Source: Lewinella sp. W8 (lineage in GTDB: Bacteria > Bacteroidota > Bacteroidia > Chitinophagales > Saprospiraceae). Taken from it: a stretch of DNA of 64,000 nucleotides. A model generated the notes under the pieces. That model was not told the origin of the DNA. It saw only the letters and a program-made list of their open reading frames with translations, and did no database searches. Below, piece after piece: positions 1 to 64,000 of the stretch. The stretch is taken from contig NZ_SNAQ03000005.1 of assembly GCF_004375085.3 (NCBI RefSeq), positions 1 through 64,000 of the forward strand, read 5' to 3'. Every line of letters starts with the position of its first letter. Position 1 is the first letter of the stretch. Both the position numbers and the translations under genes were made by a program.

Positions 1-126
1 GGTCTTTCACCAAATATTACGAACAACTTTTCCATGGTTCATGAACCGCCGTATACGAGAACCGTACGTACGGTGGTGTGAGAGGGATAAGGAGTCACTA
101 TTGGGTGGCTCCTTACCCTACTCGAT
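1..126 (+). mobile_element. Group II intron, 3' end (domains V-VI), truncated by window edge
   Basis: Positions 43-80 resemble a group II intron domain V: a CCGCCGTATACG arm, an internal loop and a CGTACGGTGG arm, followed by GTGTGAGAGG. A domain VI-like hairpin follows (stem AAGGAGTCAC with GTGGCTCCTT, about 88-114), and the segment ends CCTACTCGAT at 126, a typical bacterial intron 3' end. The intron therefore runs in from the left and its reverse transcriptase should lie outside the window. It is transcribed opposite to the neighbouring gene. The intron class cannot be set from this fragment. The call rests on recognising the conserved 3' motif; no fold was computed. Confidence 0.75.
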
Positions 127-153
127 TCTCTGCATTTTAAATATCTATTCTCT

Positions 154-1560
154 CTAATCCTTTATGAAAATCCGTTTAAAGTCTTTCCAACTTTTAGGCA
201 ATTTTTGTTTAGCCCCAAGTTCGATTTCAGCTTCATAGCGAAAAATAAGTAACGGAATAATAAATTTAAACTTGTGCTTCGCTGATATATCACCATCAGA
301 TAGAAAAGTATCTAAATCTGCATCTGATTGAGAACCTTTTATTGCTATTGATTTTAAATCCTCAATATTCTGACTGATATCCTTTATTAAAGGCGAACCC
401 TCTTCAAGACGTTCAATTTCGGAGATTAGCTCGTCATGATATTTTTTTTGTTTTTTTGTAAGCTTATCAACAATTGTAATAACTTTCGAAGTTCCATCTT
501 TTAACTCTGTTATGGCTAAATCAAATTGATCTTGCTTACCTGATATTAATTTTAGTTTGCTTGAAACCTCGTTTTGATGAGATAGATTTGAAAGGGATTG
601 AAACAAAGCAGCTTCATTATCTAACCATTTTTTTAGAATATTCATGTACTCTTCTTCATGATTATCATAATCTGATAATAGGGCTTTCTGAGTTACAGAA
701 TGCTTTGCTACTATTAAATCATATTCGATTTGGCTTTTATCAATGTTCTGGGCAGCAACTATCTTTCTAAAGTTTATCTTACTAAGTAATAGCTTAGTTT
801 GATGTACTAATACTTCTATAAGTTCAAGCTCGTTCTTCACACGACTTTTAGTTATTCCGGTGTATCGGTTATATTGTTGGTCATATAAGACCAAATCCAT
901 AGGAAGTGTAGTTCTAAAATTATTTTTCAATTGATTAAAAACAGGTAGATCAGGAAATGATTGAATCCACTTTTGAAAAACCAAGTACAATTGATTCAAG
1001 TTGATATTTTCCTTAACTTCAGATTTCTCTAGCCAAATTAGTAACTCAAGTTTTTGGTCGTCAGACATATTGTAGGTAATTAAACCATCAATGCTAAGAA
1101 GTTGATTCAATCCTCTTATAAAAATCGTCAAACCTAAAGGTGGATTACCAAAACTCAAAATAACGTACTCTATATACTCTGTTATTTTTTCAAACCAATC
1201 TTCTTTATCAAAAGATTCAGCCATAAAGGCATTCATATAAACTAGTTTACCTACTGACTCGTGCGGTAGATTTATATAGTCATCCTTCGAAAACCAAGAC
1301 TTATTTCCAATTTTCTTATGGTAATCACAACAATGTGGAAACCGTCGATACCAATTCGTTGCACCTTCAATCATTTTTTTATGAAAGTCACAACAATTCG
1401 GATAGTCTTTGGGAAAATCAACATGCTTAGGTATATCTAATTGAAAATTATCGACTCTTACAAATTCATTATCAATTTCAACAAAGTTAAAACCTTGTCT
1501 AAGTCGAGACACTATTTCCTTGCCTTTTGCCGAATCATCTATATCTATACTAATTTTCAT
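154..1560 (-). CDS. Unknown 468-aa protein with paired CCD(F/Y)HKK motifs
   Basis: I do not recognise the family. Near the N terminus two matching motifs, YPNCCDFHKK (about 53-62) and FPHCCDYHKK (74-83), form a possible cysteine/histidine metal site. The middle is rich in Leu, Asn and Lys. Residues about 310-400 look helical and possibly coiled-coil (EEEYMNILKKWLDNE, KKQKKYHDELISEIERLEE). There is no signal peptide or membrane segment, so it is probably cytosolic. The gene is AT-rich, unlike the chromosome, and lies between a group II intron end and a 203-bp repeat, on the same strand as the CHAT operon and the recombinase. It is probably one cargo unit of the island. Function unknown; a defence role is only a guess from its position. 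Confidence 0.8.
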   Translation of the reverse strand: MKISIDIDDSAKGKEIVSRLRQGFNFVEIDNEFVRVDNFQLDIPKHVDFPKDYPNCCDFHKKMIEGATNWYRRFPHCCDYHKKIGNKSWFSKDDYINLPHESVGKLVYMNAFMAESFDKEDWFEKITEYIEYVILSFGNPPLGLTIFIRGLNQLLSIDGLITYNMSDDQKLELLIWLEKSEVKENINLNQLYLVFQKWIQSFPDLPVFNQLKNNFRTTLPMDLVLYDQQYNRYTGITKSRVKNELELIEVLVHQTKLLLSKINFRKIVAAQNIDKSQIEYDLIVAKHSVTQKALLSDYDNHEEEYMNILKKWLDNEAALFQSLSNLSHQNEVSSKLKLISGKQDQFDLAITELKDGTSKVITIVDKLTKKQKKYHDELISEIERLEEGSPLIKDISQNIEDLKSIAIKGSQSDADLDTFLSDGDISAKHKFKFIIPLLIFRYEAEIELGAKQKLPKSWKDFKRIFIKD

Positions 1561-1663
1561 ATTAGAGTAACGCTCAAGTACATTTTGAGTTTGAACTCAA
1601 TAGCTAAAGTCGACAAGTACAAATATTTATGATTTGAAGTAATTCATATTTTTATCCGTTGCA

Positions 1664-1866
1664 CAGAACGGTAAGGTGCTCTGCGCAGTTTTGAAATTAC
1701 GGAAATTGTGTCGAGCGAAGCTCGAAAAAAATTTTTGGAATTTGGAAATTGCCGCAGGCATGGTGTTGGCGGAAGGGCGCAGCAGCGCTCTTCCGCTGAC
1801 TTCATGCGCAGAGCACCTTACCGTTGGAGAGAAGGGCGGAGCGCAGCGGAGACTTTCTCTCCAACG
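1664..1866. repeat. 203-bp structured repeat, copy 1
   Basis: By eye this is identical to 4312-4514. It contains nested palindromes: a perfect 21-bp inverted repeat (1667-1687 with 1805-1825), TCGAGC-gaa-GCTCGA (1711-1725), a 12-bp stem with one G-T pair (1769-1780 with 1785-1796) and a perfect 12-bp terminal stem (1822-1833 with 1855-1866). The copies bound the CHAT operon as direct repeats about 2.65 kb apart. It is more GC-rich than the flanking genes. Open frames across it look incidental. It could be a recombination site, a MITE or a cassette-end structure. Confidence 0.9.
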
Positions 1867-1869
1867 GAA

Positions 1870-1979
1870 GCGCCGGCGCAGCCGCCGTTCATCTAACTTT
1901 TCTGAAAGGTATTATTCTTCACCTTTTCATCAACACCAATATGAAACCAAAAACCTTCAACGGCGGTTGTCGCTGGCGC
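1870..1979. repeat. Imperfect inverted repeat with a bulge, attC-like shape
   Basis: The left arm at 1870-1889 (GCGCCGGCGCAGCCGCCGTT) pairs with the right arm at 1959-1979. The right arm carries one extra base plus substitutions, leaving about 70 nt between the arms. ATCTAAC at 1891-1897 fits the RYYYAAC core used by integron attC sites, but no matching GTTRRRY core sits at the other arm. The structure lies directly after the stop codon of the CHAT-fusion gene, where a cassette attC would be expected. Similarity to attC is in shape only. Confidence 0.5.
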
Positions 1980-1992
1980 AGTGTTCTGCGAA

Positions 1993-3951
1993 TTAATATT
2001 CTAATTTATCCATTTTTTTACTCCACTCATCAAAGACAATTTTTGCCTCCTCTCCTAAAATTTGGGACATTGGAATTTTTCTAGCATCTCTATCCTTAGC
2101 AATTTCCTTGTATATGAAATCATCGTCAAAGCCAATGCTAGCAGCGTTAAACCTATCACAGCCATATACAACTCTATTCGGTCGAGCCCAATAGATAGCG
2201 CCTATACACATAGGACATGGCTCACAAGAGGTATAGATTACGCAATCATCTAATTGAAATGTCCCTAACCTTTTACATGCATCACGAATAGCTACCACCT
2301 CTGCATGAGCTGTTGGATCATTTATGCTAGTGACCATATTGTTTCCTGAGCCAACAATTTCTCCATTTTTCACTATTACCGCACCGAAGGGTCCTCCATC
2401 ATTTCTATTCATTCCATTGCGTGCATGCTCTATTGCCATTCGCATAAACGATTTATCAATGTCAGCTTGTGAATCAGGTATATAAATAGGGAGCCCTTCT
2501 TCCATCACCCATGGATTTGGAAGTATATGCCGGTTCAGATTATAAATAGATGCCCATTGATCTCGGTCTCTTAAAAATTTCTCTGCTAATTTATGAATAT
2601 TATCATTTTTCTTAGTAACGTAAACATGCTTATATTCGATACTCTTAAACTTATCGACTAAATGCGAACTGTCGTTCTCGATAAATTCAATATATTTATT
2701 GTGAATATACCTCATGAAGTATCGATCACCAAGTACTCTATCTAAAGCCGAATTTACTGCCTCAGTTACCTTCTTATCTTTTGGCAAGCAAATAGCATAC
2801 CCTACATCTGAATAGGAAAGATGATAGTTAGTGATTTTTAAATCTTGATGATTTTTAAGACTAATACTAGCATATGGATAATCATTGACAATTGCATCAA
2901 TTTCGCCTTTTTCTAAACATTCAAACCAATTTGGATATGAATAAGCAGTAATTTTCGACTTCGGCAAATACTTCTCACACCACTCTTTAACATATGGCTC
3001 ATTATAAACGCCTACAGATAAACCATTTACATCCTCGATAGTCTTGTAGTTACTAGACTTTCTTACTACTAAACAAAAATTGGCTTTCAAATACTCTTTA
3101 GAAAAATCTAATTTATTACCATATTTATCGCCTGGAATAAAACCACCTACAGCCAAGTCTATTTCTCCCGAAAGAAGTTTGTCCTGTACATTTGAGTAAT
3201 TGATAACTTTAGGTTTAACAGATTTTTTTAATTCTTGTGCTAGTTTTCTTGCTAGTTCGTAACCAAAACCCATTATTTTATCGTTTTCTCCGTAATAAAA
3301 CATTGGAGAATCGTACGTGAAGCCTATTGTGATTATTCGCTTTTTTGAAAATTCAATTTGTGCTGAATCATACCTTGAAGAATTACTGTCACTTTCTTTG
3401 TTAAATAAAATTGGTACTGATTCCTCTTCTAATCCGTATATAGCAATTGCTGTTTTACCAAATTTAAATGAATCTTCAACTGTATTACCTTTGACAAGTG
3501 CATCGTAAAAACCAACGGAAAATTTTATTGAGGCCTCATCAGATATTTCATCTCCCATGCCAATTACGTGATCAACATATTTACCTATATGAAGTATCTG
3601 ATCTGTCGAGTAACAAGAATTTAAGACTACGCAATTGACTTGTTCCGAAACTAAATCAAAAAGTTGGCCCAATGCTCTAGCGCTAATTGATTTAGGATTA
3701 CCTAGTTCGTCTTCTAATACTAAACCGCCACCTTCTTCTCCGTGACCACTGAAGTGAACAATATTAGGTTTAAAATCTAAAATAGCTTTTTGAATATCAA
3801 TAGGCTTTGTAGCCAACATTACCTCAATACTGTAGTCGTTTTTTTCAGATGCACTTATTCCTTCTTTTACTTCACGATATTCCTTACCGTAGTTGATAGA
3901 AATATGCCCAGCTGGATTAGAGGTAAAAAATAAAATTTTCGTATTAAACAT
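1993..3951 (-). CDS. CHAT protease - family-3 solute-binding domain - LysM-like - guanine-deaminase-like fusion (652 aa)
   Basis: There are four modules. (1) A CHAT caspase-like protease, about 1-185, with the catalytic pair visible: His70 in HFSGHG and Cys113 in LNSCYS. (2) A family-3 periplasmic-binding-type domain, about 203-425 (GFGYELARKLAQEL, EIDLAVGGFIP), expected to bind a small ligand; there is no signal peptide, so here it would sense a cytosolic ligand. (3) A LysM-like segment, about 441-493. (4) A cytidine-deaminase-fold domain, about 500-652, closest in my memory to Bacillus GuaD: zinc site HAE (His549, Glu551) and PCPMC (Cys579, Cys582), with a matching C-terminal tail. The start overlaps the stop of the upstream Trypco1 gene by 8 bp, indicating translational coupling. 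The gene is AT-rich and flanked by 203-bp repeats. Inferred role: a sensor-protease-nucleobase-deaminase in biological conflict, perhaps altering the purine pool on infection. No experimental relative is known to me. Confidence 0.88.
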   Translation of the reverse strand: MFNTKILFFTSNPAGHISINYGKEYREVKEGISASEKNDYSIEVMLATKPIDIQKAILDFKPNIVHFSGHGEEGGGLVLEDELGNPKSISARALGQLFDLVSEQVNCVVLNSCYSTDQILHIGKYVDHVIGMGDEISDEASIKFSVGFYDALVKGNTVEDSFKFGKTAIAIYGLEEESVPILFNKESDSNSSRYDSAQIEFSKKRIITIGFTYDSPMFYYGENDKIMGFGYELARKLAQELKKSVKPKVINYSNVQDKLLSGEIDLAVGGFIPGDKYGNKLDFSKEYLKANFCLVVRKSSNYKTIEDVNGLSVGVYNEPYVKEWCEKYLPKSKITAYSYPNWFECLEKGEIDAIVNDYPYASISLKNHQDLKITNYHLSYSDVGYAICLPKDKKVTEAVNSALDRVLGDRYFMRYIHNKYIEFIENDSSHLVDKFKSIEYKHVYVTKKNDNIHKLAEKFLRDRDQWASIYNLNRHILPNPWVMEEGLPIYIPDSQADIDKSFMRMAIEHARNGMNRNDGGPFGAVIVKNGEIVGSGNNMVTSINDPTAHAEVVAIRDACKRLGTFQLDDCVIYTSCEPCPMCIGAIYWARPNRVVYGCDRFNAASIGFDDDFIYKEIAKDRDARKIPMSQILGEEAKIVFDEWSKKMDKLEY

Positions 3952-4273
3952 TTCTTACTTCTTTCGTTTCTTTCGAATTATTTACCCACTTAATCTTAAT
4001 CGTAAAAGTCGCCTCCGTTGACACCTTAGAAATTATAACACCGCCTTCGGCAGAGAATTTAATTCCTAACTCTAAATCAACTTCAGATGGTGCAATCTGA
4101 AATGATTTGATTACATCGTTGAACTCATTACCGATTGTGGATACTTGTCCTAGAACACTATTCAGCGTTTTTGTTGGAATTTTATCACCTCCAGAACGCA
4201 TAGTCCTTATTCTATCTGCTGGTTCAACATAAATCGTTCCATATTTTGTTTTTAATTCTATCGGATTAGCCAT
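3944..4273 (-). CDS. Trypco1 / CU044_2847-family small protein (109 aa)
   Basis: The N terminus IELKTKYGTIYVEP and the pattern around VDLELGIKFSAEGG, followed by a beta-rich tail ending in FTIKIKW, match the trypsin-co-occurring domain 1 (CU044_2847) family as I know it. These small proteins sit beside trypsin-like or CHAT peptidases and other effectors in predicted bacterial conflict systems. This is the first gene of a two-gene operon; its stop overlaps the start of the CHAT fusion. No transmembrane segment or catalytic motif is visible. It probably acts as the partner or regulator of the protease module. The family call is from pattern memory, not a search. Confidence 0.8.
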   Translation of the reverse strand: MANPIELKTKYGTIYVEPADRIRTMRSGGDKIPTKTLNSVLGQVSTIGNEFNDVIKSFQIAPSEVDLELGIKFSAEGGVIISKVSTEATFTIKIKWVNNSKETKEVRNV

Positions 4274-4311
4274 ATTTACTATTATTTAGCCTTAATATAT
4301 GTAATTTTTCG

Positions 4312-4514
4312 CAGAACGGTAAGGTGCTCTGCGCAGTTTTGAAATTACGGAAATTGTGTCGAGCGAAGCTCGAAAAAAATTTTTGGAATTTGGAAATTGC
4401 CGCAGGCATGGTGTTGGCGGAAGGGCGCAGCAGCGCTCTTCCGCTGACTTCATGCGCAGAGCACCTTACCGTTGGAGAGAAGGGCGGAGCGCAGCGGAGA
4501 CTTTCTCTCCAACG
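4312..4514. repeat. 203-bp structured repeat, copy 2
   Basis: Second copy of the palindrome-rich repeat at 1664-1866, same orientation, with no difference found by eye. It lies upstream of the Trypco1 gene start, between the operon and the recombinase. TTCGCAGAA at 4308-4316, at its left border, is the inverse of TTCTGCGAA at 1984-1992 beside the CHAT-fusion stop, so the operon is also framed by a 9-bp inverted pair. Confidence 0.9.
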
Positions 4515-4573
4515 TAGTTGCATCTGCATTGCGCATGCACCAAGTGTCTCTCTTCCTTGAAAAGGCTGTAATT

Positions 4574-4717
4574 GTAACAACGCAACTTTGTCGGTTAAAA
4601 ATAGGATAAATACCACGATTTCCTCCCTGTAGTACCTCATAAATTGGCGTTGTTACCGTCGGGGCCACATCCTTGAATTGACGTAGTTAGCTGAAATACA
4701 CCGGTAACAACGCAACT
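4574..4717. repeat. Recombinase-proximal motif array, candidate core recombination site
   Basis: GTAACAACGCAACT occurs at 4574-4587 and again at 4704-4717, where it touches the recombinase stop codon. An inverted copy, GCGTTGTTACCG, lies at 4647-4658 and forms a perfect 12-bp inverted repeat with 4702-4713. I did not find this 14-mer elsewhere in the window. Direct, inverted, direct spacing beside a tyrosine recombinase suggests binding sites for that enzyme, as in attI or Xer-type sites. Whether it recombines is untested. Confidence 0.55.
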
Positions 4718-5937
4718 CAATCGTGGTCATCAGACTCTGATATCCGGTCCAGCAGGGAAACAATCCTGCTCCGCTCCCGACTCGAAACGTGGGTGTAAAT
4801 CTCGGTAGTCTCACTACTGGCGTGACCCAGTAATTCCTGAATGTGTCGTAAACTCACTCCCTGCTCCAGCAGATGCGTGGCGTAGCTGTGCCTGAGGGTA
4901 TGGACCGTGGCATAGGGATTAACTCCGCTTTTCTTCACCGCACGTTTGAATAGTGCCTGCACACTACGTACCGAATACTGACCACCCTGCTGGCCTTCAA
5001 AAAGCCAGTAATCGGGACGGTATTCCGCATAATAGAGTCTAAGCTCGGACAATAGGCTCTTGGGCAGCGTCGTATACCGGTCTTTCTTCCCCTTTGCGTC
5101 GTGCACGAAAATCTGCATCCGATCAGAATTGATATCTACGAGCCGCAAACTGACTACCTCCGAAAGACGCAGTCCTCCACCGTAAATAATTTTTAATATA
5201 CAACGGTGTTTAAGGTTCTCTACGGCACCGAATAACCGCTCTATTTCCTCCACGCTCAATACCTTGGGTAAGGACCGACGTTTCTTTGGGCGTAACTGAT
5301 AAAATACCTTTTCCCTGCCTTCAATTTGCTCTAACCAAAACTTCAGTGCATTCAGGAGTTGGTTTTGGGTAGACTCCGAAAAGTTACCCTCTGCCGCACG
5401 GGAGATCACGTAAGTACGAATCAATTCATTGTTGACCTCCTCCACCGCATGATGCGGATGGTCCAGGAAAAAACGACGTAAGTAACTCAGATAACTCTTC
5501 ACCGTCCGCCAACTGTACCGCTGCACCCGCAGCTGCTCTTCGGTGCGGTGTAGGGCCTCCTCCCAGTGTTTGGTCAACGGAGTGGTGGATACCCTCCCGG
5601 AAGGCTGCGGTGGCTGGCTCCGCTGATCCACCGTACGTGGCGGGGAACTTCCCCGGCTGCTGGCATACTGGCGGGGACGGTACGACCAATCCAGACAGCC
5701 CGGCCCGAAGATGGCTTCGAACTGACGTTGCACCTGCGCGACGGCGCCCCCTTTCTGATCCCTCCTCCCGGCAACTGCGTCAGATACGGGCATCGTCCAC
5801 GACCGCAGGGTGGAATCAAAGGAAACACCCGGAAGCGCGCGGGTGCGCTCGTAAAAGTTCTCGAGGTAGCCCCGGGGCTTGAAGACCAGCACCTCCCTAC
5901 CCCGCCAGTGCATGCGGGTGATCCAAATTCGTACCAT
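4717..5937 (-). CDS. Tyrosine recombinase / site-specific integrase (XerC/D-like)
   Basis: From the longest reading (start at 5970) the catalytic set is complete: Arg268 (GGGLRLSE), Lys in DAKGKKDR (290-297), HTLRH (His357, Arg360), LGH (His383) and Tyr392 (EIYTHV). A SAM-like core-binding domain spans about 133-215. An extra N-terminal domain of about 100 residues and a Pro/Ser-rich linker precede it. The insertion typical of IntI integron integrases between the Lys and the HxxR box is not visible, so it groups with Xer-like enzymes. I favour the ATG at 5937 (MVRIWITRMHW); an ATG at 5970 is also in frame. Unlike the cargo genes it has host-like GC content. It reads toward the repeat-bounded cargo, with motif copies at its own stop codon, and is the likely mover of the island. 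Confidence 0.9.
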   Translation of the reverse strand: MVRIWITRMHWRGREVLVFKPRGYLENFYERTRALPGVSFDSTLRSWTMPVSDAVAGRRDQKGGAVAQVQRQFEAIFGPGCLDWSYRPRQYASSRGSSPPRTVDQRSQPPQPSGRVSTTPLTKHWEEALHRTEEQLRVQRYSWRTVKSYLSYLRRFFLDHPHHAVEEVNNELIRTYVISRAAEGNFSESTQNQLLNALKFWLEQIEGREKVFYQLRPKKRRSLPKVLSVEEIERLFGAVENLKHRCILKIIYGGGLRLSEVVSLRLVDINSDRMQIFVHDAKGKKDRYTTLPKSLLSELRLYYAEYRPDYWLFEGQQGGQYSVRSVQALFKRAVKKSGVNPYATVHTLRHSYATHLLEQGVSLRHIQELLGHASSETTEIYTHVSSRERSRIVSLLDRISESDDHD

Positions 5938-6250
5938 TTTTACGCCAAAGCACCGGACTATTGGCCACAATAGCCGTTTTTAAACGTTTACTTACGTTTT
6001 TATACGGATGTACACGCTTATGGCTGGAAAAGGAGACAACACCCCGGTCATTCTCACGACCCCAAAACACGGCTTCGCCCTCCTTGCGTCGGGACAACTT
6101 AAGGGGTTCAGGTGCGGGCAATAAGGGTGCAATCGGGTGCATTGCGGGTAGAAATATACAAGAAAATATTTTATGTATGGGAACTGGTCCGTAGGCGGGT
6201 AAACCCCTAATTTAGGGCATCTCTCCGCCCTACCCCAACCTCCGTACCGC
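5938..6250. other. Intergenic region upstream of the recombinase
   Basis: There is no gene here. The inverted repeat AAACGT-N6-ACGTTT at 5982-5999 lies about 45-60 bp upstream of the preferred recombinase start and could be an operator. An AT-rich stretch at 6159-6180 may hold the promoter of the lipoprotein gene. Otherwise nothing is recognised. Confidence 0.35.
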
Positions 6251-6664
6251 ATGAAACCGATAGTTAAAGCCCTTATCCTGCTCGCCACGCTCCTCCTCCT
6301 GATCTCCTGCGAAAAGGAACGGATGACGGATCCCGAAGTAATCAGCCTCGGCAAGTGGGTGTACGTCTACGAACTCCGGGAAGACGGCACCCGGGACTTC
6401 GAAAACCCCTACGCCCTCCTGGAATTTGAGTATTCGGACGGCTTCATCCTGAACGAAGACGGCACCGGCCACAGCATCTGGTACGACAACATCAACGACG
6501 ATTTCACCTGGCGCCGCAACGGAGGGATCCTCACCTTTGTCGTTGAACACCCCGACGGTACGATCGACGAATACGAATACCACTATTCACCAGAAAGCCC
6601 CACCTCCCTGTTCTTCGACACGCCCGAGGGCCGGACGTACCTGATGGAGCTAAAGGAAGATTAG
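6251..6664 (+). CDS. Small lipoprotein, lipocalin-like
   Basis: The 137-aa product begins with a hydrophobic signal and a lipobox, LLLISC, giving a mature N-terminal Cys20, so it should be a membrane-anchored lipoprotein. The rest is acidic and beta-rich, with repeated short strands ending in glycine turns (LNEDGTGHSIWYDN, NGGILTFVVEHPDG), as in small Bacteroidota lipocalin-like lipoproteins. No catalytic residues are evident. It stands alone next to the recombinase but has normal chromosomal composition, so it probably marks the right edge of the island. Function unknown. Confidence 0.8.
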   Translation: MKPIVKALILLATLLLLISCEKERMTDPEVISLGKWVYVYELREDGTRDFENPYALLEFEYSDGFILNEDGTGHSIWYDNINDDFTWRRNGGILTFVVEHPDGTIDEYEYHYSPESPTSLFFDTPEGRTYLMELKED

Positions 6665-6896
6665 GAAGTGTGTTAGCAGCCCCGGCGGGTGTAATGCAGC
6701 GGAATACTCGGCTTAGTCGGTACGGGTGCCAAGCCATCGGGTACTGCCGGTAAATTTCCCCTACGGACACCTGAGGGTAAATCTCTGTGGCTCTAAAATT
6801 TCCTGGGCCTTCTGCATCGGAACTTTGCTCTTTCCGAAGACCCCTGCACCTGCACTCCGTTGCCAAAATATAAATACCAATTACGCTTTCTCTTCC

Positions 6897-7382
6897 CTAC
6901 TTTTCAATTGATAAGAGCTCAGCCTCCCCGACCAGGAATGGCCCCTCGTGCATCCACCACTTTCTCCCTGCTTCGAGGTGATTTTCCAGTCCTCGGGTCA
7001 TCACAAAACGGATGTTCACCTCGTATTCCTGGCCCAATTCAAGGTGTTCCGGAGAATTAAAGTCAATCACTCCCATGAATGCTTCAATCATATTCTGCTG
7101 ATCGTCATACTCAAAGACGTGATTGGGTCGGTATCCATCATAAACGGGTATGCTTCTTCCCCCTTCGTCAGGGGGCAAGAATCTCACTTTTGCCCGCACG
7201 CGGATTACGAAGGGGCTATCCTCGACATCCAGATCCGAATAACTGGCGTAAGTGTATTTGTCGTAAGCCATCACGTCGAACACTTTGGACGCACCGGTAT
7301 CCAGCCATTTCTTGTAAATCAGCTTACCGTTCAAATACAGGTAAAACTCATTGTCATCCGTTAACTCTTGATGAAACTTCAT
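6897..7382 (-). CDS. Stand-alone EF-Tu domain-like beta-barrel protein
   Basis: The segment VRAKVRFLPPDEGGRSIPVY followed by DGYRPNHVFEY resembles the C-terminal barrel of elongation factor Tu, where similar residues read EGGRHTPF and GYRPQFYF. LELGQEYEVNIRF matches the next strand. No GTPase domain is present in this 161-aa protein, and the N-terminal ~40 residues (EFYLYLNGKLIYKKWLDTG) are not recognised. It is probably cytosolic. Small EF-Tu-barrel proteins of unknown function are known in Bacteroidota. The start codon is an ATG at 7382. No operon partner is visible. Confidence 0.7.
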   Translation of the reverse strand: MKFHQELTDDNEFYLYLNGKLIYKKWLDTGASKVFDVMAYDKYTYASYSDLDVEDSPFVIRVRAKVRFLPPDEGGRSIPVYDGYRPNHVFEYDDQQNMIEAFMGVIDFNSPEHLELGQEYEVNIRFVMTRGLENHLEAGRKWWMHEGPFLVGEAELLSIEK

Positions 7383-7441
7383 ACTGGCATTCGTAAAAAA
7401 TGAACTAGTCTTTATACCTCAGCCTCCTCATCTGTCTAGCT

Positions 7442-7671
7442 GACCGGCTTGCACCTGCCCGACCAATCATCGATGGGGCGGGGAGCAAGCCTTGTCCAGA
7501 GTTTTCTCCTAAGCCTTAGCCTTAGCCCTCACTTAATCTGACTGTTTCCGCAAATAAGCAAAGCCCCCCTCGACCGGCTTGCGGAGCAAGCCTTATCCAG
7601 CGTTTTCCCCTTAGCCTCAGCCTTAGCCTTCTCTTAATCCAACTGCTTCCGCAAATAAGCAAAGCCGCCCT
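7442..7671. repeat. Imperfect ~100-bp duplication: REP-like stem-loop plus sulP gene tail
   Basis: Copy 1 starts at 7442 and copy 2 at 7572. Each starts with a REP-like stem (GGCTTGC ... GCAAGCC), continues with a TCCAG-GTTTTC spacer and TTAGCC-type hexamers, and ends in the last codons of the SulP gene. The displaced tail at 7533-7571 still encodes GFAYLRKQSD plus stop, against GFAYLRKQLD at the real gene end. Copy 1 has a 29-bp insertion in the loop. This looks like a tandem duplication next to a mobile palindrome. Confidence 0.8.
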
Positions 7672-9283
7672 CAATATTCCCAAACGTCGCCTCTTCGGGG
7701 ATCAGATCCGGGATGACGTCAATGGCCTTAAGCATATCACAGGGCTGATCCTTGAGCCCCACGAGGATGACCTTGACGTTTTGCTCGTGCAGGTCGAACA
7801 CAATGTCCTCCAGGGTGTACAGGCCCGATTGATCGATGTAGGGCACGCGGTCCATGCGTAAAATCACGGCTTCGATGTCGTCCGGCAAGGATTTAATTTG
7901 ATCCTTGAAGTAGGAAGTGAACCCGAAAAACAGGGGCCCGTAGAGGTGCTTGATGATGATTTTATCCTTGTACTTATCGTAAAATTCTTTTTCATCCTGC
8001 CAGGGTTTGGAGTCTTCCAGATCCGCGATTTTCCCGACTTCCAGCCCCCGTTCACTGATGTCGCCGGATTTCTTCATGAAGAGCAGACAGGCAAGCGCAA
8101 TGCCAATGCCCACCGCATTAATCAGACTACCGAAAGTGGTGATGAGCAGCACCAAAACCAGCACCACGGCATCCGAGCGGGGCACTTTGGTCAGGTGTTT
8201 CAGTCCCTTAAAATCAATAATTTTAAAGCCGATGGGAATCAGCAAACCCGCCAGAACACAGAGGGGGATGTGGGCGGCTAATTTTCCGAGTCCCAGGAGA
8301 ACCGCCAGCAGAAACAGCCCGTGAATGATGCCCGACAGCCGGGTTCTGCCCCCGGCATTGATGTTGACGACGGTGCCCTTCGTAGCCCCCGCTCCGGGAA
8401 TCCCCCCGATGGCCGCGGCCAACATATTACCGATACCCTGCCCTATCAGCTCCCGGTTGCTGTTGTGCTTGGTCTTGGTCATGTTGTCCGCAATGACCGA
8501 GGTCAGGAGGGAGTCGATACTGCCCAGCACGGCCAGGACCAGGGCGTATTCGATCACCAAACCGTAAACGCTGGGATCCACCTCCAGGATACCGCCCAGT
8601 TGTAAGCTGGGCAATCCGGAGGGGATTTCTCCGATCAGGGGCACGTCCATCTTCGCGAAGTAGGCCACCAGGGTGGCGACGATCAGCGCTACCAGGGCGC
8701 TCGGAATGGCCTTGGTGATTTTGGGAAAGAACTGATAAACGGCGATGGTAATCCCGCCCAGCAGGAGCGCCTGGACGTTGGCTTCGGAAAACAGCTGCGG
8801 AAGGTTTTGGACCACCGCTACGGTAGATTTGGCGGAGCCCAGTCCCGCGAAGGGGAAGATCTGTAGGATCACGATGATCAGCCCTACCCCACTCATGAAA
8901 CCGGAGATCACGGGATAGGGAAAGTACTTTACGTAATTGGCGATGTTCAAAAAGCCGAAGACGACCTGAAAGGCTCCCCCCAACAGAAAGGTGAGCAGAA
9001 TAATACTCATCGCATCATCCAGGCTGCCGTTCAGCTGGATGGCCGCCGCCACCAGGGCGGCGGAAACCACCGTCATGGGTCCCGTAGGACCGCTGGCCTG
9101 GGTTTCCGTGCCGCCGAAGAGGGCGGCAAAAATTCCCACCGCAATGGCGCCGTAGAGTCCCGCCGTAGCGCCCATCCCCGACTGCACCCCAAAGGCGAGC
9201 GCCAGCGGCAGGGCCACGACGCCGGCAACTAATCCCCCCGTGAAGTCGCCTTTTAAATTGGTGAAGTCAAAGAGCTGTTTCAT
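7634..9283 (-). CDS. SulP-family anion transporter with STAS domain
   Basis: About 550 aa. The first ~400 residues are strongly hydrophobic, with the SulP signature near the N terminus (FTGGLVAGVVALPLALAFGV) and the conserved ETQASGPTGPMTVV stretch. Residues about 450-540 form a C-terminal STAS domain (VILRMDRVPYIDQSGLYTLE). SulP proteins move sulfate, bicarbonate or dicarboxylates across the inner membrane; the substrate cannot be read from sequence. The start is placed at the ATG at 9283 (MKQLFDFTNLKGDF), because the upstream extension to 9364 lacks family similarity. A duplicate of its last codons sits downstream at 7533-7571. Confidence 0.93.
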   Translation of the reverse strand: MKQLFDFTNLKGDFTGGLVAGVVALPLALAFGVQSGMGATAGLYGAIAVGIFAALFGGTETQASGPTGPMTVVSAALVAAAIQLNGSLDDAMSIILLTFLLGGAFQVVFGFLNIANYVKYFPYPVISGFMSGVGLIIVILQIFPFAGLGSAKSTVAVVQNLPQLFSEANVQALLLGGITIAVYQFFPKITKAIPSALVALIVATLVAYFAKMDVPLIGEIPSGLPSLQLGGILEVDPSVYGLVIEYALVLAVLGSIDSLLTSVIADNMTKTKHNSNRELIGQGIGNMLAAAIGGIPGAGATKGTVVNINAGGRTRLSGIIHGLFLLAVLLGLGKLAAHIPLCVLAGLLIPIGFKIIDFKGLKHLTKVPRSDAVVLVLVLLITTFGSLINAVGIGIALACLLFMKKSGDISERGLEVGKIADLEDSKPWQDEKEFYDKYKDKIIIKHLYGPLFFGFTSYFKDQIKSLPDDIEAVILRMDRVPYIDQSGLYTLEDIVFDLHEQNVKVILVGLKDQPCDMLKAIDVIPDLIPEEATFGNIEGGFAYLRKQLD

Positions 9284-9835
9284 GGTAGTCTGTTTAAGTG
9301 GATGAGTCCACAAAGTACTACCGGGAAAGGAAACCTGCCGGGCGGTTTGGGTGGCAATCCCCAATCAGGAGGCCCGCCTTGAACGAAGGGGAACTGATTT
9401 CGGAGCACAGGACTACCCTGCGCCCCAATGGATCACATGGCATCCTGGCAGCGCGGGAGGGTCCCGACCTTTTGTCGCGGACGCAGGTGCCAAGTTGTGA
9501 GGAGTGAGGCTGGAGGATTCAGGTTCAAGGATCCGGGGAAGTGCAGATCCTTAATCCTTGAACCTCAAGCCTAACCCAAATTCCACTGCACCTGCGCCTC
9601 GCTGCATTTTCTTAAAATCTGCGATCCCGACGAGCTGAACGGAACTCGGGACCGCCACATTTTCTTACAATCAGCGATCCCGACGAGCTGAACGACCATC
9701 GAAGGTAACTGCGCAGCAAAACTCGGGACCGCCGCAAAAATCGATAACCCAATTTTCCGCATAGTTCAGGGCACGGAGTGCGGGTGCCGTGTTGTCGAGT
9801 AATGCCGGCATATTTTCCCTGCCTATCTTTGCCCC
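9284..9835. repeat. Repeat-rich intergenic region
   Basis: No gene is visible. It holds the GCAGGTGCC word (9483-9491), a perfect 12-bp stem from the AGGATTCAAGG-type repeat (9521-9532 with 9554-9565), and two tandem copies of an element starting GCGATCCCGACGAGCTGAAC (about 9618 and 9675), each closed by TCGGGACCGCC. A relative of the last element occurs at about 43250-43290. Open frames across this stretch carry no recognisable protein. Confidence 0.6.
9824..9831 (+). promoter_or_regulatory. TAnnTTTG -7 box abutting the helicase start
   Basis: TATCTTTG matches the Bacteroidota -7 consensus exactly and ends 4 nt before the GTG start at 9836. Transcription would begin at or next to the start codon, so the mRNA is probably leaderless. 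No clear TTTG lies 19 nt upstream. Confidence 0.5.
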
Positions 9836-11068
9836 GTGAAGTTCAACGACTACCCCCTGGCGCCGGAAATCAAGCGCAGCATCGCCAAACTGGGCTGGAA
9901 GCGCCCCACCGACATCCAGTATAAGGCCATTCGCCCCATTCTGAAGGGTGAGGACGTTTTGGCCGTAGCCCAGACCGGCACCGGCAAGACGGCGGCTTTC
10001 GCCATTCCCGTGCTGCAGATGATCCACACCCGCAAGGAAAACCAGCGGCGCAAGGACGGTATCAAGTGCCTCGTTATGGCCCCCACCCGCGAGCTGGCCA
10101 CCCAGCTGGACGAGGTTTTCTCCTCCCTGGCCAGCGGCACCCGCGTCAAGGTCTTCGCCCTCACCGGGGGCGTCGAGCAGGACCCCCAGATCGATCGCCT
10201 CACCCGGGGCGTTGACATCCTCATCACCACCCCCGGCCGGATGTTCGATCTCCTCAACCAGCAGGTTCTCCGCCTGGAACGCGTCGAAATCCTCATCATC
10301 GACGAGGCCGACCTGATGCTGGACCTCGGCTTCATCAAGGACATCCAGGGCGTTCTCGGTCACCTCGTCAAGCGGCGTCAGACCCTCTTCTTCTCCGCCA
10401 CCATCGACGAGAAGATCAAAAAGCTCGCTTACAGCCTGGTGAGCAAACCCATCCGAATTCAGATTTCGCCCAAGGACCCCGTCTCCAAGAACGTGGACCA
10501 CTCCGTTGTCTTCATTGAGATGGACGACAAGCGCTTCTTCCTCGAGCGCTTCATCAAGGAGAACCCCGAAGCGAAACTACTCGTCTTCGTCCGCACCCGC
10601 GTCCGCGCCGAGCGCGTCACGAAGGCCATGGAGCGGGTCGGCATCGGTAGTCTTACCCTCCACGGCGACATGGAGCAGGCCGAGCGCGACGCCGCCCTGG
10701 AGGCCTTCCGCTCCCGCCAGGAGCGCGTCATGATCGCCACCGACGTCAGTGCCCGTGGCATCGATATCCCCGACGTCACCCACGTCATCAACTACGACCT
10801 CCCCGAGCAGGCCGACAACTACGTTCACCGCGTGGGCCGCACCGGCCGCGGCGACCGCCGCGGCGTCGCCTACTCCTTTTGCGCCCCCCAGGAGCACAAG
10901 TTACTGGAAGCCATCGAACGCTATACCGGCACCCAGATCAAGATCGTCGAGCTCGACCGCCAGCAGTACAAAGAAACCCTCAACTTCAGTCGCATGGACA
11001 ACCTCTCCCTCGACGACCTGATGAAGGAAGCCGAGGAGATTATGGGAAAGAAAAAGGGGAAGAAGTGA
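9836..11068 (+). CDS. DEAD-box ATP-dependent RNA helicase
   Basis: All core helicase motifs are visible in 410 aa: Q motif (PTDIQ), Walker A (AQTGTGKT), PTRELA, the GG box, TPGR, DEAD (IIDEADLML), SAT, the ARGID region (DVSARGIDIPDVTHVINYDLP) and HRVGRTGR. The C-terminal extension is short and basic (KKKGKK), like small RhlE-type Bacteroidota helicases involved in ribosome assembly or cold growth. The GTG start at 9836 gives MKFNDYPLAPEIK, where the Q-motif region begins normally; no upstream start fits. A -7 box ends 4 nt upstream. Codon use is strongly C-ending, suggesting good expression. The exact paralogue (rhlE versus others) is not resolved. Confidence 0.95.
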   Translation: MKFNDYPLAPEIKRSIAKLGWKRPTDIQYKAIRPILKGEDVLAVAQTGTGKTAAFAIPVLQMIHTRKENQRRKDGIKCLVMAPTRELATQLDEVFSSLASGTRVKVFALTGGVEQDPQIDRLTRGVDILITTPGRMFDLLNQQVLRLERVEILIIDEADLMLDLGFIKDIQGVLGHLVKRRQTLFFSATIDEKIKKLAYSLVSKPIRIQISPKDPVSKNVDHSVVFIEMDDKRFFLERFIKENPEAKLLVFVRTRVRAERVTKAMERVGIGSLTLHGDMEQAERDAALEAFRSRQERVMIATDVSARGIDIPDVTHVINYDLPEQADNYVHRVGRTGRGDRRGVAYSFCAPQEHKLLEAIERYTGTQIKIVELDRQQYKETLNFSRMDNLSLDDLMKEAEEIMGKKKGKK

Positions 11069-11520
11069 TGGTAGGATAAGGCGGAGAGGGAAACCTACCA
11101 TTAGGGGATGTACAGCAAGGGAATGACATGGGTGAAATAAGGCCAGTAGAATAGGATGAATGGGACGTCTGGCTCTTTTACCGGCCGAGAGCCTGTTTCC
11201 TGGATTGAAGGGATTTGGGCAAGCGGAATATTTTGATTTGATGGATGGGAGGGCATTGATTGTCGGAACGACTTTTTGCTTGTTTTTTGTCAAATAATCG
11301 GGCTAGTTCAATAAACTTTGTCCGCCAATCTGAGGGATAGGTGAAATGATAAAACAGGTTGTTATTCCTGGCACGATTACGGCAACTGAGCACGAATCAA
11401 GGATTGAGAAAAAAGGCCAGCCGTTGGATTAGTGACAAATGGATTGGCTTATCCAGTAGAATATCTCTGCCAAGGGAAGACCGCTTCACCTGGCCGAAAC
11501 CAACGTACTAGAGCTCATTG
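11069..11520. other. Intergenic region, no supported gene
   Basis: The region is lower in GC than its neighbours. A short minus-strand frame at 11178-11393 reads NNNLFYHFTYPSDWRTKFIELARLF, which looks protein-like but has no start context or family I recognise; it may be a decayed gene. Nothing else is seen before the minisatellite. Confidence 0.3.
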
Positions 11521-11880
11521 CCAACCAGCACCACATACCAACCACCCATTGCGGCCAATACTACCCCACCAAGAAACCACCATCGGCAGCAAAAACAGAA
11601 CCTCCACCAACCAGCACCACATCCCAAACATCCCACTGCAGCCAACACCACCCCACCCAAAAAACCGCCATCGGCTGCAAAAACAGAACCTCCACCAACC
11701 AACACCAAATCCCATCAATCCCACTGCAGCCAACACCACCCCACCAAAAAACTTTCATCGGCAGCAAAAGCAAAACCTCCACCAACCAACACCAAATCCC
11801 ATCAATCCCATTGCAGCCGACACCACCCCACCAAAAAACTTTCATCGGCAGCAAAAGCAAAACCTTCGCCAACCAGCATT
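11521..11880. repeat. Minisatellite, ~87-bp period, about four copies
   Basis: Units begin CCAACCAGCACCA or CCAACCAACACCAAAT at 11521, 11607, 11695, 11782 and 11869, so the spacing is 86, 88, 87 and 87 bp. Each unit carries CACTGCAGCCAACACCACCCCACC and a CATCGGCAGCAAAA-type block, with copies diverging toward the left. The strand is C/A-rich and almost free of G, so frames stay open on both strands. It ends about 50 bp before the next gene start. Probably non-coding. Confidence 0.85.
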
Positions 11881-11929
11881 ACACTTTGAAAACATTTTAT
11901 TACTTTTACCATACACCTAAAACAAAAAC

Positions 11930-12337
11930 ATGAAGGACGAACTATCCTACGCGGTCATCGGCAGTGCCATGACCGTGCATTCCACCCTGGGGTTTGGGTA
12001 TCAGGAAGTAATTTACCAGCGAGCACTGGCCATTGAAATGGCCCGAAGGGACATCGATTTTCAGCGGGAACTGCCCATGCAGATTCATTACGCCGGAGAG
12101 CACATTGGCAACCGGCGGGTGGACTTTTTCGTGGAGGGTCGACTCATGCTGGAACTAAAGGCCGTCAGGGAACTCGAAGACATTCACCGGATTCAAATCA
12201 TGAACTACTGCCAGATGTATGGGCTGCCATCCGGACTGCTCATCAACTTCGGGGCCAGAAAGCTGGAGTTCGAACGCATCTATAACACCAATCTTTCGGA
12301 TACCGCAATCCATCTGGTTGGCCTAACTCCCGAATAG
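11930..12337 (+). CDS. GxxExxY protein (PD-(D/E)XK-like fold)
   Basis: The 135-aa product contains the family signature GFGYQEVIYQRAL (GxxExxY) about 22 residues in. Further conserved parts are NRRVDFFVEGRLMLELKAV, whose D and E-x-K fit a PD-(D/E)XK nuclease core, and the C-terminal GLLINFGARKLEFERI. The family is widespread in Bacteroidota and other phyla, often near repeats or mobile DNA; its biochemical role is not established to my knowledge. It follows a minisatellite, and an AT-rich promoter-like TTACTTTTACC lies about 25-35 bp upstream of the ATG. No partner gene is visible. Confidence 0.92.
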   Translation: MKDELSYAVIGSAMTVHSTLGFGYQEVIYQRALAIEMARRDIDFQRELPMQIHYAGEHIGNRRVDFFVEGRLMLELKAVRELEDIHRIQIMNYCQMYGLPSGLLINFGARKLEFERIYNTNLSDTAIHLVGLTPE

Positions 12338-12463
12338 AATCAGGTCCCGGGCTTCTGGTACCGTTAGCACACCAGTATCGATCAAGCAACGAGCAGCCGA
12401 CCGGTTAATCACCACTGGCCACTCTTTAAAGTGAAATCCCTGCTTGGCTTTCCGCAAAATTGC

Positions 12464-14776
12464 TCAGCGGGAAGAGACCACCTCGGGATCGATCCGCTCC
12501 CAATTGATCGAGTCCTGTGCCATGAGGGAGTCGGGTTCTGGAGGGTAGAATTGGGGGCAGTAGAATTCCAGGTTAACGCGCGCTGGTGGGGGTGGAAAAT
12601 TTCTTCCCAGATAAGGCCGGGTTATCGAGTCCCGCTCCATCCGCCGAACGAACTGCGCCCAAATGGGCAATGCCGCCCGGGAGCCGTTCCCCTGCCTTCC
12701 GTAGCGGAACCGCACGCCCGTACTGGCGCCGCCCACCCAAGCGCCGGCCGTGAGGCCGGGAGTGCTGCCCACGAACCAACCGTCGGCCATGTTTTGGGTG
12801 GTGCCCGTTTTACCCGCTGCGGGAAAGCTCACTCTGTGTTCCCAGCGCAGCCGGGCGCCGGTGCCCTCATCCACTACGTTGCGGAGCATTTTCAGCATTA
12901 GCGTGGCTTCCACCTCCGTCAGCGCCTGCTTGGGGCGGCGGCGATGCCGATAGATGACCTCTCCGCTCCGGGTTTCTATCCGGGTGATGAGGTGTGGCGG
13001 GGCGTACTGACCGCCGTTTGCGAAGGCGGCGTAGGCCCCCGTCATACTGTACAGACTGGCCGAAGAGGTACCCAGGGCGATGCTCGGCACCGCCTCGTCG
13101 TCCAGGGGCACCCCGAGGGAGGCCGCCATCATGGCCACGGGTTGTGCCCCAACCTGCAGGGTCATTTGCACCGCCGCCGTATTGATGGAATTGGTCAGGG
13201 CCCCGTGCATGGTGTAGGCGCCACCGTATTCACCGCTAGCGTTTCTTGGCACCCACGCGCCGTCGTCATCCCCGTAAGTTTTGAGCTCATTGTCCAGCTC
13301 AAAGCAGGGGCTGTAGCCGGCCCGCAGGGCCGCAGCGTATACGAAAGCCTTGTAGGTAGATCCCGTTTGCCGTCTGCTGGTCACATGATCGTACTGAGAG
13401 AAGCCGTAGTCCCGTCCGCCAACCCAGGCCACTACTCCTCCCGTCTGGTGGTCCGTGACCAGAAAACCGGCCCGCAGGTAACGCAGATAGTGGGCAATAC
13501 TGTCCAGGGGCGTAAAGTTTCCCCGCCGGGGCTCGCCGTTGGGGACCAACAACTCCATGGGATAAGGTTGCTCAAATTCTGCGAGGATCGCCGAACTGTC
13601 TTTTCCGGCCCGTATCCCGGACGCCCAGCGATCGCTGGCTAGGATAGCCGCCGTCAGGGTATAATCGGTCGCCCAGGGGGAGCGCCCATTCAGATGGCGC
13701 TCGAAGCGCCGCTGATGTTTACTCATGTGCTCCTCCAGGGCCACCTCCGCGTGCTGCTGCACCCGCAGGTCCAGGGTGGTGTAAATGCGCAGATTGTCCG
13801 TCAGGATGTTGTAAGGCCTTCCCCACGGACTCGGGATTTCCGCCACAATGTCCCGGGCCACCCGCAACACCTCATTGGTAAAGTGGGGAGCAACTTCCAG
13901 GTAACGGATGGGAGCTTGAAAATCGAGGGTAAGTGAGTCTCTTTGAATGGCTACGGCTTCGTCCGGATTGAGGTACCCCTCGGCCATCATCCGTTGCAGG
14001 ACCAGCTGACTCCGTTTTTCGTTGTTCCCGGGATGGTGAATGGGATCGTAAAGGCTCGTTCCCTTGAGGCTCGCCACCAGGGCCACCGCTTCCTTACGGC
14101 TGAGGGCCGCGGGCCGCTTGTTGAACAGTCGCCGACTGGCGGCGGTCACTCCGTAGGAATTGCCGGGAAAGCTGACGGTATTCAGGTAGTGCTCCAGTAT
14201 TTCTTCTTTGCTCATCACCCGGTGCAGGCGGCGGGCGGCGATCCCCTCGCGCACTTTGTGCAGACAAAGATCCAACACCCTCCCGTACCCCAGCGGCTCC
14301 CGACCGTAGACGTTTTTGATGAGTTGCTGATGGAGCGTTGATCCGCCCCCCTGATCCCGGTCACCCCGGACGAGGTTTTTCCATAATACCAGTGCGTAGG
14401 CGCGGTAGTCCACCCCAGAATGCTCAAAAAAGCGACTGTCTTCGGTGGCCACCAGGGCCTCGATCAGAAACGGCGGAATGGAATCATAGGGGCAAAGCGT
14501 ACGATCTTCCACAAAGTACCGCCCGATTTTTTCGCCGTTCCGGTCCAGAGCAACACTGGCTACGTTGTTCTTGATCTCCGTGAGCTCTTCCTTGGTGGGC
14601 AGGTGGCCGAAGAAGCCAACGCTGACCAGTAGGAGAAACAGCATCACTCCCAATCCCAGGACGCTGGTTGCGATCCCTCCAATCAACAAACCCCGGCCAA
14701 GCCGGGGATGTCGGAACAGGTAATGCTTGATTCGGTCGTACTGCTGTTTCAGCTTCGGGGACAGGTGGCGTAACAC
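12464..14776 (-). CDS. Class A penicillin-binding protein (transglycosylase/transpeptidase)
   Basis: A bifunctional peptidoglycan synthase of 770 aa. There is one N-terminal membrane anchor (about 29-52). The glycosyltransferase family 51 domain shows EDSRFFEHSG (112-121), GGSTLHQQ (144-151) and the RLHRVMSKEEILEHYLN block. The transpeptidase domain has SxxK (STYK, Ser473-Lys476), SxN (Ser529-Asn531) and KTGT (655-658). All catalytic motifs are intact, so it should polymerise and crosslink cell wall on the outer face of the inner membrane. The start is a GTG at 14776. It is a PBP1A-like enzyme; paralogue naming is not possible from this sequence alone. Confidence 0.95.
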   Translation of the reverse strand: MLRHLSPKLKQQYDRIKHYLFRHPRLGRGLLIGGIATSVLGLGVMLFLLLVSVGFFGHLPTKEELTEIKNNVASVALDRNGEKIGRYFVEDRTLCPYDSIPPFLIEALVATEDSRFFEHSGVDYRAYALVLWKNLVRGDRDQGGGSTLHQQLIKNVYGREPLGYGRVLDLCLHKVREGIAARRLHRVMSKEEILEHYLNTVSFPGNSYGVTAASRRLFNKRPAALSRKEAVALVASLKGTSLYDPIHHPGNNEKRSQLVLQRMMAEGYLNPDEAVAIQRDSLTLDFQAPIRYLEVAPHFTNEVLRVARDIVAEIPSPWGRPYNILTDNLRIYTTLDLRVQQHAEVALEEHMSKHQRRFERHLNGRSPWATDYTLTAAILASDRWASGIRAGKDSSAILAEFEQPYPMELLVPNGEPRRGNFTPLDSIAHYLRYLRAGFLVTDHQTGGVVAWVGGRDYGFSQYDHVTSRRQTGSTYKAFVYAAALRAGYSPCFELDNELKTYGDDDGAWVPRNASGEYGGAYTMHGALTNSINTAAVQMTLQVGAQPVAMMAASLGVPLDDEAVPSIALGTSSASLYSMTGAYAAFANGGQYAPPHLITRIETRSGEVIYRHRRRPKQALTEVEATLMLKMLRNVVDEGTGARLRWEHRVSFPAAGKTGTTQNMADGWFVGSTPGLTAGAWVGGASTGVRFRYGRQGNGSRAALPIWAQFVRRMERDSITRPYLGRNFPPPPARVNLEFYCPQFYPPEPDSLMAQDSINWERIDPEVVSSR

Positions 14777-14919
14777 TGGGGAGATCGTTTAGCGGTGGAT
14801 GCAGGGGTGGTGAATGGGAGTACCATTTCAGTTGCAACCCCAACTTTCTCGCTCGTGTTCCCTTTTCCTCGCAGGAAAGAGATTTGTGGCATCCAACTTG
14901 CTCGGCCAGCAACCAACCC

Positions 14920-15822
14920 CTAGTCTCCAAACCGCGCCGAGGCGATGCGCCGCAGCGCAGCGCGGTATTCACTTGGCGTGCGGCCGGTGTGCTTCTTGAA
15001 GGCCCGGTTGAACTGACTCAAGGAATTAAAACCGCTCTCGAAGGCCACCTCGGTGATGGTCGCCGAGCTGTCGCCGAGGAGCTTGCAGGCGAAGACAATG
15101 CGGAAGTTGGTCAGGTAGGTAACGAAGGTCTTGCCGGTCACTTTTTTGAAGTACCGACAGAAGGCCGGCACGGTCATGTTCGCCACCTTGGAAATTTCCG
15201 GGAGGGTAATGTCGCGGCGGAAGTGCTCGGACAGGTACTCCTGCAGCGCATTGAAGCGGTCGTAGCCGTGGGCCTCCACCTGGAGGTGGAAACCGTCGGC
15301 GTTGAGGGATTCGACTTCGTCGGACTTAGCGAGCTGCTGAAGGATATCAATGAGCAGCAACATCCGACTGAGGGGATCCAGCTCAATGAGTCGTTCCATA
15401 CGGGCACCCTGAACCGTCCGGGTGCGGCCGTGGAAACTCAGTCCGTTGAGGGCCCGGTGCAGCAGGTCCTTCACCTCCCGCATCTCGGGAAGGTTAAGGA
15501 ATTCGTAGTTCGGAAACTGGGGGGCAAACTGCACCACGGTTTCTTTCTCGTTCTGGGTCTGCCGGTCGGTGAAGCCCCAGTGGGGCAGGTTGGAGCCGAT
15601 GAGGATCAGTTCACCGTCGTGAAAATGAGAAACGTGGCTACCCACGTGCCGGCGGCCGTGGCCGCCGCGGACGTACACCAGTTCCAGTTCCGGGTGATAA
15701 TGCCAGTTGGGTACTTTATTGCTCCGGACGGACGGATCAGCGTAATGCTTCACCAGAAAGGACGTACCGGGATTGGGCAGTACTGTTTCCAGTACCGGGG
15801 ATTGCTTAATGTCCATGGTCAT
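14920..15822 (-). CDS. AraC-family transcriptional regulator with cupin sensor domain
   Basis: The 300-aa product has an N-terminal cupin-like sensor (about 30-130, WHYHPELELVYVRGG and HFHDGELILIGSNLPHW) and a C-terminal pair of helix-turn-helix motifs (about 195-295: ITLPEISKVANMTVPAFCRYF and ITEVAFESGFNSLSQFNRAF). This is the classic sugar- or metabolite-responsive AraC layout in Bacteroidota. There is no membrane segment. Two near start codons exist (MTM at 15822 and 15816). It is separated by 140-270 bp from both neighbours, so its target is not obvious from context. Confidence 0.93.
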   Translation of the reverse strand: MTMDIKQSPVLETVLPNPGTSFLVKHYADPSVRSNKVPNWHYHPELELVYVRGGHGRRHVGSHVSHFHDGELILIGSNLPHWGFTDRQTQNEKETVVQFAPQFPNYEFLNLPEMREVKDLLHRALNGLSFHGRTRTVQGARMERLIELDPLSRMLLLIDILQQLAKSDEVESLNADGFHLQVEAHGYDRFNALQEYLSEHFRRDITLPEISKVANMTVPAFCRYFKKVTGKTFVTYLTNFRIVFACKLLGDSSATITEVAFESGFNSLSQFNRAFKKHTGRTPSEYRAALRRIASARFGD

Positions 15823-16089
15823 TAGGGATAAGTGGGGGAAATAATGACGGGCTAGGAGGTATTAAGGTAACGTTCGGGAGGCATAATCGGTCTAAAGTTG
15901 AGGGCATTTTCCCCCGTACTGCGCAGGAATTAACCCCCGGTCAGCAAATATTAACCGTGGAGAAAAAATTGGTCAAAATTTGGCGATTGCTGGCCAAAAT
16001 ATGCACGATAAAAGGCGGAACCCGCCGCGTTCTTTGTATCGCAACGAGGTCGGACATGCACCATTGCTTAACCCGACAAACTGACAACC

Positions 16090-16689
16090 ATGAAAACTTT
16101 TCTCACAACCCTTTTCTGCCTCTTTGCCTTCGCGACCGCCTCTGCGTCCGTTAACCCCATCGATTTGATCATCATGGCCGACCGGACCAGCAAAACCGTT
16201 ATCCTCCGGACGACCACCGACGTAGAGCACCCGACCCGCATTGAAATTATCGACGCCCGGGGCGCAACCCTCTACGTGGATAACCTGGCCACCGGGGACT
16301 TCCTCAATAAGCGCTTCGAGCTCTCCACCCTTCCCCAGGGAAAGTACCAGCTCGTCGTGGAGGATACCGTGGGCCGTACCGTGCAGCCAATTGAAATTAC
16401 CAACGACGTAGTCGTCGCCAATCCGCGGGAGGCTACCCGCCACTTTTTTCCGTCCATTCGCCTGAAGGACGCCAATTTACTGACCATCAATTACCTCAAC
16501 CCCTCCGGCAAACAGGTAGCCATCAGCGTAAAGGACGACGAGGGTAACGAAGTCTTCGCCGACCGCATTAAGGGAGTAAACTCCGTACAAAAAATGTACG
16601 ACCTCCAGCAACTGCCCGCGGCTAAGTACACGGTGACCCTCACCTCCCGCGACGTCAAAAATTACGTGCAGGCCATCGCCCTGAAGTAG
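16090..16689 (+). CDS. Secreted beta-sandwich repeat protein of unknown function
   Basis: A clear signal peptide (MKTFLTTLFCLFAFATASAS) precedes two similar beta-rich modules of about 85 residues each. In both, a phrase such as TRIEIIDARGATLYVD / VAISVKDDEGNEVFAD is followed by a linker and LPQGKYQLVVED / LPAAKYTVTLTS. The pattern resembles the Ig-like, T9SS-sorting-type or DUF3244-type domains of Bacteroidota, but there is no sorting tail. It is probably periplasmic or surface-located. No enzyme motif is seen. The gene ends right at the edge of a 161-bp palindrome and is followed by a terminator. Confidence 0.8.
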   Translation: MKTFLTTLFCLFAFATASASVNPIDLIIMADRTSKTVILRTTTDVEHPTRIEIIDARGATLYVDNLATGDFLNKRFELSTLPQGKYQLVVEDTVGRTVQPIEITNDVVVANPREATRHFFPSIRLKDANLLTINYLNPSGKQVAISVKDDEGNEVFADRIKGVNSVQKMYDLQQLPAAKYTVTLTSRDVKNYVQAIALK

Positions 16690-16850
16690 GAGCTTGTTTG
16701 GACTTTGGTCTTCTGGCCGGATTTGAGCATTTTTTGGTGCTGGCAAGGCGGGAATACCGGAGTCTAGCAGCGCTACATGAGGATATTTCCAACGCAGCCA
16801 GCGCCAAAAAAGGCCAAATGGAGGTCGATTACTAAAATCCAAACAAGCTC
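16690..16850. repeat. 161-bp near-palindrome, MITE-like
   Basis: The ends GAGCTTGTTTGGA and TCCAAACAAGCTC are perfect inverted repeats. The similarity continues inward for about 55 bp (TTTTTTGGTGCTGGC pairs with GCCAGCGCCAAAAAA) and more weakly to the centre near 16770. It begins on the base after the stop codon of the preceding gene. It could be a MITE or a long RNA hairpin at the 3' end of that mRNA. Confidence 0.75.
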
Positions 16851-16881
16851 AAAGAACTTTTGCATGATCGACTTTAAGTGT

Positions 16882-16913
16882 GCCCCTTCGCTACGTCGGA
16901 GGGGCTTTTTTTT
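16882..16913 (+). terminator. Rho-independent terminator
   Basis: The stem GCCCCTTCG pairs with CGGAGGGGC (one T-G pair) around a 5-nt loop and is followed by eight T residues at 16906-16913. It would end transcription of the secreted protein gene at 16090-16689, after the palindrome. Confidence 0.75.
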
Positions 16914-16988
16914 GGCTTGGCAGCAGGTGCCGGGTTATTGCAAAAGAGCCAGGGAAATGGGTTGTCGCCCGGAGCCGACTTCTTCGGT

Positions 16989-17444
16989 TCAATCGAGCCT
17001 AATGTCCCTGGCGAAACAAAGACAATCCGGGATGTCCCGCAGTGGCCCGTACCGTTCCACCCTGCGGTAGCCATTCCTTTCGTAGAGTTTGCGGGCTTCG
17101 GGTTGGTTGGGCCCCGTGAAGAGCAGGCAGCGCCGCCCGCCCAGTTCCCGCGACCAGTCCTCCAACCCCCGCAGGATTTGCTCGCCGACCCTCCGGCCGC
17201 GATGGCCGGGCACCACGAACATCCGCTTGATCTCCAGGCTCGCTTCTCCGTAGCGGGCCAATGCCCCGCAACCAACCACCTCCTTTCCGGCGTAGGCCAA
17301 AAGAACGTAGCGCAAACCCGTCGGATCGTTAAACCGCGTCAGGGGGTGATCGGGGCCGTCCCGGCCGGCCAACTCTGCGTTGAGCTGACTAACCAGGTGC
17401 CGGAAAGCCGGATCATCCGCACTGGTTCGGTGAAGGGTGATCAT
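16989..17444 (-). CDS. GNAT-family N-acetyltransferase
   Basis: The 151-aa product is a single GNAT domain. The acetyl-CoA-binding motif A is visible as IKRMFVVPGHRGRRVGEQIL (R-x-x-G-x-G/A type), followed by the typical motif B, LLFTGPNQPEARKLYERNGYRR. The N-terminal third carries the YVLLAYAGKEVVGCGAL strands. Start is an ATG at 17444. The acceptor substrate cannot be told. It is divergent from the acetyltransferase at 17714, with a shared 270-bp upstream region that contains a short palindrome. Confidence 0.93.
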   Translation of the reverse strand: MITLHRTSADDPAFRHLVSQLNAELAGRDGPDHPLTRFNDPTGLRYVLLAYAGKEVVGCGALARYGEASLEIKRMFVVPGHRGRRVGEQILRGLEDWSRELGGRRCLLFTGPNQPEARKLYERNGYRRVERYGPLRDIPDCLCFARDIRLD

Positions 17445-17540
17445 ACGGTAGTGTTACTAGTTTGGGAAGGGAATAATTTATTCCGACGGGACAAAATTAC
17501 CTGGCCTCCACTTTCCCCATTATCCGGATTGCAACTTTAC

Positions 17541-17560
17541 GGTAAGCATCAGTGCTTACC
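17541..17560. promoter_or_regulatory. Perfect 8-bp palindrome in a divergent promoter region
   Basis: GGTAAGCA-TCAG-TGCTTACC lies between the divergent GNAT (start 17444) and CAT-like (start 17714) genes. It could be an operator or a small hairpin. There is no T-tract, so it is not a terminator. Confidence 0.35.
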
Positions 17561-17713
17561 TTCGCTCAAGATCAAAAGTAGGACAATACTGCCTCACGCC
17601 ACTGGCCATTCACCCAAAATTGCCCCATTAGGAAGCCATCGAGCAATACCTACTACTACCTCGCAACCAGTATCCAATCTTCTGGTAACCCGCATAACGT
17701 TAATATCTCCCCC

Positions 17714-18370
17714 GTGAAAAAAATTGACATTCAGGACAGCCACCGGCGCAAGCATTTTGATTTCTTCCGTCGGATGGATCAACCCCACTTTGGCATCACC
17801 GCCGAAGTGGACATCACGGAGTTTCTGGACGTCGTCCGCCAATCCGCCCGGCTCCGCTTTACGCCGGCCATCGTGTACCTCATCTCACGTACGGCCCACG
17901 AACTGCGCCCCTTCCGATGGCGGATTCGGGGCGAAGAAGTGGTGGAGCACGAGATGGTGCGCCCCAGTTTCACCGTGCCCACGGCCGTGTCGGACGTCTT
18001 CAGTTTCTGTACGGTTGATTACGACGAGGATCCCGAAATCTTTCACGACCGGGCCGTGGCCATCATGGAGGAGATGAAGCACAATCCCAGCTTGGAGGAC
18101 GAGGAGCACGCGGACAACTACTTGTTTCTGTCCGCCTTCCCGTGGGCGTCCTTCACCAACGTCTTTCACGCCATGCACTATTCGCCGACCGCAGACAGCG
18201 TCCCGCGGATGGTCTGGGGCAAGTACCATAAGGTTGGCGACCGGGTGATGATGCCCCTGGCCGTACAGGCCCACCACGCCGTGGTGGACGGGAGTGACCT
18301 GGGACGGTATTATCAGACAATTCAGCGGCATTTGCGACACGCAGCCGAAATTTTCGAAAATTTTAGCTGA
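17714..18370 (+). CDS. Chloramphenicol acetyltransferase-like protein (CatA family)
   Basis: The 218-aa length is normal for CatA-type trimeric acetyltransferases. The catalytic motif HHxxxDG is present near the C terminus (QAHHAVVDGSDLGRY), as are the N-terminal RRKHFDFF block, equivalent to RKEHFEAF in CAT, and the central FTVPTAVSDVFSF. The family uses acetyl-CoA to acetylate a hydroxyl; many chromosomal Bacteroidota members are not proven to act on chloramphenicol. The start is a GTG at 17714. There are no resistance-cassette features nearby, so I treat it as a chromosomal relative rather than a mobile resistance gene. Confidence 0.88.
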   Translation: MKKIDIQDSHRRKHFDFFRRMDQPHFGITAEVDITEFLDVVRQSARLRFTPAIVYLISRTAHELRPFRWRIRGEEVVEHEMVRPSFTVPTAVSDVFSFCTVDYDEDPEIFHDRAVAIMEEMKHNPSLEDEEHADNYLFLSAFPWASFTNVFHAMHYSPTADSVPRMVWGKYHKVGDRVMMPLAVQAHHAVVDGSDLGRYYQTIQRHLRHAAEIFENFS

Positions 18371-18527
18371 TTTAGTGAACTTTTTTCTACGAAGGAATAT
18401 TTGGGGCGCCCTACGGCAAAAAATCAGTTCTTTGCCCAGGGGTGTTTACTACGGAATAATTGCGGGATTTTAACATTTGAACCCGGCTTTCGCGAGAAAC
18501 CCGGCACCTGCGCTTGCGCCCAAAACA

Positions 18528-18558
18528 TTTGAAAATCAGTGGGTTCGACCTAACTTTG
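18528..18558 (+). promoter_or_regulatory. Bacteroidota-type promoter (TTTG-N19-TAACTTTG)
   Basis: TTTG at 18528-18531 and TAACTTTG at 18551-18558 are separated by exactly 19 nt, matching the primary sigma consensus of Bacteroidota. It lies 71 nt before the ATG at 18630 and should drive the CBM48/HhH gene. Confidence 0.75.
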
Positions 18559-18629
18559 TGTAAGCATTTTACGTTAGTGTATTATCCACACTAACAAAAC
18601 ACTGCTTTTCACCACACAAGCGACATATT

Positions 18630-19328
18630 ATGATCAAGAAGTCATACGTCAAGACCAAGAAGCAATACAAGGTCACCTTTGAACTGCCCACCGAAATGGT
18701 TGGAAAAGGCCGCGATGTGCGCGTGCTGGCCAACTTTAACAACTGGAGCTGGGACGGTGGTCTGGCCATGACCAACGGCAAAGGCACCTACAAGGCTACC
18801 GCCGAGCTGCCCGCCGGTCACTACCAGTTCCGTTACCTCATTGACGGTTGGGACTGGAAAAACGACGAGGACGCCGAGGCCTACACCGACAGCGGCTACG
18901 GCACGCTGAACTGCTGCTTCGCCCTGGACGCCGTTGCGGCTCCCGAGAAGAAGCAGGCTCCCGCCAAAAAGGCTGCGGCCAAGAAGCCCGCTGCTAAGAA
19001 GGCTGCGGCTAAAAAGCCCGCCGCCAAGAAGGCCACGGCCAAAAAAGCTGCCCCCAAGAAGGCGGCCGCCAAGAAAGCTGACGATCTGAAGAAGATCGAA
19101 GGCATTGGACCCAAGATTGCCGGTCTGCTGAACGAGGCGGGCATCTCCACCTTCGCCCAGCTGGCCAAAGCTTCCCCCAAGAAGCTGGCCGACGTATTGC
19201 AGGCCGCCGGAGCCCGTTTCCGTCTGGCCAAGCCCGACACCTGGCAGGAGCAGGCCAAACTGGCCGCTGCCGGAAAAGACGCTGAACTCAAGAAGCTCCA
19301 GGACGAGCTGAAGGGCGGCGTACGCTAA
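18630..19328 (+). CDS. CBM48 - histone H1-like linker - HhH domain protein
   Basis: Three regions make up 232 aa. Residues about 10-95 form a CBM48/AMPK-type glycogen-binding domain (VRVLANFNNWSWDGG, GHYQFRYLIDGWDW). Residues about 109-150 are an almost pure Lys/Ala/Pro tract (KKPAAKKAAAKK repeats) like bacterial histone H1-type tails. The rest is a helix-hairpin-helix module (LKKIEGIGPKIAGLLNEAGI) of the sort seen after ribosomal L21 or in DNA-binding fusions. The next gene is glycogen branching enzyme, so a role tied to glycogen is likely; the basic tail and HhH suggest nucleic-acid contact. I know no studied example. A consensus promoter lies upstream and a terminator downstream. Confidence 0.85.
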   Translation: MIKKSYVKTKKQYKVTFELPTEMVGKGRDVRVLANFNNWSWDGGLAMTNGKGTYKATAELPAGHYQFRYLIDGWDWKNDEDAEAYTDSGYGTLNCCFALDAVAAPEKKQAPAKKAAAKKPAAKKAAAKKPAAKKATAKKAAPKKAAAKKADDLKKIEGIGPKIAGLLNEAGISTFAQLAKASPKKLADVLQAAGARFRLAKPDTWQEQAKLAAAGKDAELKKLQDELKGGVR

Positions 19329-19347
19329 TTACCCCATGAACGATCAA

Positions 19348-19384
19348 GGCGCTTTCCCGGCTCTCCGGGGAGGCGTCTTTTTTT
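19348..19384 (+). terminator. Probable rho-independent terminator
   Basis: GGCGC...CCCGG pairs with CCGGG...GCGTC across a short CTCT loop, with an interior mismatch, and is followed by a T-tract at about 19377-19384. It separates the CBM48/HhH gene from glgB. Confidence 0.6.
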
Positions 19385-19563
19385 ATGCCCATTTGCCAGA
19401 GGATGCCGTGAATTGGTGAACAAGCCCCAATTTCGGTCCTCCATCACGTCGGACTTTTGTGTTAAAAATTCTGTCCCCCCAGGAAACATATTTTAGGCCG
19501 ACGCTTGTTACTTTTACCAATTCCACGCGGCAGCTGCCGCCAATGAGAATTAAAGTCCCCACC

Positions 19564-21477
19564 ATGAGTGCCTCAACCGCCGTTACCGCCCATTCCCTCT
19601 TCACCGATTACGACATCAGCCTGTTTCGCGCCGGAAAGAACTTCCGGATCTACGACAAGCTGGGCAGTCACGTCATTGAAGTAGACGGCAAGCGCGGCAC
19701 CTATTTTGCCGTCTGGGCCCCCAGCGCAAAAAAGGTGAGCGTAATCGGTGATTTCAACGGTTGGAACCGCAGCGCCCACCCCCTGAATGCCCGCTGGGAC
19801 AGCAGTGGTATCTGGGAAGGCTTTATTGAAGGACTGGAAAACGGCACGGTTTACAAGTACGCCGTTGACGCTCAGGATGGTCGCGCCCTGGAAAAGGGTG
19901 ACCCCTACGCCCGCCTCTGGGAAACTCCGCCGAAAACGGCCAGCGTGGTCTGGGACACCTATTACGAATGGGAGGATAAGGACTGGATGGACAAACGGGG
20001 CGAGCACAACGCCATCGACCGTCCCTACTCCGTCTACGAGGTACACCTCGGCTCCTGGAAGAAGCCCAAGGGAGACGAGAGCCTGAGTTACCGGGAGCTG
20101 GCCACGGAACTGGTCGACTACGTCAAGAAAATGAACTTCACCCACGTGGAGTTCCTGCCCGTCATGGAGCATCCCTACTTTCCGAGTTGGGGCTACCAGA
20201 TCACGGGGTACTTCGCTCCTTCCAGCCGCTTCGGTGGCCCGCAGGACTTCATGTACCTCTGCGACAAACTCCACCAGGCCGGCATCGGGATCATCCTCGA
20301 CTGGGTGCCCAGCCACTTCCCCAACGACGCCCACGGTCTGGCGGACTTCGACGGTACCCACCTCTACGACCACGCCGATCCGCGCAAGGGTTTCCACCCC
20401 GACTGGAAATCTGCCATCTTCAACTATGGCCGCAATGAGGTCCGGTCCTTCCTGATCTCCAACGCCCTGTTCTGGCTGGATCGCTACCACATCGACGGAC
20501 TGCGCGTGGACGCGGTCGCCTCCATGCTCTACCTGGACTACAGCCGTAAGGAGGGTGAGTGGATCCCCAACCAGTACGGCGGCAACGAAAACCTGGAGGC
20601 CATTTCCTTCCTGCGGGAATTCAACGAAACGGTCTTCCGGGAATACCCCGACACCATGACCATCGCTGAGGAATCCACCGCCTTCAGTGGCGTTTCCCGC
20701 CCGACCTACGTCGGCGGACTGGGCTTCGGCCAAAAATGGATGATGGGCTGGATGCACGACACCCTGGGGTACTTCAAGCACGACCCCATCCACCGCAGCT
20801 ACCACCACGGAGAAGTTACCTTCAGCCTCGTCTACGCCTTCAGCGAGAACTTCATGCTCCCGCTGAGCCACGATGAGGTGGTGCACGGCAAGGGGCCGCT
20901 GATTGACCGGATGCCCGGAGACGAATGGCAACGCTTTGCCAACATGCGGGCCATGTACGGCTACATGTTTACCCACCCCGGCAGCCAGTTGCTGTTCATG
21001 GGCGGCGAATTCGGGCAAACCTCGGAGTGGAGCATCGAACGCGGCATCGACTGGAGCCTCACCGAATTCACGCCCCACGCGAGTCTGCAAACCTTCGTAG
21101 CGGACCTGAACAAGCTCTACCGGGAAACCACGGCCCTGTTCCAACTGGCTTACGACCCGAAGGGCTTTGAGTGGATCGACGTGGGAGACCACCAAAACAG
21201 CGTACTGACCTACCTCCGCCGGGGTAAAAAGGCCGATGACTTTGTGGTGGTGGTGAATAACTTCACGCCCGCTCCTCGTCACCACTACCGCGTGGGTGTC
21301 CCCGCTGACGGCACTTACGAGGTGCTCATCAATAGCGACGAAGATCAGTACGGCGGAACGGGTAACTACGCCGACAAAACCTTCAAGGCCGTAGAGTCCG
21401 AATGGAACGGACGCCCCTACCACATTGAGTTGACGCTTCCCCCGCTGGCGACGGTTATCCTGAAGCCGAAGGGCTAG
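19564..21477 (+). CDS. glgB: 1,4-alpha-glucan branching enzyme GlgB
   Basis: About 637 aa. An N-terminal CBM48 domain (FAVWAPSAKKVSVIGDFNGW) is followed by a GH13 catalytic barrel: VEFLPVMEHP, the nucleophile region GLRVDAVASMLYLDYSR, the acid/base Glu in TIAEESTAFSG and HDEVVHGKG. A C-terminal all-beta domain closes it. The enzyme moves alpha-1,4 glucan segments to make alpha-1,6 branches in glycogen. The open frame reaches back to 19459 (GTG), but a promoter-like TTACTTTTACC at 19508-19518 argues for a later start. ATG 19564 (MSASTAVTAHSLF) is chosen; ATG 19543 is the alternative. It sits just after a CBM48/HhH protein. Confidence 0.95.
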   Translation: MSASTAVTAHSLFTDYDISLFRAGKNFRIYDKLGSHVIEVDGKRGTYFAVWAPSAKKVSVIGDFNGWNRSAHPLNARWDSSGIWEGFIEGLENGTVYKYAVDAQDGRALEKGDPYARLWETPPKTASVVWDTYYEWEDKDWMDKRGEHNAIDRPYSVYEVHLGSWKKPKGDESLSYRELATELVDYVKKMNFTHVEFLPVMEHPYFPSWGYQITGYFAPSSRFGGPQDFMYLCDKLHQAGIGIILDWVPSHFPNDAHGLADFDGTHLYDHADPRKGFHPDWKSAIFNYGRNEVRSFLISNALFWLDRYHIDGLRVDAVASMLYLDYSRKEGEWIPNQYGGNENLEAISFLREFNETVFREYPDTMTIAEESTAFSGVSRPTYVGGLGFGQKWMMGWMHDTLGYFKHDPIHRSYHHGEVTFSLVYAFSENFMLPLSHDEVVHGKGPLIDRMPGDEWQRFANMRAMYGYMFTHPGSQLLFMGGEFGQTSEWSIERGIDWSLTEFTPHASLQTFVADLNKLYRETTALFQLAYDPKGFEWIDVGDHQNSVLTYLRRGKKADDFVVVVNNFTPAPRHHYRVGVPADGTYEVLINSDEDQYGGTGNYADKTFKAVESEWNGRPYHIELTLPPLATVILKPKG

Positions 21478-21483
21478 TCTGGG

Positions 21484-21927
21484 ATGATCCAACGGATTCG
21501 GCACCATTTCCTTACGCGTTACCTGGCTTTCGGGTTGGGGGTGCTGGGGTGGATACAGTTCCTGGAAATTTATCTGGCGATCGCTCTAGCGTCGGACCTC
21601 CCTCCCCTGCGGATGATGTTTTTTTGGGGGAGTACCCTTAGCTTCACCGGATTCATTTTTCTCGTGCTGGGCGTGCTGCGACATTTTAGGTCGAACCCTT
21701 CGTGGCCCAAGCTTTGGTGGGGTCGGTCAGGTCTACTGCTGGCGTCCATAGCCGCTATTTTCGGGGTGCAAATGGGCAGTATCGCCCCCTTCAGTGGCGG
21801 ATTTGTGGCCTACCCTCCCCTGACCGTGATGCCCGCCGCAACCGAGCATTGGACGCTCAACGGTGCCTACCTTTTGCTGATGATTTTTGGCGGGATTCTG
21901 GCTTGGTGGACGTCAAGAAAAAATTAG
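21484..21927 (+). CDS. Small four-helix membrane protein
   Basis: A 147-aa protein with about four hydrophobic segments (near 14-34, 47-65, 80-97 and 124-141) and a basic C-terminal end, so it is an inner-membrane protein. I do not recognise the family. It starts 7 bp after the glgB stop and may be co-transcribed with it. Its GC content and codon use match the chromosome, which supports a real gene, but no motif helps with function. Confidence 0.65.
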   Translation: MIQRIRHHFLTRYLAFGLGVLGWIQFLEIYLAIALASDLPPLRMMFFWGSTLSFTGFIFLVLGVLRHFRSNPSWPKLWWGRSGLLLASIAAIFGVQMGSIAPFSGGFVAYPPLTVMPAATEHWTLNGAYLLLMIFGGILAWWTSRKN

Positions 21928-22018
21928 GTGAAGTAGTCGGGTACTTTGGTCAGCCATCTCCGGTGCGGAGGTGTTTACTGCTTTTATTTGCCCACCTCCG
22001 TTCCCAAACCCAGCTTTA

Positions 22019-22891
22019 ATGTCCTCACCGCTACACCGTCTTTTTGCCCCACTCGTACGCGATGCCTTCTACATCATTCCCGGCGTGGTGCTCGCTGCCT
22101 TCGGGCTGGAGAGCTTCCTGTTACCGAATGCCTTCATTGATGGGGGCGTAACGGGTATTGCCCTGCTCTTGGCCGAAACCACCAAGCTACCGCTGCCCAT
22201 TTTGCTCTTCGTCATCAGCATTCCCTTTCTCATCCTGGGGAGGTTCGTGGTTGGCCGGAGGTTTGCCTGGAAAACGACCGCCGCCATTGCCCTGCTGGTC
22301 ACCCTGCTGGCGGCCTTTCAGTTTCCGGAATTGACCGACGACAAGGTGCTGGTCGCCGTGTTCGGCGGCTTCTTCCTCGGTACCGGCATCGGCTTGTCCA
22401 TTCGGGGTGGTTCCGTGCTGGACGGTACGGAAATCCTGGCCATTTACCTTAGCCGGAAGTGGGGACTGAAAATCAGCGACCTCATCATTTTCATTAACGT
22501 CTTCATCTTCCTGGCTGCGGCCTACCTGCTCTCCATCGAATCGGCCCTCTATTCCATGCTCACCTACATCGTCGCCTCCAAAGCCATGGACTTCGTGGTG
22601 GACGGCATCGAGGAATACACCGGCATTACCATCATCAGTGATCATAGTGAAGAAATCCGCAAAACGATTATTGAAAAAATGGGAAGGGGCGTAACGATCT
22701 TCCAGGGAAAGGGAGGCTACGGGCAAAAGGAAACTCGCCAGAATTTCGACATCCTCTACACCGTCATTACCCGATTGGAAATCCGGAAGCTCACCCTGGC
22801 CATTGAAGAAATCGACCCCGATGCTTTCGTCGTGATGAACAGCATCAACGATACCCGGGGCGGTATGATCAAGCGGCGGCCGTTGGAGTGA
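22019..22891 (+). CDS. YitT-family membrane protein (DUF161/DUF2179)
   Basis: The 290-aa product has five to six N-terminal membrane helices typical of YitT (GVVLAAFGLESFLLPNAFID, DGGVTGIALLL) and a C-terminal cytoplasmic DUF2179 domain of about 80 residues (GVTIFQGKGGYGQKETRQNF, VVMNSINDTRGG). YitT proteins are inner-membrane proteins of unknown function. The frame reaches back to a GTG at 21971, but the ATG at 22019 (MSSPLHRLFAPLVRDAFYII) begins right before the first helix and fits the family better. Confidence 0.92.
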   Translation: MSSPLHRLFAPLVRDAFYIIPGVVLAAFGLESFLLPNAFIDGGVTGIALLLAETTKLPLPILLFVISIPFLILGRFVVGRRFAWKTTAAIALLVTLLAAFQFPELTDDKVLVAVFGGFFLGTGIGLSIRGGSVLDGTEILAIYLSRKWGLKISDLIIFINVFIFLAAAYLLSIESALYSMLTYIVASKAMDFVVDGIEEYTGITIISDHSEEIRKTIIEKMGRGVTIFQGKGGYGQKETRQNFDILYTVITRLEIRKLTLAIEEIDPDAFVVMNSINDTRGGMIKRRPLE

Positions 22892-22894
22892 GGG

Positions 22895-22961
22895 GGAGGA
22901 TTGAGGATTTAGGATCAAGGATTCAGGAGGTAGCGGGTAGTTGGTAGCGGGTAGTGTGGTA
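22895..22961. repeat. Simple intergenic repeat, left arm
   Basis: GAGGATTGAGGATTTAGGAT-type words followed by two GGTAGCGGGTAGT units. The reverse complement closely matches 23813-23885, so the two arms flank the phosphodiesterase-fold gene between them as an inverted pair. Related words occur at 9512-9570, 40005-40040 and 58848-58905. Confidence 0.7.
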
Positions 22962-22962
22962 C

Positions 22963-23745
22963 TTAATCGTTGATCATTAAGTCTACAATGAGGCCACCAT
23001 GATCCGACGAGCGCAGAGGGAAGCGGTACTTTCTTTCTACCGTGATGTTTCCCTTGATGAAGCAATAATCCACCCGCAGCAATTTGGGAAGAATGGGACA
23101 AAAGCCAAAGGTTCCCTCTCCGATTTTTGCGCCCGCAAAGGCATCAGCAAATTCTTCCGCTACGATCATTTCGTAGGATTTACCGAAGGGTAGCGCATTA
23201 AAATCCCCGATCAAAATCTGATTATTGGCCGTTTCGCGGAAGGCATCAAGGGCATCTTTGATATAGTTGTCAGTTTCGTAATTACAGGAAGGCACTGGCG
23301 GAGGGGCGTGCAAAAATCCGATAAGGTAGTCTGGGTGATGCACCGCGACTTTCTGGTAATTGCAGGCGTAGGGCCCGCCATCTTCGTCGAAAAGTTTGGA
23401 CGCGAGCATACGTTCCGGCTTAGCTAGCACCAAAAAACCGTAGGTAAAGTCGTCAACGTACTCGTACACAATGGCGTAGCCACCTTCCTCCACAAAACGC
23501 TGGGGCAAATTATCCCCATTCCATTCGGCCAACAGCCAGATATCGCAGTCAGCATTGGCCATCATTTCCATGTCTGCTTCCCGAACACTCGACTTATTGA
23601 GGTTGACGTAGCCAATTCTCAGGGCATCCTTGCTCTTCGTCTCAATATCTCCGTAATGGGTAGCTCGGTATATGACCAGGGTAAAAAAGGAAACCGTAAG
23701 GAGGAAAGTAACCTTCAGAAATCCCTTACGCTTCGTTTTACTCAT
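22963..23745 (-). CDS. Endonuclease/exonuclease/phosphatase-fold protein, membrane-anchored
   Basis: The 260-aa product has one N-terminal hydrophobic segment (about 9-26), acting as an anchor or signal. It is followed by an EEP domain: the GDFNALP metal motif, LRVDYCFIKG and the C-terminal SSDHGGLIVDL, where Asp/His complete the active site. The first strands (LRIGYVNLNKS) fit the family, with AEWN in place of the usual QE motif. Substrates range from DNA to phospholipids, so no specific reaction is assigned. The gene is bounded by inverted simple repeats. Confidence 0.85.
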   Translation of the reverse strand: MSKTKRKGFLKVTFLLTVSFFTLVIYRATHYGDIETKSKDALRIGYVNLNKSSVREADMEMMANADCDIWLLAEWNGDNLPQRFVEEGGYAIVYEYVDDFTYGFLVLAKPERMLASKLFDEDGGPYACNYQKVAVHHPDYLIGFLHAPPPVPSCNYETDNYIKDALDAFRETANNQILIGDFNALPFGKSYEMIVAEEFADAFAGAKIGEGTFGFCPILPKLLRVDYCFIKGNITVERKYRFPLRSSDHGGLIVDLMIND

Positions 23746-23812
23746 GCTTACCTTAGTTTTCCCTCACTGGGAAGCCATCACCTTCAATCAACCGGTCGCC
23801 TCCTCCCGAAAA

Positions 23813-23885
23813 AGTACTACCCACTACCTACCCGCTACCCGCCACCCGCTACTTCCTAAATCCTTGATCCTGAATCCTTAATCCT
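23813..23885. repeat. Simple intergenic repeat, right arm
   Basis: TACCCGCTACC-type units followed by AATCCTTGATCCTGAATCC words; inverse match of 22895-22961 on the other side of the phosphodiesterase-fold gene. Confidence 0.7.
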
Positions 23886-23890
23886 AATAA

Positions 23891-26068
23891 TTAATCCAAC
23901 AACCGCCAGCTCACCCCAAACCGGAGCGACTGGTTCGGGAAGGGATGTTCCGCAGTGAGGTAGACCAGTTGGCCACCGTTCCAGAGGGACTGCAACTGCA
24001 CGTATTTGAGGAAGAAACGGAAGCGGGTAACCCGCATGCTGAAGAAGGGATCGACTTGATACTGAAAACCGGTCTCCTGCTCCTCCTGTAGGTGGAATTG
24101 CTGGAGGATGGGGTTGTAGTAATAAGGACGGAAACCCGTGGCGAAGCGGAGGTCCAGGCCGAGGTTGACGTTCAGTACCTTGAACCACTTACCCGAAAAA
24201 TACAGGCTGTGTTCCCCGTAAACCTGGGGTAAGCGAAAGACCGCCTGATCGGCCTGCTGGAGCAGCAAGCGATTATCCAGGCGCCATTTGCCGAAGTCGA
24301 GTCGGCGCTCGGCGGTGAGTTGGAGGATGCTGTTGACGCCATCGGCCTGGAGGGGTCGGCCCTCGGGGCCGAAGTAGACGTAGTTCGTCAGCAGGCTGTA
24401 GGCCAGTCCGGCGCGGATTTTCACGACGGGCAAGGTGTAGGCGCCCTCCAGGCGTAGTTCCAGGGTTTTGGCGAAGTCATTATCCCAGAAATCCAGTCCG
24501 TTGAGGCGATAGGTTTGCTGCACCACATCCGGGGCGTAGAGTTGATTGAGGGCCCGTAGTTCCAGTTTGCCGGCGCGGCCGAGGTCCAGTTCCCCTTCGC
24601 CGGAGATGCGATAATCGCCCGTTTGTCCGACGACGTTGAGCTGACCGGAAATCAGCAGCCGTAGCCGATCGCTGGGCCGCAGGCCCAGCTTGCCCGTCAG
24701 CAGCAGGTTGTTGATGGTGGAGTCACCCGGTTCCTGGTCCAACTGGTGCAGGAGGTGGGAGACGCCGACTTCCAGCAGGTCCTTCTGCACCGTAGCCCGT
24801 TCCCCCGACTTGCCCCGGCGGAAGGTGGACAGATTGATGCTGTTTTCCAGAATGTTGTGCTCAATCTGGTTGCGCACGCCCCGCGGGTCCAGCAGCACCT
24901 CCGGGTAGCGATTAAAGTAATTCGTGTCCTGGGCCGCAAATTCCGACGACAGGCGATACCGCCGGTTATCCAGCCGCAGCCGGTGCGTCAGGGTGAAGGC
25001 GCGCTTCTCTTCACCGGAAAGCGTATCCCTGGTGCCCCCGAACTGCAGGGACTGGGTGGCCATCCACTGCCGGTAGCTGTGCCGCAGGCGGGTATTTTCC
25101 AGGAAGGGCTGCAGGTTCTGCAGGTTGTTGACCTCCCCCTCATTTTCGTTCGCCGCCTCAATGGAAGCCGGTACGATGCCCCCGTTTTGCAACTGCTCGT
25201 AGGTATTAGCGGCGAAGCTGAAGTAGCCGGTGTAGCGGCTTCCGGGTGGGCGGATGCTGAAGGCGGTCGCCACGTGGGTATTGCGCAGCGACTGACTCGG
25301 ATATTGCCCCTGCCGGCTCAGCTGGGCGATCCGGCTGTAGTCCAGGAGCAGGTTCACGCCGTCGGCGAAGTTGCGGCTGAACTTGGCCGTCGTCCAGGTA
25401 TCCTCCTGCTGGTTTTCCCGCACGTGAGCCAGGTAGGTAAAGGGGCGCTCCAGGCGATAGTAATCGAGGTTTTCGCCGTCGACCTGGTAGAGATCGAACT
25501 GCCGGAAGCCAAGCTCCGTTCCGCGCCGCAGGATCGGACGGTACATCAGGGGATAGGCGGCACCCCCGAGCTGACCGATGGTGGCAAAATCAAAATCGAC
25601 TTTCCGGGCGGGTTCGTAGCGCTGGAACTGATCGAGCAGGCTGTCGCGCCAGGCGGCCTCGTCGTTGGGGTTTTCGACCTGGTAGACGAAGATCCCGAAG
25701 GTATCCGGCAGCTCTTCCCGCTGCTCCTGGGGGGTGGCCCGCCGGTCGGTACTGGCGTCAAAATCGGGGTCGCCGATGACGGGGCGTCCGCTGGAGGAGG
25801 GGTCCAGAATTTGGGCGCTGGCGCAGGTGCCCAGTAAGACCAGCAGAAGCAAGGTTGCGGCCCGCAGAACCGACTCCCGGCAACTTAACCGGAGCCCCCG
25901 AAGCTGGTCCGGAAACTTCAGGAATTTGCGGCCACTCCCGGAAGTTTCCCGGGGCCATTGCCGCTCACCGGGAAAAAACCTGGCACCTGCCGTCCCGGCC
26001 ATAACCTTCGCTTCCCGGAGGTCGGAAGCTGCAATTCCGCAAGTACGTTGCTCGATTTCTTCTGCCAT
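23891..26068 (-). CDS. Putative porin (Porin_10-like outer membrane barrel)
   Basis: A protein of over 700 aa with a hydrophobic signal region (RAATLLLLVLLGTCASA) followed by mature sequence starting QILDPSSS. The layout fits the Bacteroidota putative-porin family: an N-terminal globular part with DTFGIFVYQVENPNDEAAW, long alternating beta-strand stretches rich in Tyr/Arg, and an outer-membrane-type end (LRFGVSWRLLD). It should be a surface barrel. The start is unclear: ATG 26068 follows a TTTCTTTG box, ATG 26005 is an alternative, and the frame opens at 26092. All leave about 40-70 residues ahead of the signal, a stretch that contains a GGCACCTGC repeat word, so the true start may be a non-ATG codon nearer the signal. 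Confidence 0.8.
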   Translation of the reverse strand: MAEEIEQRTCGIAASDLREAKVMAGTAGARFFPGERQWPRETSGSGRKFLKFPDQLRGLRLSCRESVLRAATLLLLVLLGTCASAQILDPSSSGRPVIGDPDFDASTDRRATPQEQREELPDTFGIFVYQVENPNDEAAWRDSLLDQFQRYEPARKVDFDFATIGQLGGAAYPLMYRPILRRGTELGFRQFDLYQVDGENLDYYRLERPFTYLAHVRENQQEDTWTTAKFSRNFADGVNLLLDYSRIAQLSRQGQYPSQSLRNTHVATAFSIRPPGSRYTGYFSFAANTYEQLQNGGIVPASIEAANENEGEVNNLQNLQPFLENTRLRHSYRQWMATQSLQFGGTRDTLSGEEKRAFTLTHRLRLDNRRYRLSSEFAAQDTNYFNRYPEVLLDPRGVRNQIEHNILENSINLSTFRRGKSGERATVQKDLLEVGVSHLLHQLDQEPGDSTINNLLLTGKLGLRPSDRLRLLISGQLNVVGQTGDYRISGEGELDLGRAGKLELRALNQLYAPDVVQQTYRLNGLDFWDNDFAKTLELRLEGAYTLPVVKIRAGLAYSLLTNYVYFGPEGRPLQADGVNSILQLTAERRLDFGKWRLDNRLLLQQADQAVFRLPQVYGEHSLYFSGKWFKVLNVNLGLDLRFATGFRPYYYNPILQQFHLQEEQETGFQYQVDPFFSMRVTRFRFFLKYVQLQSLWNGGQLVYLTAEHPFPNQSLRFGVSWRLLD

Positions 26069-26148
26069 GCACCGCAAAGAAACGACACCCAAACAAAACG
26101 TTGCTTGTCCCCCCGTGAATTAGGGATATTTTAAGAGCTCTGAAGGCT

Positions 26149-26814
26149 TCACCAGCAGCCCGACAGCTCCCGGGCATACATCAGTAACCGCTCCTCCTCG
26201 GAGCTTCCTTCGGCGATGGGCAATTCCTCTCCCCACTGCATCCGGTAGGTGTGGCGCAGGTAAATGAGCAATGCGGCAGTTGGCAGGTGCCCCAGATTCC
26301 ATTCTTCCTTGAGGTAGGAGATCATCTGGCAACGCAGCGAAAAATCCGGTTCCGTGTCCAGGATCAACAGGATGGTGTTGCGGTGATCCAGCCTTCGGGG
26401 TGGCCTTTGGTAGCGCGACTGCATCACCCGCAGCAGCGAATCCCGGCGCAGGCTGTCTCCCGGTGGGGTCTTGACGAATTCCATCATCAACTCCCGGTAA
26501 TTGGCGTCCATCTTTCGCGGGGGCGGCGCCGCCGGAAACCCGTAGGTCACCAGAAAGGCCTCCACGTCCTCCCGCAATTCCCGGTCCCGCTGCCGGATGG
26601 AATCCAGCAGCGCCAGGTGTTCCGGTGAATGGTAGCCGGACCGCAGCAGGATCCCACTCTCCTGGTCCCGGAAGTATTGATGGGCGTCAAAGAGACTGTC
26701 CAGGTATACGGACTGCGGATCAGGCTTCCCGCCGATTTCCGGCGATTGCCGTTGTGCGTTCAGGCCACCGAATAGCAGCGGCACCAGTAGAATCAGGATA
26801 AACGGGCGTACCAT
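26149..26814 (-). CDS. Secreted protein of unknown function
   Basis: Starting at ATG 26814, the product begins with a signal peptide (MVRPFILILLVPLLFGGLNA) and continues as an acidic/basic helical protein rich in Leu, Arg and Glu (SIRQRDRELREDVEAFLV, RDSLLRVMQSRYQRPPRRL). The frame extends to 26853, but TACTTTCG, a -7-like box, lies only 4 nt upstream of 26814, supporting the later start. I do not recognise the family. It is next to the porin gene on the same strand and may belong to the same transcription unit. Confidence 0.75.
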   Translation of the reverse strand: MVRPFILILLVPLLFGGLNAQRQSPEIGGKPDPQSVYLDSLFDAHQYFRDQESGILLRSGYHSPEHLALLDSIRQRDRELREDVEAFLVTYGFPAAPPPRKMDANYRELMMEFVKTPPGDSLRRDSLLRVMQSRYQRPPRRLDHRNTILLILDTEPDFSLRCQMISYLKEEWNLGHLPTAALLIYLRHTYRMQWGEELPIAEGSSEEERLLMYARELSGCW

Positions 26815-26878
26815 GCCCCGAAAGTACTCCCGGGCGGGGTCATAATGTTCCAACGAAAAGTTAACGACGGCCAGGAGG

Positions 26879-27682
26879 CTAGCCTTCCAGCAGCTTGGGG
26901 TTCATGCCCATGTTGGAGAAACCACCGTCGTGGAAGAGGTTCTGCATGGTCACGTAGCGCGTCAGGTCGCTAAAGAGCGTGGCGCAGTAGGTGGCGCAGT
27001 CCCGGGCGGGTGCATTGCCGAGGGGAGACATCTTATCGGCGTAGCCGAAGAACTCATCGAAGCCCTTCACGCCCTTTCCGGCCGTGGTCATGGTGGGCGA
27101 CTGACTGATGGTGTTCACCCGCACGTGGTTCTTTTCCCCGAAGTGGTAGCCGAAGCTACGGGCAAAGCTTTCCAGCAGCGCCTTACTTTCGGCCATTTCG
27201 CTGTAGTCGGGGAAGGTCCGCTGGGCGGCGATGTAGGTCAGGCCGAGGATGCTGCCCCAGTCCGCCATGTGGTCACCATTATAGAGCACCTGGCACATTT
27301 TGTGGAAACTCACCGCGCTGATGTCGAAGGTCTTCAGCATCCAGTCGTGGTTCAGGTCCGTGTAGGTCTTCTTCTTGCGTACGTTGAGGGACATTCCGAT
27401 GGCGTGCAGCACGAAATCAATCTTGCCGCCAAGTACTTCTTCGGAACGCTGAAAGAGGTTTTCCAGGTCTTCCATGCTCGTCGCGTCCGCCGGGATGATT
27501 TCGGCACCGAGGCGATCTCCAAGTTCCTGCAACTGACCGAAGCGGAGGGCAACCGGAGCGTTGGTCAGGGTGAACTTCGCGCCCATTTCGGCACAAACCT
27601 CGGCCACGTGCCAGGCAATGGATTGATCATCAAGGGCTCCGAAAATAACGCCGCGCTTGCCGGCAAGAAGTTGATTAGCCAT
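26879..27682 (-). CDS. fabI: Enoyl-[acyl-carrier-protein] reductase FabI
   Basis: A 267-aa short-chain dehydrogenase-fold protein. The NADH-binding start GKRGVIFGALDDQSIAWHVA matches FabI (G-x5-S-I-A). The catalytic Tyr-x6-Lys is present (YSEMAESK), together with RVNTISQSPTMTTAGKG. It catalyses the last reduction of each fatty-acid elongation cycle in the cytosol. The ATG at 27682 (MANQLLAGKRGV) is the proper start; the frame upstream is unrelated. A TATCTTTG box on the minus strand (27704-27711) is a likely promoter element, 21 nt before the start. Confidence 0.95.
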   Translation of the reverse strand: MANQLLAGKRGVIFGALDDQSIAWHVAEVCAEMGAKFTLTNAPVALRFGQLQELGDRLGAEIIPADATSMEDLENLFQRSEEVLGGKIDFVLHAIGMSLNVRKKKTYTDLNHDWMLKTFDISAVSFHKMCQVLYNGDHMADWGSILGLTYIAAQRTFPDYSEMAESKALLESFARSFGYHFGEKNHVRVNTISQSPTMTTAGKGVKGFDEFFGYADKMSPLGNAPARDCATYCATLFSDLTRYVTMQNLFHDGGFSNMGMNPKLLEG

Positions 27683-27956
27683 GGATTCTCTTTTGGTGGT
27701 GCGCAAAGATAGAACGGAATTATTACTCCATGCCCCCACTCCCACCCCGGCCAGCGCCCCATGGGCACATCTGCTTCATTTTCAGTCCTCTAGTCGCTGC
27801 ACGAAATCCCCTCACTCATTCCAGGATCATTCCGACCCGCAAAATTGGCCGAACCGATTATCTTAGGGCTCGGTAGGTCATCGCCCGGGTGGCCTAAATA
27901 ACGTAATAAGAGTCGATCATCCCGGCGACCAGACGGCGCCGGATAAACCAATAACC

Positions 27957-28094
27957 ATGGCAAAAGCACGTCGCAAAAGAGTAAAGAAAGTCAGTGCCGA
28001 AGACGCTCAGAACACCAAAAGATTCTTTATGATCACCGCCATCTGCGTGGTGGTACTACTGGTCCTGCTGTTCATTTTTTACGCCAACTCCTGA
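27957..28094 (+). CDS. 45-aa single-pass membrane protein
   Basis: ATG 27957 to TGA 28094. A basic N terminus (MAKARRKRVKKVSAEDAQN) is followed by one hydrophobic helix of about 20 residues (MITAICVVVLLVLLFIFYA) and a short NS tail. The positive-inside layout and clean transmembrane helix argue for a real small gene. Its end overlaps the 3' end of the opposite-strand gene at 28056 by 39 bp. Similar tiny Lys/Arg-rich membrane proteins are common in Bacteroidota. Function unknown. Confidence 0.65.
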   Translation: MAKARRKRVKKVSAEDAQNTKRFFMITAICVVVLLVLLFIFYANS

Positions 28095-29291
28095 TTCCGG
28101 CAGGCCCCACCCCTTCACCGCGCCGATTATTTCACTGACGGAGGGGTGATGGGCCAGCACGCGCAGCTCCCGGACCGGAGTAGTAAAACGGGGGACTCCG
28201 TCCTGGCTGATTTGCCGGACCTTTACGTCGTAGAGGTTCGCCCCGCCAACGATGGAATAGCGGTACTGCCCCGTATGGTTCTCGTAGGTGATGATGCGGA
28301 AGCGTCCCAGTGGCAACCGGCGGCCCAGCACGAGCAGCATGGGCGCATCCACCATGCCCCCGCCATCTTGGGGATAGCGGAACCTCCCGGTAAAGGAAGG
28401 ATACTCCCGGTAGCGTACGGCAATACCGTTTTCCCGCAGCGCTTCGGCCATGTTTTCCAGGGCGCGCTGGTTGGCGGCCTTGGGGTCTTCGGGGTAGTCG
28501 CCGCGGTTGTCCGGCAGTAGAAGCCAGCGTCCGGATAAAATGTCCCGGTATTCCATTTTGCCCAGCTCAATTTTGTAATCGAACAGCGGGTAGGCCGGGG
28601 CGAAGTAGCCGGGGTAATAATACTGGTCTTCCCGGTCCATGGCCTGCTGCACCTCCAGCAGCATGGTATAGATACCCAGACTGTGCCGGGCGTAGGCCGG
28701 GTCGTAAATTCCGGCCTTGGAGTAGGTAATGTTTTCCCCCAGGTCGTAGAAACTGAAGGCCACTAATTGATCGCCATCAAACACCTTCAGGACGTGCGTC
28801 GGCAGTACCTTCCGGTCAAATTCTCCGGTAATGTGGTAGGCAATGTCCTCCCGGGTTTTCGTGGGGTGCACGACCATGTAGCGCCGATTGACTTCCAGCA
28901 TGGCCTCGTCGGGTGCTCCGGCCGGAGCGGTAGTCCACCGAAAGCGGGCGCCGTTACGACGCAGCAACTTTCGGTGACTTTTTCGGAATTGGTGTCCCGC
29001 CAGGGGTAACCGCAGCTGAATGCATCCCCGGAGTTCATCGTCTTCCGTTCTCAAAAAATCAGAGGTGTAAATGGACTGCCCCGTGGGCCGCCAACCCGCA
29101 AAGAGATACCGATCCAACTCGGAGGGCTGCAGGGGGGTGGCGGGATGGTGAATTAAGGTGGGCAAAGTCGGACAAATATCGAAAGAATTGCAGACAATTC
29201 CGGGGTTCAGGGGCGGTAAAAAAGCGCTCTGCGGTGACTGGACCAGGTGATCGGTCGGTCCATCACCAAAACGCGTAAACCTAAGACGCAA
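28056..29291 (-). CDS. Arginyl-tRNA-protein transferase-like protein
   Basis: The central block AFSFYDLGENITYSKAGIYD followed by SLGIYTMLLEV and YYYPGYFAP matches the C-terminal catalytic domain of ATE/BPT aminoacyl-tRNA-protein transferases, where the family reads DP-RSLGTYS and YLGYYI. These enzymes add an amino acid to protein N termini for N-degron turnover. The N-terminal cysteine cluster is only weakly represented (CNSFDIC). Residues about 300-380 form an extra C-terminal region not typical of ATE. The protein is 411 aa if the first start is used. The assignment to the superfamily is firm; the amino acid used is unknown. Confidence 0.75.
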   Translation of the reverse strand: MRLRFTRFGDGPTDHLVQSPQSAFLPPLNPGIVCNSFDICPTLPTLIHHPATPLQPSELDRYLFAGWRPTGQSIYTSDFLRTEDDELRGCIQLRLPLAGHQFRKSHRKLLRRNGARFRWTTAPAGAPDEAMLEVNRRYMVVHPTKTREDIAYHITGEFDRKVLPTHVLKVFDGDQLVAFSFYDLGENITYSKAGIYDPAYARHSLGIYTMLLEVQQAMDREDQYYYPGYFAPAYPLFDYKIELGKMEYRDILSGRWLLLPDNRGDYPEDPKAANQRALENMAEALRENGIAVRYREYPSFTGRFRYPQDGGGMVDAPMLLVLGRRLPLGRFRIITYENHTGQYRYSIVGGANLYDVKVRQISQDGVPRFTTPVRELRVLAHHPSVSEIIGAVKGWGLPESGVGVKNEQQDQ

Positions 29292-29329
29292 AGAAGTGAA
29301 TATCCCCCTACTTTTTTCCCGAAGGAGAA

Positions 29330-31174
29330 TTAGCGATCCAACCCGTACAAACTGGCTCCCTTCGTGAAAAATCGGTCGGCCCGCTTACTCACGTCGGGGT
29401 CTTCCACCAGTCCGGGGGCGTGCCAGGGTTTTACCCGGGCGTCGATCACCACGGGACCGGTACAGCCCCAGTGCTTGTGCTCGGTGAAGGCACCGATGCC
29501 GTGCACGTCGTGGCTGGGGTTGGAACGGGTGAAGGTGGCCCAGACAAAATTGGAGAATTGTTGCGCCAGGAAATCAGCGTCGTCGCAAAGCACGATCAGT
29601 GCCGTACCGTGGGGCATGGCCCCCGCGGCATCGCCCAGGGCCTCGTTAGCCTCCGTGAAGCGAGCTACGTCCGCATAACTGTCGTTGCCCGTGAAGGCCG
29701 GAGACTCTACGGCCAGGATACCCGGCATCACGTTTTTGGGGTTACGAAAGCCACTGGGTATTTGCAGCTGCTCGGGGATTTCCGTCTTCAGCTCCCGCTG
29801 CTGATCGCCGCGACAGGCCCAGATCAGTTTGCTGCCGGCATTCCAGCCGCTGCCGCTGTAGTCGAGCGTATCGATGGTCGTCCGCGTCTGGAAGTGCAGG
29901 TCACGGGTGGGATCAAAGCGCTCGAGCACGTGGCGGAAAAAGGCCGGCTGATCCTTGGCCGTCAGGGCGGGGTTGTCTTCGTCGGCCGCGATGATGCAGT
30001 ACTTGGCCAGGCTGGTTTGCCCGCTGCCCAGAATGCGGTTGGCCTGGGTGATGATTTCTTCGGGTACCCGCTCCCGGAAGGGCATGTATCGCTCCGAACC
30101 GATGGCCAACAAGAGCGGGTGCACACCCGCTTCGTCCACGGCATTGATCTCCCGGATACCGGGAAATTCCCCGGGGGTGAGGTCCTTGACGATCTCGTGG
30201 ATCAGGTAGCCGAAGCTGCTGTCCTCCGCCGGGGGCCGGCCCACCACGGTAAAGTGCCAGATCGGGTCCTTGCGGTGCCAGACCGTTTCGACGTCCATGA
30301 CCGGGAAGTCGTGCTGCAGGCTGTAGTAGCCCAGGTGATCCCCGAAGGGACCTTCGGGCATTTTCTCTCCCTTGCGGATGGTGCCCGTGATGACGAAATC
30401 AGCGTCGGCCGACAGCAGCCAATCGCGGTCCCAGGCGTAGCCGAAGCGTCTTCCGGCGAGCATCCCGGCGAAGGTCATCTCGCTCAGTCCTTCGGGCAGT
30501 GGCATAATCGCACAGAAGGCGTGGCTCGGTGGGCCACCCACGAAAATGGAGCAACGGAAGGGCTCATCGGAGGTATTGTACTCCGTGTGGTGTACGCCAA
30601 TCCCACGGTGCAGCTGATAATGGAGGCCGATTTCCTGGTTCAGCGCGTAATCGTTCCCGCTCAACTGAATCCGGTACATACCGATGTTACTGTCCATCGG
30701 CTTGCGGCTGCCGGGGGGCAGGGTCATAACCTGGGGCAGGGTGACGAAGGCACCGCCGTCCATCGGCCAGCTCTTGACCAGGGGTAGTTGATCGATGGTG
30801 GTCTGACCGTACTTCACCGCCGGACGAAAGTGCTTCCGGGGCAGGGCACTCAGGGCGGTAAAGGGAGCCCCGGCGTACCGCAGCGGGTTCTTGGCAAAAT
30901 TGGCCGGATCGGCCTTGAGTTCCACCACCTTCTTCACCTTCGGGAGGGTGTCCCGGAACAAGTATTCGGTGCGTTTAAACGTACCGTACAAATTGGACAG
31001 CGCCTGAAACGGACTCCCCTTCACCCGCTCAAACAGCAGTGCGGGTCCACCGGCGGCAAATACCCGACGGTGCAGCTCCGCCATTTCCAGATTGGGGTCA
31101 ACCTCCTCCTTAACCCGAACGAGTTGTCCGGTTCTTTCGAGGTCATTAGCGGCATCACGGAGGGAAGCGTACAT
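29330..31174 (-). CDS. UbiD-family decarboxylase
   Basis: The 614-aa product follows the UbiD layout: an N-terminal domain beginning MYASLRDAANDLERTGQLV with LEMAELHRRV, a central split-barrel region (RIQLSGNDYALNQEIGLHYQ, RFGYAWDRDWLLSADADFVI) and PEGPFGDHLGYYS, a conserved prenyl-FMN-site stretch containing the E-x-P-F-G-D-H motif. These enzymes decarboxylate aromatic or unsaturated acids with prenylated FMN, often in quinone synthesis. It is longer than E. coli UbiD (about 500 aa), as is usual in Bacteroidota. No UbiX partner is in the window. Substrate unknown. Confidence 0.92.
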   Translation of the reverse strand: MYASLRDAANDLERTGQLVRVKEEVDPNLEMAELHRRVFAAGGPALLFERVKGSPFQALSNLYGTFKRTEYLFRDTLPKVKKVVELKADPANFAKNPLRYAGAPFTALSALPRKHFRPAVKYGQTTIDQLPLVKSWPMDGGAFVTLPQVMTLPPGSRKPMDSNIGMYRIQLSGNDYALNQEIGLHYQLHRGIGVHHTEYNTSDEPFRCSIFVGGPPSHAFCAIMPLPEGLSEMTFAGMLAGRRFGYAWDRDWLLSADADFVITGTIRKGEKMPEGPFGDHLGYYSLQHDFPVMDVETVWHRKDPIWHFTVVGRPPAEDSSFGYLIHEIVKDLTPGEFPGIREINAVDEAGVHPLLLAIGSERYMPFRERVPEEIITQANRILGSGQTSLAKYCIIAADEDNPALTAKDQPAFFRHVLERFDPTRDLHFQTRTTIDTLDYSGSGWNAGSKLIWACRGDQQRELKTEIPEQLQIPSGFRNPKNVMPGILAVESPAFTGNDSYADVARFTEANEALGDAAGAMPHGTALIVLCDDADFLAQQFSNFVWATFTRSNPSHDVHGIGAFTEHKHWGCTGPVVIDARVKPWHAPGLVEDPDVSKRADRFFTKGASLYGLDR

Positions 31175-31327
31175 AGCGTGGGATAAGAAATTAAGTGGTG
31201 GCGTGACCGCAGGTGCCGGGGACGCACGAGGGAGCCGTAAAACTAGCAGAATTGTAAAACATCCGATTCCCGAAGAGTTGTCTTTTGGGTGTCAGCTTTT
31301 CATCTTTACGAGCATAAACTTTTGCCA

Positions 31328-32224
31328 ATGCCTACCGTCTGCGTCGTCCAGGACAGTCCCGTTTTTTTCGACAAGGAGAAAACCTTGCAGAAGGTCTCCG
31401 ATCTCACGGCCGAATATGCCCGTCGGGGTGCCGAGCTGGTGCTCTTCCCGGAGTCCTTTATTCCGGGTTATCCGCGGGGATTCTCATTCGGGGCGACCAT
31501 CGGGCGGCGCACCGCCGCCGGCCGTGACCTGTTCGCCGAATACTACCGGGAGAGCGTGGATCTGAGCGGTCCCGACGGCAGGTGGCTGGCGGAGATCGCC
31601 AGCAATCACGGCGTGTACCTGGTGGTGGGCATCACCGAGCGGGTGCCGGAAAATGGCAGCCTGTATTGTTCCATGGCCTATTTCTCCCCCACGAAGGGTC
31701 TGCTGGGAGTCCACCGAAAAATCAAGCCCACGGGTACCGAACGCCTCATCTGGGCCGAAGCGGGCGCGGAGAGTCTGGTGAGTTTTGCCACGCCCCTGGG
31801 GCGGATGGGCGGACTGATCTGCTGGGAAAATTACGTGCCGCAGGCCCGCCTGGCCATGTACGCCCAGGGGGTGCAACTCTACCTGGCCCCGACCGCCGAT
31901 TCCCGGGAGGTTTGGACGTCCACCATGCGCCACATTGCCCTCGAGGGACGGTGTTTCGTGCTGGGCAGCAACCAGTACTTCACCAAATCCATGTATCCGG
32001 AGCGCTTCCGCAGTGAGGTGGTCGATGAGGCGGAGGAGATTTGTCCCGGCGGGAGTGTCATTGTCTCCCCGCTGGGCGAAATCCTGGCCGGACCGCTCTT
32101 CGGCGAGGCGGGCGCCCTGTTCGCCGAGCTGGACCTGGAGGACATCGTCAGGGCCAAGCTGGACTTTGACGTCGTCGGGCACTACGCCCGACCGGATATT
32201 TTTGGCCAACCGGACCTGCCTTAA
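31328..32224 (+). CDS. Nitrilase / carbon-nitrogen hydrolase
   Basis: A 298-aa nitrilase-fold enzyme with the complete Glu-Lys-Cys triad: Glu in LFPESFIPGYPRG, Lys in HRKIKPTGTER and Cys in GGLICWENYVP. The CWENY variant is typical of true nitrilases rather than amidases, so the expected reaction is nitrile to acid plus ammonia. The start is ATG 31328 (MPTVCVVQD); the earlier in-frame start at 31289 adds residues with no family match. An ACTTTTG box ends 3-4 nt before the ATG, a leaderless-like arrangement. It is divergent from the UbiD-family gene. Confidence 0.93.
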   Translation: MPTVCVVQDSPVFFDKEKTLQKVSDLTAEYARRGAELVLFPESFIPGYPRGFSFGATIGRRTAAGRDLFAEYYRESVDLSGPDGRWLAEIASNHGVYLVVGITERVPENGSLYCSMAYFSPTKGLLGVHRKIKPTGTERLIWAEAGAESLVSFATPLGRMGGLICWENYVPQARLAMYAQGVQLYLAPTADSREVWTSTMRHIALEGRCFVLGSNQYFTKSMYPERFRSEVVDEAEEICPGGSVIVSPLGEILAGPLFGEAGALFAELDLEDIVRAKLDFDVVGHYARPDIFGQPDLP

Positions 32225-32258
32225 TTTGATTCCGGTCGAGGCGTTTCGCTCCGAGCTA

Positions 32259-32612
32259 CGACCGGTTTGCGGAGCAAACCTCTTCCGGACAGCCTCCGGT
32301 CGAGGAGTTCCACTCCGAGTCCAAACCAGCACCCCGCAACCAAAGCAAACACCTGGTGTCGTCTTTCCCCGAAAGGCGACCACGCCCGCAAAGTGGGTAA
32401 GGATGGACATTAAACGACCCACGAGCTTTCTTTCACGACCGGCTTGCGGAGCAAGCCTCTTCCGGACACCCCCCGGTCGAGAAGTTCCACTCCGAGTCCA
32501 AACCAGCACCCCGCAACCAAAGCAAACACCTGGTGTCGTCTTTCCCCGAAAGACGACCTCACCCGCAAAGTAGGTAAGGATGGACATTAAACGACCGACT
32601 AGCTTTCTTCGC
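32259..32612. repeat. 177-bp tandem repeat, two copies, each with a REP-like stem
   Basis: Copy 1 starts at 32259 and copy 2 at 32436. Each begins with a REP stem, then carries a GGAGTTCCACTCC-type palindrome (or its GAAG variant) and the shared stretch CAACCAAAGCAAACACCTGG. The first REP stem reads GGTTTGC/GCAAACC and the second GGCTTGC/GCAAGCC, so both stem arms changed together. Frames across it repeat the same peptide and are not considered genes. Confidence 0.85.
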
Positions 32613-32617
32613 CTTTA

Positions 32618-32775
32618 CGACCGGCTTGCGCTTGCCCGACCAATCATCGATGGGGCGGGGAGCAAGCCTAATCCATCCTGCTTCCTCCACCTTCTCCTTA
32701 GCCTTAGCCTTCTACTACATCACCGGTCGGCGGACGAGCCAGTTCGTGCCTCACGTCTCGGCCGGCGACCTAACC
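32618..32775. repeat. ~155-bp inverted repeat, left copy
   Basis: It contains the long-loop REP stem (32619-32668), TTAGCC hexamers (about 32698-32712) and a block from ACCGGTCGGCGGACGAGCC to CTCGGCCGGCGACCT. Its inverse occurs at 36605-36763. The pair flanks the acyl-CoA dehydrogenase and membrane-protein genes. Confidence 0.8.
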
Positions 32776-32778
32776 AGC

Positions 32779-34578
32779 CTAAATCAACAAATCCGCGTCC
32801 GTATTGAGGGTTACGCGATCCGTACTGAGCAGGGTCCGCTTGTGGGCGGACACTTTGGGGAAGATGTAGTTGAAGTAGAAGCGGACCGTCTGGATTTTGG
32901 AGCGATAAAAATTGGTTTCCTCGCTGCCTTCCGCGTTGGGGAGGTTTTGGGTGGCCACCAGGGCGTCCCGCAGCATGATCCAGGCCATGACGTGGAGGGC
33001 GAAGTAGTCCAGGAAGATGGTGGCGTCGGCCAGGAAGACCTTGGGGTCTTCGGATTTTGCCAGTCCCAGGAGGTGGCCCATCACCTGTTGCACCCCAGCC
33101 AGGCTTTTACCCAGCGTTTCCGCCAGAGGCTTGGTGGTGTCGTGGGCCATGGCCGCGGCCATGGTTTTTTGCATCTCCTCCGTGAGGTACTGCACGGCCT
33201 GCCCGTTCTTCATCAGCACCTTCCGGCCCAGGAGGTCCAGGCCGTGGATGGTCGTGGTGCCTTCGTAAATGGAGTTCACCCGAATATCGCGGAAGTACTG
33301 CTCCAGGGGAAAGTCATCCGTGTACCCGGCACCGCCCAGCACCTGCATGCCGATGCTCACGGACTCATTGCCGTACTCGCTCGGGAAGGACTTCGCGATG
33401 GGCGTCAGCAACTCCAGTAACAGGTGAGCCCGCTCGCGCTCGGCGGCGTCGGGACTGGCCTTGGACACATCCTCCCAGAAGCAGCACTGCAGGAGCAGGG
33501 AAACGCTGCTCTCCACGACGGCCTTCTGGAACAGGAGCATGCGGCGGACGTCGGCGTGCTCGGCGATGATCACCTGGGGGGCATTGACGTCCTTGTTGCC
33601 CGGGTGGCGGCCCTGCGGCCGCTCCTTGGCGTACTGGAGGCTCGCGTAGTAGGCCGCAGAAGCCGTGCCGGTGGCCATTACCCCCGTACCGATGCGGGCC
33701 TCGTTCATCATTTGAAACATGTTGTTCAGTCCGCGGAATTCTTCCCCGACCAGATAGCCGCGGGTTTCTCCCTGCTCCCCGAACATCAGGTGGGCGGCCA
33801 CGTAGCCCTTCTGCCCCATTTTGCCATAAATGCCGGCGGTAGTGACGTGGTTATCCCGTAATTCCCCACCCTCGGTGGGGAGGTGCTTGGGCACCACGAA
33901 GAGACTGACGCCCTTCATGCCCTTCGGCCCGTCTTTCTTGCGGGCCAACAGCAGGTGCACCACGTTTTCGGTGGAGTTATGGTCTCCCCCGCTGATGTAA
34001 ATTTTCTGGCCCTTGATACGGTAGCTGCCGTCGCCTACCTCCTCGTAGTGGGTGGAGATATCGGACAACGAGGAGCCGGCCTGCGGTTCGGTCAGGGCCA
34101 TGGTGCCCTGCCATTCCCCGCGGGCCATTTTATCCAGGTAGGTGGCCTTCAGTTCATCGGAACCAAAAGCCAGGATCAGGTTGGCCGCTCCGGTGGTGAG
34201 GAAGCTGTAGGCCGCCATGTTACCGTTAGCCGCCTGGAAGACCAGGCTACCGGCGTTAAGTACCGTCAGGGGCATCTGCTGACCGTTGTATTCGTAGGGC
34301 CAGGCGGCACTGAGCCAGCCACTTTCGCCCATGGCCCGCATGCTCTCCCCCACCTCGGGCAGCACGTGTACCTCGCCGTCTTTATAGTAGGCCTTACGCT
34401 TGTCCATTTCCCGGTACATGGGGAAAAGGTACTGGTCCGCCAATTGCTTGGCCGCGTCCAGGCTCATCTCGGTGGCCTCGGCGTCAAAGTCCTGAAACTG
34501 CTCAAAGGAGCGCAGTTTATCCAGGTCAAGTACTTCGTTGAGGACGAAACGGATGTTGCGGGTTGAGATGTATTGCAT
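32779..34578 (-). CDS. Acyl-CoA dehydrogenase
   Basis: A 599-aa flavoprotein with the extended layout found in Bacteroidota and proteobacterial AcdA/FadE5-like enzymes. It has an N-terminal helical domain, a middle domain containing MALTEPQAGSSLSDI and YRIKGQKIYISGGDH (FAD/acyl-CoA contacts), then VLGGAGYTDDFPLEQYFRDI and YEGTTTIHGLDLLGRK, and an extra C-terminal helical domain of about 130 residues. It should oxidise acyl-CoA to enoyl-CoA in beta-oxidation. No electron-transfer flavoprotein genes are next to it. It lies inside a pair of ~155-bp inverted repeats together with the following membrane protein. Confidence 0.93.
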   Translation of the reverse strand: MQYISTRNIRFVLNEVLDLDKLRSFEQFQDFDAEATEMSLDAAKQLADQYLFPMYREMDKRKAYYKDGEVHVLPEVGESMRAMGESGWLSAAWPYEYNGQQMPLTVLNAGSLVFQAANGNMAAYSFLTTGAANLILAFGSDELKATYLDKMARGEWQGTMALTEPQAGSSLSDISTHYEEVGDGSYRIKGQKIYISGGDHNSTENVVHLLLARKKDGPKGMKGVSLFVVPKHLPTEGGELRDNHVTTAGIYGKMGQKGYVAAHLMFGEQGETRGYLVGEEFRGLNNMFQMMNEARIGTGVMATGTASAAYYASLQYAKERPQGRHPGNKDVNAPQVIIAEHADVRRMLLFQKAVVESSVSLLLQCCFWEDVSKASPDAAERERAHLLLELLTPIAKSFPSEYGNESVSIGMQVLGGAGYTDDFPLEQYFRDIRVNSIYEGTTTIHGLDLLGRKVLMKNGQAVQYLTEEMQKTMAAAMAHDTTKPLAETLGKSLAGVQQVMGHLLGLAKSEDPKVFLADATIFLDYFALHVMAWIMLRDALVATQNLPNAEGSEETNFYRSKIQTVRFYFNYIFPKVSAHKRTLLSTDRVTLNTDADLLI

Positions 34579-34644
34579 GATGTCACGACGGTTTAGGGCC
34601 GTGAAGATAAGCAGGCGCGAGCGAAAATTCGCTAGGCTAGCGCA

Positions 34645-36504
34645 TCACTTGTATAATGCCTCGATGCGCAGGTCATCCAGCACCAGGGCCGGCTGGCTGT
34701 TGCCACCGTTCCAGAAGCTCACCACCACCTGATCGGCTCCCTCGTCGGGAACGGTGGCATCGATGTGCACGTCCCGCCGCCAGTCGTGATTGAGCACCCG
34801 GTGCATCCGGATCAGGCGTCGTTTCACCTCCTCCCCGTTGCGGCGGAAGATGATCAGCATCTGGGCGAAGTTGTCCCGGTTATTCCTGCGGGCATCCACC
34901 TTGGCCGCCACGGTGGCCCGCACCCAGGTTCCGGGGGGCAGGTCAATGTCTACCGCAAGGTCGGGACTATTCTGCTCCTTATCCTTCAGGCACAGGGCTC
35001 CCGATCCCGAAATTGGGCCCATACCGCAGGCGTCCGTGGATCGGTTGTCGAAGCCTTCTTCGCGCAGCAGGACTCGCCTGGCGGGGCTGCCGGGGAAAAA
35101 CTCCGGGGTATCCAGCGCCAGACGGTCGTCGTAATTCTTGCCGTAGGTGTAGAGTGTCCGCCAGTAGTAGGCTTCGGTCATTTGCTCGGTGAGGAAGAGT
35201 CCGCCACGGTGCGCCTGGTGGGTAAACCAGAGGTTGTGGTAAATGAACAGTCCCACTACCCCGGCGAGTACTAACCGTCCCACCTTAACCCATACGGGCG
35301 TCTGGCCTGGCTCCTTTACCGTATCGCTCGGCACCTGCGTCCGCGCCCAAAACGCCCACTCCATAAAGGCCGCCAGGGGGAAGGCGAGCACGACGTAGGC
35401 CTGGACCATCGTCCGCTGTCCGAGACTGCCGCCGTACCACCACACGCTCCAGGCGAAGGCCACGTAGACGAACAGCACCGCGTGCAGGAACAATGCCGGG
35501 GCGATCCGGGGTCGCCGCCAGAATAGGGGAACAAAGCCCAGCACGCCAAAGATCATCAGTGGCGTATAGACCAGCCATCCCGCCTTGTAACTGAACAGGC
35601 CGGAGTGAATGTGGGCCTTCAGCCAGTCGAATCCCTGGTCCTGGTAACTGTACACCAGCCAGTCGCCACTTACGTACTTCCAGTACAATAACTGGATGGA
35701 CCCGATGCTCAGGGTGACCAGCATGGCGGCCAGCAGCTTCCACTTGTGCTCGGCGAAGAACCGCAGCCGCAGGGAGGTGGCCCGTCGGCTGCGCACTTCA
35801 AGCATCCACAGTAGCGGAATCAGGGCAGAGATGATTTCCGTCGGACGGGTGAGGGCCGCCAGACCGATGCACGCCCCAATAAGGAGTGCCTTCCCCAGAG
35901 AGGGACTGGCGTAAAACCGGTGCGTGGTGAGGAGCAGCAGGGCGTAGAGCGTAAAGACGTTGTTGTGGGTCATCGCCCCGTCGATCGCCGAATAGTTTAG
36001 GTAGTTGGTCCCGAAGGCGATGAGGAGCAGGGTGAGCGCCACCACCCCGTCGCGAAAGTAGGATCGCAGCAGCACCATGAGCCAGTACAATCCAAGGAAA
36101 CTCACTACGAGGCTCCCGAGGGAAATCATGAACTGATAGGGCAGGGAAAAACCATCGGCCGGATGGCTTGCCGAAAGACTGGCCCAGCCGTGGGCCACCA
36201 GAAAAAAAGGCGTGTACATCACCGCCTGGCCAATGCTGTACTTCATCACCCGATTTCCACTTTCGTGGGTGAAGACCTGGTAGGGATCGGAAGTAGGTCG
36301 GTATTGCTCGATGACGTCTTCCAGAAAGGCCACGCGTTTTACGTCGCCGTAGATGAAGATCGCCGGCAGGTACATATAATATCCGCTGACATCATAGCTG
36401 ATGGTGGCTTCCGCCCCGGCCTGTTGCCATTTCGGATAGTAGCCGAAATGCACCAGGGCAATCAGGGCGTAACAAACCAGCAATGCGATGGAAGAGCCGC
36501 GCAT
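34645..36504 (-). CDS. Polytopic membrane protein, GT-C glycosyltransferase-like
   Basis: About 619 aa with roughly ten to twelve membrane helices in the first 440 residues and a C-terminal soluble beta-rich domain (about 500-619) resembling a carbohydrate-binding jelly roll (LAVDIDLPPGTWVRATVAAK, VVVSFWNGGN, LVLDDLRIEALYK). The loop after helix 1, ISYDVSGYYMYLPAIF, has an Asp where GT-C enzymes keep a catalytic acid. A lipid-linked sugar transferase is plausible but not proven. The start at ATG 36504 (MRGSSIALLV) is preferred: TACCTTCG ends 4 nt upstream, and the longer frame runs into repeat DNA. Confidence 0.8.
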   Translation of the reverse strand: MRGSSIALLVCYALIALVHFGYYPKWQQAGAEATISYDVSGYYMYLPAIFIYGDVKRVAFLEDVIEQYRPTSDPYQVFTHESGNRVMKYSIGQAVMYTPFFLVAHGWASLSASHPADGFSLPYQFMISLGSLVVSFLGLYWLMVLLRSYFRDGVVALTLLLIAFGTNYLNYSAIDGAMTHNNVFTLYALLLLTTHRFYASPSLGKALLIGACIGLAALTRPTEIISALIPLLWMLEVRSRRATSLRLRFFAEHKWKLLAAMLVTLSIGSIQLLYWKYVSGDWLVYSYQDQGFDWLKAHIHSGLFSYKAGWLVYTPLMIFGVLGFVPLFWRRPRIAPALFLHAVLFVYVAFAWSVWWYGGSLGQRTMVQAYVVLAFPLAAFMEWAFWARTQVPSDTVKEPGQTPVWVKVGRLVLAGVVGLFIYHNLWFTHQAHRGGLFLTEQMTEAYYWRTLYTYGKNYDDRLALDTPEFFPGSPARRVLLREEGFDNRSTDACGMGPISGSGALCLKDKEQNSPDLAVDIDLPPGTWVRATVAAKVDARRNNRDNFAQMLIIFRRNGEEVKRRLIRMHRVLNHDWRRDVHIDATVPDEGADQVVVSFWNGGNSQPALVLDDLRIEALYK

Positions 36505-36604
36505 GGGGCGAAGGTAAACAAGAAGTTTGTGGTGACCCGAATGGCGCCACAGCGCAGGTGCAAAAATCTGGGTAAGGAGCGGTGGTTGCTGGTTGCTCGT
36601 TCCT

Positions 36605-36763
36605 GGTTGCATGTCAGGTCGCCGGCCGAGACGTGAGGAACGAACTGGCTCATCCGCCGACCGGTGAGAAGGAGAAGGCGGAGGCTAAGGCTAAGGGTGC
36701 AGGATGGAAAAGGCTTGCTCCCCGCCCCATCGATGATTGGTCGGGCAAGCGCAAGCTGGTCGT
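36605..36763. repeat. ~155-bp inverted repeat, right copy
   Basis: Inverse of 32618-32775: the GGTCGCCGGCCGAGACGTGAGG block, GGCTAAGGCTAAGG hexamers, then the long-loop REP stem at 36712-36762. Confidence 0.8.
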
Positions 36764-36801
36764 TAAGGCATTGGCTAAGGCTGAGGAAAGAGTGCAGAAA
36801 A

Positions 36802-36851
36802 GGCTTGCTTCCCTCCCCATTGATATTGGTCGGGCAAGCGCAAGCTGGTCG
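36802..36851. repeat. REP-like stem with long loop
   Basis: A further minus-orientation copy of the REP family (GGCTTGC ... GCAAGC, then TGGTCG), 40 bp from the preceding one, followed by a GGAGTGGAACTCC palindrome at about 36857-36869 shared with the 32.3-kb tandem repeat. Confidence 0.75.
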
Positions 36852-36936
36852 TGGCTCGGAGTGGAACTCCTCGACCGGGGGTATGCTGGTTAAGGTGAGG
36901 AATTTCAGCGATGAAGAGCAATTGAATACCCGTAAA

Positions 36937-37902
36937 TTACTGCTCCCGCAGCCACTGCTGGTAGCGGGCTTTCCCCCGAAAAAAACCTTCTTCGGTGGCG
37001 TAGAAATGGTGGGTTCCGTCTCCCGTATCGACGTTGAGGACGTAATACAGATAGTCCGTTTCGGCGGGATAGAGGGCCGCTTCGATGGACGATTTACTCG
37101 GGGAACTGATGGGGCCCGGGGGAAGCCCCCGGACTTTCCGGGTGTTGTAGGGGTGGTCAATTTCTAGGTCACTCCGGTGCAGGATGCCATCCCAGCGACC
37201 CAGCATTTTGGCCAGGTAGACGTTCGTGGCGTCGATGCCGAGGGGCATTTGTTGACGTAAACGATTGTAGATCACGGAGGCCACCGCTGGGCGTTCCCGA
37301 TCCACTTTGGATTCATTCTCGATCAGGCTGGCGATGATCAGGATTTCCCGGGGACTTCTCCCCAACTCCCGGGCGCGGTCGTTCCAGGCGGGTTGCCAAA
37401 CCTCCCGGAACTGCCGGACCAAACGCCTGATCACCTCGCGCGGAGATGAGCCCACTTCGATGGCGTAGGTGTCTGGATACAGGTATCCTTCGAGGGAGGT
37501 AGCCTTAGGGTCAAGGTCGCGGATGAGGGTAGCGTCATTCATCAGTTCCAGTACCGCTGCCGGATCGGCAGCAGTTTCATCGGGGAACTTTTTCGCGATG
37601 GCTTCGGCGATTTCAAATCGGGTCCATCCCTCCAGAATGGTTAGGTTCTCGGTCCTTTTCCTTCCTTGTCCCAGGATATCAATCACCCCGAGCGGACTCA
37701 CCGGGGAGGGAAAAACGTAATCCCCCGCCTGCAGCGTGACGGAACGGTTGATGAACCGGAGGTATAGTTTGGTCGCCCGGGGGGACTGGATGATGCCCCG
37801 CTCCGTCAGGGTGGCGATTATTTTATTCGGCGAGGCACCGTAGTCAATGGTGACGTAGTCATTTTCATCGTGCGCCACTTCCGTATGCAGGGCGTGGTAC
37901 AA
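36937..37902 (-). CDS. mltG: Endolytic murein transglycosylase MltG, catalytic part
   Basis: The 321-aa reading is the YceG/MltG fold. It has a LysM-like N-terminal part (IDYGASPNKIIATLTERGII), then LEGYLYPDTYAI, the catalytic Glu in ASLIENESKVDRERP, VIYNRL, MPLGIDATNVY and YNTRKVRGLPPGPISSPS. MltG cuts nascent glycan strands in the periplasm and ends their elongation. It normally starts with a membrane anchor. Here the anchor-coding stretch is present upstream (37906-37965) in the same frame but separated by a TAG at 37903-37905. Without readthrough, translation would need the TTG at 37902, giving a protein with no anchor or signal. The rest of the frame is undamaged, so the stop is recent, an error or read through. 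Confidence 0.85.
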   Translation of the reverse strand: MYHALHTEVAHDENDYVTIDYGASPNKIIATLTERGIIQSPRATKLYLRFINRSVTLQAGDYVFPSPVSPLGVIDILGQGRKRTENLTILEGWTRFEIAEAIAKKFPDETAADPAAVLELMNDATLIRDLDPKATSLEGYLYPDTYAIEVGSSPREVIRRLVRQFREVWQPAWNDRARELGRSPREILIIASLIENESKVDRERPAVASVIYNRLRQQMPLGIDATNVYLAKMLGRWDGILHRSDLEIDHPYNTRKVRGLPPGPISSPSKSSIEAALYPAETDYLYYVLNVDTGDGTHHFYATEEGFFRGKARYQQWLREQ

Positions 37903-37965
37903 CTAGCCGCCGGCCACGGCAGCCACCAACAGGGAAAAGAACAACAGCCAGATCAGTTTTCGCAT
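37903..37965 (-). pseudogene. MltG membrane anchor cut off by an in-frame TAG
   Basis: From ATG 37965 the frame reads MRKLIWLLFFSLLVAAVAGG and then TAG, after which the MltG frame continues directly (LYHALHTEV). This is an ordinary single-pass anchor with a basic start. One base change (for example CAG or TAC to TAG) would account for it. Confidence 0.75.
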
Positions 37966-38033
37966 ACCGCATTGATTCGTGGGGAGCACCAGGGGATCCA
38001 AAAGCACCACCAAAGTAGGCTGCTAACGACAAC

Positions 38034-39248
38034 TCACTGGTTGAAATTACCCATGATTCCCTGAGCGGTAAATTTTTCCAGTAACGCGGCTTCCAGGGGA
38101 GTATCCACCATGATGCGGTACTTTTCCCACCAACTCGGGTCGTAATCGGCCTTTTTCACTTCCTTGAGGTCCTTCATCCGGTGCGAATTTCGCCCGGCGG
38201 AGGTCTCCGTGGGTACCATTTGCAGGGGACGCATGATGGAACTCATGGTCATGTTATAGGTACCCGCGCGCTTGACGTTCATCCGCATACTCTGCTTACC
38301 CCGCATGAGACTGACCAGCGGAATCCCGTTGACCAGGTGAAAGTCAATGGTCAGGCTAACCTCGGCGCTTTCTAATTTAATTCGTTTGCCCACATTGGTT
38401 TTTTTCCGGGCATCGTAAGTGATTTCCAGTTTTCTGATGGTGGCCTCCCGGGTCTGGATGTACAGCTTGCCGGCAGTCCCGACACCCGGGGGATTGGTAA
38501 TGGTAGAAAATTCGATCACGGCAATATCTCCACCGAGGCCGTCGCTGATTTTCTCCCGTACGGCGAACTCGAAATACTCTAAGTCCGGGGGGTAAAGCGG
38601 GAGGAGGAGACGGTCAGCCCCCTTACGGTGCTCATCGCGAAATACCTTCCAGCCCCGACTGAGCCAGGAAAAATTCCTGGCCGTAAACCCGGCATAGGCG
38701 GGATCGATTCCGTAACGCCCCGTGATGGGCTCCCAGCGATTGATGCCCTGGGTGGTCTGGCCGATTTCCGCAAAGGACTCCAGGATTTCGTTCGGTTGCC
38801 CGTCAACTGCGGTGACCTGACGGTAGAAAGCTTCTCCCAAAAAAGCTTTGTCACTTCCTTCCCTTAGTTTTTGGTAGGCCCTGCGGATGAGTTTTTCTGC
38901 CTCCGTAGGGTCAACGACGATGGTCGGCAGGCTTCTGGCGAGCTGCTCTAACTTAATCTCCAGTGTGGTGCTCCCGTCGGGCCAGCTAAGGTATCGTTGG
39001 CCATACATGATATGGTTAATCTGGAGCGTATCGCCGGGAGCGCCTCCACGTAGAGTGAAATATCCCTCTTCGTTGGTTACGCTACCACCGTAGGCACAAC
39101 TGCGGCAATAAATGGTGGCAAAGGAAACGGGAGTACCGTCCGCTTCATCCAGTATTCTGCCCCGCAACGGGGTCGTGTCTTGTGCCCCGGCCCGAAGGCC
39201 GGTGGCCGTGATTAGTAGGAGCAGGAGTATTCTTTTTGTCATGGGCAA
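38034..39248 (-). CDS. Carboxypeptidase-regulatory-like domain secreted protein
   Basis: The 404-aa product has a signal peptide (about 4-22, ending RAGAQ) and then a CarboxypepD_reg-like beta-sandwich (about 26-105: LRGRILDEADGTPVSFATIYC, NEEGYFTL, DTLQINHIMYGQR). A large unassigned domain follows with many beta strands, ending in a basic region. This order occurs in Bacteroidota proteins of the outer membrane or periplasm whose C-terminal part has unknown function. No TonB plug or barrel follows. Enzyme residues are not evident. Confidence 0.82.
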   Translation of the reverse strand: MPMTKRILLLLLITATGLRAGAQDTTPLRGRILDEADGTPVSFATIYCRSCAYGGSVTNEEGYFTLRGGAPGDTLQINHIMYGQRYLSWPDGSTTLEIKLEQLARSLPTIVVDPTEAEKLIRRAYQKLREGSDKAFLGEAFYRQVTAVDGQPNEILESFAEIGQTTQGINRWEPITGRYGIDPAYAGFTARNFSWLSRGWKVFRDEHRKGADRLLLPLYPPDLEYFEFAVREKISDGLGGDIAVIEFSTITNPPGVGTAGKLYIQTREATIRKLEITYDARKKTNVGKRIKLESAEVSLTIDFHLVNGIPLVSLMRGKQSMRMNVKRAGTYNMTMSSIMRPLQMVPTETSAGRNSHRMKDLKEVKKADYDPSWWEKYRIMVDTPLEAALLEKFTAQGIMGNFNQ

Positions 39249-39389
39249 CGGGTGTTTTATACCTTTGAAGGTAATGCCCTTTCCTTCCCCCGATCCCAGA
39301 TTATGTTGGCCTTAAGTCAACTTTAATATTGCCCTTCCGCTCGCCACACTACCACGTATAACTCATTCTTTACCTTTTACCATCTATCC

Positions 39390-39899
39390 ATGCAAAGCCG
39401 TTGTTCCTTCTCCAGCATCCTACTGCTGGGAACCTTAATACTAATCCTCCCGTCCTGTACCCCCAAAGTATCGGCATTCGGTAGCCCCACCGGCCCCTTC
39501 CGGGCCAGCTTTGACCACTACGCCATCAACGTCGATGACGTTGATCAGAGCGTTGACTTCTACCAGAAGGTCCTTGGCCTGGAGGAGATTTACGACGGTA
39601 CCGAAAAAGACAATATCCGCTGGCTCAGCCTGGGCAACGGCATGTCCCTCCACGTTATTGAAGCCGATAACGAGGCGGTCCGGCTGCAAAAGGGGGTACA
39701 CCTTTCCATTTCCGTGTACAACTTCGAGGAATTCGTACAGCACCTGCGTGACATCAACCTGCAATTCTACAGCTGGCAGGGCCTCCCCATGCAAACTAAC
39801 GGTCGACCGGATGGCGTAACCCAAGTGTACTTCAAAGACCTGGATGGCTACTGGATCGAGATTAACGACAGCCGAAAAGTGCTATCGGAAAAGGATTAA
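39390..39899 (+). CDS. VOC-family lipoprotein (glyoxalase-like)
   Basis: The 169-aa product starts with a lipoprotein signal and lipobox (LILPSC), so it should be membrane-anchored. The rest is one vicinal-oxygen-chelate domain: FDHYAINVDDVDQSVDFYQK, VLGLEE, then HLSISVYNFEEF and VYFKDLDGYWIEIND. The metal-ligand pattern (His near the start, a second His in VHLSIS, Glu near the end) is retained, which supports a metal-dependent activity, but the substrate is unknown. An AT-rich promoter-like stretch (ATTCTTTACC) lies upstream. Confidence 0.9.
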   Translation: MQSRCSFSSILLLGTLILILPSCTPKVSAFGSPTGPFRASFDHYAINVDDVDQSVDFYQKVLGLEEIYDGTEKDNIRWLSLGNGMSLHVIEADNEAVRLQKGVHLSISVYNFEEFVQHLRDINLQFYSWQGLPMQTNGRPDGVTQVYFKDLDGYWIEINDSRKVLSEKD

Positions 39900-40058
39900 G
39901 GGTGCTGGTCAGCTGCCCTTCTCCTCTTTACCAAACCGCTCGGCCGGCCAGCCAGCTCGAACCTCGCGCCTGGGCGGACGAGCTTCTTTCCTTCTTCCTC
40001 AGCCTCAACCTGGCACCTAAATCCTGAAGCCTAAATCCTCAGGCCACAGGCCCCAGCC

Positions 40059-41462
40059 CTACGCCATCCGCACGACCTTCGGGTGAAAGGTTCCCAGGAT
40101 GTCCACGAGCTCCGACTGCCCCGCCATCACCGCGCGGATGTCTTTGTAGGCGTGGGGGGCCTCGTCCAGCGCGCCGCCAATGAGGTGGACGTTGCGCTCG
40201 ATCAGCAGGGAGCGCATGGAGGACCCCGTCAGGGTTTTCTTGGCCTGGGAACGGGACAATTTGCGACCGGCACCGTGGCTGGCCGACTTCAGGGAGGCGG
40301 GGTTCCCGCGTCCGCGTACGATGTAGCCCGGACTGGCCATCGATCCGGGGATGATGCCCAGTTCACCCTCTGCGGCGGGGGTAGCCCCCTTGCGGTGGAC
40401 GATTACTTCCCGGCCATCGGGCAGCTGATCCTTCCAGGCGAAATTGTGGTGGTTCTCCACGCGGATCATGGCCGACTCACCCAGGGCTCGGGTGATACGC
40501 CGGTGAATATCGTCGTGGCAGGCACTGGCGTAGTCCCCGGCCAGGCTCATGGCCGCCCAGTACTCCCGCCCGGAATCCCGGTCGAGGCTCAGCCAGGCCA
40601 GGTGTTTGAGTTCCTTCGGCAGGCGACACTCCCGCATCGCCAATTGCGTGTAGTGATTGGCCAGTGCGGCGCCCAGTCCACGCGAGCCGGAATGGGACAG
40701 CAGCGCCAGGTATTCCCCTTCCGGTCGGTCAAAGGCGTTACCCTCGCTAAGCCGCACGATCCCAAATTCCACGAAGTGATTTCCCCCTCCGCTAGAGCCG
40801 AGCTGGGCAGCGGCCTTGGGCCGCAGCTTTTTGGCCATCGGTAGCAGTCGAAAGGTTTCGTCTTCCAGCACTTCGTGATCGCCGGGGTTCCTGTGCGCTC
40901 CAAAGCCGAAGGCCGTGTTTTTCAAAAGGATATCGGACAGCCGGGACTGATCTTCGTCGGCCAGCTTTCCGGGCAGGTCAAAAACGGACAGACACATCCG
41001 GCAGCCAATGTCTACGCCAACGCCGTAGGGGATGACGCAGCCTTCGGTGGCCAGTACGCCGCCGATGGGGAGTCCGTAGCCGTGATGCGCATCGGGCATG
41101 AGGGCACCCGCCGCCGCGACGGGCAGCCGCATGGCGTCGTAAAGCTGTTGGACGGCGTTCGGCGCGATGCCGGCCTCGGAATCAAATATGGTGAAGTCAC
41201 CGGGCGACTTGCGGATTTCCGGGTAAATGACGTCTCCCTCTTCGAGCTTCGGTTGCCCGCCGAGGGATAGGGCTACGGCACCCCAGGCTTCGTCCTCGAC
41301 GAAATTGTCGGGATTCGCCAACAGGTTGGCCAGGATCGCCGTGCGCCACTCCTCGGACTCCCGCCGAAAGTGGGTCAGCAAAACGTTGATGGCCAGGCCT
41401 GCGGCCCGTTTGGGCCACCCCCGCTTAACCAGATCCTTGGTGCGTAGCTTTTTCTTGTGCAT
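40059..41462 (-). CDS. rtcB: RtcB-family RNA ligase
   Basis: A 467-aa RtcB protein. Visible hallmarks are DAHHGYGLPIGGVLA, GVGVDIGCRMC (Asp/Cys metal ligands), GGGNHFVEFG, SHSGSRGLG, NHHNFAW and the guanylylated-His region LKSASHGAGRKLSRSQAKK. The enzyme joins 2',3'-cyclic phosphate and 5'-OH RNA ends using GTP and Mn2+, for RNA repair or tRNA splicing. It starts with a basic segment MHKKKLRTKDL that is usual for Bacteroidota members. No archease or RtcA/RtcR gene lies next to it. Confidence 0.95.
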   Translation of the reverse strand: MHKKKLRTKDLVKRGWPKRAAGLAINVLLTHFRRESEEWRTAILANLLANPDNFVEDEAWGAVALSLGGQPKLEEGDVIYPEIRKSPGDFTIFDSEAGIAPNAVQQLYDAMRLPVAAAGALMPDAHHGYGLPIGGVLATEGCVIPYGVGVDIGCRMCLSVFDLPGKLADEDQSRLSDILLKNTAFGFGAHRNPGDHEVLEDETFRLLPMAKKLRPKAAAQLGSSGGGNHFVEFGIVRLSEGNAFDRPEGEYLALLSHSGSRGLGAALANHYTQLAMRECRLPKELKHLAWLSLDRDSGREYWAAMSLAGDYASACHDDIHRRITRALGESAMIRVENHHNFAWKDQLPDGREVIVHRKGATPAAEGELGIIPGSMASPGYIVRGRGNPASLKSASHGAGRKLSRSQAKKTLTGSSMRSLLIERNVHLIGGALDEAPHAYKDIRAVMAGQSELVDILGTFHPKVVRMA

Positions 41463-41554
41463 AACGGGAAGGAAACGGTAGCGGAAGGGGGTAAAGTTGC
41501 GCGAACCTTTGGGAATTAAGGGACTGTCAAATCATGAATCATTGGTAGAAAAGT

Positions 41555-41947
41555 CTAAATATAATGGCGATTAAAAAGTGAGATTCTGGCTCTTTCATTT
41601 TTAATGAATGTATACGCAATAAGCCATGGAATTAGGATGATAATCGGTACCAAAAACAAAAAAGCTAAATCATCGCCTAAAACATTAGACCAATTTGAAT
41701 AAACAAACACACCACCCGACAAGAATGAAAGAATAACTCCAACAGGTCCTACTAGAAAAAACATCTTGCTTTCAACGGCAAATATTTCATTTGGTGATAC
41801 AAGGTGAGAAGAACTACTCTTGCCACATTGAACTGGAACTCCTTCAGGAAACCGCCGCTGTAACTCCGCTCGATCTAATGCTTTCACCCGTAAAGGAGTA
41901 GTTTGTGAGCCGTCAGGACATCGGTAAATTAATTCCACATTCAGCAC
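41555..41947 (-). CDS. Small membrane protein of unknown function
   Basis: The 130-aa product has a soluble beta-rich N-terminal 60 residues (VELIYRCPDGSQTTPLRVKA) and two membrane helices (about 65-83 and 93-112), ending in a basic cytoplasmic tail. I do not recognise the family. The gene is less GC-rich than both neighbours, so it may have been acquired recently. It lies between rtcB and a lactonase gene, both on the same strand. Confidence 0.7.
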   Translation of the reverse strand: MLNVELIYRCPDGSQTTPLRVKALDRAELQRRFPEGVPVQCGKSSSSHLVSPNEIFAVESKMFFLVGPVGVILSFLSGGVFVYSNWSNVLGDDLAFLFLVPIIILIPWLIAYTFIKNERARISLFNRHYI

Positions 41948-41979
41948 GTTGTTGTTTTATTGCCGCTGTAATCCTAGTC

Positions 41980-43122
41980 TCAAAACTCCAAACACACCGG
42001 CGTCGGAATCTGGTACTCCTGCAGCAGCTTCCCCGGCACGCCGGACGTTTCGTCAATTTCGTAGACGGCGATATTTCCCGTATTCTGGTTGGCGGCGTAG
42101 AGCACGCGGCCATGAGGATCCAACCCGAAGTTGCGGGGGTAATCACCTTTGGTGGAGGTCCAACCCACGGTCGTGAGTCCGCCAGAGATGGGATTTACCC
42201 GATACTGCACGATGCTGTTGTGCCCCCGGTTGGAACCGTAGAGGTAGCGGCCGGACGGCGATAAGTGAAGATCAGCACAGTAGCTGGCTCCGTCAAAGTC
42301 TTCCGGTAGGGTGCTGATGTCCTGCAGGACCCTGAATTCCTTGTTCTCGCGGTTGTGCACCACCGAAACGGTATTGCTCAGTTCGTTGATCACGTAGAGG
42401 AACTGGCCGTCCTCGCTCCAGGTGGCGTGCCGGGGCCCGCTGCCCGCGGGCAGCGCGATGAAGGCCTGAGCGTGCGGGCGTAGCCTTCCGGTCGCCACGT
42501 CCAGTTGGAACAGCCATACTTTATCCAGCCCCTTATCCGCGATGGCCACCAGTTGATTGTCCGGGGAGACGTTTACCGAATGCAGCCACGGCTGCCGGTC
42601 CGGTTGGTTGACCGCGTGGGGAATGGTCACCTGGTCGGATACGGAGAGTTGTCCCGATGCATCCCGACGGTAAACCATCGCCACCCCATCGAGGTAGTTG
42701 GCCACGAACACCAGCTGCCCGGTCCGGTCCAGGCTGACGTGGCAGGGTGCCCGGCCATTGGTGGGGAGCTTGCCCAGGGATTTCAATTTCTTACCCCGGA
42801 TGGCGTAAGCATGAACGTAACCGGTCTTTTCTCCCGCCTGCGCCAGTTCACTGACGGCGTACAGGTTATTCCCTACTTTCTCAAGGAAGGAAGGGTTGAC
42901 GAGTTCCGCTACCAGCTCATGCTTTTTAATCTGGCCCGTTGCTTCGTCAATCTGCATCCGGTAAATGCCGTCGGCCTTGCCATCTACGTGGCCCTCCGTA
43001 CGGGTGTAGGTCCCTACGTACACGTCGTAGCGCGCCACGGCGGGGGAAGGGGTCACGGCGGTAAACGTCAGGGTACTCAAAAACAGTCCCAGGGCAATGA
43101 GGGGAAAGAGAATCTTCTTCAT
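41980..43122 (-). CDS. Lactonase-family beta-propeller protein (6-phosphogluconolactonase-like)
   Basis: 380 aa from ATG 43122 (MKKILFPLIALGLFLSTLTF), with a signal peptide. The mature part starts VYVGTYTRTEG and shows seven-bladed propeller repeats with YbhE-type phrases: GRAPCHVSLDRTGQLVFVANY, HSVNVSPDNQLVAIADKGLD, SGPRHATWSEDGQFLYVINE and YPRNFGLDPHGRVLYAANQ. Bacterial relatives hydrolyse 6-phosphogluconolactone; a signal peptide points to export, so its natural substrate may be another lactone. The longer frame to 43323 has no family similarity and overlaps repeat DNA. Confidence 0.9.
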   Translation of the reverse strand: MKKILFPLIALGLFLSTLTFTAVTPSPAVARYDVYVGTYTRTEGHVDGKADGIYRMQIDEATGQIKKHELVAELVNPSFLEKVGNNLYAVSELAQAGEKTGYVHAYAIRGKKLKSLGKLPTNGRAPCHVSLDRTGQLVFVANYLDGVAMVYRRDASGQLSVSDQVTIPHAVNQPDRQPWLHSVNVSPDNQLVAIADKGLDKVWLFQLDVATGRLRPHAQAFIALPAGSGPRHATWSEDGQFLYVINELSNTVSVVHNRENKEFRVLQDISTLPEDFDGASYCADLHLSPSGRYLYGSNRGHNSIVQYRVNPISGGLTTVGWTSTKGDYPRNFGLDPHGRVLYAANQNTGNIAVYEIDETSGVPGKLLQEYQIPTPVCLEF

Positions 43123-43570
43123 GTCGGGTAAGATAAGTGGAAGATCGGCAACCGGAAATTTATGCTTTTCGGAATGACCCGGCACCCGCACTCGCTGACC
43201 CGAAAATCCCGCTTCGCGGCACGCCTCGCTGTCTTCAATTTGAAGCAGCGATCGCGACGAGTTGCGGAACTTGGGACCGGCGCCTTCAGGTTCGGCGATG
43301 CGATCAAAGTTCAAATGATTCAATGGAGGTGAAGCTTGCCCTAGATTGACGGCTTTTTCTCAGGAAATCCATTCGCTTGCTACTTCCTTCTTCACTCTTC
43401 CTTCTTCACCCTTCCTTCTTCACCCTCCCCCCGGTCGGCCGACCAGTCAGCTCCTTCGTCACGCCTTAGCCTTCTCCAAAGCGTTTACGACCGGCTTGCG
43501 GAGCAAGCCTCCTCCGGATATATTTCCCTAACCTCAGCCTTAGCCTCAGCCTTCTCCTAAACTTTTCTCC
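43123..43570. repeat. Repeat-rich intergenic region with REP stem
   Basis: No gene is seen. From left to right: a GGCACCCGCACTCGCTGACC-type block (about 43181), a relative of the 9.6-kb element (GCGATCGCGACGAGTTGCGG, about 43247), a CTTCCTTCTTCAC tandem tract (about 43384-43425), the CGGTCGGCCGACCAGTCAGC block (about 43433), a REP stem GGCTTGC-GGA-GCAAGCC (43493-43509) and CAGCCTTAGCCT hexamers to 43558. Confidence 0.65.
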
Positions 43571-45592
43571 CTACCGAAACCGCACCCCAAACTGCCAGTT
43601 GCGACCCGGCGCGGGCTGAAAGAATCGACGCCCGAATTGTGGATTGAGGTCGTTGCCAAAGCTCATCCGCTCGTCCAGCAGATTGTTGCCGCTGAGGAAG
43701 AGGTTGAAGCGCCCCGTCCGGCACCCAAGGGTCAATCGTAGCAAATGATAGGCCTCCCCGAAGACGTCATTCGCGTCGTTCAGCGGAATCTCATCCACGT
43801 AGGTGTGCATCAGAAAGGCGTATAAACCACCCCTCAGCTGGGTGCCTAACTCCAGGTTCAGGGTATGGGGCGCTACGCCCGGGATCGCCTGCCCGCTGAA
43901 GTCCTCTCCGTCCCGCTCGTATTCCTTGTAGCTGAAATCCGTGTAGGCGTAGCTGGTGAAGAGATTCACCTTCGGAAAGGTTTCCCGAATCGTCCAGTCG
44001 GCGGCGACTTCCAATCCGTTTTGTACGGTTCTTCCGGCGTTGCGGAACAATTGGGTTCCGCGTTCGTCGCGGAAACTGGAAATGGATTCCCGGAGTCGGT
44101 ACTGGTAGGCGTTGACCTGCAGCAAGAACGCCTCATTCACCGCGTATCCGTAATTGATTTCCAGGTTATTACCCCGCTCTGGCTGTAGTGTTACGTTAAG
44201 ACTACCTTCGTTCGTACGAAATTCATCGAGGGTGGGCGGACTGAAGCCCTCGCCCAACGAAATGGCTACGGAATGCCGCTCGTTCAGCTGGCGACCGAGC
44301 CGCAGTCTGGCCACCGTCCCGCGTACCTCGAAATCGGTGAGCCCGGTGTTGCCGTCCGCCGAAAAGGTGCGGTCCACGGCGTATCGCAGGCCGCTGGTGC
44401 TGGCCGTTAGGTCCAGCGTCCAGCCAGCGTAGGCGTAGGCCGCCTCCACAAAGCCGAAGGCCAGGCGGGAGTAGGTCTCGTCACTAAAGTTGAGTGCGCC
44501 CGGACTGGCGTCGGGATTCTCAAAATTCTGTCCGTTTCGGTACTGCAGGCGAAGTTCTCCGCCCAGGCCGATGCGCCAACGATCGGACAGTGCGTAGCGG
44601 TAGCGCGTCCGTGCTCCGGCGCCAAGGTTGGCCTCCCGCTTGTAGTCAAAATTGAAGGGATGGTCAAAGTAGAAGCCCGTGGCGTACACCGTGCTTTCGT
44701 TACTCAACCGATCTTTTTCGGCCACGTGATTCAGTCCCAGCAGCAGGTTATGGTAGTGAATGGAGGCGTTCTTGTCGGCGCTTCCCGGACGCGCCTGGGT
44801 GGGATCCTCGGCGTATTGCTCCGGGTTGAGCCCCCCGGGGAGCTCGTAATCCAGCTTAGTGTACAGGGCGTGGAGGTTGGTCGACGAGGTCTTGCCGTCA
44901 TTTTCGTTTGGGCGTCCCCGCAGGTGCAAAGTGGACTGGAGGGTGAGCCGTGAAAAGGCGCTGTGGTCCCGGTGCCCGTCCGTGCGTTGGTAGCCCGACC
45001 GCACCTGAAGGAGCTGATTCTTCGCCAACGCTCCGGTATACCTTCCCTGGGCCCGGAACAGCCCGAAGGAACCGGAGCGGAGCTCCACGTCACTTATCCC
45101 CCGCTGGGCTAGCGGTTGCTCCGTTCGCAGCAAGACCGCCCCGCTGGAGCCCGGTCCGTAATCGCCACCGGTGGGACCGCGGAGTACCTCGACCCGGTCG
45201 ATGTTGCTGGCGTCCAGGAAATTCAGGGGCACGTCGCCGCCCGGCTCGCCCAGGGGAATTCCGTTCCAGTAAACCGGCACGTTGCGCACCCCAAAGGGTG
45301 CGCGCAGGCTCCCCCCGCGGATATTAATGCGGTAGCTGCCCGGGGCGCGCTCTTCGAAGCGCACTCCCGGCACCCGATTCATCCCCGCAAGCAGGGTAGT
45401 ATTATCGTAGCGGTTGAGTTCGGCTGCCTCAATCGTCTGCAGGGGGGCGATGGCCCGGAGGCGGTCAATGGTCACGTCTTTCTGGGAAGACACGGTGGCT
45501 ACCGGCAGCGTATCCAGTACGGTCTCCTCGATCTGGCTAGCCAGAAATCCCGGGAAAAACAATAAGCAGAAAAAAACGGCTCCGATTCTCAT
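43571..45592 (-). CDS. TonB-dependent outer membrane receptor
   Basis: 673 aa from ATG 45592 (MRIGAVFFCLLFFPGFLASQ, signal peptide). The plug domain follows (IAPLQTIEAAELNRYDN, MNRVPGVRFEERAPGSYRINIRGGSLRAPFGVRNVPVYWN), then a 22-strand-type barrel ending in an outer-membrane C terminus (NWQFGVRFR). It lacks the N-terminal carboxypeptidase-like domain common in SusC, so it resembles siderophore or metal-complex receptors. Energy would come from TonB-ExbBD. No SusD partner is adjacent. TACTTTCG ends 5 nt before the start, suggesting a leaderless message. Confidence 0.93.
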   Translation of the reverse strand: MRIGAVFFCLLFFPGFLASQIEETVLDTLPVATVSSQKDVTIDRLRAIAPLQTIEAAELNRYDNTTLLAGMNRVPGVRFEERAPGSYRINIRGGSLRAPFGVRNVPVYWNGIPLGEPGGDVPLNFLDASNIDRVEVLRGPTGGDYGPGSSGAVLLRTEQPLAQRGISDVELRSGSFGLFRAQGRYTGALAKNQLLQVRSGYQRTDGHRDHSAFSRLTLQSTLHLRGRPNENDGKTSSTNLHALYTKLDYELPGGLNPEQYAEDPTQARPGSADKNASIHYHNLLLGLNHVAEKDRLSNESTVYATGFYFDHPFNFDYKREANLGAGARTRYRYALSDRWRIGLGGELRLQYRNGQNFENPDASPGALNFSDETYSRLAFGFVEAAYAYAGWTLDLTASTSGLRYAVDRTFSADGNTGLTDFEVRGTVARLRLGRQLNERHSVAISLGEGFSPPTLDEFRTNEGSLNVTLQPERGNNLEINYGYAVNEAFLLQVNAYQYRLRESISSFRDERGTQLFRNAGRTVQNGLEVAADWTIRETFPKVNLFTSYAYTDFSYKEYERDGEDFSGQAIPGVAPHTLNLELGTQLRGGLYAFLMHTYVDEIPLNDANDVFGEAYHLLRLTLGCRTGRFNLFLSGNNLLDERMSFGNDLNPQFGRRFFQPAPGRNWQFGVRFR

Positions 45593-45744
45593 AGGGGCGA
45601 AAGTAGTGAACGGTGGGGTTGGTTCATCAGTTCTCGCTTTTTTTGCTTTCCAGACCGAGTCCGATCCACCTCCCCTATCCGACAAGGCGGAGGCCGCAAA
45701 ACTGCTGATTCTTACTACCTTGGGTCCATTCAATCCCTTCCGTT

Positions 45745-48700
45745 ATGCACCGCAGCCTTCTGCTTTTCGTGTTCCTGATTCTCGGCGGTCAGGTTTTGTC
45801 CGCCCAAAATGCCAACTCCCCTTCAGCACCCCCGGCGGAGGAATACTTTTCGCCCCTCAAGTGGCGCAGCATCGGGCCCTTCCGGGGCGGCCGTTCGGTG
45901 GCCTCCTGTGGCCTCCCCAACGATCCGCTGACGGCCTACATGGGCACCACCGGGGGAGGTCTCTGGAAAACGACCGACGCCGGACAGCACTGGGTCAACG
46001 TCTCGGACGGGTACTTCAAGACCGGCTCCGTCGGAGCCGTAGCCGTGGCGCCCAGCGACGTCAACGTCCTGTACGTAGGCATGGGCGAGCACGCCCCGCG
46101 GGGCGTGATGACCAGCCACGGCGACGGGGTGTACAAATCCACCGACGCCGGCCGCAGCTGGAAACACCTCGGGCTGGCGGCCACCAAACACATCAGTCGG
46201 GTAATCATTCACCCCAACGATCCCGAAGTCGTTTACGTGGCCGCCCAGGGAGCACTGCACGGTCCGTCAAAGGAACGCGGGGTGTACAAGAGCATGGACG
46301 GCGGAGAGCACTGGGAAAAACTGTTGTACGTAGACCAGAACACGGGGGCGGCCCACCTGTCCATGGACCCCACGAATCCGCGGGTGCTCTACGCCGCCAT
46401 GTGGGACCACCGGCGGTTACCCTGGCAGGTCATCAGCGGTGGTCCCGGTAGTGGCCTGTACAAGAGTACCGATGCGGGCAAGACCTGGAAGAAGATTGAG
46501 GAGGGCCTGCCCGACGGCCTTGGGAAGATGAGCGTTTCCGTTAGCGGTGCCAATCCCGACAGGGTGTACGCCCTCGTGGAGGGAGACAGCCAGCAAGAAA
46601 AAGGAGGTCTCTACGTGAGTGAGAATGCCGGCGCCAGCTGGACGCGGGTGAGCAAGGAGCATCGCCTGGTGCAGCGCGCCTGGTACTACACCGAAGTATT
46701 TGCGGACCCCACGGACGAGCACACCGTTTACGTACTGAACGCTCCGGCGCTGAAGTCCATTGACGGCGGCAAGAGCTGGCGCCCCATGACCGGCACCCAC
46801 GGCGACCACCACGACCTGTGGATCAACCCCAACAACGGCAATCATCTGGTACTGAGTAACGACGGCGGTGCCGCCATCAGCTTTGACCAGGGAGATACCT
46901 GGTCCCGCCAGGACAACATGCCCACCGCCCAATTCTACCGGATCAACGTAGACAATCACTTTCCCTACCGCATTTACGCCGGGCAGCAGGACAACAGTTC
47001 CGTACGGATCAACCACCGCAACCCAAATGGCTACCGCATCACCGACCGCGACTGGGAGGCCAGCGCTGGCGGAGAGAGCGCCTTCCTTGCCTTCGACCCG
47101 GACGATCCGCGCATCGTACTCGGGGGCAGCTACCAGGGCACCATTGAGGCACTGGACACCAAAACCGGGCAGAGCCGGCAGATCATGGCCTCCCCGAATC
47201 AATATCTCGCGATGCCCTCCCGCGATATGCGCTACCGCTTCAACTGGAACGCTCCCATCATCCGCGACCCCCACCAAGCAAATACCTTCTACCACGGCGG
47301 CAACAAATTGCTGCGGACCCGGGACCTCGGCCTTAGCTGGGAGGAAGTATCCCCGGACCTTACCCGGAACGAGGACCAAAAGCAGGGACTTGGTGGAGCG
47401 CCCTTCACCAACGAGGGAGCCGGAGGAGAAAACTACGGTACCCTGAGTTACGTGGTAGCGTCCAAAAAAACTCCCGGGGAAATCTGGGCGGGAAGTGACG
47501 ACGGCCTAGTGCACCTCACCCGTGATGGTGGAAAAAGCTGGGTCAACATTACCCCAAAGGGTTTACCGGAATGCCTCATTAACGCCATTGAACTCTCCCC
47601 AACCCAACCCGGCCGGGCCTACCTGGCTACTACCCGGTACAAATTCGACGACTTCCGCCCCGGCCTCTACCGCACCGACAATTATGGCAAAAGCTGGGAA
47701 GCCATCAATAGCGGCATTCCCCACGACGCCTTCACCCGCGTGGTGCGGGAGGACCCCGCACGAGCCTCCCTCCTTTTTGCCGGAACGGAAACCGGACTTT
47801 ACCTATCCACCGATGGTGGATCGTCGTGGGAGCCCTTTCAACTCAATCTTCCCGTTACGCCCATCACCGACCTGCGCATACATCGGGGTGATCTGATCGC
47901 AGCCACCAGCGGCCGTTCCTTCTGGGTGCTGGACGATCTGGAAACGATCCGGCAATACGGAGGAGAACCTACCGAACTAACCCTGTATGATCCAGCGGCG
48001 GTCTACCGGACGGCCTCCGGCAGTCCGCTGGACGGCAACACCGACAAGTTTGACGGGGCGCAGGCCCTGAGTGGCGTTAACCCGGCGGGGGGTGCGGTAG
48101 TTTATTATCACCTGCCCCCGGCCGCCGAAGACGGAACCCTGACGATGACCATTACCGATGAAGACGGTGAGCTTGTCCGGGAATTCTTCTCCGAAGGGAA
48201 AAGTGGTTTTGCCGCTTACCCGGGAGGCCCGGGGCCGGACCCCACCCTTTCCGGTCAGGACGGCCTAAACCGGTTTGTCTGGGACCTCCGACATCCGACC
48301 CTACTGGGTGCCCCAAAAGTGTACATCGAGGGCAGCTACCGCGGTCGCCGGGTAGTCCCCGGACGGTACACGCTTACGCTCCGCCACACCCTGGGCGACA
48401 AAACGACGTCCAGCACCTCCGAGTTACGGGTGCTCCCCCACCCCGATGTGGACGCCGCTCCCGCAGCCTACCGGGAACAGGACACCTGGATGAAAAAAAT
48501 CGCCGAACGCATCAACGACATTCACGGCAAGGTCAATCAACTGCAGTCCACCACGGAACGATTACAGGACCGGCTTCCCGAAGTGGAGGAGGAATCCATT
48601 CAGAAAAGTGCGCAGGATTTACTGGACCGCATCGAAAGCTGGGACGCCAAGATGGTCCAGCGGAAGAGTCAGAGTTACGATGACGTCATCAATTTCCCCA

Positions 48701-48900
48701 ACGGGCTGACGGCAGATTACTTCTTCCTCAACGGACAGATGGGCACCAACGTACCGAACGTAACGGAGGCCATGAAGGAACGGTGGGAAGCGCTGGAAAG
48801 CAGCTGGAAGCCCTATGACCAGGAGTACAGTGCCATCAAAAGCGCCATCGATGAATTGGACAACCGGTTGCGGCAGGTGGGAGTCGGGCCGCTGAAGTGA
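45745..48900 (+). CDS. Secreted BNR/sortilin-like beta-propeller protein (1051 aa)
   Basis: A signal peptide (ending VLSAQ) precedes repeated BNR/VPS10-type blades with the Asp-box phrase S-x-D-x-G-x-x-W: [55 protein letters not shown] and [11 protein letters not shown]. Two propellers fill about residues 25-730. A beta-sandwich (about 770-900) and a helical, coiled-coil-like C terminus (about 905-1045) follow. Bacteroidota paralogues are labelled glycosyl hydrolase or sialidase-like, but sialidase catalytic residues are not obvious here. It is the first of three co-directional secreted-protein genes. Confidence 0.9.
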
Positions 48901-49023
48901 AGGTAAAACTGTCCGGGGAAAAATCCCATAAGCCTGGCCCTACCGTCATTCATGGCATCCTGCGTCCGCGCCCGTCTTGTTGAAAGCACCCAACGTACAC
49001 TGCGTTTGCGGAATATGATTGCC

Positions 49024-50700
49024 ATGAGAAAACTTACTTACGTCCTGCTGTTGCTGACGATCTGTGCCTGTTCCTCCGATCCCCTCGACCTTAGCGTGGT
49101 GGAGATCGAAGACGGGCAAGTTGAAGCCGTAGAATTTACCGCCATTGATCTGCCGGAGGCGCCCCTGCCGAAAAGAACGGAATTGCTCGGCACCCACGAA
49201 GACCTGACCCTGCGGTTTGCCTTTCGGGCCAGTGCCGACGCCAAGGCCAGCGTTCGGCTCAATAATGCCTACGCCATCGGGCTGCCGGGCCTCGAAGTGG
49301 AGGGGCTGACGCCACTGCGGGAAGTCCGCTTGAGTCCCGGGGTCTGGCAGGAAGTTGAACTGGTTTATCAGGCCGCCGCCTCGAGCACCCCCGCCCTGCT
49401 TTCGGCCCTTTACCTGAACGGCAACCTGCTGTATTACCAGGAAGCCCTCGGCACCGGCTACGCCAATGGCCCCCTGATCCTCAGCACCGAAGCGGGAACG
49501 GTGGACCTCGCCGATGTTTCGAGCAGTCCGCGGGCGGGACAGTCGTCCTACCTTTCCGACGAAGGGGAAGAAGTGCTGAACATTCCCCAGCTGCGCTACG
49601 CCTACTATGATCTTGAGGAAGGCATCAGTGACGTGAGGAATTTCGGGGTACTGACGCCCGACAAGGAAGGATTCCACCCCGTGATCGACCTGAATTACCT
49701 GCGGGAAAAGCCCCGCGACTACGCCCTGCGGTTCTCCGGCGACCTGGAGATTCCGCGGAGGGGAGAATACCGTTTCTGGACCTTCTCCCCGGCCTCCGCC
49801 CGCATGTATATTGATGACATTTTGGTGCTGGATAACGGTGGCAAGCACGGTGGGCGCTCCGTAGCCGACAGCCTGGTGTTGAGTGAGGGCACCCACAGCT
49901 TCCGACTCGACTACGTACAAAATACCGGATGGAACCGGGTGGAAATCGGTTACCGCGGCCCCAGCGGGGCCGAGGGCCGCTTAAACACCCTGAGCGGGAA
50001 CGGAAAGGTCGCTACTCCCGGAGCCACCACCCCCAATGAGTTGGCGACGGATGACTACCCCTATCTGCTCCGAAGCTTCGTCTACTTCCCGGCACCACGC
50101 ATGTACGCTACCGCCCGGAAGCGTACCCACGCCATGAATGTGGGGGAAGGGGACGGGCCACACTATACCGTTGACCTCAAAAGTGGCGCCCTCTTGCAGG
50201 CCTGGCGCGGCAAATTCGTCGACATTCACGACATGTGGGACGGCCGCGGAGAGCCCCAGGTGGCCCGGCCGCTGGCCCCCGCCCTTTATTTTGACGGCTC
50301 ACCGCAGTGGGCGCTGCTGGAGGACGACCGCAGCCTCTGGCCGGATTCCCTGACTAATTTCCACCACCAGCGCCACGAACTGAATGATGGAGGAAGACCA
50401 ACTTTCTTCTATGAGCTGGCGGGGCACGAACTCAAGGACCGGATTACGCCCACCAGCGGCGGACTGGATCGCCAGCTCGAACACCTCTCCGGCGACCGGG
50501 ACATTTATACCCAAATTGCCTTTGCCCGCAGCATCACGGAGACCAGCCCCGGAAACTTTTCCCTACGTGGCCCCGGGGCCACCATCAGCATCCTCGAAAA
50601 CCTGGAAGGAGAATTGATTTTGCAACGTGGCTCAGCGGGAGATCGACTGCTGAGCAAGATGGGACCGGGTGGTTCCCTCCAATACAGTATCCAGTGGTAA
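49024..50700 (+). CDS. PA14-domain lipoprotein
   Basis: From ATG 49024 the N terminus is a lipoprotein signal (MRKLTYVLLLLTICAC). A beta-rich domain follows (about 20-170), then a PA14 module (about 195-320: LRFSGDLEIPRRGEYRFWTF, ARMYIDDILVLDNGG, HSFRLDYVQNTGW), which often binds carbohydrate. The last 220 residues include LLQAWRGKFVDIHDMWDGRG, a phrase found in Bacteroidota and Planctomycetes proteins fused to cytochromes or dehydrogenase propellers. ATG 49015 is an alternative start. The next gene begins 29 bp after its stop, so the two are probably co-transcribed. Confidence 0.85.
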   Translation: MRKLTYVLLLLTICACSSDPLDLSVVEIEDGQVEAVEFTAIDLPEAPLPKRTELLGTHEDLTLRFAFRASADAKASVRLNNAYAIGLPGLEVEGLTPLREVRLSPGVWQEVELVYQAAASSTPALLSALYLNGNLLYYQEALGTGYANGPLILSTEAGTVDLADVSSSPRAGQSSYLSDEGEEVLNIPQLRYAYYDLEEGISDVRNFGVLTPDKEGFHPVIDLNYLREKPRDYALRFSGDLEIPRRGEYRFWTFSPASARMYIDDILVLDNGGKHGGRSVADSLVLSEGTHSFRLDYVQNTGWNRVEIGYRGPSGAEGRLNTLSGNGKVATPGATTPNELATDDYPYLLRSFVYFPAPRMYATARKRTHAMNVGEGDGPHYTVDLKSGALLQAWRGKFVDIHDMWDGRGEPQVARPLAPALYFDGSPQWALLEDDRSLWPDSLTNFHHQRHELNDGGRPTFFYELAGHELKDRITPTSGGLDRQLEHLSGDRDIYTQIAFARSITETSPGNFSLRGPGATISILENLEGELILQRGSAGDRLLSKMGPGGSLQYSIQW

Positions 50701-50728
50701 TCTCCGCCTAACCCAAAACTGACAACAA

Positions 50729-52675
50729 ATGAAATTTCTTCCCCGTTTCCGTCCCCTTTGCTTCTTGCTACTTTCCCTGGCGGCCCTTAGCCTCCCCCTC
50801 AACGGCCAATCCGAAGCGGACTACTATCAGCTGGAACAGGTTTCCATTCCCACCTTCATTGAGTTGGAAGTCGGCGGAATGGATTTCCTCCCCGATGGCC
50901 GTCTAGTGGTTTGTACTCGCCGGGGTGAGGTTTGGCTCATCAGTAATCCCGGCCCGGACGCGGCCTATTCCCTGTTCGCCCGGGGACTCCACGAACCCCT
51001 CGGGCTCAGCTGCCGAGGGGAAGACATTTACGTCGCCCAGCGGGGGGAAGTCACCCTGCTCCGGGACCGCAACCAGGACGGTCGGGCGGACTACTTTGAG
51101 ACGGTCTACGACTTACCCCTGACCGGCAATTACCACGAGTACCACTACGGTCCCATGTTCCTGCCCGACGGCACCATGATGACCACCCTTAATCTGGGTT
51201 GGGAAGGCAAGGGCGTGAGCAACTCCAAATGGCGGGGCTGGATGATGCAGTACGATCCCGACGAAAAGGAACTTCTTCCCTTCGCGGTGGGCCTTCGGTC
51301 TCCGGCGGGCTTTGGCACCAACGCGGAGGGCGACATTTTTGTAGCCGAGAACCAGGGCGACTGGATCGGATCCGGTAGGATCACCCACCTGAAGCGGGGT
51401 GATTTTGCCGGCCACCCGGCGGGGCTCCGCTGGGCCGACCAACCGGGTTCCCCGGTCAAATTACGGGAGGAAGACATCCACGACGACTTCAAGACGATGT
51501 ATGCTGCCCGGGCGGCGCTGGGCAACGTCAAGCTCCCGGCCGTATGGTTTCCCCACGGTATCCTGGGCATTTCCACGGCCGCCATCATCACCGACCGGAC
51601 CGAGGGCGCCTTTGGTCCCTTTGCGGGCCAGCTTTTCGTCAGTGACCAGGGGCAAAGCAAGATCATGCGGGTATCCCTGGAGAAGGTAGACGGAGAGTAC
51701 CAGGGGGCCGTGTTTCCCTTCCGGGAGGGGTTTTCCAGTGGGCTGCTCCGACTGGAGTACGGCAGCGACAATGCCCTGTATGCCGGCCAGACCGCCCGTG
51801 GGTGGGCGGCCACGGGAGGAGAGGAATTTGCCCTGGAACGGCTGCGGTGGACGGGGGAAGTCCCCTTTGAGATGTACGCCATTACCGCCCGAAAGGATGG
51901 CTTTGACGTTACCTTCACCGAAGCCGTCGCCCTGGAAACCGTGAAGCCCAGCAATTTCACCCTGCAAAATTTCACTTATCTCTACCACCACAACTACGGC
52001 AGTCCGGTGGTGGACATTCAACCCAATGCCATCATAGATACCGAACTACTGCCGGACGGGAAGACCGTTCGGTTGACGGTGGAGGGAATGCGACCGGGGT
52101 ACATCTTCGAGGTCAAACTTGGTGGACTGCGTAGTGCGGCGGGCAAGGCCCTGCTGCATGATTTTGGCTACTACACGCTCAACGCCCTGCCGGGAGGTGG
52201 TGCGGGCGACGGCGCGCAGGATGCCGTGGCCGCCGGTGCGGCCGTGACGGCACCGGGGGCCTCCCCCAAGCGGCCCACCACCATGCCGGCCGCCTGGGGC
52301 GGCCAGGTCGACGAAGACCTCGCCCTAGAAACCGAGCCGGGCATGAAGTACAAGCAAACCTACATCACCGTAAAGGCGGGGGCGAAGGTCCGCCTGACCT
52401 TCCGTAACCCCGACGACATGCAGCACAACTTCATCCTCACGAGCGGCAAGATGGGCGATAAGGTCGGACGGGCCGCCGCCGACCTTGGCCTTCAGGGTCT
52501 GGCCAGGGACTACGTCCCCGACATCGAGGAAGTGCTGGTGCACACCGCGCTCGTGGAACCGGAATCGGAGGACGTCATTTACTTTGAAGCGCCCACCAAA
52601 AAGGGACTGTACGAATTCGTCTGCACCGTTCCCGGTCACTACCAGACGATGCGGGGTGTTTTGGTGGTGGAGTAA
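50729..52675 (+). CDS. Sugar-dehydrogenase-like propeller fused to an azurin-type cupredoxin
   Basis: The 648-aa product has a signal peptide (ending LNGQ). A six-bladed PQQ/GDH-like propeller covers about 45-390 (GMDFLPDGRLVVCTRRGEVW, HEPLGLSCRGEDIYVAQRGE, WFPHGILGISTAAIITDRTE). An Ala/Gly/Pro linker (about 488-520) leads to a cupredoxin (about 535-648). Its type-1 copper ligands are visible: His in DMQHNFILTS and Cys, His and Met in FVCTVPGHYQTMRG; GLARDYVPDIEEVLVHT is azurin-like. This suggests an extracellular dehydrogenase passing electrons to its own blue-copper domain. PQQ or other cofactor binding is not proven. Confidence 0.87.
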   Translation: MKFLPRFRPLCFLLLSLAALSLPLNGQSEADYYQLEQVSIPTFIELEVGGMDFLPDGRLVVCTRRGEVWLISNPGPDAAYSLFARGLHEPLGLSCRGEDIYVAQRGEVTLLRDRNQDGRADYFETVYDLPLTGNYHEYHYGPMFLPDGTMMTTLNLGWEGKGVSNSKWRGWMMQYDPDEKELLPFAVGLRSPAGFGTNAEGDIFVAENQGDWIGSGRITHLKRGDFAGHPAGLRWADQPGSPVKLREEDIHDDFKTMYAARAALGNVKLPAVWFPHGILGISTAAIITDRTEGAFGPFAGQLFVSDQGQSKIMRVSLEKVDGEYQGAVFPFREGFSSGLLRLEYGSDNALYAGQTARGWAATGGEEFALERLRWTGEVPFEMYAITARKDGFDVTFTEAVALETVKPSNFTLQNFTYLYHHNYGSPVVDIQPNAIIDTELLPDGKTVRLTVEGMRPGYIFEVKLGGLRSAAGKALLHDFGYYTLNALPGGGAGDGAQDAVAAGAAVTAPGASPKRPTTMPAAWGGQVDEDLALETEPGMKYKQTYITVKAGAKVRLTFRNPDDMQHNFILTSGKMGDKVGRAAADLGLQGLARDYVPDIEEVLVHTALVEPESEDVIYFEAPTKKGLYEFVCTVPGHYQTMRGVLVVE

Positions 52676-52678
52676 GGT

Positions 52679-53209
52679 CTACCACTCGATGCTCCACCAG
52701 ACGCAGGGGTTGAGTGGACTCTCCCCGGAAATACCTGGATGATCAAAGAGTCCGGCTTCCTTCATGCCAATCCGCCGCATGACGGCTACAGAAGGCAGGT
52801 TGCTGTGGGGCGTTACGGCCACTACCTTTTTCAGTTTCAGCTCCTCCCGGGCAAATTGCAGGCAGGCGAGCGCGCCCTCTGTGGCGTATCCCTTGCCCCA
52901 GGCATCCGGGTGCAGGCGCCACCCGATATCGACGCAGGGTGTGAAGGGTGCTTCGTAGGACTGATGGCTCAACCCGACAAAACCCAGCAAGCGGCCATCC
53001 GTAATCCGTTCGGCAGCAAAGTAGGCATGGTTCCGCTCCGCGAATTGCTGGTTCTGTTGCTCAAGGAAGGTGAGGGTTTCCTGGCGGGTTCGCCGGGAGG
53101 GGAAGTAGCGCATGACCCTGGAGTCATCATTAATGGCGGCCATTTCGTCCAGATCTTCGGGTCGCCAGGTACGCAGGATGATCCGGTCGGTAGTAATTAC
53201 GGTGGGCAT
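52679..53209 (-). CDS. GNAT-family acetyltransferase (RimJ/RimL-like)
   Basis: The 176-aa product begins with the RimJ/RimL-type phrase TDRIILRTWRPEDLDEMAAI. It has the acetyl-CoA motif DIGWRLHPDAWGKGYATEGALACLQFA and ends with VVAVTPHSNLPSVAVMRRIGM. The family acetylates N-terminal or side-chain amines of proteins or small molecules; the substrate here is unknown. It is convergent with the propeller-azurin gene, with 3 bp between stops, and 5 bp downstream of the membrane-protein gene that follows on its own strand. Confidence 0.93.
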   Translation of the reverse strand: MPTVITTDRIILRTWRPEDLDEMAAINDDSRVMRYFPSRRTRQETLTFLEQQNQQFAERNHAYFAAERITDGRLLGFVGLSHQSYEAPFTPCVDIGWRLHPDAWGKGYATEGALACLQFAREELKLKKVVAVTPHSNLPSVAVMRRIGMKEAGLFDHPGISGESPLNPCVWWSIEW

Positions 53210-53214
53210 AAGGG

Positions 53215-53988
53215 CTAATTCACCAGGTAGATTAACAGCATGAGCAATGCGGCCAACATTATCAGTCCCACCTTGAAGGGAAATTGCACCAACTGAATAC
53301 CGATTTCCAGTGCCCGCTGAATGACGGTGTTGAAGCGGTTTACGGAGTTGACGTAGACGGGAAGGATTTTTCCCGGTTCCTGATCATCACTTTCGGTCGG
53401 GGTCACCGTAAAACCGTTTTTCTTCGACGCAAAGGTATTGGCCGCCACGGTGAGCACCCACCGGACCACACCGGCGATTACTCCCCCGACCAGAGGAACC
53501 TTGTTCCCGATGACGTCCGCCGCCACCGGAATCGTGACCAGGTGTAATACACCGCGGTAGAGCAACAGCAGGCGCTCCCCCCGGTTTTCCTTGGTGGTAC
53601 CCGCATTCAGGGTATCCACGTCCGTGACCACGTCCCGCAGGATCGAGGTGGAATAGGCTAACAAGGCCGAAAGGTCTTCCCGAAACCGGTAGGTGAGCAG
53701 TAGCACCCCGGATAACAGCCCACCAATCAGCCACAACACCAGCCCCAGGATTCCGTAGAAAACGTAGTCCACCAGGGAAAGATCCAGCACAAAAAAACTG
53801 GCGATGAAAAGGACCAGAGCGATGATCGGGGGACGCAGCACCCACTGGATGACGTATACCGGAAAAACCATGAGCTCCCCTACCCGAGCGACGACTTCTT
53901 CATCGCGGTACTTGCCGATGTCAACGCCAAGTTCCTGCTGGATTTTATTATCCAGCGCCATCACGTCAGCTTTCGTTTTGATTTTCAT
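53215..53988 (-). CDS. Integral membrane protein of unknown function
   Basis: The 257-aa product has a charged N-terminal 40 residues, three hydrophobic segments around 42-110 (VIQWVLRPPIIALVLFIASF, VDYVFYGILGLVLWLIGGLL), a central soluble part (LAYSTSILRDVVTDVDTLN) with a further hydrophobic stretch near 160-185, and a last helix at about 235-256. I do not recognise the family. It precedes the RimJ/RimL-like gene by 5 bp in the direction of transcription, so they probably form an operon. Confidence 0.75.
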   Translation of the reverse strand: MKIKTKADVMALDNKIQQELGVDIGKYRDEEVVARVGELMVFPVYVIQWVLRPPIIALVLFIASFFVLDLSLVDYVFYGILGLVLWLIGGLLSGVLLLTYRFREDLSALLAYSTSILRDVVTDVDTLNAGTTKENRGERLLLLYRGVLHLVTIPVAADVIGNKVPLVGGVIAGVVRWVLTVAANTFASKKNGFTVTPTESDDQEPGKILPVYVNSVNRFNTVIQRALEIGIQLVQFPFKVGLIMLAALLMLLIYLVN

Positions 53989-54224
53989 GTATGGTCAAAA
54001 ATTTCGCATTCCCTTTACGGAGTTATCCTTCTTTCCGGAAGGAGGTCGGGCCGTCCGCAGGAAGGTATTCTTTTGATGCCCAATAAAGTAAATATCTTCT
54101 AGAGATACCTTCGGCGTATCGATTGGTGTCCCGAGAAAACAATTTACTATGTCGATTTTGCCAAAATTCTTACCTACGCTACTGTATTATTTATTTTAAC
54201 CACCAAATCGAAACCCGTTCCGCC

Positions 54225-55076
54225 GTGCCAATCATCCCTCACATCCGACTCCCACTATTGTTGCTGCTCGTCCTGTTCCTGAACGGACTGGCCACTGGCC
54301 AGTCCTTCTCGGCCATGTCCTACAACATCCGCTACGCCAGTCCGAATGACGGAGAAGACCGCTGGGAATTTCGCCGGGAAGCGGTTGCGGACCTCATCCG
54401 GCACTACCGCCCGGGCTTTTTGGGCATTCAGGAGGGACTCGAGCACCAGCTACTGGACCTGGACGAGCAACTCCCCGGCTACCGGCGCATCGGCGTCGGG
54501 CGCGCCGACGGTAAGGCGGGTGGAGAGTTTGCGGCCATCTACTACGACGCCAGTCAATTCACCCCCGAACGGCAGGCCACCACCTGGTTGTCGGCCAGTC
54601 GGGACACGGCCTCAGTCGGATGGGATGCGGCCATGGAAAGAATTGCCACCTACGGCGTATTTCGTCAACTGTCCTCCGGTAACCAGATCTTCGTCCTCAA
54701 CGCCCACTACGATCACGTCGGCAAGGCCGCCCGCGAGAACAGCTCCCGGCTGATCCTTCAAATCATCAAAGAGGAAAACCGGGAAGGGCTACCGGTCATC
54801 GTCATGGGCGACCTGAACAGCACCCCCGATTCGCCGCCCATTACCCTACTGCAACAGAAACTGGACGACGCCGCTACGCCCGGGCCCGAAGGTATTTACG
54901 GGCCGGTCGGCACCTTCAGTGGCTTTCAACTGGATGCTTCCCTGGACCGACGGATCGACTACATTTTCACCCTAAACCTGAAGGCCAGTCGGTACCGACA
55001 CATCGACGACCGACGTAAGAACGGCCGCTGGGTTTCCGATCATCTCCCCGTATACGTCCAGCTCGACTGGAAGTAA
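54225..55076 (+). CDS. Secreted endonuclease/exonuclease/phosphatase-family protein
   Basis: 283 aa from a GTG at 54225, with a signal peptide (MPIIPHIRLPLLLLLVLFLNGLATG). The mature protein is an EEP domain with all key motifs: SYNIRYASPNDGEDRW, GIQEGLEHQ (metal Glu), NAHYDHVGKAAR, VIVMGDLNSTPDS and the C-terminal WVSDHLPVYVQL (Asp-His). It belongs to the group of exported Bacteroidota phosphodiesterase-like proteins. The frame extends to 54123, but an AT-rich promoter-like stretch (TATTATTTATTTTAACC) lies just before the GTG. The stop directly abuts that of the penicillin acylase gene on the other strand. Confidence 0.87.
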   Translation: MPIIPHIRLPLLLLLVLFLNGLATGQSFSAMSYNIRYASPNDGEDRWEFRREAVADLIRHYRPGFLGIQEGLEHQLLDLDEQLPGYRRIGVGRADGKAGGEFAAIYYDASQFTPERQATTWLSASRDTASVGWDAAMERIATYGVFRQLSSGNQIFVLNAHYDHVGKAARENSSRLILQIIKEENREGLPVIVMGDLNSTPDSPPITLLQQKLDDAATPGPEGIYGPVGTFSGFQLDASLDRRIDYIFTLNLKASRYRHIDDRRKNGRWVSDHLPVYVQLDWK

Positions 55077-57272
55077 TTATTCATTGGATTGCCCCGGGCG
55101 GTACCGTTTCCTGGCCCGGGCCTCCACGTCTTCGCGGTAGTAAGCAGCGTCCTTGAAGGCCCGATCGGCGTACCGCTGGGACTGGTCCGCGAAGTGAGGA
55201 GAATCCGGGTCACCGCTTTGGCCTCCGGCCAGCATGGTCTTCGCCCGCACCCGCTCACCAAACTCCACGACGGCCACAAAACTGTTGCCGGCCACCCCGT
55301 ACTGCCGGACGGTGCCTTCCCCACGGCGGGCACCATAGGACGCCAGGGCCCCTACTCTGCCGGAAGCCATCCCCACGGGGATGCTTGGCTTGGCGTCGTC
55401 AAATCGTTGCCGGATGGCTCCATCCAGCCGCTGAAAACGGTTGAATTCGCCCCAGGGGACTTCCCAGCGCCCAAAGTCTTCCACTAAGCGTTCCAGCGCC
55501 TGATTGAGCACGGTAATCCTTTCTTCTAGTTCACTGTCTTTACTGATGTACTCCAGGGTCTCCAGATTGATCCGCCGGCGGGGGAGGTAGCCGGAGCGGA
55601 CGTAGCTTTCGAAGTAGAAATGCATTACGGTCATCGCTACCGAATTGATGCCTACCCGGTGGTCCCAGCGCTCCAGGGAGTCCATCACGGTAAAGAGGGC
55701 GGGATCACTATCCGTGTGCACCTTCCAGGCCGTCAGCAGGCCATCGATGGCGGGCTTCATCGGGGGCAGGTAGGTATCGTAGGCCAGGTCGAGCAGGCCA
55801 TCGAGGGTAAGGTCGTCCGCTTCCCGGAGCAGGGGGATGGCGTGCACGCCCCGAAAATTTTCCGGAAAGGACGTCATGTAACGGGGATAATTACTCGCCT
55901 TGGGCGAGTATTCGTCGGCCGCCGTGAAGGGGGTTGAATTGCAGTTTTGAATCCAGCCATTGGGCGGATTCACGATGAGGATGTTTTCGTCTACGGTATG
56001 CAGTCCCTGCCAGTCGGTGGCCGGATTGCTGCCATCCACCGGTTCGGTGTAGTCGAAGCTGGTGTCCCGCTTCGGAATAAAGTTACCGTGATAGTAGGCG
56101 ATGTTCCCCTGAGCATCGGCGAACACGGTGTTGTTGGAGGAGTTCCGGCGCAGATTCATCATTTCCCGGAATTCCTCGTGCCCACTGGTCTTGGTCCGGG
56201 TGTAGGACTGGATCAGGGCCGTTTCCGGGTCCCACATCAGGGCCGTGGCGATCCACTTGCCGTCCTCCCGGTGGGTGATGGGCCCGTGGTGGGTGCGGTA
56301 CATCATGAAGGTGCGTTCCTCCATGCCGGCGTCCGTTCGGTAGCTAAGGGTAACGGGGAGGCTGTCCACGGGACGCAGTTCCTTCCCGTAGCGGTAGCTC
56401 AGGGCGCCCGCGTCGGAGACGATGTCCTCGGCGAATTCATCGATGATGTCCGTGCCGGTGGAAGTGTGCATCCAGCCGGTTTTTTCGTTGAAACCCTGGT
56501 AGACGAAGAATTGTCCCCAGGTTACCGCTCCGTAAGCATTGAGCCCCTCTTCGCTGACGACGTGCACTTCGCCCCGAAAATAAAAGGAGGTGTGCGGATT
56601 GATGAGCAGCATGGCGTTTCCCGAAGCGGTACGCTCACCGGCAATGGCGAAACCGTTCGATCCCCGGGGCTCCTCATCCCGCAGGCGGATCAGGCCGTCG
56701 TGGATGTCCGACAACTGGGGGCGCCCCGCGCCACCGTATAACTCCGCGATGGCACGGGTGGAAACGCGTTCGATGTCTCCCCCGATCGACCCCTCGCTGA
56801 ACATCATGGGAAACCAGGGTTCGAAGTGGGTCAACAACCGGGGTTTAACCTCCGGATGCGTTTCCAGGTAGTAATTGACGCCGTCGGCAAAGGCTACGCA
56901 TAATTCCCGGAGCCACTTCGGGCTAACCTCGTAAGCGGCAATCGCCTCCGCTTCCGTCATGTAGAGATTGGCCCGAAGATCGCTGTAGATTGCCGATTCT
57001 CCTTCCACTTCCGCCAGGCGTCCGGTGGCCCAGATGTAGTTCTGTTCTACCCGGGCAAAGTCATCTTCGCACTGCGCGTAGAGGAGTCCGAAAACCGCAT
57101 CGGCGTCCGTTTTCCCGTAAATGTGCGGCACGCCAAAATCATCGCGGATAATTTCTACGTTGGCGGCCTGGGCTTCCCGGCGTTCCGCTTCGGCGAGGGA
57201 AGAAATGTCGGGCGCCTGCCGGCAGGATTGGGCAAGGAGTACAAGGAGAAGAAAGGAGAGGATACGGGGCAT
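55077..57272 (-). CDS. Penicillin acylase-family lipoprotein (Ntn hydrolase)
   Basis: A 731-aa product with a lipoprotein signal (LLVLLAQSC, Cys17). The alpha-chain region reads VEIIRDDFGVPHIYGKTDAD and ends before the processing site; the nucleophile is the Ser of PRGSNGFAIAGERTASG, which becomes the N terminus of the beta chain after self-cleavage. Further family phrases are LLINPHTSFYF, GWMHTSTGTD and NIAYYHGNFIPKRD. These enzymes hydrolyse amide bonds of penicillins, acyl-homoserine lactones or related acyl amides. Substrate unknown. Export fits action on external amides. Confidence 0.93.
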   Translation of the reverse strand: MPRILSFLLLVLLAQSCRQAPDISSLAEAERREAQAANVEIIRDDFGVPHIYGKTDADAVFGLLYAQCEDDFARVEQNYIWATGRLAEVEGESAIYSDLRANLYMTEAEAIAAYEVSPKWLRELCVAFADGVNYYLETHPEVKPRLLTHFEPWFPMMFSEGSIGGDIERVSTRAIAELYGGAGRPQLSDIHDGLIRLRDEEPRGSNGFAIAGERTASGNAMLLINPHTSFYFRGEVHVVSEEGLNAYGAVTWGQFFVYQGFNEKTGWMHTSTGTDIIDEFAEDIVSDAGALSYRYGKELRPVDSLPVTLSYRTDAGMEERTFMMYRTHHGPITHREDGKWIATALMWDPETALIQSYTRTKTSGHEEFREMMNLRRNSSNNTVFADAQGNIAYYHGNFIPKRDTSFDYTEPVDGSNPATDWQGLHTVDENILIVNPPNGWIQNCNSTPFTAADEYSPKASNYPRYMTSFPENFRGVHAIPLLREADDLTLDGLLDLAYDTYLPPMKPAIDGLLTAWKVHTDSDPALFTVMDSLERWDHRVGINSVAMTVMHFYFESYVRSGYLPRRRINLETLEYISKDSELEERITVLNQALERLVEDFGRWEVPWGEFNRFQRLDGAIRQRFDDAKPSIPVGMASGRVGALASYGARRGEGTVRQYGVAGNSFVAVVEFGERVRAKTMLAGGQSGDPDSPHFADQSQRYADRAFKDAAYYREDVEARARKRYRPGQSNE

Positions 57273-57362
57273 TTGGACAATATTTGGTAAGCAAGACTAC
57301 CAAAAATATGGGACAACCCGCCATGATTTTAGACGCGATTCTCCCCGTATCCTCCCCGAACC

Positions 57363-57872
57363 TTATTGAACCATCACCTTCGTGCTGCCCAGCAACTGCC
57401 CGGAGGGAGCCCGTAAACGGACCAGGTAGATCCCCGCGGGCCAGGCTCTGGTGGATACCGGAATGGGGCCGGATATCCGCGGCACCTGCGCTCGCCGTAA
57501 AATCGTGCGCCCCGTGAGGTCCACGGCCTCCAGGCTAACGGAATGTACCGATTCTTCGGTGGCGAAGGAGACCCAAAACTGGCCCTGGGCCGGGTTGGGG
57601 AACACGGAAAGATCTTCCAGTAATTCCGAAACGTATTCGGTGCCGGTCAGGTCTTCCGGCTCGGGCTGTTGGAAGCCCTGCAGCAGGATGATCGTTGCGT
57701 TTTCCAGCGTGGTGACGGCGGGTTCTCCTACCGTTGCGGAGAGCTGGATCGTGGCGGAGGTGCTGTAGCCCCCCAGGCTACCCACTACTTGCCGCTCCAG
57801 GGAAACCTGCGCGGAGAGGGGTAAGGCCATCGCCAGAAGGAGACCGTGAAGTACAATTGTTTTGCGATTCAT
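57363..57872 (-). CDS. T9SS type A sorting-domain secreted protein
   Basis: 169 aa from ATG 57872 (MNRKTIVLHGLLLAMALPLSAQ, signal peptide). The N-terminal half carries the common phrase VVGSLGGYSTSATIQLSATVGEPAV and LLQGFQQPE, seen in many Bacteroidota secreted proteins. The C-terminal ~80 residues are a por-secretion (type IX) tail: LSVFPNPAQGQFWVSF, VDLTGRTIL, TRAWPAGIYLVRL, KVMVQ. The sorting tail would direct it to the surface or outside. The longer frame to 58121 shadows the next gene. It follows the 268-aa gene by 10 bp, indicating an operon. Confidence 0.92.
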   Translation of the reverse strand: MNRKTIVLHGLLLAMALPLSAQVSLERQVVGSLGGYSTSATIQLSATVGEPAVTTLENATIILLQGFQQPEPEDLTGTEYVSELLEDLSVFPNPAQGQFWVSFATEESVHSVSLEAVDLTGRTILRRAQVPRISGPIPVSTRAWPAGIYLVRLRAPSGQLLGSTKVMVQ

Positions 57873-57882
57873 GATGGCAGAT

Positions 57883-58689
57883 TTAGTAGGTGTACGTAAC
57901 CGTAACCCCCTTAACGCGCTTGGCTCCCGCAGCGTCCCAGTCCGTACAGAATACCCGTAGGTAGTAGCCACCGTCCAGGTTATTAATGGTGACGTTAGCG
58001 GCCATCGTCGCGCTGCGGATCCCCGACTCGTTACCTTGGGTGATGATTTCCAGCGGGATGGAAAAGCCGGTGCTGAAGAATTCTTTGGCCAGCCAAAAAC
58101 GGAGTTCTTCGTCGGAAGCATCTTCGTAGTAAATCGTCATTTCGGTCACCCGCGCTCCGTGCGGTAAAGAGATGGGAGCATTCAGGACCGTTGTGGCGGG
58201 AGCCCCGGTGGTAGAGATAATGGTCACCCCTCCGTTGCCGACGGAATTCACGAAGCTTGCCGCATTATTATTTGGCGTGAAAAGTGACGCGGGGACACTG
58301 AGGATGGTTTCCCGGGGTCCAACGCCCAGCGCGTAAGGAACACTTTGAAAGGGCGTGTAGCCAAGGTTGGTACCGTCTACGGTGACCCCCAGTTCCTGGG
58401 GCACGGTCCAGTCAATTTCCTCAAAGGTAGTAGCCCTACTGGGGGTTCCCGCTCCGAGCACGATGGTGAAGAGACCAAATTCATTGGTGGTGACCTGGTG
58501 GGTCTCGGTGTAGAAGGCAATCAAGTCGCCCACCGGGCGGAAATTAATTTCGAGGTCTACGGTCTGATTGGTCAGCAGGGCACCGTCACCGTCGCGGGCC
58601 ACGGCCTGGTAATTGATTCCCTGCGGCACCTGAGCGAAAAGGCCCGCAGCAAACAGAAACGAGAATAGGAGTAAGCAGTAACGCATCAT
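57883..58689 (-). CDS. Secreted protein with PQGINYQAVARD-type N-terminal domain
   Basis: The 268-aa product has a signal peptide and then QVPQGINYQAVARDGDG, a hallmark of a large Bacteroidota secreted family whose first ~110 residues form a beta-sandwich (VDLEINFRPVGDLIAFYTET, NEFGLFTIVLGAG). The remaining part is a separate beta-rich domain (FVNSVGNGGVTIISTTGA, MTIYYEDASDEELRFWLAKE) ending VKGVTVTYTY. Such proteins are found with T9SS cargo, as here. Function unknown; a surface or fibre role is often suggested. First gene of the two-gene unit with the T9SS protein. Confidence 0.85.
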   Translation of the reverse strand: MMRYCLLLFSFLFAAGLFAQVPQGINYQAVARDGDGALLTNQTVDLEINFRPVGDLIAFYTETHQVTTNEFGLFTIVLGAGTPSRATTFEEIDWTVPQELGVTVDGTNLGYTPFQSVPYALGVGPRETILSVPASLFTPNNNAASFVNSVGNGGVTIISTTGAPATTVLNAPISLPHGARVTEMTIYYEDASDEELRFWLAKEFFSTGFSIPLEIITQGNESGIRSATMAANVTINNLDGGYYLRVFCTDWDAAGAKRVKGVTVTYTY

Positions 58690-58971
58690 AATGGGTGTTT
58701 TTGCGCCTTTATGCGCCGGTGGTGCAGTGCGTTACGGGTTCATGGTGATTATTCCATCCGAGCACGAGGGTCCACAACTTTTGCCGCGGACCCCGGCTGA
58801 GTACGAGGGCGCTAGCGCGCAGGTGCCGGGTTGTGAGGAGGTAGGCCGGAGGATTCAGGATTCAGGGAAGGGCAGATCCTTAAACCTAAATCCTCCCTCC
58901 CACTCTACCCCCCCGGGCAATCCAGCCCCGTCGTGATTAATTTAGCCACCAAACCAACAGTCCCCTTTCCC
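58690..58971. repeat. Intergenic region with GCAGGTGCC and GGATTCAGG repeats
   Basis: CGCAGGTGCC at 58818-58827 begins about 45 bp that closely match 9482-9524 (GTTGTGAGGAG, then GGAGGATTCAGG). AATCCTCC words follow to about 58905 and can pair with GGAGGATT at 58851-58858. The promoter of the aminotransferase gene should lie near the right end, but no clear box is seen. Confidence 0.5.
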
Positions 58972-60249
58972 ATGACCTCACGCAGATCCTGGCTCCGCAA
59001 TTCCGTCCTTGGCCTGGCCGGCAGTACCCTGCTGACTCCCCAACGCTTATCGGCCCTTCGCGGGCATCAGCACCGGCTTGACGGTGAGCTCTCCGGAGAC
59101 CCGGACAGTGAGAAATACTGGGCGCTCGTCCGGGAGCATTTCTCCTTCGCGGAAAACCTGCGGTACTTCAACAACGGCTCCCTGGGGGCCTGCCCCACCT
59201 ACGTAGTGGAGGCCACCAACGCATTTCGCGCCACCCTCGACGGTTTCCCTTCGAAGTACATGTGGGGTGGCTGGCAGGACCAAAAAGAAGCGGTGCGCGG
59301 GAAGGTGGCCGCGATGCTACACGTCTCCCCCGAAACTATCGCCCTTATCCACAACACCACCGAAGGGATGAACCTCATCGCGTCCAGTATGGACCTTGCG
59401 GCGGGGGACGAAGTTTTGCTGAGCAACCACGAACACACCAGCGCCCGCATCCCCTGGAAGTACTGGCAGGAAGGAAAAGGGGTAGTCCTGAAAACGGTCA
59501 ACCTACCGCTGATCCCCGAAGGCCCTCAGGAAATTGTGGAGGCCTTTCGCCAGGCCATTACGCCCCGGACCCGGGTGATCTCGCTGGTGCACCTTACCAA
59601 TACCAATGGCATGATATTGCCGGTGAAAGCCATTTCGGAAATGGCCCACGCGCACGGCATCCTCGTGGCCGTGGACGGTGCCCAATCCATGGGCATGATC
59701 AACATTGACCTGGAGGATCTGGGCTGTGATTTCTTTACCTCGAGCAGTCACAAATGGACCTTCTCCCCCAAGGGAATGGGCGTCTTTTATGCGCGGGAAG
59801 CGGCACAGAAACACCTTCGTCCCCTCATCGTTTGCCGGGGTTACGAAGACGAAAGCATTCGCCGGCTGGAAAACTACAACACCCGAAACCTGCCCGAACT
59901 CCTAGGGCTGGGAGCGGCGATGGATTACCGCAACCTGATCGGCGGAGAAGAAATTGAACGACGGATTTACGCCCTCAAGGCCTACCTCCGGGAAGCCATT
60001 GCGCAAGATGAGCGACTGGTTCTCAAAACCCCGGGCTCGGATCTACTTTCGGCGGGTATTCAAACGGTCGAACTGCGGGAACACCAGGTGGGGGAAGTCA
60101 AGCAGAAACTTGCCGATGAGTTCCACATCGATTGCCGGCCGATGGGCTCCCATGGGCTCAACGGGCTGCGGATCTCCCTGGCCATCTACCACACTAAGGC
60201 CGACGTGGATTACCTGGTGGAGGCACTGCGGCAGGTGCTGGATGCTTAG
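58972..60249 (+). CDS. Class V aminotransferase, probably Tat-exported
   Basis: 425 aa from ATG 58972. The N terminus MTSRRSWLRNSVLGLAG has twin arginines and a hydrophobic stretch, a Tat signal. The enzyme part matches the isopenicillin-N-epimerase/cysteine-desulfurase-like group: YFNNGSLGACPTYVVEA, HNTTEGMNLIASSM, SNHEHTSARIPWKYW, AVDGAQSMGMINIDLEDLGC and the PLP lysine in FTSSSHKWTFSPKGMG. A folded, cofactor-loaded PLP enzyme is consistent with Tat export. The exact reaction is unknown. An in-frame GTG at 58933 is less likely as the start. Its stop overlaps the opposite gene's stop by 4 bp. Confidence 0.9.
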   Translation: MTSRRSWLRNSVLGLAGSTLLTPQRLSALRGHQHRLDGELSGDPDSEKYWALVREHFSFAENLRYFNNGSLGACPTYVVEATNAFRATLDGFPSKYMWGGWQDQKEAVRGKVAAMLHVSPETIALIHNTTEGMNLIASSMDLAAGDEVLLSNHEHTSARIPWKYWQEGKGVVLKTVNLPLIPEGPQEIVEAFRQAITPRTRVISLVHLTNTNGMILPVKAISEMAHAHGILVAVDGAQSMGMINIDLEDLGCDFFTSSSHKWTFSPKGMGVFYAREAAQKHLRPLIVCRGYEDESIRRLENYNTRNLPELLGLGAAMDYRNLIGGEEIERRIYALKAYLREAIAQDERLVLKTPGSDLLSAGIQTVELREHQVGEVKQKLADEFHIDCRPMGSHGLNGLRISLAIYHTKADVDYLVEALRQVLDA

Positions 60250-61439
60250 TTGGGCCAACTGAAGGCAAGATCGATCAGTTGATCCCGAAGCACTTCCACC
60301 AGGTCACCGTACTCCTCCAGTCTCTCCAAATCCAGACCGGTAGAAATCAGCGAAATGGTGATGCCCTCATCGGGGAAGTGCAGCATCAGGGAGTTGTAAC
60401 TGGACGTTGACCCCGTATGCCCGTAGGCGGTACCGAAGGGCGTTTGGTAGCGGTTCAGGCCGAGGCCGTAGGCCTCATCGGGCCACTCGGAAAAATCGGC
60501 TTCTTCCTCCCCTACCAGGATCATGTCCGATTGCATCGCACCGAGGGCCCGCTCGGAAATCAACCCTCCACCGAAGAGCCCACGGGCGAAAATGTTGAGG
60601 TCCTGCATGTTGGCGGCAATGCCGCCATCACCGGTTGCCGCGTCCGAAACGGCGGATTCCAGGACGTCGATGAACTTTCCGCCCCTGAAGGCAAAATAGG
60701 GTCGAGCCACGTCCTCCGGAATGGGGTCTTCTTCGGTCCCCATGACAAAACGGGTCAATGCGAGGGGACGGACGACCTGCTCCTCCACCGCATTCCAGAG
60801 GGGTTGCTGCGTTACCTGTTCGATGACCAATCCCAGGAGAACGTAGTTAGTATTAGAGTAGCTAAAATCCGCTCCGGGGGCATGGAGGGCTTCCTCGCCG
60901 TAAACGTAGGCCAGTTTCTCCCGCTGGGTTTCCCGGAAGAAGGGTTCGTTAAAGGTATTAAAGGTTTGACGTGCGTTCAGGTAATCCGGGATGCCGCTGG
61001 TGTGGTTGAGCAATTGGCGCAGGGTCGCCTCCCGGGCGTTGGCAATCTCCCCGATGAGGTCCTCCTCGAGGTAGGCGCTTAACCGGTCATCGATGGACAG
61101 CAATCCGCGGTCCTCCAACTGGAGCACCATGGTGGCAGTCACCGTCTTCGAGATACTTGCAATCATGATGCGGTGACAGGGCTGCAGATTTTCCTGAACG
61201 TCGATGTTGGCGTACCCGGCGCTCCCCGTCCACTGGCTATCGTCGGAGAATGTGACGGCAGCCTGAATGCCCGTGGTGAGCGGAATGGCTTGATTAATGG
61301 CGGCTTGAAGCTGATCCGCCAGCGGATGCTCCGACGGAGGGTCGGTCAGGGCACATCCGTAACCCGCTTCGGGGGCGGGAATGATGTTATCGCAGGCAAA
61401 CAGGAGGAGGAAAAGGCAGGGAAAAAACAAACGGATCAT
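60246..61439 (-). CDS. Serine hydrolase, beta-lactamase/DD-peptidase fold, lipoprotein
   Basis: 397 aa from ATG 61439 (MIRLFFPCLFLLLFAC, lipobox). The class C beta-lactamase-like domain shows SxxK in IASISKTVTATM, the tyrosine motif YSNTNYVLLGLV (Y-x-N), LLNHTSGIPDYL, and HTG in YGHTGSTSSYNS. Members include carboxypeptidases, esterases and D-aminopeptidases, so beta-lactam resistance should not be assumed. The mature protein is anchored at a membrane facing the periplasm. A start at 61463 is also in frame. It may be expressed with the downstream-oriented barrel protein gene at 61472-62065, 33 bp upstream. Confidence 0.92.
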   Translation of the reverse strand: MIRLFFPCLFLLLFACDNIIPAPEAGYGCALTDPPSEHPLADQLQAAINQAIPLTTGIQAAVTFSDDSQWTGSAGYANIDVQENLQPCHRIMIASISKTVTATMVLQLEDRGLLSIDDRLSAYLEEDLIGEIANAREATLRQLLNHTSGIPDYLNARQTFNTFNEPFFRETQREKLAYVYGEEALHAPGADFSYSNTNYVLLGLVIEQVTQQPLWNAVEEQVVRPLALTRFVMGTEEDPIPEDVARPYFAFRGGKFIDVLESAVSDAATGDGGIAANMQDLNIFARGLFGGGLISERALGAMQSDMILVGEEEADFSEWPDEAYGLGLNRYQTPFGTAYGHTGSTSSYNSLMLHFPDEGITISLISTGLDLERLEEYGDLVEVLRDQLIDLAFSWPN

Positions 61440-61471
61440 AGTGGAGCGGTTAAAGTGAGGCATCAGGAAGT

Positions 61472-62065
61472 TTATTTAAAGGGGGTAAATCGCAGGCCAA
61501 TTCCGGCCAGCAGGTGAGGGAAGGGCAACACCGCCAGGGGTTGCTCCACGGCAAACTGGTAGTTCAAGAAAAGCTCGGGGGCACGCGGGGCGGCAGACAA
61601 CCGGTAACCGATTTTCAGGCTGGTAGTGGGCATGAACACTAGAGAACCGGAATTCGGCGCCTCGGAAAATTCTCCATCCTGGGCGGTGAAGACCGGAGCC
61701 GTAGCGAAGGCCAGTCCGTAACCGAGTCCCAGGCGACCCGTGAGGGATGCCCGCCCCAGTTGCCGGCGGTAGGCAAGGCCGAGATTAAGGAAGGCCGTGG
61801 CCCGCAGGTGCCGATGGTAGTAATATCCCAACTCCCCTCCTAGTATCCAGGCGTGCTTCGGCCTATTGTTAAGGGTATACTCCGCCCCGAGGCTAAGGGC
61901 GGGGTTTAGGGGATAACGGAAAGTAGACAGATCGGGGAAGGAGATGCTCTCATCCATCAGCGTCAGCCGCAAAGCCAGGGGAGGTCGCTCCGTGGAGGAT
62001 TGCGCGGTAACGGGAAGAGAGAGCAGGAAAAAGAGGGAAAATATCCCGGTGAATACACGGATCAT
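61472..62065 (-). CDS. Small outer-membrane barrel-like protein
   Basis: The 197-aa product has a signal peptide (MIRVFTGIFSLFFLLSLPVTAQ) and then about eight alternating strands with aromatic girdle residues (HAWILGGELGYYYHRHLRAT, LGLAYRRQLGRASLTGRLGL, FLNYQFAVEQ), ending LLAGIGLRFTPFK, a typical outer-membrane C terminus. A small eight-strand barrel is likely. No specific family recognised. It lies upstream of the serine hydrolase gene on the same strand. Confidence 0.8.
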   Translation of the reverse strand: MIRVFTGIFSLFFLLSLPVTAQSSTERPPLALRLTLMDESISFPDLSTFRYPLNPALSLGAEYTLNNRPKHAWILGGELGYYYHRHLRATAFLNLGLAYRRQLGRASLTGRLGLGYGLAFATAPVFTAQDGEFSEAPNSGSLVFMPTTSLKIGYRLSAAPRAPELFLNYQFAVEQPLAVLPFPHLLAGIGLRFTPFK

Positions 62066-62167
62066 AATGTCGGACTAGTTCAGGTGGTATTGATTGGTAG
62101 TCCGAAGGTGATGGTAGGTTCGGAAATGGCGGTCCGTGAATGTCTACACTAGAGAAATCAGGACATC

Positions 62168-63277
62168 TTAGGCCGAGGAAAGTGCTTTTTTGTAGGATCC
62201 TGGACTTTCACCTGTCAGTTTTTTGAAGGTGGCGTAGAAGGCAGACTTGGAATTAAAACCAGCCTCGTACCCGATTGCCATCAGGCTGTAACGGGCAAAT
62301 TCCTCGGTTGCCAGGAGTCGTTTGACCTCTTCAACGCGAAAGCCATTGACGTAGTCCGTAAAGCCGGTTTGTAACTGTTCGGCCATCAGGCGCGACAGGT
62401 AGCTGTTGCTGATGCCTAACTTTTCGGCGGTGGCCTCGCGGCTGAGCTCCGAGTCGCGGTAGAGATGCTCTTCGCGCATCAGGCGATCCAGGGCGAGCAG
62501 GTATTCATTGCGTCTGGGTTCTGCCTGCGGTAGGTCGGATTTAGCGGGATCTACCGGACGATCTTTGAGTAGGTTTCGCAAATCCAACCGCTCCTCGGCC
62601 AACTGAAATTGGAGGACACCGCGGTAACTCACCCAGTAGAAAAGCATACTGATGAGTATCCAGGCCCACTCCAGAACATCCAGCTGAAAAATTTGATCCA
62701 GCAACCAAACAATCACCCAATATCCCATCAGGGCCGAAGACCAGTACCAGAATTCCCGCCCCCAGTCTCCCTCGGGCGTAGCCCGGGCCCCGCGTACAAT
62801 CCGGTAGGAAAACACCATCGTAAAGAGCGCAAGTAGCACCGTACCGGCATCCTCCAGTTGGTAGTAGAGTTGAACGCCCGGGTCGGATTCCAGCAGGCCG
62901 ATGTCGTACCAACCGAGTTCCATGGAGCCGTCGAGGATAAGGTTAACCACTAGCGTGATCCAAAAGGGTAGGTACAAGAGCTTAATTGCTGGCCGATTCA
63001 GGAGGCCGGGCCGGAGAAGGGCGATGAAGTAAGACAATAGGGTTACGGGGAAGAGGTACTCCCACATAATGTCGTTCACGATCACCAACCACGGGGATTC
63101 GGTGCCCGAAGTTTGCAAAAATATGCATACCCCCATGATGCCAACCGTCAGGAAGGTAATGGCCAGGTAGCGGTTGGCTTTGGTGGAAAAGTAGGGAGAG
63201 TAGCGTAAAACCAGCGCAAGAATGCCTCCCTGTAGTGCACCCAACAGGGCAAATAATCCAATGAGGGTTATGGACAT
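62168..63277 (-). CDS. Membrane-bound AraC-type transcriptional regulator
   Basis: The 369-aa product has seven hydrophobic segments within residues 1-215 (ITLIGLFALLGALQGGILAL, LAITFLTVGIMGVCIFLQTS, LFPVTLLSYFIALL and others) and a C-terminal AraC-type DNA-binding domain (about 255-366: SREATAEKLGISNSYLSRLMAEQ, LMAIGYEAGFNSKSAFYATFKKLTG). The 7TM-plus-AraC layout is frequent in Bacteroidota and suggests that a membrane-sensed signal controls DNA binding directly. It may regulate the adjacent same-strand genes (barrel protein and serine hydrolase), an inference from position only. Confidence 0.93.
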   Translation of the reverse strand: MSITLIGLFALLGALQGGILALVLRYSPYFSTKANRYLAITFLTVGIMGVCIFLQTSGTESPWLVIVNDIMWEYLFPVTLLSYFIALLRPGLLNRPAIKLLYLPFWITLVVNLILDGSMELGWYDIGLLESDPGVQLYYQLEDAGTVLLALFTMVFSYRIVRGARATPEGDWGREFWYWSSALMGYWVIVWLLDQIFQLDVLEWAWILISMLFYWVSYRGVLQFQLAEERLDLRNLLKDRPVDPAKSDLPQAEPRRNEYLLALDRLMREEHLYRDSELSREATAEKLGISNSYLSRLMAEQLQTGFTDYVNGFRVEEVKRLLATEEFARYSLMAIGYEAGFNSKSAFYATFKKLTGESPGSYKKALSSA

Positions 63278-63487
63278 GAAGCAGTTGAGTTCAAAAAGAG
63301 GTTTAGGGGGAAGGTATTACCAACTGATCAAAATTGCAACCGGCCCGCCTGTCCTTCCGCGCAGCCGAATGAATTCATGCCTGGTTGCGGTAGTCAGCTA
63401 AAATCGTCAGCGAAAAGGATGAGTCAGTACGGAAAAGTTGTTACGCGATCCAGTGGCATTATCCCCTGTTTTGCCAGGGAGAATGAG

Positions 63488-64000
63488 CTAGGTCGCCGAC
63501 TCCTGACCCTCACCAGACGTTGCCCCACTTTTGGGGGTACGCCGCCGCGCAAGGTGGTCAAAGATTTTACGCACGGTACTGCGGCGAATCTGCCGTTGCA
63601 GATCACGGTCCAGTTGGTGCAGGGTGTACTGAAACTTGACGTCCAGCGCATCCTTTTTCATGTCCACCACCTTGAGGTTGAAGGAACCGGGCTTGATGTA
63701 TTCGGCGTATTCATCCAGCGCCTGGATGAGGGCCTGCTCAAAATTATCGAGGCTTTCGATGGAGTTGATGTCCACCTGAAAGTCAATGCTCATGGAGCGG
63801 ATATCACGCTGGGTGTAGTTGATGATTTCGCCGCCGTAGATCTTCGAATGCGGTAAAATGACCACGTCGTCATTCTCGTCCAGTAGCCGCATTTTGAGCA
63901 TTTCGATTTCCAGGATTTTGCCCTTGTGTTCCCCGATCTTGACGTAATCATTGATCTTCAGGTTACGGGTGAAGCTGAAGTAGAGCCCAACCAGAAAATC
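63488..64000 (-). CDS. MscS-family mechanosensitive channel, C-terminal part (cut by window edge)
   Basis: The frame enters from the right edge. It reads DFLVGLYFSFTRNLKINDYV (pore-following beta domain), KIGEHKGKILEIEMLKMRLL, VVILPHSKIYGGEIINYTQRD and a C-terminal alpha/beta domain (MSIDFQVDINSIESLDNFEQ), ending in a Gly/Ser-rich tail. This is the MscS cytoplasmic vestibule. The transmembrane helices and start lie beyond position 64000. The channel opens under osmotic downshock. The first ATG in the window (63901) is internal to the gene, not its start. Confidence 0.92.
   Translation of the reverse strand, partial: DFLVGLYFSFTRNLKINDYVKIGEHKGKILEIEMLKMRLLDENDDVVILPHSKIYGGEIINYTQRDIRSMSIDFQVDINSIESLDNFEQALIQALDEYAEYIKPGSFNLKVVDMKKDALDVKFQYTLHQLDRDLQRQIRRSTVRKIFDHLARRRTPKSGATSGEGQESAT

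Follow-up and report, generated by a model that had tools for sequence, protein, structure and literature searches.

Proteins that position PHB/PHA, polyphosphate, and carboxysomes by binding the nucleoid have been described. PhaH of Caulobacter crescentus reportedly uses its helix-hairpin-helix (HhH) to bind DNA and to spread PHB granules over the nucleoid, and PhaM and PhaF reportedly bind DNA and spread these granules by means of histone-like domains (available text of PMC13052382); loss of the KPAA tail of AlgP disturbs the positioning of polyphosphate granules (available text of PMC9239181); and for the tails of PhaF, PhaM, and AlgP, DNA binding and a role in spacing granules are reported (PMC9239181, PMC13052382). 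The available text of the 2025 organelle-positioning review (PMC13052382) does not contain the word "glycogen", and our literature searches, which were not exhaustive, found no glycogen-nucleoid tether.

We analyzed a window of 64,000 nucleotides from Lewinella sp. W8 (GCF_004375085.3, contig NZ_SNAQ03000005.1, forward-strand positions 1-64,000). An open reading frame with an ATG start (18630-19328, + strand, 232 aa) encodes a fusion protein that consists, in order, of an AMPK-beta-type glycogen-binding domain (CBM48-like), a Lys/Ala/Pro (K/A/P) tract, and a C-terminal HhH; the next gene is glgB. The features of the locus are as follows.

18528..18558, + strand: Bacteroidota-type promoter TTTG-N19-TAACTTTG, read in the sequence
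18573..18595, + strand: inverted repeat GTTAGTGT-N7-ACACTAAC, after the promoter and ahead of the start codon
18630..18929, + strand: AMPK-beta-type glycogen-binding domain, residues 1-100 (Pfam AMPK1_CBM, PDB AMPK beta chains, contact positions)
18942..19079, + strand: histone-H1-like Lys/Ala/Pro tract, residues 105-150 (composition; predicted disordered)
19080..19325, + strand: HhH module, residues 151-232 (Pfam HHH_5, match to the PhaH C-terminus, conservation, model)
19346..19384, + strand: intrinsic terminator separating the fusion gene from glgB (15-pair stem-loop and T run)
19543..21477, + strand (ORF open from 19459): glgB, 1,4-alpha-glucan branching enzyme (Pfam Alpha-amylase, CBM_48, Alpha-amylase_C)

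Domains of the fusion protein

The original prediction of an odd domain mix beside glgB is borne out by the Pfam domains, by the basic tract, and by relatives in which both domains occur together, counted in 101 genomes from the loci examined; this number is not a prevalence figure since these loci were selected by matching. Pfam AMPK1_CBM (PF16561) covers residues 25-94 (3.1e-9, 37.4 bits versus a cut-off of 26.8); Pfam CBM_48 (PF02922) does not match the fusion ORF, although it does match glgB on the same contig (19657-19911). AMPK beta glycogen-binding domains are the top PDB sequence matches of the N-terminal domain (best 4.3e-8) and AMPK beta also fills the first Foldseek rows (1z0m_B at E 2.4e-4), while VIA-align returned beta-sandwiches at Z 7.5-8.5, an unspecific result in which CBM48 and AMPK entries are mixed with unrelated ones. 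The predicted carbohydrate contacts W39, R68, W76, and N94, which align with the glucan-contact residues W100, K126, W133, and N150 of AMPK beta1, are invariant by sequence alignment in all 101 fusions, so that a CBM48 devoid of carbohydrate-binding residues, the outcome named as fatal to the original prediction, did not appear; R68 is a K to R change relative to K126, and the counterpart of AMPK beta1 L146 is a Y. This assignment rests on sequence alignment because the CBM part of the full-length structure model is weak (residues 74-92 at pLDDT < 50, with coverage by one sequence only).

The tract, which had been estimated at about 42 residues, measures 46 (18 K, 20 A, 5 P, 1 T, 1 E, and neither R nor D). 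Residues 101-150 have a net charge of +17, nearly all of residues 101-148 have pLDDT < 50 in the structure model, and the linker is net positive in 99/101 fusions. NCBIfam H1-like models match the tract weakly (0.00019 and 0.032), both under cut-off.

The HhH is matched by Pfam HHH_5 at residues 151-189 (9.3e-9, 36.1 bits versus a cut-off of 27), DUF4332 matches residues 129-201 (4.4e-7, over the curated Pfam cut-offs), and the HhH model has a mean pLDDT of 85. The conservation analysis places the hairpin at E157-G158-x-G160-P161-K162, with W205 and Q208 also noted; E157, G158, and G160 are found in 101/101 fusions and K162 in 100/101. The HhH alone matches the C-terminal end of the NCBIfam PhaH profile (NF045508, positions 170-232 of 234, 1.2e-10), and the HhH with most of the K/A/P tract matches it at 6.1e-13; since only the C-terminal part matches, the fusion protein as a whole scores 49.5 bits versus the family cut-off of 250. 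Foldseek with the HhH model gave top rows that include RadA, NusA, and DNA polymerases, none of them a confident match (best E 0.66). Chance low complexity is ruled out, as 17/17 genus genomes keep the fusion and the HhH matches even without the K/A/P tract. Lewinella sp. W8 also encodes a 260-aa relative in which an HhH-like end, uncalled by Pfam, accompanies AT-hook-like GPGRPK repeats.

Distribution of the fusion and linkage to glgB

The survey for the same fusion that had been suggested earlier reveals conservation, with the fusion present in all 17 sampled genomes of the genus as well as in the 101 genomes mentioned above. In the family, the CBM occurs in 153/298 genomes; among the matches listed, 122 such genomes comprise 79 with the fusion, 12 with a CBM and K/A/P tail but no HhH, and 31 with neither, most of these 31 having been judged from open-frame length alone. 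One of the 31 (G151) is borderline, with a K-rich tail that falls under the 50% K/A/P cut. Phylum-wide, the matches listed are mostly frames of about 100-130 aa. Because of these short frames and the 31/122 genomes with neither form of tail, we conclude that the tail is dispensable for the basic role of the CBM protein. A frameshift artefact as the origin of the 12 K/A/P-only forms was rejected, as no HhH is encoded in three frames over the 1.26-1.5 kb downstream. In one genome (G204), a TAG codon lies at the HhH boundary, and this form may be a recent truncation. Judged from genus membership, the HhH has probably been gained or lost repeatedly, since genera g9, g12, g17, and g22 each contain both the fusion and the K/A/P-only form.

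The start of glgB is likelier to be an in-frame ATG at 19543 or 19564 than a GTG. Throughout the genus, glgB lies downstream of the fusion (17/17, source genome counted). In the family sample, glgB is found i) within 4 kb of 22/62 fusions, always downstream on the same strand (22/22), but not within this distance in the other 40/62 fusion genomes with a listed glgB, some of which have short contigs; ii) within 4 kb of 4/10 K/A/P-only forms, again always downstream on the same strand (4/4); and iii) within 4 kb of 9/24 other CBM forms, where 7/9 are downstream on the same strand. A glgB match is present in 137/153 genomes with the CBM versus 51/145 without it (Fisher 1.7e-23, in a test that ignores kinship and incomplete genomes), and is missing at 1e-80 from 9/80 of the family-sample genomes that have the fusion; a single genus (g197) accounts for five of these. 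Lewinella sp. W8 also carries one match each of the GT5 synthase type and the glycogen-phosphorylase type, together with NTP-transferases. Opposite-strand ORFs that overlap the fusion gene and glgB form large clusters, which were left out as shadows; apart from glgB and an upstream CAT-like gene, the remaining neighbor clusters include at most 12 genomes each. Ten representatives of recurrent neighbors (SnoaL-like, sortilin-like, hydrolase, FG-GAP, arginase, PALP, formyltransferase, and TPR by Pfam, with two unmatched) do not indicate an alternative function.

Promoter, leader repeat, and terminator

The consensus promoter and the separate terminator originally predicted for the fusion gene are both found. 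The pattern TTTG-N19-TAACTTTG, which matches the Bacteroidota promoter consensus, occurs upstream of 10/17 genus orthologues versus 0.055 expected from base-shuffled controls, and the terminator is a 15-pair stem-loop with a T run whose stem is the longest among four terminator-like sites (2.4 expected by shuffling). Four sigma-70-like sites with 9-of-12 matches (0.4 expected) do not include the TTTG-N19-TAACTTTG element, and were set aside as promoters since the conserved element is of the Bacteroidota type. To judge from these sequence signals, promoter and terminator would be compatible with expression of the fusion gene independently of glgB. From the inverted repeat we infer an operator or leader hairpin; by eye, the alignment of genus upstream regions shows a similar repeat in 7/17, and the exact core occurs just twice in the 6.18 Mb genome (0 for the reversed control).

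A candidate glycogen tether, its rivals, and its relatives

Judging from sequence and by analogy, we give about even odds (roughly 0.5) to the fusion protein being a tether between glycogen granules and the nucleoid, which we consider the best explanation because of the HhH homology to PhaH and the precedents of the histone-like tails of PhaF/PhaM and AlgP. The PhaH homology of the C-terminus, and the existence in 12 genomes of a K/A/P tail without HhH, both support the originally suggested link to the nucleoid. Further points in favor are the AMPK-beta matches and invariant contact positions of the N-terminal domain, the linkage and co-occurrence with glgB, the net positive linker, and the synthase-type and phosphorylase-type matches in the genome. 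The protein would be a cytoplasmic adaptor associated with glycogen granules; the AMPK-beta-type domain would grip the outer chains of glycogen; the disordered, strongly positive tract and the HhH would bind nucleic acid non-specifically, with the chromosome as the most likely target; and nascent glycogen particles, with GlgB working on them, would thereby be anchored to the nucleoid, preventing the particles from clumping and distributing glycogen to daughter cells, in the manner reported for PhaM, PhaF, and PhaH on PHA/PHB granules and for AlgP on polyphosphate granules.

Counting against the tether are the 9/80 fusion genomes that lack a glgB match, the 40/62 in which glgB is not nearby, the CBM proteins with neither form of tail, and the absence of a confident Foldseek match for the HhH model. 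The tail, moreover, is not confined to glycogen-binding proteins. K/A/P-HhH-type tails are found on bL27 and S1 (by Pfam; seven of these tails are 56-64% identical to the fusion HhH), on bL21 and NuoE (by NCBIfam models, with ORFs read by eye), on membrane-type proteins, and according to one NCBIfam model on bS2; the tail ligand could therefore be RNA or protein. PDB homologues of the HhH include 8yy9_O (5.7e-25) and 9wqv_a (5.6e-19), those matching over the full domain being subunits of complex I and of a photosynthetic reaction centre; more weakly related entries include eL32 and the HhH repeats of NusA. All of this favors a tail that serves as a general RNA-, ribosome-, or hub-binding tag, bringing glycogen or GlgB to polysomes or a common scaffold instead of DNA. 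We think this unlikely, if worth serious attention: PhaH, whose HhH is homologous, is reported to bind DNA (available text of PMC13052382), the HhH-less K/A/P forms are similar in composition to the AlgP and PhaF tails, and the 260-aa relative in the same genome pairs its HhH-like end with AT-hook-like repeats. Our searches for literature on DUF4332 and on HhH-tailed ribosomal proteins found nothing useful.

Linkage and co-occurrence with glgB, the HhH-less K/A/P tails, the tail-less CBM paralogues that adjoin the fusion in several genomes, and an odd match of the HhH profile to the lectin tachylectin-2 (4.5e-11, via several weak stretches), which also counts against the tether, are points for a basic tail that acts within glycogen metabolism, by neutralizing glycogen phosphate, recruiting GlgB, or cross-linking particles, with nucleic acid irrelevant; this is rather improbable, as it explains neither the conserved hairpin residues of the HhH nor the same tail on proteins unrelated to glycogen. 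The identical domain set could also belong to a nucleoid protein linked to starvation, in which the CBM would act as a glycogen sensor and glycogen would release or change DNA binding, with effects on transcription or compaction. The leader inverted repeat common to several orthologues does suggest regulation of the gene, but Pfam and NCBIfam searches found no sequence-specific DNA-binding domain in the fusion protein, and we regard such a sensor as very improbable.

If the tether reading is right, bacterial glycogen gains a positioning and partition factor, and the principle of a polymer-binding head with a histone-like or HhH tail reaches a further storage polymer. More tentatively, and with some doubt, the K/A/P-HhH tail may be a transferable "nucleoid address tag" that Saprospiraceae and their relatives have added to glycogen-binding, ribosomal, and other proteins; the chromosome would then hold and partition glycogen particles as it does PHB and polyphosphate granules, and the fusion protein would be the first dedicated glycogen positioning factor in bacteria.

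The N-terminal domain of the fusion resembles AMPK beta and CBM48 in sequence (4.3e-8), top Foldseek rows, and invariant contact positions, but belongs to a bacterial protein that bears appendages and lacks a kinase subunit. The HhH module of the fusion is shared with the tails of bL27, S1, bL21, and NuoE, as well as with subunit O of the photosynthetic reaction centre, where the hosts are ribosomal or membrane-complex proteins, whereas the host domain of the fusion is of the glycogen-binding type. With PhaF, PhaM, and AlgP, as far as the available texts describe them, the fusion shares a C-terminal tract of the histone-H1-like type, which in PhaF and AlgP is rich in K/P/A, and an N-terminus that binds granules (predicted for the fusion), a likeness of composition and layout, and differs in its shorter tract, additional HhH, and carbohydrate-binding N-terminal domain. 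PhaH, on the same partial texts, likewise joins a polymer-binding N-terminus to a homologous HhH C-terminus; the PhaH N-terminus binds PHB, whereas that of the fusion protein is a glycogen-binding-type domain.

Layout and conservation of the fusion protein

The fusion gene joins an AMPK-beta-type CBM, a tract rich in Lys, Ala, and Pro (K/A/P), and a C-terminal HhH within one ORF, and the relevant features are as follows.

18528-18558, Bacteroidota-type promoter, 5′ of the fusion gene (sequence reading)
18573-18595, inverted repeat in the fusion gene leader, exact core TTAGTGT-N7-ACACTAA
18630-19328, + strand, fusion ORF, 232 aa
residues 25-94, AMPK-beta glycogen-recognition domain (Pfam AMPK1_CBM, 3.1e-9, over cut-off)
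residues 129-201, DUF4332 (Pfam, 4.4e-7)
residues 151-189, HHH_5 domain (Pfam, 9.3e-9)
19346-19384, intrinsic terminator, between the fusion gene and glgB
about 19543-21477, glgB, 3′ of the fusion gene

The domain mix of the original prediction holds, except that Pfam names the first domain AMPK1_CBM and not CBM_48; the promoter and terminator claimed for the gene are both present, and the fusion, whose conservation was to be checked, is kept among relatives. The 46 residues between CBM and HhH (18 Lys, 20 Ala, 5 Pro) are disordered in the structure model; by net charge the CBM is neutral (0), residues 101-150 carry +17, and the HhH carries +4, and inspection of the N-terminus by eye found no signal peptide.

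Searching 396 whole genomes of the order gave a hit in 17/17 genus members (among the matches listed), each with CBM and HhH on a single ORF. All fetched loci together give 101 genomes with one CBM-linker-HhH ORF apiece, of which 91 belong to the window's family, 9 to family f20, and 1 to family f12 (kinship codes, tallied by eye); linker net charge is positive in 99 of the 101. The CBM occurs in 153 of 298 genomes of the family sample, and the 122 of these with matches listed comprise 79 fusions, 12 forms with a K/A/P tail only, and 31 that are neither by the criteria used. Phylum-wide, the CBM is matched in 122 of 395 genomes and most frames among the matches listed are ~100-130 aa. CBM proteins that stand alone are thus widespread in Bacteroidota, and the tail (K/A/P tract plus HhH) is an addition in the window's family and some relatives. 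Tail-less CBM genes of ~103 aa lie directly 3′ of the fusion gene in loci L073, L085, L095, L172, L176, L181, L199, and L222-L225, forming tailed/untailed pairs, and on a MAG contig labelled Chloroflexi (L012) ~2.8 kb separates an HhH protein (1481-2044) from a CBM that stands alone (4812-5126).

In the 12 K/A/P-only genomes the CBM is followed by a K/A/P(T)-rich tail of 69-143 residues, and none of the frames in the 1.26-1.5 kb that follow contains an HhH. Because such tails occur without HhH, the basic tract is not just an HhH spacer; and because genera g9, g12, g17, and g22 hold both forms, gain or loss of the HhH appears to have happened repeatedly.

The same promoter pattern precedes 10 of the 17 genus orthologues (0.055 expected), and a GTTAGTG...CACTAA-like inverted repeat lies between promoter and start in 7 of 17 (alignment, by eye). 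The exact TTAGTGT-N7-ACACTAA, possibly a shared operator, occurs at 2 places in the whole genome: the fusion gene leader and C18:55573-55593 (contig C18, locus L231), 5′ of a 414-aa ORF that itself follows a photolyase-like ORF (reading by eye). Just 5′ of the fusion gene is a CAT-like acetyltransferase gene (17714-18370; Pfam CAT, 8.4e-36), and 17 genomes have a homologue 5′ on the same strand.

The CBM and glgB

We strongly infer that the fusion protein binds glycogen. On the glycogen side, i) the best PDB relatives of the N-domain are AMPK beta chains (4.3e-8); ii) W39, R68, W76, and N94, which align with the glucan-contact residues W100, K126, W133, and N150 of AMPK beta1, are unchanged in 101/101 fusions and kept in 50, 48, 50, and 48, respectively, of 50 other CBM ORFs; iii) glgB lies 3′ on the same strand in 17/17 genus genomes (16 relatives and the window); and iv) a glgB match is found in 137 of 153 genomes with the CBM versus 51 of 145 without (Fisher 1.7e-23, kinship ignored). 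Among family-sample genomes with both CBM and glgB in the matches listed, glgB is within the 4 kb limit of 22/62 fusions, 4/10 K/A/P-only forms, and 9/24 other CBM ORFs, and is downstream on the same strand in 22/22, 4/4, and 7/9 of these. As counter-examples, nine of 80 family-sample fusion genomes, 5 of them genus g197, have no glgB match at 1e-80 among the matches listed. Further matches in the window's own genome are of GT5 synthase type, of phosphorylase type, and to NTP-transferases.

The HhH and other bearers of the tail

Without the K/A/P tract, the HhH matches NCBIfam NuoE (1.4e-12), bL21 (1.6e-11), PhaH (1.2e-10, at the PhaH C-terminal end), and bS2 (1.1e-7). The fusion protein is not itself PhaH (whole-protein score 49.5, cut-off 250). 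In the PDB, homology across the full domain extends to subunit O of a photosynthetic reaction centre (5.7e-25) and to a subunit of complex I (5.6e-19). Matches over a shorter stretch involve the HhH regions of DNA polymerase beta, NusA, DNA polymerase IV, RadA, and topoisomerase V. All fusions share the hairpin E157-G158-x-G160, and K162 is kept in 100/101. The isolated HhH model has a mean pLDDT of 85, and Foldseek found no confident match for it (RadA first row, best E 0.66). A profile of the HhH-tail (19080-19325) scores tachylectin-2 (1tl2) at 4.5e-11, a sum of weak stretches that recur at profile positions 45-73 and likely a repeat effect; it scores a beta-propeller lectin at 0.0054.

Own-genome bearers of the tail are bL27, two proteins that each have a hydrophobic N-terminus and a pair of HhH copies, and a 260-aa protein (L104 6363-7145, own contig C8) with AT-hook-like GPGRPK repeats, K/A/P motifs, and a terminal HhH relative that Pfam does not call as HhH. 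In relatives the tail is found on S1 (Pfam), on coiled-coil proteins in which the motif IKEVEV recurs, on a 244-aa protein, and on bL21 and NuoE (ORFs read by eye). Tailed bL27 and S1 are seen at L102 6506-7228, L118 1370-2875, and L109-L111, one relative's bL27 having three HhH copies. A family member encodes a 359-aa protein (L120 1390-2469), phasin-like by eye and without a Pfam match, with a long K/A tail and HhH.

Glycogen granules and the nucleoid

By analogy with other granule proteins, we give about an even chance that the fusion protein tethers glycogen granules to the nucleoid: the head would bind glycogen, the tail would bind nucleic acid, namely DNA of the nucleoid, and granules would thereby be positioned. 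Nucleic-acid binding is moderately well indicated; a preference of the tail for DNA over RNA, and granule positioning itself, are suggested more weakly. Because ribosomal proteins, complex I, and a reaction centre also bear the tail, its ligand may instead be RNA or a shared protein, which we consider unlikely, though less so than a basic tail working within glycogen metabolism alone; a glycogen-sensing nucleoid protein seems improbable. The tether to the nucleoid is the best supported of these, because both kinds of tail, histone-like and HhH, sit on a glycogen-binding-type head beside glgB.

No glycogen tether was found in a non-exhaustive literature search on glycogen and nucleoid, nor in the excerpts of the review PMC13052382. 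According to those excerpts, the PHA/PHB granule proteins PhaM, PhaF, and PhaH bind PHB granules through the N-terminus and DNA, non-specifically, through the C-terminus, the DNA-binding part being a histone-like domain in PhaM and PhaF and HhH in PhaH; polyphosphate granules are positioned by AlgP (PMC13052382), and loss of its KPAA tail disturbs positioning (PMC9239181, in excerpt). The fusion protein unites a histone-like tail of the PhaM and PhaF kind with an HhH of the PhaH kind, on a glycogen-binding-type head.
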